A DNA stretch of 32,563 nucleotides from Propioniciclava sp. GTDB lineage: Bacteria; Actinomycetota; Actinomycetes; Propionibacteriales; Propionibacteriaceae. The notes under the pieces are model-generated. The model was not told where the DNA came from. It saw nothing but the letters and a program-made list of their open reading frames with translations, and did not search any database. The number at the start of each line of letters is the position of its first letter. The first letter of the stretch is position 1. Position numbers and translations under genes: made by a program. The stretch is from NCBI RefSeq assembly GCF_029977985.1, contig NZ_JARKOT010000039.1, positions 1-32,563 of the forward strand, read 5' to 3'. Below are positions 1 through 32,563 of this stretch, one piece after another.

Positions 1-212
1 TCGCCTACGTGCCGTTCTACGGGTCGTGGCTGAACCGGATCGAGGCCCAGTTCACCGCCCTGCGCTACTTCGCCCTCGACGGCACCGACCACCCCAGCCA
101 CCGCGAGCAAGCCAGCATGATCCGCCGCTACATCATCTGCCGCAACAACCACGCCACCGACCCACGACTCCGCAAGGTCATCAAACGCGCCGCCACCATC
201 AAGAGGGCCTAG
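1..212 (+). pseudogene. DDE transposase C-terminal part (IS630-like), cut by window edge
   Basis: Only the last ~70 residues of a transposase are visible; the frame is open to the first base, so the 5' part lies outside the window and I cannot say whether the full gene is intact. The visible part contains the YGSWLNRIEAQF..LRYFALDGTDH block typical of the C-terminal end of IS630-type DDE superfamily endonucleases, where the Glu of NRIE is the third acidic catalytic residue. It ends in KRAATIKRA followed by TAG. No terminal inverted repeat can be assigned, though a strong palindrome lies about 20 bp downstream. The neighbour on the right is a decayed lipoprotein gene, which fits a locally unstable segment. 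The family call is from memory of the motif; the exact IS group is not certain. Confidence 0.75.
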
Positions 213-231
213 GTTGCCTGACGCGGTACTT

Positions 232-259
232 GCTTTTCTTGGCACGTGCCAAGAAGAGC
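232..259. terminator. 28-bp near-perfect palindrome, likely bidirectional terminator
   Basis: The central 20 bp (236-255, TTCTTGGCAC and its exact complement) are a perfect palindrome, and the 28-bp extension has one mismatched pair (235/256). It lies between the transposase stop (212) and the stop of the convergent lipoprotein pseudogene (329). It could stop transcription from both sides. An IS end or protein site is the alternative. Confidence 0.5.
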
Positions 260-284
260 TAGGTCAGAAAAGCTACGTCAGAAA
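258..284. repeat. 13-bp imperfect tandem direct repeat
   Basis: GCTAGGTCAGAAA (258-270) and GCTACGTCAGAAA (272-284) differ at one base and are one base apart. They lie just right of the palindrome beyond the transposase end. They could be part of an IS terminus or chance; no function is assigned. Confidence 0.35.
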
Positions 285-328
285 CGTGCACCGCCCCCGC
301 GCCGCCGGACGCCGCGGGCGCAGCCGCT

Positions 329-1324
329 CTACTGCAGCCGGACGCCGTCGAAGCTGTAGATGATGTTCGTCGCGTCGCCGGTGACGGTCCAGACCACATT
401 GGACTGAACGGAGTCCATCCAGCCCACGAAGAACTGATCGTGGTCGATGCCGCCGTGCGCGGCGGCGTCGGCGCGCATCGTCGCGAGGATGCCGGCCATC
501 TTCGCCGTGTCGAACGACGCCGCCGGGAACGGCATGTTCGTCAGCTGTTCGGTGCAGTAGGTCTGCCAGGTGCCCTCGTCGAAGTCGTACGTGCACGTCG
601 AGCCGTCGAGGTTCGCGACGGAGGTGTTGGTCCCCTCGAAGCTGGCGGTTTCGCCGTTGAGCTGGACCAGGGCAAGGTCCTCGATGCCGGCCGGCGCCGC
701 GAGGTCGAGCAGCGCATCGAGACCGGCGGCGTCCTCGAAATGCTTCTGCGGTTGCCACGTCACGTCGCCGATGCGCCGGTAGGTGATCGCGCCGAGGTCG
801 CACTGACCCGTCACGAGTGGCACGCCGTTGTGCGCAAGCTGCCAATGCATGCCGTAGGACTCTCACGGCCCCAGCCCCGCGACGATCTCCTCGTAGAGCG
901 ACGCCACGTCCACCTGGTCCACGGGCAGCGCCGGGCGCGGCAGATAGAGGGCCATGATGTCGCTGAGCGACTCGTCCTCGGCGGGGGCGCCGTCGAACGT
1001 CCAGCGCGAGATGGGGGGCGTCCTCGGGATCGTCCTTGAACAGCCACACCTCCACGTTGTTGTTGACGACGTTGGTCTCGCTGACGTGCGTGTAGTCGGT
1101 GCCCTCCCACAGGCTCTCGGCGAGTGCCTGCACCTCGCCGCCGTTCAGGACGCGCACGTCCGCCTCCGAACCGCCCGAACTGCTCGTCCGAGTGCTCGTC
1201 GGGGTGGGGTCGGGGCGGTCGATGCCGGGCAGGGTGCGCAGCACGGAGCAGCCGGACAGCATCGCCACGGCCGTCGACAGGGTCGCGCCAGGGCGAGCGG
1301 ACGCTACGGGCTGGGGTGGGTCAT
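329..1324 (-). pseudogene. decayed lipoprotein gene (four lesions)
   Basis: Reading from the ATG at 1324 (SD GAAGGAGA just upstream) gives a lipoprotein once four lesions are bridged: an in-frame TAG at 1306-1304 (a CAG would restore it), a frameshift in the signal peptide near 1283-1288, an extra C in the six-base run at 1013-1018, and an in-frame TGA at 865-863 (CGA would restore it). The restored signal peptide runs RPLALA-ATLSTAVAMLSGC, with lipobox LSGC, followed by a Thr/Ser/Pro-rich linker and a globular part of ~270 residues with Trp, Tyr and Cys. I do not recognise the family. The gene sits 37 bp downstream of deoC. Two lesions look like C-to-T changes, so true decay is more likely than sequencing error; the 173-residue C-terminal piece (850-329) stays open. 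Confidence 0.75.
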
Positions 1325-1360
1325 GGGGTGTCTCCTTCGGGGGGTGGACGGTGGGGGAGG

Positions 1361-2029
1361 TCAGTAACCCTCGGACGTGCCGCCGTCGAGCACGGCGCGC
1401 GTGCCCGACAAACCGAGCCGCGTCGCCCCGGCATCGACCATGGCGGTGGCCGTCGCCCAGTCGCGGATGCCGCCGGACGCCTTCACTCCGAGCCTGCCGC
1501 CGACCGTCTTCGCCATCAGCGCGATCGCGTGCACGGACGCCCCACCGCTGGGGTGGAAGCCTGTCGAGGTCTTCACGAAGTCGGCGCCCGCGGACTCGGC
1601 GGCGCGGCAGGCGGCGACGATTTCGTCGTCGGTGAGCGCCGCGGACTCGATGATCACCTTGAGCAGCGTCGGCGCGGGCACGGCCTCGCGGACCGCCCGG
1701 ATCTCCGCCTCGGTGTGCGCGGCGTCCCCGGCCTTGAGGCGGCCGATGTCGATCACCATGTCGATCTCGTCGGCGCCGTGCGCCACGGACTCGGCCGCCT
1801 CGAACGCTTTGGCCGCCGGCGTGTGCTTGCCCGACGGGAACCCACAGACCGTGGCGAGCTTGAGGGGGCCCAGAGCGACGCCCAACGGCAGCATCGACGG
1901 CGACACGCAGATCGAGTACGCGCCGAGCTCGGCCGCCTCGGCTGCCAACGCCACGACCTCGGCCGGCGCGGCCGTCGGTGCGAGCAGCGTGTGATCGACG
2001 AGGTGGGCGAGTTCGGCGCGCGTGGTCAT
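1361..2029 (-). CDS. deoC: deoxyribose-phosphate aldolase
   Basis: Class I aldolase that splits 2-deoxyribose 5-phosphate into acetaldehyde and glyceraldehyde 3-phosphate, feeding deoxynucleoside carbon into glycolysis. At 222 residues it has normal DERA length. The Schiff-base Lys is K153 in VKTSTGF, the second active-site Lys is K183 in KASGGIRD, and the acid Asp is D90 in [17 protein letters not shown] is also typical. The ATG at 2029 has a strong SD (GGAGGAAG), and a TAGGCT hexamer at 2062-2057 may be its -10 element, giving a short leader. It is divergent from an aldehyde dehydrogenase gene. Acetaldehyde from DeoC could in principle be oxidised by such an enzyme, but that link is only inferred from position. 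Confidence 0.95.
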
Positions 2030-2056
2030 GCTTCCTCCGGTTCTCAGGTCGGGGCC

Positions 2057-2062
2057 AGCCTA
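2057..2062 (-). promoter_or_regulatory. deoC -10 candidate (TAGGCT)
   Basis: TAGGCT on the minus strand lies about 28 nt before the deoC ATG, leaving a short leader with a good Shine-Dalgarno sequence. No convincing -35 box is visible. Confidence 0.4.
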
Positions 2063-2165
2063 TTGCACCTGATCCCAGCACAGGACGCCGCCCGCCCCGC
2101 TGCGCTGCCCGTCCGGCGGGCGTCGCGTGTTGGGATTCGGTGGAGGACGCCATCCATCCGCCACC

Positions 2166-2171
2166 TAGGCT
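2166..2171 (+). promoter_or_regulatory. -10 of leaderless aldehyde dehydrogenase gene
   Basis: TAGGCT is followed by 6 nt and then the GTG start at 2178. No SD is present, so the transcript probably begins at the start codon. Confidence 0.6.
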
Positions 2172-2177
2172 GAGCGC

Positions 2178-3740
2178 GTGAGCACCTACGTCGCTGCCCG
2201 CCAGCTGCTGCCATCCGCCACGATCGAACGCCTACTGACCGGGGTGCGTGCCTCCGCGGCCGAGACGCGAGCCACCGTGTCCCCCCTGGATGGCGCACCG
2301 CTCGCCCGCATCCCGCAATCCACCGACGCCGACCTCGACGCCGCGTTCGCCGCGGCTCGCAGCGCCCAGCCGGCCTGGGCCGCACTCGGCCCCGCCACCC
2401 GCGGACGCCTCCTGCTCGCGTTCCACGATCTCCTCCTCGCTCACCAGGCGGAGCTCGCCGACATCATCGTCGCGGAGACCGGCAAGGCCCGCCGCGACGC
2501 GGTCGAGGAGATCTTCCACGTCGCCATGACCGCCCGCTACCACGGCGTGCATGCCGCCTGCGTCCTGCGCTCCGAGCGGCGCCCGGGACTCTTCCCGTTG
2601 CTGACCAGGGTTGACGTTCACCACCACCCCAAGGGCGTCGTCGCCGTCATCTCGCCGTGGAACTATCCCCTCACCATGGCGTTCAGCGACGGCCTGGCCG
2701 CCCTGGCCGCCGGCAATGCCGTGGTCGCCAAGCCCGACGCCCAGACGATGCTCAGTGCCCTCGCCGGCCTGGAGCTTCTTCGCCGGGCCGGTGTCCCCGC
2801 CGATGCCTGGCAAGTCGTCGCCGGCCCCGGATCCAAGCTCGGGCCCGCCCTCATCGACCGCGCCGACCACGTCTGCTTCACCGGCTCCACCGCCACGGGC
2901 CGCAGCGTCGGAGAGCGAGCCGGCCACAACCTCATCGCAGCGTCGCTCGAACTGGGGGGCAAGAACCCCATGATCGTCTGCGCCGACGCCGAACTCGGCG
3001 CCGCCGTCGACGGCGCGGTCCGCGGTTGTTTCGCCAATGCGGGTCAGCTCTGCGTCAGCTTCGAACGCATCTACGTGGCCCGCGCCGTCTACGCCGACTT
3101 CCGCGACTCGTTCGTCGCCGCCACCTTGGCCCTCGACCTGAGCGTCGGGCTCGACTGGACGCCCGATGTCGGCACGCTCGCCTCCGAATCCCAGCTCAAG
3201 AAGGTGGCTGCCGCCGCCGACGACGCCCGCTCCCGCGGAGCCACTGTGCTCGCCGGTGGCCGCGCCCGCCCCGACCTGGCACCGTGGAGCTACGAGCCCA
3301 CCATCCTCGAGGGCGTGACGGAGGAGATGGCCTGTTTCCGCGAGGAGACGTTCGGTCCGGTCGTCGCCCTCTATCCCTTCGACGACGAGGACGCCGCCGT
3401 TGCGGCCGCCAACGACTCCGCCTACGGGCTCAACGCCTCTGTCTGGAGCACCGACCATCGGCGTGCCCGAGCCTTGGCCGCCCGGCTGCGCGTCGGCACC
3501 GTCAACGTCAACGAGGCGATCGGGGCAACCTTCGCGTCCCTCGCGGCGCCCATGGGCGGTCGGGGACAATCGGGTCTCGGGCGCCGCCAAGGCCCCGAAG
3601 GCATCCTGCGGTTCACGGAAACCCAGTCCGTGGCCACTCAGCGCGGGCTCGGTCTGGGCACTCCGCCGGGGATGGCGAAGGAGCAGTTCGCCGCCGTGAT
3701 GACGCGCGGGCTGCGCCTTCTGCGCGTGGTGCGCCGCTGA
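2178..3740 (+). CDS. gabD2: NAD(P)-dependent aldehyde dehydrogenase, GabD2-like
   Basis: A 520-residue aldehyde dehydrogenase that best resembles the actinobacterial succinate-semialdehyde dehydrogenase GabD2, which oxidises succinate semialdehyde to succinate. Visible family signatures are SPWNYP (N162), the cofactor loop FTGST (234-238), the general base E258 in ELGGKNP and the nucleophile C292 in NAGQLCVS. The C-terminal RGQSGLGRRQGPEGILRFTETQSV block is typical of this subgroup. The GTG at 2178 is chosen because a TAGGCT -10 element lies 6 nt upstream, which suggests a leaderless mRNA. It stands alone between deoC and a convergent kinase-like gene. Substrate is inferred; other semialdehydes or aryl aldehydes are possible. 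Confidence 0.9.
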   Translation: MSTYVAARQLLPSATIERLLTGVRASAAETRATVSPLDGAPLARIPQSTDADLDAAFAAARSAQPAWAALGPATRGRLLLAFHDLLLAHQAELADIIVAETGKARRDAVEEIFHVAMTARYHGVHAACVLRSERRPGLFPLLTRVDVHHHPKGVVAVISPWNYPLTMAFSDGLAALAAGNAVVAKPDAQTMLSALAGLELLRRAGVPADAWQVVAGPGSKLGPALIDRADHVCFTGSTATGRSVGERAGHNLIAASLELGGKNPMIVCADAELGAAVDGAVRGCFANAGQLCVSFERIYVARAVYADFRDSFVAATLALDLSVGLDWTPDVGTLASESQLKKVAAAADDARSRGATVLAGGRARPDLAPWSYEPTILEGVTEEMACFREETFGPVVALYPFDDEDAAVAAANDSAYGLNASVWSTDHRRARALAARLRVGTVNVNEAIGATFASLAAPMGGRGQSGLGRRQGPEGILRFTETQSVATQRGLGLGTPPGMAKEQFAAVMTRGLRLLRVVRR

Positions 3741-3754
3741 CAGCCTCGGCGGAC

Positions 3755-4708
3755 TCAGGCGTGCGTGAGAGCGCTCACCGTCACCGACACGGCGTCGGCA
3801 TCGGCGGGGTCGGGGGCGTCGCCACCCTCCTGCGCCCCGCGCGCGACGGCATAGGCGTGCGCGCGGCCCAGACGTTCAGGGGCAGGGGCGCCGTCCTCGA
3901 ACGCCATGAGCCACCCGGCGGTCGCCGCCGCGCCGCGGCCGACCGCCGTCACGAGCGGTGCGCTCTCGGTGCGTGCGTACCAGACGCCGTCGGCGTCCGC
4001 GCTGATCGCCCCGTGCTCGCCGAGGGTGACGAGCACCCGCTTGACGCCAAGGTCGAGCAGCGACGTCACGTGTCCCGCCGCCGACACCACCCGTGCGTAG
4101 CCGTCGTCGTGTTCCAGGGGCACCCCGGTCGCCTCGGCGAACTGACGGGCGTTCAGGGTGAGCAGATCGGGCGGGGCGTCCGCGGCGTGCTCGAGGACGA
4201 CCTCGAGCGCCTGCCCGCTCGTCTGCACCGCCACCTGTACGCCGACACCTTGGGCCATGCGCGTCATGCGCGGATAGAGGTCGGCGGGGGCTCCCGGTGG
4301 CAGCGAGCCGCACAGGGCCAGCCACGAGGCCCCCGGGCACGCGCCCATGACGGCACTCATCATGGCCGTGACCGCCTCCGGCGCCAGCGTCAAGCCGGCC
4401 TCGCGGATGACCGTGGACGCCCCCTCGTTCGTGACGGTCATGGTGGTCCGGGCCCGATGGTCGATCGGCACCAGCCGATGCGGGATACCGCTCTCGCGCA
4501 GCACCTGCACGATGGGGTCGTCGTGGTTCGCCGGCAGGATCGCGAGCGCGCGGCGTCCAGCGCGGTGCAGGGTCGCGGCGAGGTGGACGCCGCGGCCGCC
4601 GGCCACCAAACTGCTCGCCACCACATGATTCACCGCTTGGGCGGTCAGCGGGCCCGCGAGGAGGGCTGTGTGGTCCAGGCTCGGGTTGGCGGTGAACGTC
4701 ACGATCAC
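3755..4708 (-). CDS. FruK/PfkB-like protein lacking the catalytic Asp (probable pseudokinase)
   Basis: A 317-residue member of the PfkB family, closest to 1-phosphofructokinase: it opens IVTFTANPSLDHT, has the glycine turn AGGRG (36-40), CGSLPPG (133-139), and the C-terminal anion-hole region. In active members that region reads GAGDS..AG, where Asp is the catalytic base; here it reads VGRGAAATAG (256-265), so the expected Asp is Ala260 and the Ser is Ala. The GGKGxN motif is also changed (GGRGVH). The frame is otherwise intact and well kept, so this looks like a non-catalytic homologue rather than a decayed gene. The GTG at 4708 is chosen because the family begins MIVTxTxNPSxD and a TACCGT hexamer lies 8 nt upstream; a GTG at 4741 is possible. 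No PTS genes are nearby. Confidence 0.8.
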   Translation of the reverse strand: MIVTFTANPSLDHTALLAGPLTAQAVNHVVASSLVAGGRGVHLAATLHRAGRRALAILPANHDDPIVQVLRESGIPHRLVPIDHRARTTMTVTNEGASTVIREAGLTLAPEAVTAMMSAVMGACPGASWLALCGSLPPGAPADLYPRMTRMAQGVGVQVAVQTSGQALEVVLEHAADAPPDLLTLNARQFAEATGVPLEHDDGYARVVSAAGHVTSLLDLGVKRVLVTLGEHGAISADADGVWYARTESAPLVTAVGRGAAATAGWLMAFEDGAPAPERLGRAHAYAVARGAQEGGDAPDPADADAVSVTVSALTHA

Positions 4709-4716
4709 GAGGCACA

Positions 4717-4722
4717 ACGGTA
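4717..4722 (-). promoter_or_regulatory. -10 candidate of the PfkB-like gene (TACCGT)
   Basis: TACCGT on the minus strand lies 8 nt before the GTG at 4708; no SD is seen. It suits a leaderless or near-leaderless start. Confidence 0.45.
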
Positions 4723-4767
4723 CCGGGGGAACAGCGTTCACCGGGGGACGTCGCGGCCCACGGACAC

Positions 4768-6258
4768 TCAGAGTTGCGGTTGGCTGCGCCGCAGTGGTAG
4801 CCGGACGGTAAACGTGGCCCCCCGGACCAGACCGTTCGTGGCGGTCACGGTGCCCCCATGGGCGCCCACCACGGCGGCGACGATCGCCAGCCCCAGGCCG
4901 GTGCTCGACGTGGTGCCGGTGCGGACGCGGGCGGTGTCGGCCCTGGTGAATCGTTCGAACAGGCTCGGTAGGACGGATTCCGGGATGCCCGGCCCGTCGT
5001 CGGCGACCACGATGACCACGTGGCCGCCGTCGACGGCGAGGCTCGTCCGGACCGACGTGCCGGCGGGTGTGTGCGCGCGGGCGTTCGCGAAGAGATTCAC
5101 CAATACCTGGTGGATGCGGTTGTGGTCGACGCGCGCCACGACCGGCTCCTCCGGCAGGTCGACCGACCAGCGGTGGTCCGGGCCGGCGGCCTCGGCGTCG
5201 CTGACCGCGTTGGCGACGAGGTTCGACAGGTCGACCTCGCTGAGGGTGATGTTCGGGCCCGCGTCGAGGCGGGCGAGCAGGAGCAGGTCCTCGACGAGCG
5301 TCGACATGCGCGACGACTCCGAATCGATACGGGCGAGCGCGTGGCTGGCGTCCGGCGGCAGTTCGTCACGCTGCCGGCGGGTCAGTTCCGCGTAGCCGCG
5401 GATGGCCGCCAGCGGGTTGCGCAGCTCATGGCTCGCATCCGCCACGAACTGGCGGACCTTCGTCTCGGACGCCTGCCGCGCGGCCAGCGCCCCCTCCACG
5501 TTGTCGAGCATGTGGTTGAACGCGAGCCCCACCTGCCCCACCTCCGAGCGTGGGTCGGCGTCACGCGGAGGCACCCGGACGGTGAGCGCCACCTCGCCGC
5601 TGTCGAGTTCGAGCGACGACACGTGGTGCGCGGTCGTGGCCAGCCGGGCGAGCGGGGCGAGGCTGCGCTCCACCACCTGCCGGGCCGCGAGGAACGCGAT
5701 GAGGATGGCCAGGGCGGTCAGGGTGCCGGCCGCCGCCACGATCGACATCATGGACGCCGTCAGCTCGCTCAGCGGCAGTCCGATGACCATCCGGAGGCCG
5801 TCGTGCTCGTTGACCACCACGCGGTAGAGGCCGACCCCCGGCAGCGAGACCGTCTGGGGGACTGGGCTTTCGGGCAGAGTGCCGAGCGCGGCGGATGCCT
5901 CGTCGGACAGTTCGACACGACTCTGGTCCTGTTGCACGTACCCCACGACGGCCGAGTCGTCGCTGGCGCACACGAGGAGCCCCTGGGTCTGGCCGGGACC
6001 GCCGCTGCCCGGGCGGACGGGCCGGTCGAAGTCGCCGTCCGAAGGGCCGAAGTCGCGCGAGGCGAAGCTGCGCAGTTGCGTGTCGAGTTGCCCTTCCAGG
6101 ATGCGGTGCATGGCGAGCGCAGTCAGCCCCGAGAGGAAGATCGCGATGACGGCCACGAGGGCCGTCGTCCGCAGGACGAGGGTGCGGCTGAGTGTGCCGC
6201 GCCCCATCGTGCGGAGGCCGGTGGCGTCCGGGGTGGCGGCGGGCACCGAAGGGCTCAT
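4768..6258 (-). CDS. membrane sensor histidine kinase
   Basis: A 496-residue two-component sensor. TM1 is about residues 28-50 and TM2 about 171-192, enclosing an external sensor loop of ~120 residues with a Gly/Pro/Asp-rich start. A HAMP linker follows (~193-255), then HisKA with the phospho-acceptor H277 in ASHELRNPLAAI, and HATPase_c with the N box (LVNLFANARAHTP), G1 (DDGPGIP, 421-426 region) and G2 (STGLGLAIV, 452-460). The ATG at 6258 overlaps the TGA of the response regulator (ATGA), so the pair is translationally coupled. The architecture resembles TrcS/PhoR-type kinases of actinobacteria. The signal sensed cannot be read from the sequence. Confidence 0.92.
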   Translation of the reverse strand: MSPSVPAATPDATGLRTMGRGTLSRTLVLRTTALVAVIAIFLSGLTALAMHRILEGQLDTQLRSFASRDFGPSDGDFDRPVRPGSGGPGQTQGLLVCASDDSAVVGYVQQDQSRVELSDEASAALGTLPESPVPQTVSLPGVGLYRVVVNEHDGLRMVIGLPLSELTASMMSIVAAAGTLTALAILIAFLAARQVVERSLAPLARLATTAHHVSSLELDSGEVALTVRVPPRDADPRSEVGQVGLAFNHMLDNVEGALAARQASETKVRQFVADASHELRNPLAAIRGYAELTRRQRDELPPDASHALARIDSESSRMSTLVEDLLLLARLDAGPNITLSEVDLSNLVANAVSDAEAAGPDHRWSVDLPEEPVVARVDHNRIHQVLVNLFANARAHTPAGTSVRTSLAVDGGHVVIVVADDGPGIPESVLPSLFERFTRADTARVRTGTTSSTGLGLAIVAAVVGAHGGTVTATNGLVRGATFTVRLPLRRSQPQL

Positions 6259-6983
6259 GCCGCGGCCGGCTTCAGGACGTAGCCCGCGCCGCGCATCGTG
6301 TGGATCATGGGCTCGCGGCCGGCGTCGACCTTCTTGCGCAGGTAGCTGATGTACAGCTCCACCACGTTGGCCTGGCCGCCGAAGTCGTAGTTCCACACGC
6401 GGTCGAGGATCTGCGCCTTGCTCAGGACGCGGCGCGGGTTGCGCATCAGGTAGCGCAACAGCTCGAACTCGGTTGCGGTGAGGTTGATGGGTTCGCCCGC
6501 GCGGGTGACCTCGTGGCTGTCCTCGTCCAGGACGAGATCGCCGACGACGAGTTGGCTGCCCGGGCGGGCCAGCGTCGCGCCCGAGCGGCGCAGCAGGCCA
6601 CGGAGGCGGGCGATGAGTTCCTCGAGGCTGAACGGCTTGGTCACGTAGTCGTCCCCACCCGCGGTGAGGCCCTGGATGCGATCGTCGACCGCGTCCTTGG
6701 CGGTGAGGAAGATGACCGGCACGTCGGGCTGTTCGGTGCGGATGCGGCGCATGACTTCGAGGCCGTCGAAGTCGGGCAGCATCATGTCGAGCACGATGGC
6801 GTCCGGACGGGTTTCGCGGGCGGCCTGCACGGCGCCCAGCCCGCTCGCGGCCGTCGCGACGTCCCAGCCCTCGTACCGCATCGCCATGCTCAGCAGTTCG
6901 GTGAGGCTGTTTTCGTCGTCCACGGTGAGGACGCGGATCGGCGTGCCGTCGGGCCGGGTGAGGTGCTCGCGCTCGTTGCTCAT
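6255..6983 (-). CDS. OmpR-family response regulator, PhoP/TrcR-like
   Basis: A 242-residue response regulator, partner of the overlapping kinase gene. The receiver domain (~17-128) has the acidic pocket VDDE (22-24), phospho-acceptor D66 in VLDMMLP, T94 and K116 in YVTKPF. The winged-helix domain (~145-240) carries NVVELYISYLRKKVD, the DNA-recognition helix region. It shares long blocks with M. tuberculosis PhoP as I remember it (ARETRPDA, GLT.GGDDYVTKPFSLEE, VLSK.QILD.VW.YDFGG). Upstream lie two copies of a PhoP-type direct repeat, which suggests autoregulation. The start lies 7 nt after a CAGTCT hexamer and has no SD, so it may be leaderless. PhoP versus TrcR orthology is not settled. Confidence 0.92.
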   Translation of the reverse strand: MSNEREHLTRPDGTPIRVLTVDDENSLTELLSMAMRYEGWDVATAASGLGAVQAARETRPDAIVLDMMLPDFDGLEVMRRIRTEQPDVPVIFLTAKDAVDDRIQGLTAGGDDYVTKPFSLEELIARLRGLLRRSGATLARPGSQLVVGDLVLDEDSHEVTRAGEPINLTATEFELLRYLMRNPRRVLSKAQILDRVWNYDFGGQANVVELYISYLRKKVDAGREPMIHTMRGAGYVLKPAAA

Positions 6984-6993
6984 GTCGGAAAGA

Positions 6994-7046
6994 CTGTCAG
7001 CTTCCTGTGAGTCTGGTCTGGGTAGGACCTGTGCGTTTCCTGTGAG
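6994..7046 (-). promoter_or_regulatory. two PhoP-type direct-repeat operators upstream of the response regulator
   Basis: On the minus strand, TCACAG-N5-GCACAG (7045-7029) and TCACAG-N5-TGACAG (7010-6994) each show two hexamers exactly 11 bp apart. The two pairs are 35 bp apart and share the 10-mer CTCACAGGAA (7046-7037 and 7011-7002). Tandem hexamers at 11-bp period are the known site form for PhoP/OmpR regulators. The proximal pair overlaps the likely -10 (CAGTCT, 6996-6991), so occupancy should affect transcription of the two-component genes. Confidence 0.7.
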
Positions 7047-7064
7047 CGTCGGTCGGCGGGTGGG

Positions 7065-7364
7065 TCAGTGGATGTCGAAACCGAAGGCGTCCGGATCGAC
7101 GGCACGAGCCTCCACGAGGTAGCTGTCGACATGCCCCGGACGCCGGCCGCGCCCGAACGAGGGCTTGCCCGTCAACGCCCGGACCATCTCCTGGACGGCG
7201 TCGTGCGGGCCCTGCACGTCGACCTCGACGCGGCCGTCGGCGAGGTTGCGCGCATGCCCGACCAGGCCGAGGCGGGTCGCCTGCCCCTGGACCCACCAGC
7301 GGAAGCCGACGCCCTGCACCATGCCCTCGACCCACACCAGGCGACGGGCCTGCGCTGCGGCCAC
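7065..7364 (-). CDS. acyP: acylphosphatase
   Basis: A 99-residue enzyme that hydrolyses acyl phosphates such as acetyl phosphate or 1,3-bisphosphoglycerate. The catalytic Arg is R22 in the phosphate loop QGVGFRWW and the catalytic Asn is N40 in HARNLADGRVEV, both in standard spacing. The GTG at 7364 begins one base after the TGA of the CBS-domain gene (7368-7366), so the two form a tight operon and acyP is probably read by coupling. Acetyl phosphate can charge response regulators, and the next genes downstream are a two-component pair with its own promoter, but no link is shown. Confidence 0.93.
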   Translation of the reverse strand: MAAAQARRLVWVEGMVQGVGFRWWVQGQATRLGLVGHARNLADGRVEVDVQGPHDAVQEMVRALTGKPSFGRGRRPGHVDSYLVEARAVDPDAFGFDIH

Positions 7365-7365
7365 G

Positions 7366-7794
7366 TCAGGTGTGCAGGTAGCCGAGGAGGTGGTTGCGCT
7401 CGTCGGTCAGTTGGTCGATGCGGTACTTGACCACGTCGCCGATGGAGACGATCGCCGACAGCTCGCCGTTCACGAGGATCGGGATGTGCCGCACCCGCTT
7501 CTTCGTCATCGTGTGCGCGGTGTCCTCGATGGGGTCGGTGGGGGCGCCGGTGACCACCTCGGCGGTCATCAGGTCGCGGACGCTGGCGGACTGCAGGTCG
7601 CAGCCGTTGGCCGCGAGGGCGCGGACGATGTCCCGCTCACTCACGATGCCGTCGATGTGGTGGCCGTCGGCCGAGACGACCACGGCGCCGATGTTCTTGC
7701 CGGACATGAGGTCCACGAGCTCACCGACGGCCGCGTCGGGGGAGATGGTGACGACCTCGTTGCCCTTCGAACGGATCACGTCTTCGAGCTTCAT
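7366..7794 (-). CDS. tandem CBS-domain protein
   Basis: A 142-residue protein made only of two CBS motifs (about residues 8-65 and 72-130) with the usual VSERDIVRAL and VRHIPILVNGELSAIVSIGDVV strands. Stand-alone CBS pairs bind adenine nucleotides and act as energy or ligand sensors; Hrp1 of mycobacteria is a known stand-alone example, but I cannot claim orthology. The ATG at 7794 is supported by TAACGT 6 nt upstream, giving a probable leaderless mRNA shared with acyP. Its target or ligand cannot be told from the sequence. Confidence 0.9.
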   Translation of the reverse strand: MKLEDVIRSKGNEVVTISPDAAVGELVDLMSGKNIGAVVVSADGHHIDGIVSERDIVRALAANGCDLQSASVRDLMTAEVVTGAPTDPIEDTAHTMTKKRVRHIPILVNGELSAIVSIGDVVKYRIDQLTDERNHLLGYLHT

Positions 7795-7800
7795 GGGCGG

Positions 7801-7806
7801 ACGTTA
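7801..7806 (-). promoter_or_regulatory. -10 of leaderless CBS-acyP operon (TAACGT)
   Basis: TAACGT lies on the minus strand 6 nt before the ATG at 7794, with no SD between. Confidence 0.6.
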
Positions 7807-7870
7807 TCTCCCCCGGACCCCCACGCGCCAGCACCGTGCGGTCGGGGCGGACGGGTGTTGGTGGGTGCGC

Positions 7871-7882
7871 CGGGCATGCCCG
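7871..7882. repeat. 12-bp perfect palindrome upstream of metB
   Basis: CGGGCATGCCCG is a perfect palindrome 34 bp before the metB start, in the short gap between the divergent CBS and metB genes. It could be an operator; no regulator is known from the sequence. Confidence 0.35.
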
Positions 7883-7915
7883 AAGATGGTGCGACAGGCC
7901 AGAGGAGGAGGTGCC

Positions 7916-9082
7916 GTGGAGCGTTCGCGGGTGACGGCGGCTGTGCGGTCCGGGATCGACAGCGACACAGGAGTGTCCTCGGTGGTCCCGCCCATCTACC
8001 TGTCGACCAACTACCGCTTCGGGGGGCTGCGGCAGCCGGGCGAGTTCGACTACAGCCGGTCGGGCAACCCCACGCGGTCGTTGCTGGCCGGTGCCCTGGC
8101 CGAACTCGACGGGGCGGCCGGGGCCGTCGTGACGGCGTCCGGCATGGGCGCCTGCACGGCGACGCTGCTGGCGCTCGTGCCCGCCGGGGGCACCGTTCTC
8201 GCGCCCCACGACGCCTACGGCGGCACGTGGCGGCTGCTCGACGCCCTGGCCCGGCGTGGCCACTTCGCGCTCGAACTGGCCGACCTGACGACGCCGGACG
8301 CCCCGGGCCACGTCGCCGAGGTGTCCCCCGACTTGCTGTGGATCGAGACGCCGTCGAACCCGCTGCTCGCCATCAGCGACGTGCGGGCTCTCGCCGGGGC
8401 GGCCCACGCGGGCGAGGCGGTGGTCGTGGTGGACAACACCTTCTGCTCGCCCGTCGTCCAGCGGCCGCTCGAGCTGGGCGCGGATGTCGTCGTGCAGTCG
8501 TCGACGAAGTACCTCAACGGCCACTCGGACGTGATCGGCGGGGTAGTGACGGCGTCCGAGCAGGCGATCGTCGACCAACTGGGCTGGTGGGCGAACTGTC
8601 TCGGCGTGACCGGCGGGGCGTTCGACGCCTACCTGACGCTCCGCGGCGTCCGGACCCTATCCGTGCGCATGCGGCAGCACCTGGCGAACGCGGAGGCGCT
8701 GGTGGACGCCGTCGCCGGGCACCCGGCGGTCGCGCGGCTGTTCTACCCGGGGTTGCCCGACCACCCGGGGCACGCGCTCGCGGCGCGGCAGATGGACGGC
8801 TTCGGGGCGATCGTGTCGCTGGAGCTCGTGGGCGGGGAACCCGCGGTGGCGGCGTTCCTGACCGGGCTGGCCGACTTCAGTCTCGCGGAGTCGCTGGGCG
8901 GCGTCGAGTCGCTCGTGTGCCACCCGTCGACGATGACTCACGCCGCCATGCCGCCGGACGTGCAGGCCGCCGCGGGGCTGACCCCTGGTCTGATCCGGTT
9001 CAGCGTGGGGATCGAGGATCCCGCCGACCTCGTCGCCGACGTCCGCGCCGGGCTCGACCGGGCGCTGGCCGCGGGGCGCTGA
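7916..9082 (+). CDS. metB: cystathionine gamma-synthase
   Basis: A 388-residue PLP enzyme of the Cys/Met metabolism family that joins an activated homoserine with cysteine to give cystathionine in methionine synthesis. The PLP Lys is K198 in SSTKYLNGHSD, with DYSRSGNPTR (45-54), PHDAYGGTWRL and VVDNTF as further signatures. Its blocks (RSG...VVPPIYLSTNYRFGG, WWANCLGVTGGAFDAYLTLRGVRTL, TLAESLGGVESL) match E. coli MetB closely, and the length is almost the same (386 in E. coli). The GTG at 7916 has a strong SD (AGGAGGAGG). A cystathionine gamma-lyase role is the alternative. It converges with the EcsC-like gene with one base between stops. Confidence 0.88.
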   Translation: MERSRVTAAVRSGIDSDTGVSSVVPPIYLSTNYRFGGLRQPGEFDYSRSGNPTRSLLAGALAELDGAAGAVVTASGMGACTATLLALVPAGGTVLAPHDAYGGTWRLLDALARRGHFALELADLTTPDAPGHVAEVSPDLLWIETPSNPLLAISDVRALAGAAHAGEAVVVVDNTFCSPVVQRPLELGADVVVQSSTKYLNGHSDVIGGVVTASEQAIVDQLGWWANCLGVTGGAFDAYLTLRGVRTLSVRMRQHLANAEALVDAVAGHPAVARLFYPGLPDHPGHALAARQMDGFGAIVSLELVGGEPAVAAFLTGLADFSLAESLGGVESLVCHPSTMTHAAMPPDVQAAAGLTPGLIRFSVGIEDPADLVADVRAGLDRALAAGR

Positions 9083-9083
9083 C

Positions 9084-9782
9084 TCAGACCGCCGGGAACT
9101 CCTGCTGGGCGTGCTTGCCGATGACGTTCATCATCGCCACGTCGAGGGCGGCCCCCACGGCACCCCCGAGCAGCGGCAGCCACCGGCCGGCACGGCTGAA
9201 CATGCGCACGCCCGCGCCGCGCAGCAGCCGGAAGCCCACCGCCTTCTGGATCACCATGAGTGCCGACTTCGGCAGGCTGCGCCCGGCCAACTGCAGGGCC
9301 GCGCTGCCACCCACCGACACGCCCGCCTTGGTGAGGATGTCGGTCGCCCCCGAGCCCGTCAGCGTCAACAGGACTGCTGTCCGGATGCGCTCGTCGGCCA
9401 GATCGTGCCCGCGCAGGTGCGCGATGGCGGCGGTCATGCGGGTCGCCACCGTGTAGAACGCGAACACGTTCGCCGGGATCGCGACGGCCAGCGTCAGGAA
9501 TCCACCCACGCTCGTGAGGAAACCCTCGGTCCCCGCCAGCCGCCGGTGCTGCCCGACCACGCGCGCGATCGCTCCCTCCACGTCGCCGCCGCTGCGGGCC
9601 AACGCCGCGCGGGCCACCTTCGCCGCCGAGTCGAACGGGCCCACCCCGTCGATGCCCACGGCCGTCAGGCGCGAGATCAGCTGCGTGATGGCGTCGGACG
9701 TGCCGTCCGGGTCGTTCGCCTCGTCGAGCGCGGCCCGCGTCACCTTGGCGTCGTTGCTGCGGAACATGTCGAACAGTCCCAT
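9084..9782 (-). CDS. EcsC family protein
   Basis: A 232-residue protein with the EcsC-family pattern: hydrophobic helices in PANVFAFYTVATRMTAAIAHLRGHDL, LTLTGSGATDILTKAG, and a C-terminal PLLGGAVGAALDVAMMNVIGKHA block. Members are predicted membrane-associated and their biochemical role is unclear; the Bacillus name comes from the ecs ABC-transporter locus. The ATG at 9782 is preceded by a G-rich SD-like stretch (GGGGGA). It is followed by the convergent metB and lies 105 bp downstream of the proline dehydrogenase gene on the same strand. The longer upstream reading (to 9875) lacks family similarity. Confidence 0.75.
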   Translation of the reverse strand: MGLFDMFRSNDAKVTRAALDEANDPDGTSDAITQLISRLTAVGIDGVGPFDSAAKVARAALARSGGDVEGAIARVVGQHRRLAGTEGFLTSVGGFLTLAVAIPANVFAFYTVATRMTAAIAHLRGHDLADERIRTAVLLTLTGSGATDILTKAGVSVGGSAALQLAGRSLPKSALMVIQKAVGFRLLRGAGVRMFSRAGRWLPLLGGAVGAALDVAMMNVIGKHAQQEFPAV

Positions 9783-9887
9783 GACGGGATCCCCCTTCTC
9801 GTCGGTACCGGGTCGGCCCGAGTGCGCCGGAGAGAAGCCTCCCCCATCCGCGCGTTCCGGTTCAAGCGCTGACAAGCAGAATCAGGG

Positions 9888-10805
9888 TCACGTCCGGGAG
9901 AGGAGGGCCCGCCCGAGCAGTGCCAGGTTCGCCGGCTTCTCCGCGAGCCGCCGCATGAAGTAGGCGTACCAGTCGTCGCCGAACGGCACGTACACGCGCA
10001 CGGTGTGCCCGGACGCCGCCAGCCTCCGCTGCTCGTCGGGCCGAATGCCGTAGAGCATCTGGAACTCATAGGTGCCCTTCGGCCGGTCGAGCAGGTCGAG
10101 GTAGGCCTGCGCCGCCGCGATGAGCCGCGGGTCGTGGGTGGCGATCATCGGATACCCGTCGCCCTTCAACAGAATGCGCAGGCAGGTGAGGAAGGCGTCC
10201 GAGATCGCCGTCGGGCTGCGGTGCGCGACGGACGGCGGCTCGTCGTACGCCCCCTTGCACAGCCGGATGCGCGACCCCGCAGTCGCCAGCGCCCGGCAAT
10301 CGTCGGGCGTCCGGTGCAGCATCGCCTGCAGGACGCCGCCCGTGTCCGGATACTCCTGCCGCACCGCAGCGAGCAGGGCGAGCGTTGCGTCGGTGCGCGT
10401 GTGATCCTCGGCGTCGATGGTCATCGTCGTGCCCACCTCGCGGGCGGCGGAGGCGATGCGCCGCGCATTCGTGAGGGCCAGGTCGTCGTCGATGCCCTGG
10501 CCGAGCGCACTCGCTTTGATCGACACCTCCGCCGCGTCCGTCAGGTGTTCCTCGCCGAGCCGCTCCAGCAGCGCCAGGTACGTGTCGACCTGGGTCTCCA
10601 CCTTCGTGCGGTCGTCCGCGTACTCGCCCAGGTGGTCGATCGTCGCCCGGATGCCCGAGGCCGCCAACTGGCGGACCGCACCGACGGCGTCCTCGATCGA
10701 CTCACCCGGCACGAAGCGGTCGACCACCCGCCGGGCCGGCGGGAACCCGACGGCGACGTCCTTGACCGTGGGATTCTGCGACAAAGCGATGAGCAAGCGC
10801 CGCAT
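9888..10805 (-). CDS. putB: proline dehydrogenase (monofunctional)
   Basis: A 305-residue FAD-dependent enzyme that oxidises proline to pyrroline-5-carboxylate. The (beta/alpha)8 barrel signatures are visible: DHLGEY, SIKASALG, TIDAED, RIRLCKGAYDEP, IATHD and the C-terminal YEFQMLYGIRPDEQRRLA followed by VRVYVPFGDDWYAYFMRRLAE. It is the single-domain form; no pyrroline-5-carboxylate dehydrogenase is in the window. The ATG at 10805 has a strong SD (GAAGGAGGA) and lies 12 bp after the stop of the TerC-family gene, so the two are probably co-transcribed. Confidence 0.93.
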   Translation of the reverse strand: MRRLLIALSQNPTVKDVAVGFPPARRVVDRFVPGESIEDAVGAVRQLAASGIRATIDHLGEYADDRTKVETQVDTYLALLERLGEEHLTDAAEVSIKASALGQGIDDDLALTNARRIASAAREVGTTMTIDAEDHTRTDATLALLAAVRQEYPDTGGVLQAMLHRTPDDCRALATAGSRIRLCKGAYDEPPSVAHRSPTAISDAFLTCLRILLKGDGYPMIATHDPRLIAAAQAYLDLLDRPKGTYEFQMLYGIRPDEQRRLAASGHTVRVYVPFGDDWYAYFMRRLAEKPANLALLGRALLSRT

Positions 10806-10817
10806 CGTTCCTCCTTC

Positions 10818-12107
10818 TCAGGCTTCGTTCTCCGGGGGCGCCGACCGGTAGGTGCCGGTGTCGAGCGGCCGCTCCGACAGTGGATCGCCGTGGGGGAAGT
10901 ACTCGGGATAGGCGGCCACGTACCGGTCGTGGGTGTCGTGGGCGTCGTCGAGGAGGTCCAGGAGCTCCTGCTCGTCGTGGATGAGGTCGCGGCCCTTGGG
11001 CGGTAGCGCCATCAGGACGCGCTCCTCGGCGAGGAGGTTGCGGTAGTTCTGCTCGCGCACGGTCTGGTCCTCCTCGAAATCGGTGTCGAGGTACTGCTTG
11101 GCGTGGCGGCGCACGTTCTTGATCGTCGTCAGCGCCTTGCCTTTCGCGGAGAAGAGGCTGAACACGATCACGACGGCCAAGGTGGCGACGATGACCAGCA
11201 GGGACAGCTCGGTGGAGATGTCCTGGACGGGCACGTGCTCGCCGCCGTTGATGAAGAACAGCGTGTTGTTGTGCAGAGCGTGGAGGATCAGCTTCACGCC
11301 GATGAACCCCAGGATGATCGCGAGACCGTACTTGAGGTAGACGAGCCGGTCGAGCAGGCCGTCGATGAGGAAGTACAACTGGCGCAGCCCGAGCAGCGAG
11401 AAGGCGACAGCGGTGAAGACCAGGTAGGGGTTCTGGGTGAGACCGAAGATGGCCGGGATCGAATCGAGGGCGAACATCACATCCGTGCCCCCGATCGCCA
11501 CCATGACGAGCGCCATCGGGGTGAGCGCGCGGCGTCCGTTCTCGACCGTGAACCACCGGTCGCCGTCGTAATGGCTCGACGTGTGCATCAGCTTCTTGGC
11601 CAGCCGGATGACGATGTTGTTGGCCTCTTCGGTCTCCTCGTCGTCCTCGTCCTTCTCGGGGCGCAGCATGTTGCCGGCGGTGAGCAGGAGGAAGAGGCCG
11701 AACAGGTAGAACACCGCCGAGAAGGAGTTGATGAGCGTGACCCCGACGAGAATGAACGCCGTCCGGAAGACGAGGGACACCACGATTCCGAACATGAGCA
11801 CCTTCTGCTGATGCTCGCGGGGCACCCGGAAGCTGCTCATGATGATGAGGAACACGAACAGGTTGTCCACCGACAGGCTGAGCTCGGTGATGTAGCCGGC
11901 GAAGAACTCGACCCCCGCGGTGCCGCCCATCGAGCCCCACACGAAGACGCCGAAGGCGACGGCGATGCTCACGTAGATGGCGGTCCACTTGGCGGATTCG
12001 CCGATCGTGGGCAGGTGCGACTTGCGCACGTGGAAGAAGAAGTCGAACGCCAGCAGCGCGACGATGAAGACGACCGTGAGTGCCCAGACGAGGGGAGTTG
12101 CTTCCAC
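10818..12107 (-). CDS. TerC family integral membrane protein
   Basis: A 429-residue membrane protein of the TerC/Alx family, linked to metal (especially manganese) export and tellurite resistance. It has about eight to nine TM segments, the signatures TELSLSVDNLFVFLII and MFALDSIPAIFGLTQNPYLVF with the conserved acidic residues, and an acidic cytosolic loop (EKDEDDEETEEAN). A charged soluble C-terminal tail of ~100 residues (ENQYR..DLIHDEQELLDLLDDAHDTHDR region) is longer than in many members. The GTG at 12107 is 6 nt after TAGAAT, so the mRNA is probably leaderless, which leaves no room for the yybP-ykoY manganese riboswitch seen before some terC/alx genes. Confidence 0.9.
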   Translation of the reverse strand: MEATPLVWALTVVFIVALLAFDFFFHVRKSHLPTIGESAKWTAIYVSIAVAFGVFVWGSMGGTAGVEFFAGYITELSLSVDNLFVFLIIMSSFRVPREHQQKVLMFGIVVSLVFRTAFILVGVTLINSFSAVFYLFGLFLLLTAGNMLRPEKDEDDEETEEANNIVIRLAKKLMHTSSHYDGDRWFTVENGRRALTPMALVMVAIGGTDVMFALDSIPAIFGLTQNPYLVFTAVAFSLLGLRQLYFLIDGLLDRLVYLKYGLAIILGFIGVKLILHALHNNTLFFINGGEHVPVQDISTELSLLVIVATLAVVIVFSLFSAKGKALTTIKNVRRHAKQYLDTDFEEDQTVREQNYRNLLAEERVLMALPPKGRDLIHDEQELLDLLDDAHDTHDRYVAAYPEYFPHGDPLSERPLDTGTYRSAPPENEA

Positions 12108-12113
12108 GGGGGG

Positions 12114-12119
12114 ATTCTA
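12114..12119 (-). promoter_or_regulatory. -10 of leaderless terC-putB operon (TAGAAT)
   Basis: TAGAAT on the minus strand is 6 nt before the GTG at 12107. Confidence 0.65.
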
Positions 12120-12166
12120 GGCCCGGACGCCGCGGGGGGAACCCCGGCGTGCCCCCTCCCGGTGGC

Positions 12167-12844
12167 TCAGCCCGGCAACGCCCAGTCGACCGGAGCGCCG
12201 CCCTGCGCCACGAGCGCCGCGTTGGCCCGGCTGAAGGGGCGCGAACCGAAGAAGCCCCGGCTCGCCGAGAGCGGCGACGGATGCGGCGACATCAGGCACG
12301 GGATGCCGCCGAGCCGCGGGGCGAGGTTCTGCGCGTCGCGTCCCCACAGGATCGCGACCAACGGTCCCCCGCGCGCGGCGAGTGCATCGATGGCGGCGTC
12401 CGTGATGGGCTCCCACCCCTTGCCCCTGTGCGACGCCGGCGCCCCGGGACGCACGGTGAGAACGCGGTTGAGCAACAGGACCCCCTGAGTGAACCACGCG
12501 CTCAGGTCACCGTGAGCGGCCGGCGGGATGCCGAGGTCGGCGTCCAGTTCCCGGTAGACGTTCTCCAGAGAGCGGGGGAGCGGGTGCACGTCGCGGGCGA
12601 CCGAGAACGACAGGCCGACGGGGTGGCCGGGCGCGGGGTAGGGGTCTTGGCCGACGATGAGGACCCGGACGTCGGCGAGCGGGCGGCTGAAGGCACGGAG
12701 GACGTTGCTGCCGGCGGGCAGGTAACCGCGCCCTTCCGCGATCTCAGCGCGGAGGAAGGTGCCCATCGCTGCGATGTCGTCAGCCACCGGGGCGAGCGCG
12801 TCGGCCCAGTCCGCAGCGACGAGTTCGGTGAGCGGTCGGGGCAT
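12167..12844 (-). CDS. ung: uracil-DNA glycosylase, family 1
   Basis: A 225-residue base-excision repair enzyme that removes uracil from DNA. Motif A is [19 protein letters not shown] with the catalytic Asp of GQDPY, and motif B is [23 protein letters not shown] with the catalytic His. [10 protein letters not shown] and [12 protein letters not shown] are also typical. In most bacteria the first motif reads GQDPYH; Pro in that place is common in actinobacteria as I recall. The ATG at 12844 is set by TACCGT 7 nt upstream (leaderless). It is divergent from the AI-2E transporter gene. Confidence 0.95.
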
Positions 12845-12851
12845 GGAGGCC

Positions 12852-12857
12852 ACGGTA
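12852..12857 (-). promoter_or_regulatory. -10 of leaderless ung (TACCGT)
   Basis: TACCGT on the minus strand is 7 nt before the ATG at 12844. Confidence 0.55.
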
Positions 12858-12980
12858 GCGTCCGCGCCCCGAGCCGTCTGGCCGGACGCCGCATCGCGAG
12901 GTGGTCTCACCCGGCGTGGGGCCGCGGTGGAGGCGTTGCCTCCCACCCGTTCGGAGATGACACCGCGTCCAGGAGGCTCC

Positions 12981-12986
12981 TAGGCT
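12981..12986 (+). promoter_or_regulatory. -10 candidate of the AI-2E transporter gene (TAGGCT)
   Basis: TAGGCT lies 27 nt before the GTG at 13014; the gene has its own SD (AAAGGA), so this one has a short leader. Confidence 0.45.
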
Positions 12987-13013
12987 GGGCGCGCCGCCAG
13001 AAAGGACCACGAC

Positions 13014-14204
13014 GTGTCGATCTTCTCCGCGCTGGGCCGCCTGATTGCGGGCCCGCCCCCCAGCCCCTCGACCCCACCACCCGCACCCGTGCCCGTCATC
13101 GTGACCACGCCGGTCGAGCCGCAGGTCGCGCCGGTCCCGCTGGAGCCCCACGTGCCCGCGGGCCTCACGATCGCCGCGGGTTACGTCCTGCGCCTGCTGA
13201 TTCTGGGGGTGGGGGTGGTGGGCGCCTACTGGGTGCTCGGCTTCTTCTCCGCGATCACGGTGCCGTTCGCGATCGCGGTGCTCCTGACGGCGATGTTCCA
13301 CCCGCTCACCGACCTGCTGAAGCGGTGGGGGTGGAAGCCGGCGTTGGCCGCCATCACCTCCCTCCTGGTCATGGTGTTGGTCGTTGCCGGGTTGATGGTG
13401 TTCGTCGGCCAGCAGGTGGCCAACGAGTGGCCCTCGCTGGTCCAGCAGGCTTCGGCGGGCTTTCAGACGTTCCTCGCCTGGATCGCCACATTGCCCTTCG
13501 GCATCAACGCCACCCAGTTGCTGACCTGGTTCAACCAAGGTGTGGCGTGGCTGCAGACCCAGGCGTCCTCGGTGGCGTCGACCGCCGTCGAGGTGGGTGG
13601 CGTCTTCGGCTCGTTCTTCGCCGGCCTGGCGACGGCCCTCGTGGTGATGTTCTTCCTGTCCTACCAGGGGCGGCAGATCTTCACGGGGACCGTCGACGTC
13701 CTCATCCCGCGCCCGTACCGCGAGGTGACCGACCGCGCCGCCCTCAGAGGCTGGACCTCCCTCACCGCCTACATGCGTTCGGCTGTCATCGTCGCTGCGG
13801 TGGACGCCGCCGGCGTCGCCCTGGCGGCCTTCCTCCTGGACGTGCCGCTCGTCGCCGCCCTCTTCGCCCTCACGTTCTTCCTGTCCTTCATCCCGATCGT
13901 GGGGGCGGTCACGGCCGGGACGGTCGCCGTCGCGCTGGCGCTCGTGACCCACGGCTGGGTTCAGGCAGTGATCATGCTCGGCGCGGTGATCGTCGTCATG
14001 CAGCTGGAGAGCACCTTCCTCCAGCCGCTCGTCATGGGCAAGGCGGTCGACCTGCACCCGTTGGCCGTCCTCCTCGGCATCATCGCCGGCGGCGTCGTGA
14101 CCGGAATCCTCGGCGCCCTGCTCGCCATCCCGATCCTGGCGTTCACCGTGGCGTTCCTCCGCGCCCTGCGGCACCCCGAGGAGCGGGCGAACCCCACCGA
14201 GTGA
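13014..14204 (+). CDS. AI-2E family transporter
   Basis: A 396-residue membrane protein of the AI-2E/PerM family, whose members export small molecules; few are proven autoinducer transporters. It starts with a proline-rich cytosolic segment (~15-50), then paired TM helices (~56-110), a soluble middle region rich in Gln/Trp (VGQQVANEWPSLVQQ, ~125-190), and a C-terminal block of five TM helices including the family signature FLSFIPIVGAV and QLESTFLQPLVMGKAVDLHPL. The GTG at 13014 follows an SD (AAAGGA) by 7 nt. Downstream is the GCTCCCC repeat array. Confidence 0.9.
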   Translation: MSIFSALGRLIAGPPPSPSTPPPAPVPVIVTTPVEPQVAPVPLEPHVPAGLTIAAGYVLRLLILGVGVVGAYWVLGFFSAITVPFAIAVLLTAMFHPLTDLLKRWGWKPALAAITSLLVMVLVVAGLMVFVGQQVANEWPSLVQQASAGFQTFLAWIATLPFGINATQLLTWFNQGVAWLQTQASSVASTAVEVGGVFGSFFAGLATALVVMFFLSYQGRQIFTGTVDVLIPRPYREVTDRAALRGWTSLTAYMRSAVIVAAVDAAGVALAAFLLDVPLVAALFALTFFLSFIPIVGAVTAGTVAVALALVTHGWVQAVIMLGAVIVVMQLESTFLQPLVMGKAVDLHPLAVLLGIIAGGVVTGILGALLAIPILAFTVAFLRALRHPEERANPTE

Positions 14205-14257
14205 AGGGGGCGGGCCGTGCCGCGCCGTCGGCCCTGACGTTCGCCGCCCTCCTGAAC

Positions 14258-14385
14258 GCTCCCCTTGGTCGCGAACGCTCCCCGGGGGTGCACACGCTCC
14301 CCGTCCTACGGGGAGCGCTCCCCGTAGGCGCAAACGCTCCCGTTGCAAAGGGGGGCGAGTGCACTCAAGGGGAGCGCTCCCCTTG
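14258..14385. repeat. GCTCCCC repeat array with two long palindromes
   Basis: GCTCCCC starts at 14258, 14277, 14296, 14317, 14336 (last C missing) and 14376: steps of 19, 19, 21, 19 and 40 bp, so about two helical turns per unit. Most copies are preceded by ACGCTCCCC. Two copies join with an inverted copy to make perfect palindromes: 24 bp at 14305-14328 and 20 bp at 14366-14385, both with the 14-bp core GGGGAGCGCTCCCC. It lies between the AI-2E gene and the promoter of the DUF4097-like gene. No long T run follows the palindromes, so simple termination is unlikely. Confidence 0.85.
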
Positions 14386-14467
14386 GGAACGCCCGTGTGT
14401 CAGCCCGCCTACCGTCGCGGACTGACATCGCTCACCCCGAGGGCTTCCCAGAATGGAAAACCCTGCT

Positions 14468-14473
14468 TATCAT
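14468..14473 (+). promoter_or_regulatory. -10 of leaderless DUF4097-like gene (TATCAT)
   Basis: TATCAT is 6 nt before the ATG at 14480. A weak -35 (TTCCCA, 14445-14450) is 17 bp further up. Confidence 0.65.
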
Positions 14474-14479
14474 TTTCGT

Positions 14480-15271
14480 ATGAGCGAGCCTGACCTCACC
14501 TCCATCCTCAACGCCCTCGCCGCGGGCACCATCGACGCCGCCGAGGCGGCCCGCCGTATCGAGGCGGCCAAGCGGGCGGCGTCCGGATCCCCGGAGCCGG
14601 AGCCCGAACCCGAGCCCGCCGGCCCCACCGGCGTGAAGGGAACGAGCCGGGTGAGCGTCCGCGCGGTCGGACGCCGCGTCCGCATCATCGCCGACAGCAG
14701 CGTCGCCACCACCGCCGTCGAGGGCGAGCACGTGCTGCGCCGCTCGGGCGACGTGCTCGAGATCACCTCCGACGGTGACTTCGCGCCGACGCTCGGCGGG
14801 CTCTCGATGCTGCGCCCGCCGCGCAGCCTCGACGACCTGCGTGGCATCAGCCTCGCCAAGGGCCTCACGGTGCGCGTGAACCCGGCCATCGAGGTGGACG
14901 CCGAGGTCACGGCGGGCAGCCTCACGACGGAGAGCGTCCCGTTCCTCGGGCGGGTCCGGGTGACGGCGGGCGGCGCGCAGCTGAGGGGTGCCCGCCGTGT
15001 GACGGACGCTCTCGTCCAGGCCGGGTCGGCCCAGGTCACGGGCCCGATCAACACCGGCCGGTCTCGCGTGAAGGTCGAGTCGGGGTCGCTGCAGGTTCAG
15101 CTCACCCGCGGCGCCAACGTGACCGTGCGGGGGGAGGCGCAGGCGGGGCGCGTGCAGTGGCCGGGCGATGGCTCGCTCAGCGAACTCGTCGTCGGCAACG
15201 GGACGGCCCGCCTCGACGTGGAGGCCGTCATGGGCCTCGTCTCCGTCTCCCAGAAGGAGGACGACCAGTGA
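14480..15271 (+). CDS. DUF4097-like beta-repeat protein
   Basis: A 263-residue protein with an N-terminal helical segment (DLTSILNALAAGTIDAAEAARRIEAAKRAA, ~4-33), a short Glu/Pro repeat linker (~37-46) and a long run of short beta strands (e.g. SRVSVRAVGRRVRIIAD, VKVESGSLQVQL, LDVEAVMGLVSVSQ) as in DUF4097/adhesin-like solenoids. No signal peptide or TM segment is seen, so it is probably cytosolic. Its last codons overlap the start of the DUF2089 gene (GTGA). Such pairs of a beta-repeat protein and a DUF2089 regulator recur in bacteria, but the role is not established. The ATG at 14480 is favoured over 14453 by the -10 spacing. Confidence 0.75.
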   Translation: MSEPDLTSILNALAAGTIDAAEAARRIEAAKRAASGSPEPEPEPEPAGPTGVKGTSRVSVRAVGRRVRIIADSSVATTAVEGEHVLRRSGDVLEITSDGDFAPTLGGLSMLRPPRSLDDLRGISLAKGLTVRVNPAIEVDAEVTAGSLTTESVPFLGRVRVTAGGAQLRGARRVTDALVQAGSAQVTGPINTGRSRVKVESGSLQVQLTRGANVTVRGEAQAGRVQWPGDGSLSELVVGNGTARLDVEAVMGLVSVSQKEDDQ

Positions 15272-15753
15272 GGACGCTCCACCGCCCCCCCACCACGTGC
15301 CCGGTCTGCTCCGGCGAATTGATCACCACCCGTCTCGGCTGTCGCGCGTGCGGCACCGAGCTGGTCGGCGAATTCGGGTCGTGCTCGTTCTGCGCCCTCG
15401 ACGACGCCGAACTCGACCTGCTCCGCGTCTTCCTCTCCTCCCGCGGCAACCTGCGCGAACTCGAGAAGCACTTGGGGGTCAGCTATCCGACCGCCCGCGC
15501 GCGCTTCGCCGACCTCCTCGCCAAGCTCGGTCTGGACGCCGCCGGGGGAGACTCCGAGTCCGAGCACGATGCCGACGGCTACGCGCCCGAGCGCATCCTG
15601 GACGCCGACGTGGCCGAGGACGTGGCCACCGACACCCCGGGGCCGGAGTTCGCAGAGGCGGCGTCCGACTCGGCGCGGGACCAAGTGCTGGCCCAGGTGG
15701 CGGCAGGCACGCTGGCGCCGGACGTCGCCGCCGATCTGCTGCGCCGCCTCTGA
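15268..15753 (+). CDS. DUF2089 zinc-ribbon/HTH regulator
   Basis: A 161-residue protein. The N-terminal zinc ribbon uses CPVC (11-14) and CRAC (25-28), with a further CSFC (39-42); then the HTH-like LRELEKHLGVSYPTARARFADLLAKLGL (~64-90), typical of DUF2089. The acidic C-terminal part ends in a short helical segment (DQVLAQVAAGTLAPDVAADLLRRL) that resembles the N-terminal helix of the upstream partner, including the AAGTxxxxxAA pattern. The GTG at 15268 overlaps the upstream TGA and has an SD (AGAAGGAGG). It is probably a DNA-binding regulator of its own operon; targets are unknown. Confidence 0.85.
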   Translation: MRTLHRPPTTCPVCSGELITTRLGCRACGTELVGEFGSCSFCALDDAELDLLRVFLSSRGNLRELEKHLGVSYPTARARFADLLAKLGLDAAGGDSESEHDADGYAPERILDADVAEDVATDTPGPEFAEAASDSARDQVLAQVAAGTLAPDVAADLLRRL

Positions 15754-15759
15754 GGAGGT

Positions 15760-16266
15760 TTAGCCCGCGTAGGGCTCGAAGTCGACGATGGTGACCTCGA
15801 TGGTCTTGCCGTTGGGCGCGGAGTAGCTGACCGTCTGGCCCTTCTCGGCCCCCACGACGGCGGCGCCGAGCGGGGACTGCGGGCTGAAGACCTCGACGTC
15901 GGTGTCGGTGACGCCCATCAGCTCGCGGGAGCCGAGCAGGAACGTGTCGTCGTCGTCGGAGTCGCCGTCGTAGAAGATCGTCACCGTCATGCCGGGGGTG
16001 ATCTTCTTGGCCTTGTCGCTCGGCTCGCCGATGTGTACATCGCGAAGCATCGTCTCGAGCTGGCGGATGCGGGCCTCCTGGTGGCCCTGCTCCTCGCGCG
16101 CGGCATGGTAGCCGCCGTTCTCGGACAGATCGCCCTCGGAGCGCGCCTGGGCGATCTTGCGGCTGACCGCTTCGCGGCCCTCACCCTTGAGGTGGTCGAG
16201 TTCGGCCGCGAGCTTGTCGTAGGCCTCCTGGGTCAGCCAGACGGTTGAGTTCTGAGCTTCGGACAT
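15760..16266 (-). CDS. greA: transcription elongation factor GreA
   Basis: A 168-residue factor that enters the RNA polymerase secondary channel and triggers cleavage of backtracked RNA. The N-terminal coiled coil (~12-80) carries the acidic tip EGDLSENGGYHAAREEQ with D46 and E49; the C-terminal FKBP-like domain (~90-168) holds GSRELMGVTDTDVEVFSPQSPLGAAVVGAEKGQTV. The ATG at 16266 is placed 6 nt after TAAAGT, so it is probably leaderless. It converges with the DUF2089 gene. greA next to a DUF4307 gene and mca is a conserved actinobacterial order, here interrupted by a sigma-factor pair. Confidence 0.97.
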   Translation of the reverse strand: MSEAQNSTVWLTQEAYDKLAAELDHLKGEGREAVSRKIAQARSEGDLSENGGYHAAREEQGHQEARIRQLETMLRDVHIGEPSDKAKKITPGMTVTIFYDGDSDDDDTFLLGSRELMGVTDTDVEVFSPQSPLGAAVVGAEKGQTVSYSAPNGKTIEVTIVDFEPYAG

Positions 16267-16272
16267 TGCGTC

Positions 16273-16278
16273 ACTTTA
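16273..16278 (-). promoter_or_regulatory. -10 of leaderless greA (TAAAGT)
   Basis: TAAAGT on the minus strand is 6 nt before the greA ATG. Confidence 0.65.
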
Positions 16279-16343
16279 TCAGCGCGCGCCCAAGGGCCCG
16301 TCAGGGCTGTCACAGTCGCGCCTTTGCCGGACATGCTGTGAGT

Positions 16344-16878
16344 GTGAGGACGCCGACCCGCGAGGACCGCTACGGCGCCGTCTTCCGCGCCCACTACGCG
16401 GACGTGCTGGCCTTCGTCCGGCGTCGTTACGCGGGGGACGCCGAGGTGGTCGTCGCGGAGACGTTCACGGTCTTGTGGCGCCGTTTCGACCACGTGCCGG
16501 GGGACGCCGACGGCGTCCGGGCATGGCTTTTCACCACGGCGCGGAACCTCGTTCTCAACGCCCAGCGCGCCGATCGGCGGCGGGGTGCGCTCGGGGTGCG
16601 GGTGGCCGAAGCCACGCCTTCCCCAGCTCGCGCTCGAACCGGACCGGGCGGCGCAGCGGCTGGACCTCGCCCGGGCCTGGAACCGGTTGCCCGACGACTC
16701 GCAGGAGGCGCTCGCCCTCCACCTGTTCGAGGGCGTCGCCTCGCCGCGCGCCGCCCAGGTGCTCGGCATCAGTGCTGCTGCCTACCGGGCCCGGCTGGCG
16801 CGCGCCCGCCACAGGCTCGCCGCGCTGCTCGGCAGCCCCGATTCGGACGACCCTGACCCCGTGGAGGTGTCTCGATGA
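16344..16878 (+). pseudogene. ECF sigma factor gene with one frameshift
   Basis: Two overlapping frames together give one ECF-type sigma factor. From the GTG at 16344: DRYGAVFRAHYADVLAFVRRRY..EVVVAETFTVLWRRF..VRAWLFTTARNLVLNAQRADRRR (region 2). After about 16615-16630 (CCTTCCCC) the product continues in the +1 frame: LALEPDRAAQRLDLARAWNRLPDDSQEALALHLFEGVASPRAAQVLGISAAAYRARLARARHRL (region 4 with HTH), ending at TGA 16876-16878. The stop overlaps the ATG of the membrane partner (ATGA). As read, the product loses region 4. No other lesion is seen, so this is a fresh inactivation, a sequencing error in a C run, or (less likely) programmed shifting. Confidence 0.8.
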
Positions 16879-18220
16879 ACGACGGTCTCCTGCGCACGCT
16901 CGACCCGGCCCCGGCCTTCACCCCGAGGACGCCGCCACCAGCGAGGCGCTGCTGACGACGATCCTCGCCGAGCAGGTGCCCTCTGGACGCCGCCCCGCTC
17001 GCCTGGTGCTCGCCGCGGCCGCGGCCGTGCTCGCCGTGGCGGGCGTCGTGTGGGGGGCCAACCTCGGCCGGCCCGCTCTCGTCGCCGCGCCCACGCCTGC
17101 CCCCACCGGCCGCACCACTCCCACGCCCACCGCGACGCCGTCGGGACCGGTCACCGCCTCGGCGGCGCCCTCGTCCGCCTGGCCCACCCCCACCCTGAGC
17201 TGTTCCGACTTCCGCGCCGCGTGGCGGGCGGCGTTCGCCAGCCGCATCGACTTCCCGCCGAGCGCCGGCCGCGACCCGGTGCTCGTGGGCGTCGACGGTG
17301 AGCGGGAGCTGGTCGAGGGCACCGTGGCGGGGGAGCGGCTCGTTCAAGATTTCCCCGACGGTCTGGCGGGCGTGCCCCGCCGCCTGACCACCCTGCCCGA
17401 CGGAGCGTTCTTCGCCGCCCCGGTCATCCAGCGCGACCGCATCCTGTTCGTCGTGCTCGACGCGGGCATGAGCGCCCGGGGCCCGTGGCGGCTCTTCCTG
17501 GCAGAGGGCGGAGCCGCGCCGCGGATCGTGCTGAGCGGGGACAGCCACACCGAGCGCCCACCGCTCTACCCGGTCTGGATGGTGGGCGACCAGTTGACGT
17601 GGATCGCGGCGACGGGCGAGACCACCATCCCGCCGCCGCTGGTCGTGCGCCAATTGGACCTGGCGACTGCAGGGGCCAACCCGGTCGACGTGCGGGAGCT
17701 CGGTGAGCGCAACTGGGCGTTGACCGATTCCTTCCTGTTGGCGTGGACCGAGGATCGCGACCTGACGGCGTTCGACCGGGAGAGCTTGGCTCTCGTGGCG
17801 ACACCGCCCGGTTTCGGCGACGTCCTCTCCACCCTGGCTGTCGATGGTGACCGGCTGCTGTACACCTCCCAGCTGAGCTACCGGGCAAACGATCCGACCA
17901 CGGTCCTGCGGCTCCTCGATCTCAAGGCGGGGACGGTGCAGGACGTGCTCACGCTCGACGGTGAGCTCTCCCACGCCATGATGAGTGGCGATCTCGCGCT
18001 CGTGGCGCCGGTCGATGAGTCCCGGCTGCTGGTGGATCTGCGCTCCGGCAACGCCATCGAGCTGGTGGGATCGACCGCCGGGCGTCTTGACGGCTTCGAC
18101 ATCTCGCTCCGCGGTGGGTCGCTGTCGATCACCCGGAGCGAGGAGGCCAGGGGGATCGTGCACACCGTCGGGTCCGTCGATCTCGCGGCCCTCCCCACCG
18201 TGGTGCCGCCGAACTGTTGA
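16875..18220 (+). pseudogene. sigma-factor membrane partner with one frameshift near the start
   Basis: The ATG at 16875 overlaps the sigma TGA and reads MNDGLLRTLDPAPA; after ~16918-16926 (TTCACCCC) the product continues in another frame as [50 protein letters not shown]..., open to 18220. The restored protein has a short cytosolic N-terminus, one TM helix (~38-56), a Thr/Pro/Ala linker, and ~370 external residues with repeated Asp/Gly/Trp turns (SGDSHTERPPLYPVWMVGDQLTWIA, LAVDGDRLLYTSQL) suggesting a beta-propeller. This is the layout of an anti-sigma-like or sensor partner, but no ZAS zinc motif is seen. As sequenced the first frame ends after ~23 codons. Confidence 0.75.
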
Positions 18221-18271
18221 GTCAGCCTTGGTGAGTCAGCCCTGGTGAGTCAGCCCTGGTGAGTCAACCAG
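18218..18271. repeat. 14-bp tandem repeat giving stop codons in all frames on both strands
   Basis: TGAGTCAGCCYTGG is repeated at 18218-18231, 18232-18245 and 18246-18259, with a degenerate fourth copy (18260-18271). Each copy holds TGAGTCA, which reads TGA on both strands. Because 14 is not a multiple of 3, three copies put TGA in every frame. The stop of the sigma partner (18218-18220) and the stop of the convergent DUF4307 gene (18266-18264) both lie inside the repeat. Confidence 0.9.
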
Positions 18272-18665
18272 TAGCGCGGCAGGAGGTCACGGACGCCGAC
18301 GTGGCGCGCTTGAACGTGCGGATCGTGCGCTCGACGGTTTCGAGCCGGTCCGTGCCTGGCTCCAGCACGATGTCGATCTCGCCCACGGTGTCCGTCCCCA
18401 CCGCTTGGGCCTTCACGCCGCACACGCCGGGCACGCTCGGGTCGGGGCGCTCGACGGTGATCCGCACGTCGACCTCCGTGTCGGACCGCACCTCGTACGC
18501 CACCAGCTTCGCAGCGATCACCGGGTTCGCCCCGTGGAGTGCCGACCACAGCAGCCACGGCGTCCCGATCGCCATGAGCAGCGCGGCGACCGCGATCCAC
18601 GTCCACCGCGGCAGCGCGGGGGCCGGGTAGCGCCGGGCGATCCGGTCGGCGTCCGTCTGATCCAC
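18264..18665 (-). CDS. DUF4307 membrane protein
   Basis: A 133-residue protein with one TM helix (~22-44, [20 protein letters not shown]) and an external beta-rich domain with [39 protein letters not shown], typical of DUF4307. Two Cys (in GVCGV and SVTSCR) could form a disulfide. Function is unknown. It is divergent from mca, as in mycobacteria (Rv1081c/Rv1082, from memory). The GTG at 18665 is 6 nt after CACGAT, a near-match to the leaderless -10 pattern in this window. The stop codon sits in the 14-bp repeat, so the native C-terminus may have been altered by repeat growth. Confidence 0.8.
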
Positions 18666-18748
18666 CCCGCCATCGTGCCACGACCCCCACCGGGACGCCG
18701 CTGCCGCCGGTTTGGTGCCGGGCCGGGGCGGGGCGGAGAATGGCGGCC

Positions 18749-19684
18749 ATGTCCGAGACCACCCAGCGTGTGGACGCCGCCGGTGAACCCCTGCGGCTGC
18801 TCGCCGTGCACGCGCACCCCGACGACGAATCGAGCAAGGGTGCCGCATCGGTGGCGAAGTACGTGGCGGAGGGCGTCCAGGTGCTCGTGGCGACGCTGAC
18901 CGGCGGCGAGCGCGGCGACATCCTCAACCCGCGCATGGACACCCCCGAGAACTGGGCCAACATCGGGCCCCTGCGGGCCGCCGAGATGGCGCACGCCCGC
19001 GAGATCCTCGGCGTGGAGCAGACGTGGTTGGGGTTCATCGACTCCGGCCTGCCGCAGGGTGACCCGCTGCCGCCCCTGCCCGACGGGTGTTTCGCGCTCG
19101 TGCCCTTGGAGGAGGCGGCGAGGGCGCTGGTGAAGGTGATCCGGACGTTCCGCCCGCACGTCGTCACGACCTACGACGAGAACGGCGGCTACCCGCACCC
19201 CGACCACATCCGCTGCCACGACGTGACGATGGCGGCGGTGGAGGCGGCGTCCGACCCGGATGCCTACCCCGAGGCAGGCGAGCCCTGGGCTGTGCTCAAG
19301 GTCTACTACCACATGACGTTCCACCGGCAGCGCATGGTGGCGCTGGACAAGGCGATGCACGAGCACGGTCTCGAATCCCCCTACGCCGAGCGCCTCAAGG
19401 ACTGGCCGGAGGATCCCAGCCAGGCTGCCCGGCTGACGACCTTCGTGCCCTGCGGCGACTACTTCTCGGTGCGCGACGACGCCCTGCGCGCGCACGCGAC
19501 CCAGATCGACCCGGACGGGTTCTGGTTCGCCGTGCCGCTGGCCATCCAGCAGAAGGTATGGCCCACCGAGGACTACCAGTTGGCCAAGTCGCGGGTGGCG
19601 ACGACGCTGCCGGAGGACGACCTCTTCGCCGGGATCGACACCCACGAGACGGATAGGGTGGGCACGTGGTTCTACTCGATCTGA
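18749..19684 (+). CDS. mca: mycothiol S-conjugate amidase
   Basis: A 311-residue zinc hydrolase of the PIG-L/LmbE family that splits mycothiol S-conjugates to a mercapturic acid and GlcN-Ins, a detoxification step. The zinc ligands are visible in AHPDDE (H23, D26) and HPDH (H153). Compared with MshB it has the longer Mca form and the family block [17 protein letters not shown] and [25 protein letters not shown] at 18740 and 18749 are both possible; 18749 has an SD-like GGAG 8 nt upstream and fits family length. Presence of mca implies a mycothiol-producing actinobacterium. The next small gene starts inside its 3' end. Confidence 0.95.
19654..19659 (+). promoter_or_regulatory. -10 inside the mca 3' end (TAGGGT)
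   Basis: TAGGGT is 6 nt before the GTG at 19666, within the last codons of mca, so the small membrane gene may have its own leaderless transcript. Confidence 0.5.
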
Positions 19685-19866
19685 ATCCGCTGCCGAGCTG
19701 GACGCCGTTCGCCGTGGCGGTCCTCATGCTCGTGGTGCTCGGGCTGCTGTGGCTCTCGATGCGCACGCACCTCAAGCGCGCGGATCGTTTCGCAGCCGAG
19801 GACGAGGCGCGTGCGGCCGGGGAGGCGGCGTCCGTCGCGTCGGCGCCCTCGCCGGACGAGACGTGA
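19666..19866 (+). CDS. small membrane protein, Rv1083-like
   Basis: A 66-residue protein with one TM helix (~12-32, [21 protein letters not shown]) followed by a basic-acidic tail ([23 protein letters not shown]). It overlaps the end of mca by 19 bp in another frame, and has its own TAGGGT hexamer 6 nt before the GTG. In mycobacteria a small membrane gene holds the same place after mca (from memory), and the next gene there is the DUF255 gene; here the AbiE-like cassette intervenes. Function is unknown. Confidence 0.75.
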
Positions 19867-19882
19867 CCGCCGGCGTCCGATG

Positions 19883-19894
19883 AACCGCCTCGCG
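19883..19894. repeat. left copy of the 12-bp direct repeat flanking the AbiE-like cassette
   Basis: AACCGCCTCGCG occurs here, right after an ATG (19880-19882), and again at 22043-22054 as codons 3-6 of the DUF255 gene. The left copy reads MNRLA, close to MANRLA of that gene, and lies 13 nt after the stop of the small membrane gene. It looks like a remnant of the original DUF255 start. Confidence 0.65.
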
Positions 19895-19925
19895 CAGGAC
19901 CAGAACCGCGGGGGTCAAGTCCTGA

Positions 19926-20738
19926 TCAGGTCAATTCCGACAACAGGTCCTGTGCGAGGAAGCTGACCGAAGCCGAAACAGTGTCTGGCTGGCCGACTCC
20001 TTCCTCGGCGCGCCCGGCCATGGTGGCGCCGAGGGTATCTGCGGTTGCGAAGAGTTGCTCGAGATAGCGCAGAGCCTGCGTGGTGGCCACGTGGGAGAGC
20101 TCGTCGGCGAGAAGATGCTGCATGGTCTCCGCGAGATCCGGGGTCTTGGTCGCAACCAGCAGGCGGTAGATGTCGTGAGCGTCCTTGTCGTTGAGACGGT
20201 CGGGCGTGTTGACGCGTTCGCCCAGTTTGTGGAGCTTCGCCACCAGCAGAGCCGCTGAGCCTGCGACGTTGATGACGACGCTCCGGCCATCGCCATCGAG
20301 GGAAGAGACGGTCATGAGAGACCTGTCCATGATCGCCGCCTCAAGTCCGGCGGCCCGGCGTGCCGAGCGCTTGTCGTGGGGTGGGATGCGGACGCCGCGA
20401 CGGCTCCCCGCCCCGGCGAGCGGTTCGGGGACCATCAGGTCGACGGGGATCCCTGTGGGTGAGATCCACGCGCCTGGTTGCTGACTGACCGGGTCGAGGA
20501 TGAAGCCCGCGCTGGTCATCGCTTGCTCGAGCAGAGGATCCTCGCCGAGTCTTCGGGTGTCGATGGCGAGGTCGGAGTCCTTGGTTGCTTCAGCGAGGGC
20601 GAAGGTGGCATGACCCGTGCGCAGGTAGATCGCTTGTGAACCGATGAGGATCACCGATGCCTTGTGGGCTTCGAGTGCGGTGATCGCATCGAGCAGAGCG
20701 GCGCGTGCCTCAACGATCACGTTGTCGGCGCCAGGCAT
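19926..20738 (-). CDS. AbiEii-like nucleotidyltransferase (putative toxin)
   Basis: A 270-residue protein with the minimal nucleotidyltransferase signature: GS (33-34) in LIGSQAIYLR, the DxD pair D54/D56 in TKDSDLAID, and a third acid D100 in GIPVDLMVPE. The C-terminal half has the AbiEii-like helix VAGSAALLVAKLHKLGERV and DKDAHDIYRLL. AbiEii/MenT toxins of type IV toxin-antitoxin systems use such a fold to transfer nucleotides to RNA targets. Its ATG at 20738 (SD GAAGGAGA) overlaps the 3' end of the upstream partner by 29 bp, so translation is coupled. This family also includes NTases without proven toxicity, so the toxin role is inferred from pairing. Confidence 0.75.
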   Translation of the reverse strand: MPGADNVIVEARAALLDAITALEAHKASVILIGSQAIYLRTGHATFALAEATKDSDLAIDTRRLGEDPLLEQAMTSAGFILDPVSQQPGAWISPTGIPVDLMVPEPLAGAGSRRGVRIPPHDKRSARRAAGLEAAIMDRSLMTVSSLDGDGRSVVINVAGSAALLVAKLHKLGERVNTPDRLNDKDAHDIYRLLVATKTPDLAETMQHLLADELSHVATTQALRYLEQLFATADTLGATMAGRAEEGVGQPDTVSASVSFLAQDLLSELT

Positions 20739-21873
20739 CCGGGTTCTCCTTCATCCAGCCCAACAGGTATTCGCCCTCGGCAGGGTTTCGGCCGGGGACG
20801 CCAAGGAGGTCGGCAACGGCCTGACTGGGAGCAACGATGGTGATGTCTCTCCAGGTCGAGGTGCGCTGGAAGACCACGGGGGAACGTGGCGCCGCGAGGA
20901 TGACATTGGCTCCCGTCTCGACAGGTCGAAGCCCAAGGTCCGACGCGAGCCTCGGTGGATCGTCTGCGTAGACGAGCCCCAGCCGAGCTTCGGCGTATGC
21001 GGCATAGGGCTGGGCGGCCAAGGAGCCACTCACCGCGTAGCGCTGCGATGGTGTCTGTGTGCCGAGCTTCTCGACGAGGCTGCCGAGCCCGCGCGGCTCA
21101 AGGAAGCCACGCGTCGTGCTGGTGTCGAGGTATCGAGCGTCCTGGCTCCACCGCCGAAGCAGCTCGGGCCAGTCGGCATCCGTGATCGGCCCGCGTTCTC
21201 GGCGGGTGAGCAACCCTTCGCCGACGAGATAGTCGCTGAGGCGATAGGCAGCGCCGAGCGATGCGCCAGCCAAGTCCGCGAGATCGGCGACGGAGTATGG
21301 CGGGGCGAAGTCAGCAAGCGCACGCACGAGCAAGGCGGCAGGTAGGCCCTTCAGGCTGGTCGTCGGGCGCCCGGGACCTCGCCACGGATCAGCACTCGCT
21401 CCTCGATCGGACAGCAGGATCAGTGGGTCTTCCGACATCAGGTACAGGTTTCCGGTGGCGTCGGCGTAGGCGATGCCCCGTTCCTTCAACACCCGCTGCT
21501 GCTGGGTGCTGAGGTAGCGTGCGACCAACATCGGCAGCATCGGAGCCGGGGTGGCCGGCGTGCCCTCCTGCCGGTCGAGGAGTTGATTGATGGTGGGGAT
21601 CAGGTTGCTCGAAGCCAGGGCACGCTTGGCCTCGACGGCGTACGTCGCCACCGTCGTGCCTTCTCGCATGAGAAATAGGCGACAGTCCGGACGCCGGGAA
21701 GCGTTGGTGGGGTCGTCCAATCCGCCGATCTCGGTCTTCGCCTGGGCCGACCAGCCCGGTGGGAGTGCGGTTTGGATGCGCGCGGCCGCCGACCGCAAGA
21801 CCTCTGCGTCGCTCTTGGGTTCATCGCCGTAGCCTTCTGAGGGCCCGGGAGGCGTGCGCTGGCGTCCGGCCAT
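20710..21873 (-). CDS. AbiEi-like winged-helix protein with PD-(D/E)xK-like N-terminal motif (putative antitoxin/regulator)
   Basis: A 387-residue protein, first gene of the cassette. The N-terminal part has RPD63...E81-A-K83, the spacing of a PD-(D/E)xK nuclease core, followed by VARYLSTQQQRVLKERGIAYADATGN (118-142). The middle is a winged helix (~178-230, YSVADLADLAGASLGAAYRLSDYLVGEGLLTR). The C-terminal part (YAVSGSLAAQPYA..., VILAAPRSPVVFQRT, VAPSQAVADLL..GRNPAEGEYLLGWM) matches AbiEi-type antitoxin C-terminal domains. The ATG at 21873 is set by TATTAT 6 nt upstream. The segment has more AT and rarer codons than its neighbours, which fits transfer. Confidence 0.75.
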   Translation of the reverse strand: MAGRQRTPPGPSEGYGDEPKSDAEVLRSAAARIQTALPPGWSAQAKTEIGGLDDPTNASRRPDCRLFLMREGTTVATYAVEAKRALASSNLIPTINQLLDRQEGTPATPAPMLPMLVARYLSTQQQRVLKERGIAYADATGNLYLMSEDPLILLSDRGASADPWRGPGRPTTSLKGLPAALLVRALADFAPPYSVADLADLAGASLGAAYRLSDYLVGEGLLTRRERGPITDADWPELLRRWSQDARYLDTSTTRGFLEPRGLGSLVEKLGTQTPSQRYAVSGSLAAQPYAAYAEARLGLVYADDPPRLASDLGLRPVETGANVILAAPRSPVVFQRTSTWRDITIVAPSQAVADLLGVPGRNPAEGEYLLGWMKENPDAWRRQRDR

Positions 21874-21879
21874 TTCTCG

Positions 21880-21885
21880 ATAATA
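21880..21885 (-). promoter_or_regulatory. -10 of leaderless AbiE-like operon (TATTAT)
   Basis: TATTAT on the minus strand is 6 nt before the ATG at 21873. It is among the most AT-rich hexamers in the window. Confidence 0.65.
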
Positions 21886-21984
21886 TCCTAGTTCCACGCA
21901 TCGCGGAAGGTGGCTATTTTCGAGACACTCGACACCTCTACGCTGGAAGCCTCATCGTACGCCGCACGCATGCATCCCTCTGGT

Positions 21985-22008
21985 GCATCACTCGATCCAA
22001 AGTGATGC
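21985..22008. repeat. 8-bp perfect inverted repeat (hairpin) before the DUF255 gene
   Basis: GCATCACT (21985-21992) and AGTGATGC (22001-22008) enclose an 8-nt spacer, 29 bp upstream of the DUF255 start. It may be an operator, an attenuator hairpin, or a piece of the inserted cassette end. Confidence 0.4.
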
Positions 22009-22036
22009 CGCTGCCACTCGTCAGGAGTCCAAGGAA

Positions 22037-24180
<2,144 letters not shown>

Positions 24181-24181
<1 letters not shown>

Positions 24182-24939
24182 TGGCGGGTGGGTACTTCTC
24201 GGCGAAACCGCCGGCTGAACCCTTCCGGTTGTTCGGACGCGCGCATCTGGTGGCGCTGGGCGTGGTCGGCGGGGGGATCGCGGCGCTGGGGTGCCTGCGG
24301 GGACAGTCGCCGGAGACGCTGGCGGCGGTGAAGCGCGGGCTGGTGGTGGCGACCTTCGCCCAAGAGCTGTTCCTGCACGGGTGGCGGGCGGCCACGGGGC
24401 GCTGGACGCTCACCGAGATGCTCCCCGTGCACGCGTGCACCTGGGCGCTGTGGCTCGGCGGCGTCGGCGCGCTGACGGGGAACCGGACGATGCGCGACTA
24501 CAGCTACTACCTCGGCATCGCCGGGGCGATGCAGGCACTGCTGACGCCCGACCTGGCCGAGTACGGCCCCGGGAACGTGCAGTTCGCGCAGTTCTTCGCG
24601 AGCCACGGGCTGATCGTGGCGCTCCCGGTGCACCTGCTGCTGCACGAGGGCTACCGGCCGACGTGGCGTGGCGCGGCGCGGACGTTGGGGGTGCTGGCCG
24701 GCCAGGCGGTCCTGGCCTACGCCGTCAACGAGCGGGTAGGCAGCAACTACCTCTTCGTGAGCCGCAAACCCCCGACGGCGAGCCTGCTGGACCGCCTGCC
24801 CCCGTGGCCGGCCTACATACCGGTGTTGTACACGTTGGCGGCCGGCGGCATCGCCGTCATGACGGTGCCTTTCGCCGGCGTGCCGGGGCAGGGACTGCGC
24901 CGGCGGCGTCCGGCCGGGGAGAACGTCAGCGGAGGATGA
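24181..24939 (+). CDS. TIGR02206 family integral membrane protein (YwaF-like)
   Basis: A 252-residue membrane protein with about six to seven TM helices. It has the family signs FRLFGRAHLVAL, the TM pattern around TLTEMLPVHACTWAL, the Asp/Tyr-rich YSYYLGIAGAMQALLTPDL and the hallmark NYLFVSRKPPTASLLDRLPPWPAYI. Function is unknown. Its ATG overlaps the last base of the DUF255 stop (TGATG), so it is coupled. The 3' end overlaps the convergent TrhA gene by 14 bp. Confidence 0.85.
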
Positions 24940-25570
24940 CGATCGCGATCGCGGCGAAGTGACACAGGGCGGCCACAATCGTGCACGCGTGGAAGATCTC
25001 GTGGTAGCCGAACCAAGCGGGGGACGGATCGGGGAGCTTGCGGGCGTAGATGACGGCGCCGACCGTGTAGATCAGGCCGCCGAGGACGATGAGCGACACG
25101 ATCAGCGGGCCGCCCGCGTTCCAGAACGGCACGAGCCAGCCGACCGCGACCCAGCCCATGACGAGGTAGAGCCCGGTGTAGAGCCAGCGGGGGGCGTTCA
25201 TCCAGCCCATCTTGAAGCCGATGCCGGCGGCGGCGATGCCCCAGATGAGGACGAGGAGGAGGGTACGGCTCCAGCCGGAGAGGAGCATGAGCGCGAGGGG
25301 GGTGTAGGTGCCCGCGATGAAGACGAAGATGTTGGCGTGGTCGGCGCGGCGGAGGAACGCGGCCATGCGTTGGCCCCAGCTGCCGCGATGGTAGATGGCG
25401 GACGTGGCGAACAGCAGCGTGGCGCCGACGAGGTAGACGGCCAGGCCGATGCGGCCGATGAGCGACGGTGTCGCGACGAGGAGGATGAGGCCCGCCAACT
25501 GGATGAGCGGGGCCATCCCGAGATGCAGCCAGCCGCGCAGCTTCGGCTTGAGCGGCGTCAGGACGTCCAT
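24926..25570 (-). CDS. trhA: hemolysin III/TrhA family membrane protein
   Basis: A 214-residue seven-TM protein of the PAQR/hemolysin III family. Visible are the ligands of the presumed zinc site: SAIYHR (Ser, His), ADHANIFVFIAGTYTP (Asp) and HEIFHACTIVAALCHFAAI (His pair). Bacterial members affect membrane energetics or lipid homeostasis; hemolysis is not a safe inference. The ATG at 25570 is 7 nt after TAGGGT, so it is probably leaderless. It is divergent from the 2-hydroxyacid dehydrogenase gene, with an operator-like palindrome in the shared region. Confidence 0.9.
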   Translation of the reverse strand: MDVLTPLKPKLRGWLHLGMAPLIQLAGLILLVATPSLIGRIGLAVYLVGATLLFATSAIYHRGSWGQRMAAFLRRADHANIFVFIAGTYTPLALMLLSGWSRTLLLVLIWGIAAAGIGFKMGWMNAPRWLYTGLYLVMGWVAVGWLVPFWNAGGPLIVSLIVLGGLIYTVGAVIYARKLPDPSPAWFGYHEIFHACTIVAALCHFAAIAIVILR

Positions 25571-25577
25571 GGTGTCC

Positions 25578-25583
25578 ACCCTA
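25578..25583 (-). promoter_or_regulatory. -10 of leaderless trhA (TAGGGT)
   Basis: TAGGGT on the minus strand is 7 nt before the ATG at 25570. Confidence 0.6.
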
Positions 25584-25596
25584 CTACTTGACTCAG

Positions 25597-25615
25597 CGTA
25601 AGTTACGGTCACGTA
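25597..25615. promoter_or_regulatory. operator-like palindromes between trhA and the dehydrogenase
   Basis: Two overlapping palindromes occur: CGTAAGTTACG (25597-25607) and TACG-N4-CGTA (25604-25615). They lie 14-32 bp upstream of the trhA -10, about where its -35 should be. The size and symmetry suit a TetR-type repressor; no regulator gene is beside them. Confidence 0.4.
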
Positions 25616-25681
25616 GGTAAGGGTAGGTCGGCTGCGTGCTGGGTGCAAGTCGGGCGGTGACGAGACCGTCAACCCGAGGAG

Positions 25682-25687
25682 TAGCGT
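25682..25687 (+). promoter_or_regulatory. -10 of leaderless hydroxyacid dehydrogenase gene (TAGCGT)
   Basis: TAGCGT is 7 nt before the GTG at 25695. Confidence 0.55.
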
Positions 25688-25694
25688 CAGCGTC

Positions 25695-26636
25695 GTGAAG
25701 ATCCTCGCCACCACCAACGCCCCCTTCGAGTTCACCCCGCCGGAGGACGTCGCGGTCGTCGGCATCGACGAGAACGAGCCGGTCCCGCCCGAGCACCTGG
25801 ACGCCGACGCCGCCATCCTCCAGGGGTGGACGAGCCCGGCCGCCAGCCAACTGGCTCGCGAGGCGACCCATCTCCGCTGGGTCCAGACCCTCGCCGCAGG
25901 CCCGGACGGTGTCCTCGCCGCGGGCTTCCCCGCCAGCGTCACCATCACGAACGGCCGCGGCCTGCACGACCTCACCGTCTCCGAAACCGCCGTCGCGCTG
26001 GCCCTTGCCGGCGTCCTACAGTTTCCCGCGATGCTGGCCGCGCAACGGGCCCACCATTGGGACCCCCACTTCGGGCGCTGGCGCACCCTCCGCCCCGAGG
26101 GCCAGCTCGGCTCCCTCATCGACACCGAGGTCCTCGTGTGGGGCTTCGGCGCGATCGGCCAGCACACGGCCCGCCTGTTCACCGCGCTGGGGGCGCGCGT
26201 GCGGGGTGTCGCACGCAGCGCCGGCGAACGCGCGGGCTTCGAGGTCTTCAGCGACGCCGACCTGGCCACCTTGCTCCCGCAGACCGATGTGCTCGTCATG
26301 GTGCTCCCCGCCACCCCGGACACCTACCACGCGTTGGACGCCGACCGCCTCGCCCTCCTGCCCGCTCACGCCTGGCTCGTCAACGTCGGCCGCGGCACGA
26401 CGGTCGACCCGGACGCCCTCGCCGCCGCCCTCACCGCCGGGCGCCTCGGCGGCGCCGCCCTCGACGTCGTCGAGCCCGAGCCCTACCCGCCCGACGGGCC
26501 CCTGTGGAGCACGCCCAACACGATTCTCGTGCCCCACATGGCGGGCGGCGTCGCTCATGGTTCCGACGCGCTCTTCAACGACAACCTCGCCCGTCTGCGC
26601 GCCGGGCGGCCGTTGCGGAATGCCGTTGAACGCTGA
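25695..26636 (+). CDS. D-isomer-specific 2-hydroxyacid dehydrogenase
   Basis: A 313-residue NAD(P)-dependent dehydrogenase that reduces 2-oxo acids or the reverse. The Rossmann motif is VWGFGAIGQHTAR (148-160), and the catalytic triad is R233 in VNVGRGTTVD, E262 in DVVEPEP and H281 in VPHMAGG. The substrate domain has QTLAAGPDGV and NGRGLHDLTVSETAV. Substrate cannot be assigned; glyoxylate/hydroxypyruvate reductase-like roles are possible. The GTG start has no SD and a TAGCGT hexamer 7 nt upstream. In my memory of the mycobacterial block this gene is not there, so it may be a lineage-specific addition. Confidence 0.9.
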   Translation: MKILATTNAPFEFTPPEDVAVVGIDENEPVPPEHLDADAAILQGWTSPAASQLAREATHLRWVQTLAAGPDGVLAAGFPASVTITNGRGLHDLTVSETAVALALAGVLQFPAMLAAQRAHHWDPHFGRWRTLRPEGQLGSLIDTEVLVWGFGAIGQHTARLFTALGARVRGVARSAGERAGFEVFSDADLATLLPQTDVLVMVLPATPDTYHALDADRLALLPAHAWLVNVGRGTTVDPDALAAALTAGRLGGAALDVVEPEPYPPDGPLWSTPNTILVPHMAGGVAHGSDALFNDNLARLRAGRPLRNAVER

Positions 26637-26659
26637 GCCCGAGCCGAGGAGGCGGCCGC

Positions 26660-26665
26660 TACGCT
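26660..26665 (+). promoter_or_regulatory. -10 of leaderless prenyl synthase gene (TACGCT)
   Basis: TACGCT is 7 nt before the ATG at 26673. Confidence 0.6.
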
Positions 26666-26672
26666 GAGCGCC

Positions 26673-27479
26673 ATGTCGTGGCTCAAGCGTGCCCGCGAGG
26701 TGGCCGATCGGGTCCACCCCGCCGGGCTGCTCTACTCCACGTACGAGCAGCGGCTCCTCGCCGAACTCGATCGCGATCGGTTGCCCGAGCACGTCGCCGT
26801 CCTTGCCGACGGCAACCGCCGCTGGGCGCGGCTCAACGCGCCCGGCCGGCCCCTCGAGGTCGGGTACCGGGCCGGCGCCGAGAAGCTCAAGCAGTTCGTC
26901 GAGTGGTGCGACGAGGTCGGCATCGGCATCGTCACCTTGTGGGTGCTCTCCACCGAGAACCTCACGAGGGACGCCGCAGCCGTCGGTCCGCTGCTCGGGG
27001 TCATCGAGGAACTGTTCACCGACCTCGCTGTCACCGGGCGCTGGCGCATCCGCCTCGTCGGCGACGCCAGCCTGCTGCCCGAATCCATGCAGTGTGCCCT
27101 GGCCGCCGGGGAGATGGCGGGAGCCGGCAGTCACGGTATGACCGTCAACATCGCCATCGCCTACGGCGGACGCCATGAGCTGCGCGATGCCGTCCGCAAA
27201 CTCCTCGCCACCGAGGCCGAGAAGGGCACCTCCCTCGCCGAACTGGCCGACACGCTGGAGATCGAGGACATTGCCGGGCATCTCTACACCGCCGGCCAGC
27301 CCGACCCCGATCTCATCATCCGCACCTCCGGCGAACAGCGTCTCTCCGGGTTCTTGATGTGGCAGTCCGCGCACAGCGAGTTCTACTTCTGCGAAGCGCT
27401 CTGGCCGGATTTCCGCCGCGTCGACTTCTTGCGTGCCCTGCGCAGCTACGCCAGCCGGGAGCGCCGTTACGGCCGCTGA
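26673..27479 (+). CDS. uppS: short-chain Z-isoprenyl diphosphate synthase (UppS family, Rv1086-like)
   Basis: A 268-residue cis-prenyltransferase that adds isopentenyl diphosphate in Z configuration to an allylic primer, a step toward the undecaprenyl/decaprenyl carrier for cell-wall synthesis. D46 of VLADGNRRWA binds the diphosphate metal; further signs are WVLSTENL, NIAIAYGGRHEL, and IIRTSGEQRLSGFLMWQSAHSEFYF. Position beside trhA matches mycobacterial Rv1086, which makes Z,E-farnesyl diphosphate, so a short-chain product is inferred. The motif reads ADGNRRWA instead of MDGNGRWA. The start follows TACGCT by 7 nt (leaderless). Confidence 0.92.
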   Translation: MSWLKRAREVADRVHPAGLLYSTYEQRLLAELDRDRLPEHVAVLADGNRRWARLNAPGRPLEVGYRAGAEKLKQFVEWCDEVGIGIVTLWVLSTENLTRDAAAVGPLLGVIEELFTDLAVTGRWRIRLVGDASLLPESMQCALAAGEMAGAGSHGMTVNIAIAYGGRHELRDAVRKLLATEAEKGTSLAELADTLEIEDIAGHLYTAGQPDPDLIIRTSGEQRLSGFLMWQSAHSEFYFCEALWPDFRRVDFLRALRSYASRERRYGR

Positions 27480-27512
27480 CCTGGCCGGTCCTCGCACGAT
27501 CTGCCCCGCGCC

Positions 27513-27651
27513 GTTTGGTGGTTGGGGGCACCCTCTGTGTGGCGGTTGGGGGCACACCCTGTGTGCCAGTTGGGGAACACTATGCGGGCGATCCAGCGCC
27601 CTCTTGGTGAGCCCCAACCGCCACACAAGGGTGGGCCCGAACTGTCACACA
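27513..27651. repeat. cluster of five ~23-bp repeats in opposite orientations
   Basis: The unit resembles TGTGTGGCGGTTGGGGNCACC. Forward copies: 27513-27534 (diverged), 27536-27559, 27560-27582. Reverse copies: 27606-27628 and 27629-27651. A 16-base perfect inverted pair (27536-27551 and 27612-27627) could fold the whole cluster into a stem. It lies between uppS and phoH2 and does not encode a protein. It resembles REP/BIME clusters. No link to the GCTCCCC array is seen. Confidence 0.8.
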
Positions 27652-27706
27652 GGTGAACTCTTGGCGGCAACGCGCGTGTCTGCGGTGGGCGGGGCGGCGT
27701 CCGGCC

Positions 27707-27846
27707 TACTGTCGAGACAGGGCCCTCCCGACGGGGGCCCGACGAGAGGGATCCATGAGTCTGCTTCCCCGGCGGAGCACTCTCGGCTGAACCACTGGTG
27801 AGGCCGGGGCGGGAGGCCCGTCGCGGCCGCGACACGAAGGACCACC
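27707..27846 (+). promoter_or_regulatory. phoH2 promoter candidate and structured leader
   Basis: A TACTGT hexamer (27707-27712) could be the -10, leaving ~125 nt of leader before phoH2. The leader can fold: GGGCCC pairs with GGGCCC (27720-27740 region), and CGAGAG (27742-27747) with CTCTCG (27780-27785), enclosing TGCTTC-loop-GGAGCA. An 11-codon ORF (ATG 27755 to TGA 27790) lies within. I matched it to no known riboswitch class. Confidence 0.35.
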
Positions 27847-29190
27847 GTGACCGACACCACCACGCAGCCCGCCGCCAGCACCTCGTCCGCCCCGCGCACG
27901 GCGACCAAGACGTACGTCATCGACACGTCGGTGCTGCTCAGCGACCCCAACGCCCTGATGTACTTCGCCGAGCACGAGGTCGTCGTGCCCCTCGTCGTCA
28001 TCACCGAGTTGGAGGGCAAGCGTCACCACCCCGAACTCGGCTTCTTCGCCCGCAAGGCCCTCCGCTTCCTCGACGACCTCCGCGTCAGCTATGGGCGTCT
28101 GGACGCACCGGTGCCGGTCAACGACGCCGGCGGCCGCATCCACGTGGAGCTCAACCACACGGACGCCGACGTGCTGCCCGCCGGGTTCCGCCTCGGCGAC
28201 AACGACAGCCGCATTCTGGCCGTCGCCGCCAACTACGCCCACGAAGGTCGCGCCGTGGTGCTCGTCACGAAGGATCTGCCGCTGCGCGTCAAGGCCGCGT
28301 CGGTGGGTCTGGAGGCGGAGGAGTACCGCCACGAGTTGCCACCCGACTCCGGCTGGACCGGCGTGGCCCACGTCGACCTCGACCCCGAGGAGATGGACGC
28401 CCTCTACGACCACGGAGAGGTTCGGACGCCGCTGGTCGCCGACCTGCCCTGCCACACCGGGGTCGTCCTGCGCGGCGGCGGGTCGACCGCCCTCGCCCGC
28501 CTGCGGACGGACGGTGCGCTCCATCTCATCCGGGCAGATCGCGACGTCTTCGGCCTGCACGGGCGTTCCGCCGAGCAGCGGGTCGCCCTTGACCTGCTCA
28601 TGGACGCCGGCGTCGGCATCGTGTCCCTCGGCGGCCGCGCGGGCACCGGGAAGTCGGCGCTCGCCCTCGCGGCCGGCCTCGAGTCGGTGATGGAGCGCCG
28701 GCTGCACGACCGGGTCATCGTGTTCCGTCCGCTGTACGCCGTCGGTGGCCAGGAGCTCGGCTACCTGCCGGGAACCGAGAACGAGAAGATGTCGCCGTGG
28801 GGGCAGGCGGTGTTCGACACGCTCGGCTCGGTGGTGCACCGCGACGTGGTCGACGAGATCGTCGCGCGCGGCATGCTCGAAGTGCTGCCCCTCACCCACA
28901 TCCGCGGCCGCAGCCTGCACAACGCGTTCGTGATCGTCGACGAGGCGCAGTCGCTGGAGCGCAACGTGCTGCTCACCGTGCTCTCCCGCATCGGCCAGAA
29001 CAGCCGGGTGGTGCTCACCCACGACGTCGCCCAGCGCGACAACCTACGGGTCGGACGCCACGACGGCGTCGCCGCGGTGGTCGAAAAGCTGAAGGGCAAT
29101 CCGCTGTTCGGGCACGTCACGTTGACCCGGTCGGAGCGGTCGCCGATCGCGGCCCTCGTCACCGACCTGCTGGAGGACATCGGTTTCTGA
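27847..29190 (+). CDS. phoH2: PhoH2: PIN ribonuclease fused to PhoH ATPase/helicase
   Basis: A 447-residue two-domain protein. The N-terminal PIN domain (~22-165) has the acidic metal-binding set D26 (VIDTSVLL), E54 (ITELEG), D118/D120 (LGDNDSR) and D143 (TKDLPL). The C-terminal PhoH domain (~240-447) has Walker A GRAGTGKS (263-270), Walker B FVIVDEAQ (361-368) and the [10 protein letters not shown] motif. Mycobacterial PhoH2 unwinds and cuts RNA and is paired with a small antitoxin, PhoAT, just upstream; no convincing homologue is seen here. The GTG at 27847 has an SD (GAAGGA). Confidence 0.95.
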
Positions 29191-29221
29191 CGGCCCGGTG
29201 GGCCATGGCAGGATGCTCGCC

Positions 29222-29770
29222 ATGGCCCAGACCGCGCGACGCTCGGCGTCCGGCACGCAGATGATCGTCGCCCTGCTGGTGCTGCTCGTCCCCATTCTGG
29301 GCATCTCGTTCGCCTTCACGCGCAATCCGGATCCGCAAGTGCCGAGCGTCGCTTACGCGCCCGTCGCCGCCAGGGCTGCGACGGCGTCCGAGTATGTCGT
29401 CTACGCCCCGGCGACCCTGCCGGCTGGCTGGACGTGCACGTCGGCGCAGTGGCTGCCGGCGGGGGCGTCCGGGCAGGCGAAGGCGGTCGTGGGGGACACC
29501 TGGTCGATGGCGTTCCTCACGCCTGAGCGGCGCTACGTCGGGCTCGACCAGCGTGCGGCCGCTCCGGACGCGTTCGTGACCGAACGCACACGGGAGGGTT
29601 CGCAGGACGGGGCGTCTACCGCCGCGGGTCTCGACTGGACGCGGTACGTTTCGGACGACGGCCGGACGCGGTCGCTCGTCCACGTGGACGACTCGGTCGT
29701 GGTGGTCAGCGGCGATCTGCCCTATGCCGATTTGGAGGCCTTCGCTGCGACCTTGGCGCCCGCCGGTTGA
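29222..29770 (+). CDS. DUF4245 membrane-anchored protein
   Basis: A 182-residue protein with a short basic N-terminus, one TM helix (~13-33, MIVALLVLLVPILGISFAF) and an external domain with the DUF4245 pattern: VYAPATLPAGWTCTSAQW, WSMAFLTPERRYVGLDQ, and a C-terminal VVVVSGDLPYADLEAFAATL. Function is unknown. The ATG at 29222 is 7 nt after CAGGAT, a near-match to the leaderless -10. In mycobacteria a DUF4245 gene lies near phoH2 and glpX (from memory), so this continues the conserved block. Confidence 0.85.
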   Translation: MAQTARRSASGTQMIVALLVLLVPILGISFAFTRNPDPQVPSVAYAPVAARAATASEYVVYAPATLPAGWTCTSAQWLPAGASGQAKAVVGDTWSMAFLTPERRYVGLDQRAAAPDAFVTERTREGSQDGASTAAGLDWTRYVSDDGRTRSLVHVDDSVVVVSGDLPYADLEAFAATLAPAG

Positions 29771-29997
29771 GGGTTCGGCCGCGCCCGCGGCGGCCTTAGC
29801 GCTGGGCTGCGCCCCGCGGCGTCCTGACTGAGGGACGAGGCTGGAGGTGCGTCTGGCGGTGTCACGCTAGGACGGGCTTCCTTACCGTGACAGGCGCGAA
29901 CGAGCACCGCGCCCCGGGCACTGAGGTCGCCCGGCTCGTCTCCGTCAGGAGCTTCCGGTCCCCGACGCACTGCCCCAGATCACAGGAGTCACGCCGC
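29771..29997. other. gap between convergent DUF4245 and SH3-protein genes
   Basis: No gene is supported here. It contains one inverted repeat, TGTCACG (29860-29866) and CGTGACA (29886-29892), which could fold as a weak stem. No clear terminator with a T run is seen. Confidence 0.5.
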
Positions 29998-31377
29998 TCA
30001 GGGCTGCACGGAGACGTGCACGTGGTCGTAGTGGTTGGCCGTCACGGAGCCGCGATCCTCCATGAGGCGCCAGCCGCGGTCGGGATAGGCGGCGTTCCAG
30101 AGCTGCTGGCGGTAGATGATGTAGCTGATCTTGTAGGTCGCGGCGTTGTTCTGGAAGTAGTGGGCGATCTCCCAGCCGTAGTCCGCGTTCGCCGGAACGG
30201 ACCAGTCGGGAATCATGATGTCGACGGCGCGTCCGTTCGGGTGGTCGGAGCTGTAGTCGCTCGAGGCGCGCCAGCCGTAGATCGTGCGGATCTGGGTGAA
30301 GTTGGCCACGACGTAGTCGTACACCGCCTTCGCGTTCGGGGTGAGCTGGCTGATGCCGGAGCTTGTCACCGCGGCGTAGGCGACGGCGGTCGGCGCAGAG
30401 CTCGAGACGTAGGGCGAGTACACCCAGCGAGCCACCCCGTGATAGATGACCTGGGTGCGGTTGTTCTCCGTGACGCCCGTGGTGTCCAGGGCGGTGCCGC
30501 GGGACACCTGGCCGACGATGGCGCCGTCCGCCGCCGAGGTGGCGCGCACGTTGAGGAGGTTCACCGTGACGTACACCTTGCCGACGGCGGCCGGGGCGGC
30601 TGGCGCCGAGGGGCCGCTGGAGCCGACGGCGGTCGTGTAGCGGGTGGCGATCCAGCGGGTCTGGCCGCCGACGATGACCTCGGTGTAGTCGGCGGTGGTG
30701 TTGCCGGTGGTGTCGACGATCGACCCGGCCGGGAGCACACCGGTGTACGGGGCCGCGAGGTCGCCCTCCGTGCGCAAGTACAGGTTCGCCGTCGTCTTCA
30801 CCCTCCCGGCCGCGACCGGGCCGCTCGACGCGCTGCCGACGTTGAGGTAGCTCGTCGAGATCCAGCGGGCGACACCCGCGTAGATCACCTGGGTCCAGCC
30901 GCCGCTCACCGTGCCCGTAGTGCCGAGCGTCGTGCCCTTCGCCGCAACGCCGACGATGCCATAGGAGGTGCCGGGCCCGCTGCGGACGTTGACCGCCGCG
31001 GTGGTCGTGGCCTGGCCGGACGCCGTCGGTGCGGCCGTCGCCGGCGCGGCGGGGGTGGCGGACGTGGGAGCCGCCGCGGAGCCGGAGGAGGCGCGCAGGT
31101 ACGTCTGGTAGACCCAGCCAATGGTCCCCTTCGCGGTGGTGACCTGGTACCAGCCACCCGTGACCGTGCCCAATGCGGTGACCGTCTCGTCGGGGGCCAG
31201 GACGGAAACGACGCTGTAGCTCGTGCCGGGTCCGGAGCGCAGGTTGACGTAGGTCGTCGCGGTCATCGGCTGGGTGGCTGCAGCCGGGTTGGCGATCACG
31301 AGGCCGCCGACGCCCAGCGCCATCGATGTGATCAGGCTGCCGACAGCCAAGTTGAAAGGTCGTCCGGCTCGCTTCAC
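29998..31377 (-). CDS. secreted four-SH3b protein with LAS-type peptidase-like C-terminal domain
   Basis: A 459-residue exported protein. The signal peptide covers ~1-35 (basic MKRAGRP, hydrophobic core, ANPAAAT). Four bacterial SH3 domains follow at ~40-96, 123-180, 192-249 and 267-325 with NLRSGPGTSY/NVRSGPGTSY and W-[IV]-x-x-x-Y ends; the Ala/Pro/Ser linker after the first is the longest. The C-terminal domain (~343-459) has SDHPNGRAVDIMIPDW (H379, D386) and HYDHVHV (H452/H454), the metal-ligand layout of LAS/M15 peptidases and of the ARB_07466-like/VldE domain. It probably binds and perhaps cuts peptidoglycan. The GTG at 31377 has an SD-like GAGGGGA. Confidence 0.85.
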   Translation of the reverse strand: MKRAGRPFNLAVGSLITSMALGVGGLVIANPAAATQPMTATTYVNLRSGPGTSYSVVSVLAPDETVTALGTVTGGWYQVTTAKGTIGWVYQTYLRASSGSAAAPTSATPAAPATAAPTASGQATTTAAVNVRSGPGTSYGIVGVAAKGTTLGTTGTVSGGWTQVIYAGVARWISTSYLNVGSASSGPVAAGRVKTTANLYLRTEGDLAAPYTGVLPAGSIVDTTGNTTADYTEVIVGGQTRWIATRYTTAVGSSGPSAPAAPAAVGKVYVTVNLLNVRATSAADGAIVGQVSRGTALDTTGVTENNRTQVIYHGVARWVYSPYVSSSAPTAVAYAAVTSSGISQLTPNAKAVYDYVVANFTQIRTIYGWRASSDYSSDHPNGRAVDIMIPDWSVPANADYGWEIAHYFQNNAATYKISYIIYRQQLWNAAYPDRGWRLMEDRGSVTANHYDHVHVSVQP

Positions 31378-31678
31378 GGTGTCCCCTCGAGATCGTGATC
31401 CGGCACACCCCTGTCCGGACCTGAGAAGTATTAGACGTTCTCTCAGGGATGGTCGGCAATACGAAATGGGCAGCCAGTGGCGGGTGCGGCCCAGAGGGTG
31501 TGGCCGCCCTGGGGGAATAACACAGCTGTGATTTCTGGCGTTCACGAGGGCGTTCTCCCTTGTCGCGGCAGGTTGCGGGTGGGAGGGTGGGGCCGGTTGA
31601 TTTATCCGGGAAGATCATTATGCGGAAACGATTCACAGGAAAACCCGAAACGTGGGGTTGAGGGTTTCGAGTGGCTTC
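31378..31678 (-). promoter_or_regulatory. long upstream region of the SH3 gene with a 7-bp inverted repeat
   Basis: This ~300-bp gap has no supported gene. A perfect inverted repeat, CCTGAGA/TCTCAGG, lies at 31420-31426 and 31441-31447 around TCTAATACT (minus strand), about 45 bp before the start. It may frame the -10 region and serve as an operator. A second AT-rich spot (TAATGATC, near 31613-31620) could be another promoter. I looked for a c-di-AMP (ydaO) riboswitch, often found before cell-wall genes, and did not see its conserved core. Confidence 0.4.
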
Positions 31679-32338
31679 TCAGCCCTCGAGGACCACCCAC
31701 GACGTCTCGTCGTCGGCCAGCCACGTGGCGCAGGTGCCCCAGCACTCGGCGGGCAGCCAGCCGGAGTCCAGGTCCTCGCCGGGGACGAGTCGTCCACCGG
31801 TGAGGGCGACGGCGCGGCGGAGGGTCGTGCGCTCGGCGAGGATGACCGGGATCGTCTGGACCCGCCCGGTGGCGTGGTTCGCGCGCAGGGTGCCCAGGGC
31901 GGCGTCCGAGAATGCAGGGGCGACGAGGACGAGGGGCCTCTGATCGCGCCGGGCGTGGACGAGGGCCGGGAGGAGCCGACGGTCGGTGGTGAGCGCGGTG
32001 TCCGTGACGAGGACGAGGGGATGGTCGGCGGCCGCGCGCCCGCCGGTGAGGAAGGCCGCATCCGGGACGCCGCCGGGCAGGCTGGGTGCGTCGTCCGGCG
32101 GGTGGGGGACGGGGCTCGGCAGTGAGGAGGGTGATGCCGCCGGTGCGAGCTGGAGGTCGTCCTCGGTAACATAAGCGGGGGCGTCCGTGGCGACGAGACC
32201 CGGGATGGGGCGCACGGGAGGCTCACGCAAGGCGGCAGCGGCGCGCTGGTTGCGCCGGCGGTCGGACCACCAGCCGAACCACACCAGCGCCGTGCCGACC
32301 ACGAGGATCACGCCGATGCCCCACCACGGAGGAACCAT
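31679..32338 (-). CDS. membrane-anchored GroEL-apical-domain-like protein
   Basis: A 219-residue protein: one N-terminal TM helix (~6-24, GIGVILVVGTALVWFGWW), a basic stop (SDRRRNQR), a Pro-rich linker (~65-95) and a C-terminal domain (~106-205). That domain resembles the substrate-binding apical domain of GroEL: HPLVLVTDTALTTDRRLLPALV.. versus [22 protein letters not shown], then RPLVLVAPAFSDAALGTLRANHATGRVQ versus [28 protein letters not shown], and RAVALTGGRLV versus DIATLTGGTVI. No ATPase (equatorial) domain is present. The ATG at 32338 is 6 nt after TACGCT. The topology suggests that the domain is cytosolic. Function is unknown. Confidence 0.7.
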   Translation of the reverse strand: MVPPWWGIGVILVVGTALVWFGWWSDRRRNQRAAAALREPPVRPIPGLVATDAPAYVTEDDLQLAPAASPSSLPSPVPHPPDDAPSLPGGVPDAAFLTGGRAAADHPLVLVTDTALTTDRRLLPALVHARRDQRPLVLVAPAFSDAALGTLRANHATGRVQTIPVILAERTTLRRAVALTGGRLVPGEDLDSGWLPAECWGTCATWLADDETSWVVLEG

Positions 32339-32344
32339 GGCGCC

Positions 32345-32350
32345 AGCGTA
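32345..32350 (-). promoter_or_regulatory. -10 of leaderless GroEL-apical-like gene (TACGCT)
   Basis: TACGCT on the minus strand is 6 nt before the ATG at 32338. Confidence 0.6.
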
Positions 32351-32368
32351 GGTGGGCGCTCGCAGCGA

Positions 32369-32374
32369 TACACT
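32369..32374 (+). promoter_or_regulatory. -10 of tRNA-Lys (TACACT)
   Basis: TACACT ends 9 nt before the tRNA 5' end, fitting a start point one to three bases upstream of the mature tRNA. No strong -35 is visible. Confidence 0.6.
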
Positions 32375-32383
32375 CGGACGCCG

Positions 32384-32456
32384 GGGCCTATAGCTCAACT
32401 GGCAGAGCAGCGGACTTTTAATCCGCGGGTTCTGGGTTCGATTCCCAGTGGGCCCA
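32384..32456 (+). tRNA. tRNA-Lys (anticodon TTT)
   Basis: 73-nt tRNA. The acceptor GGGCCTA pairs with TGGGCCC (one T-G wobble), the anticodon stem GCGGA/TCCGC holds the loop CTTTTAA with anticodon TTT, and the T arm is CTGGG-TTCGATT-CCCAG. CCA is not encoded. It is divergent from the GroEL-apical-like gene. The 3' end plus following ACGAG is a common type of integration site, but no second copy is visible. Confidence 0.97.
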
Positions 32457-32563
32457 CGAGCAGAAAAACTCGAATGACTAGGTGTTTCGATCTCCCTCCT
32501 TGCGGGGCACTGCGTGGGCAGACCTGGGCCCAGGTACGAGGCTGGACAGCACGTGGATCGCGT
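32457..32563. other. region right of tRNA-Lys to the window end
   Basis: A weak 4-bp hairpin (CGAG at 32457-32460, CTCG at 32469-32472) and a 14-bp perfect palindrome, ACCTGGGCCCAGGT (32522-32535), are present. No gene can be supported before the window ends. Confidence 0.4.

Follow-up and report, generated by a model that had tools for sequence, protein, structure and literature searches.

Within the 32,563-nt stretch of Propioniciclava sp. DNA analyzed here (the window), one gene encodes what is almost certainly a membrane-tethered GroEL-type apical domain, its coordinates being given with those of its neighbors in Table 1. The protein is homologous to GroEL, yet it is not a chaperonin, because the equatorial ATPase domain, the intermediate domain, and loop 281-285 are all absent. 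A tethered apical domain lacking the ATPase, as proposed in a preliminary description of this DNA, is well supported; the accompanying suggestion, that such a protein serves as a holdase or adaptor, may describe its function and is weighed below.

Table 1. Features of the apical-domain gene and its flanks (window positions; residue numbers refer to the 219-aa protein)
Feature	Position	Strand	Basis or remark
CDS of membrane-tethered apical-domain protein	31679..32338	-	ATG start, 219 aa + stop
N-terminal transmembrane helix, residues 5-24	32267..32326	-	sequence; model helix 5-38; family rows
Basic juxtamembrane stretch DRRRNQR, residues 26-32	32243..32263	-	positive-inside signal; Lys/Arg counts
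Linker, residues 33-80	32099..32242	-	mostly low confidence in model
GroEL-apical-type domain, residues 81-219 (GroEL about 189-336)	31682..32098	-	profile, model, alignment
Helix H equivalent, residues 119-132, with L123, L126 = GroEL L234, L237	31943..31984	-	model and alignment
Helix I equivalent, residues 145-157, with L148 = L259, R152 = V263, A153 = V264	31868..31906	-	model and alignment
Site of missing GroEL loop 281-285, between residues 169 and 170	31829..31834	-	48/48 rows
Family-specific segment D189-L-x-x-G193-[WY]-x-P196...G201 (GroEL 306-318)	31736..31774	-	alignments
tRNA-Lys(TTT)	32384..32457	+	divergent, about 46 nt upstream of start codon
SH3-repeat protein, downstream neighbor	29998..31545	-	PF08239, E 3.4e-32; secreted by eye

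Already as a single sequence, the protein matched the GroEL models of NCBIfam (best E 1.2e-5) and solved GroEL apical domains in the PDB (best E 5.2e-6). For a family profile, 50 hits in fetched loci were reduced to 42 non-redundant ORFs and these to the 38 rows of alignment A1, which includes the window copy as P0001 and contains no GroEL (the close copies L016, L020, and L021 were dropped, as was L027 with an unknown residue). Run against all PDB sequences, this profile gave 92 distinct matches, the best 60 of which were all chaperonins, with the top match (E 7.9e-24) placing profile positions 75-220 on GroEL 183-335. As a control, 23 GroEL rows (E. coli's counted twice) scored 66.4-91.2 bits, compared to a maximum of 8.6 bits for 4600 shuffles (3468 scored) and 1.0 bits for the 23 GroEL rows in reverse (21 scored). 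The resemblance to GroEL is more than chance. In addition, 36 of the 38 A1 rows hit a GroEL model in NCBIfam with E ≤0.1, the best at 7.9e-16.

The preliminary description knew of no named family of this kind, and indeed the family is described in none of the four libraries consulted (Pfam, NCBIfam, PHROGs, and PADLOC). The protein scored 21.4 bits with TIGR02348, against a cut-off of 582.1, and did not match PF00118 up to E 10; nothing in Pfam rose above cut-off. Across the 38 A1 rows, no Pfam family was better than E 0.008 and no Cpn60_TCP1 match appeared at E 0.1 or better; row L044 alone reached Cpn60_TCP1 at E 0.14, below the family cut-off. DUF4381 was hit by 10 of the 38 rows (best E 0.017), covering the membrane end only (residues 3-39 here), and was set aside. 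With three proteins tried as queries, the only PHROGs match was to a phage GroEL and weak (at best E 1.6e-7, with L026, and 2.3e-4 with the window protein), and PADLOC gave no match.

The predicted fold is the GroEL apical fold, with model residues 84-218 aligning with residues 192-335 of a GroEL apical fragment. Among the 50 PDB fold matches listed, none fell outside the GroEL/Hsp60 group, an absence which proves nothing. A profile search for a chaperonin match and a structure prediction were the checks put forward in the preliminary description, and both came out in its favor. It had aligned residues ~106-205 block by block with GroEL ~205-310. The motif blocks stand, with LLP (residues 122-124) pairing with GroEL 233-235, ALGTL..N...G (147-158) with 258-269, and LTGG (179-182) with 295-298, but the numbering was somewhat off and the homology extends more widely than stated. 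Its reading that no equatorial ATP-binding domain is present was correct for this 219-aa chain, whose sequence match is limited to GroEL about 183-336. The intermediate domain likewise lies outside the profile match, the N-terminus being formed by the transmembrane helix and linker instead. The chain stops at the end of the apical core, so neither of these two domains is present.

The membrane helix, also recognized earlier, is clear by sequence from residue 5 to about residue 24. A hydrophobic N-terminal stretch is found in 47 of 48 family rows (A1 and a second alignment, A5, merged and freed of copies), the remaining row, L064, being cut by a contig end. A glycine at position 15 of the helix is nearly invariant in A1 and would suit helix packing; D26 is invariant in all 38 rows of that alignment. 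Summed over the 48 rows, only 6 Lys/Arg residues precede the helix versus 211 in the ≤15 residues that follow, a bias which, by the positive-inside rule, predicts that the apical domain faces the cytoplasm. The linker is proline-rich and leads into the compact domain of residues 81-219; all 17 rows of A5 have its P54 and Y56. A promoter and terminator scan of positions 31500-32563 found nothing.

We then asked how much of the client-binding surface is kept, using E. coli GroEL numbering for the 48 rows. Large hydrophobic residues occupy the positions of F204 (45/48), L234 (43/48, with Thr, Gln, or Pro in the other 5), L237 (46/48), L259 (46/48), and, less often, Y199 (30/48). By contrast, they are retained at the Y203 position in just 2 rows and at V263 in 5, the latter being charged in 23 rows and Arg in the window protein. 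The homologue survey that the preliminary description had suggested recovered the transmembrane helix and a groove preserved in part, F204, L234, L237, and L259 being mostly retained and Y203 and V263 lost. The position of V264, which we take to be another client-binding residue of GroEL, holds Ala in 34 rows and Val, Leu, or Ile in 14. Residue 197, presumably a ring salt-bridge residue in GroEL, is replaced throughout, with Lys or Arg in 0 of 48 rows and His in 6. Loop 281-285 is a gap in every family row, while it is present in E. coli GroEL and in both GroELs of the Propioniciclava genome itself. New conserved residues cluster at GroEL 306-313: D189 (45/48), L190 (42), G193 (47), W/Y194 (44), and P196 (45). 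They are followed by G201, found in 48/48 rows, which corresponds to G318 and is common to GroEL.

According to the available text of PMC3268035, the client-binding residues of GroEL are A152, Y199, S201, Y203, F204, L234, L237, L259, and V263. That the H/I groove keeps a hydrophobic core suggests that a peptide segment is still bound, although L234, L237, and L259 may be conserved for the sake of folding and not of binding. Y203 and V263 have been lost and the 189-201 patch gained, which points to a narrower range of partners than that of GroEL. The span of the patch includes GroEL position 315; in GroEL this position cross-links to a client and is part of a flexible segment of the top surface that lies behind helix H (PMC1885994).

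Searches within the phylum so far place the family in a single actinobacterial family. Among genomes sampled from it, 153 of 197 matched P0001 at E 1e-3 or better. Five of these (G033, G044, G051, G057, and G081) matched only at 8e-5 to 7e-4, with two profile matches each that are most likely their two GroELs, which leaves about 148/197 genomes with the apical gene. It occurs in about 24 of 29 sampled genera, a few matches being partial (G186, 42 residues only). A contig scan with the window protein as sole query gave 173 candidate stretches, none of them a relative; a second scan, with five more distant family members as queries, found 16. Named relatives, from 16 loci, belong to Micropruina, Tessaracoccus, Propionicicella, Desertihabitans, Aestuariimicrobium, Candidatus Avipropionibacterium, and unclassified Propionibacteriaceae; NCBI files Tessaracoccus under Propionibacteriaceae and Micropruina under Nocardioidaceae.

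Farther out, the matches look like GroELs. In another family of the order, 72 of 149 genomes matched in a single-sequence search, which can miss distant members. Among the matches listed, every one to the apical part lay within a frame at least 338 aa long, which was regarded as GroEL, and in G280 the N-terminal part alone matched. Across the class (92/296 genomes), whole-length matches were confined to the window's genome and G018, from the same family; the others were GroEL-like parts in frames of 360 aa or more, or short N-terminal matches (G927 and G402). For the 396 genomes of the phylum, the matches listed outside the window's genome covered about query 87-190, as GroELs do, with two extending back to 28-30. 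The profile itself matched all of the 293 genomes searched with it, because full GroELs match it as well. In a tree of 71 apical domains, made by a quick method and with the root not inferred, a single fully supported branch 1.14 changes per column long separated the 48 family rows from the 23 GroEL rows, singling out no particular GroEL as the origin.

The profile was then run on 20 of the 44 genomes lacking a match and turned up no complete stand-alone copy; weak N-terminal matches in G026 and G013 were, by eye, other membrane proteins. Seven stretches were fetched. In G092 and G083, just 294 and 283 nt, respectively, separate tRNA-Lys from the SH3 ORF, leaving no room for the apical gene. 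G022 carries an arsenate-reductase-like ORF (by eye) between the two, and in G067 they lie about 3.3 kb apart. In G093, which belongs to the window's genus, a lactate-dehydrogenase-like ORF (by eye) next to tRNA-Lys sits between N- and C-terminal remnants of the apical gene (L143:3200-4950), a case of gene decay. The gene is thus widely kept yet dispensable, and its function not essential.

The locus is also shared. We compared 31 loci, namely 30 fetched ones plus the window (L037/L056 and L052/L066 being same-genome pairs), with Pfam checked on examples. An SH3 protein neighbors the apical gene in 29 of the 31, and a small zincin-like protein is a neighbor in 16. tRNA-Lys was detected in 19 of the 30 loci scanned; among 19 measured cases (counting the window but not L056), 16 are divergent, and the distance is ≤300 nt in 12 and 697-3916 nt in the other 7. 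A mobile-element origin seems unlikely, the neighbors being much alike in most loci. A pair of DUF202-like membrane proteins lies downstream on the same strand in 8 of the 31 loci (7 genomes). The first of their ORFs starts 1-18 nt behind the apical gene in L043, L044, L052, L059, and L066; in L041, as the genes are called, it overlaps the end of the apical gene, while in L042 and L058 the DUF202 domain follows about 1 kb further on. In L059:5986-7434, L066:5971-7326, and L052:5333-6688, the first of two mutually overlapping DUF202-like genes begins 1-10 nt after the end of the apical gene, in an apparent operon. None of these neighbors (tRNA-Lys, SH3 protein, zincin, or DUF202) is a chaperone gene.

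Some further observations concern the surroundings. The C-terminal part of the SH3-repeat protein is peptidase-like by eye, and relatives of this protein near tRNA-Lys also occur in genomes without the apical gene. On the plus strand, positions 27847-29190 encode an ordinary-looking protein of PIN-PhoH type by eye (PIN-like N-terminus, P-loop ATPase). Both GroELs of the genome (L001 and L002) lie on contigs other than that of the apical gene; by eye, the one that sits behind a GroES-like gene has a His-rich tail and the other a GGM-type tail.

What might such a protein do? In the mechanism we propose, one membrane helix and a flexible linker would display a stand-alone apical domain at the membrane's cytoplasmic side. 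Without an ATPase, binding and release would be governed by affinity alone, and the anchor would hold a bound protein at the membrane. We give about an even chance to identity and mechanism being right together, that is, to a membrane-surface, ATP-independent peptide-binding module. A fuller reading, which falls short of an even chance, is a natural membrane-tethered minichaperone that left the ring a single time, in an ancestor of one actinobacterial family, and has a rebuilt binding face behind helix H. It would bind, free of ATP, membrane or exported proteins, or one dedicated partner, at the membrane surface. Service to a dedicated partner, or as an adaptor, seems slightly likelier than that of a general holdase, because the general client contacts are kept only in part and the new patch is nearly invariant.

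A possible if rather doubtful alternative is that the stable apical fold has been exapted as a scaffold whose H/I groove no longer binds peptides, function residing in the new patch (189-201, W206, and W214) and the linker (P54 and Y56), as it might in a membrane complex that includes the DUF202 proteins. The clustering of new, nearly invariant residues at GroEL 306-318 would fit, as would the loss of Y203 and V263 and the DUF202-like pair at 8 of 31 loci, close behind the gene in 6 of the 8. Weighing on the other side, L234, L237, L259, and F204, all client-binding residues in the available text of PMC3268035, remain large and hydrophobic in 43 to 46 of 48 rows, and the other 23 loci, the window included, showed no DUF202 genes next to the apical gene. 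That the groove core is conserved could also mean that the protein modulates or tethers its own chaperonin, binding the GroES mobile loop or competing for GroEL clients and so placing folding near the membrane. GroES uses this very H/I groove in GroEL, as described in the accessible part of PMC1885994, and one of the genome's two GroELs sits behind a GroES-like gene (by eye). We consider this unlikely, since the apical gene is on a different contig from either groEL, the GroEL client contact V263 is often charged, and a single apical domain would lack the avidity of a seven-fold ring. Finally, a decaying, functionless remnant of a groEL duplication might account for fast evolution along the long branch to the GroELs and for the gene being missing or decayed in some genomes. 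It is highly improbable and largely refuted by conservation: an open frame with the transmembrane helix, D26, G193, P196, G201, and the groove residues persists across about 24 of 29 sampled genera, the family-specific residues are nearly invariant, and the neighbors are much alike.

Compared with Group I GroEL/Cpn60, the membrane-tethered protein has a homologous apical domain, the same predicted fold over GroEL about 190-336, and part of the helix H/I hydrophobic residues, but it lacks the equatorial ATPase, intermediate domain, and loop 281-285, has added a membrane helix, and forms a separate group in the tree. Its nearest likeness is to the engineered minichaperone (GroEL 191-345) and to GrAD (Thermus thermophilus 190-333), which, in the accessible text of PMC9138447, cover a nearly identical apical span in a single chain. 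These are man-made, soluble, and equipped with the native client surface, whereas the family is natural and membrane-tethered, with a partly changed surface and a new patch; given the transmembrane stretch in 47 of 48 rows, the whole chain does not share the soluble-monomer trait. An apical-type domain outside a ring is also known from the Fab1_TCP domain of PIKfyve, closest to the CCT3 apical domain in the available text of PMC2846930. That domain, however, is of the CCT (Group II) kind and part of a large eukaryotic lipid kinase, whereas ours is of the Group I kind and part of a small bacterial membrane protein. Models of the divergent chlamydial GroEL relatives GroEL2 (NF038370) and GroEL3 (NF038369) match 19 and 32 of the 38 rows, respectively, at E 0.1 or better, but the GroEL3 model, with 506 positions, spans about a whole chaperonin rather than a stand-alone domain. 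In the open-licence literature searched, no study stood out that describes a GroEL apical domain occurring naturally by itself or on a membrane tether. A phytoplasma marker of PMC13293309 may be either an automatically labeled ordinary GroEL or a further protein of this kind; judging from this case, members of the apical family may carry the same label in databases.

As far as we found, the isolated apical domain has so far been a laboratory construct, and the nearest functional analogue of the Propioniciclava protein is an engineered one. A family that keeps just the apical domain, on an anchor, offers a test, set up by nature, of what in GroEL's surface is needed for binding itself and what only for the ring. 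It also points to a possible chaperone activity at the bacterial membrane and to a possible scaffold for tools.
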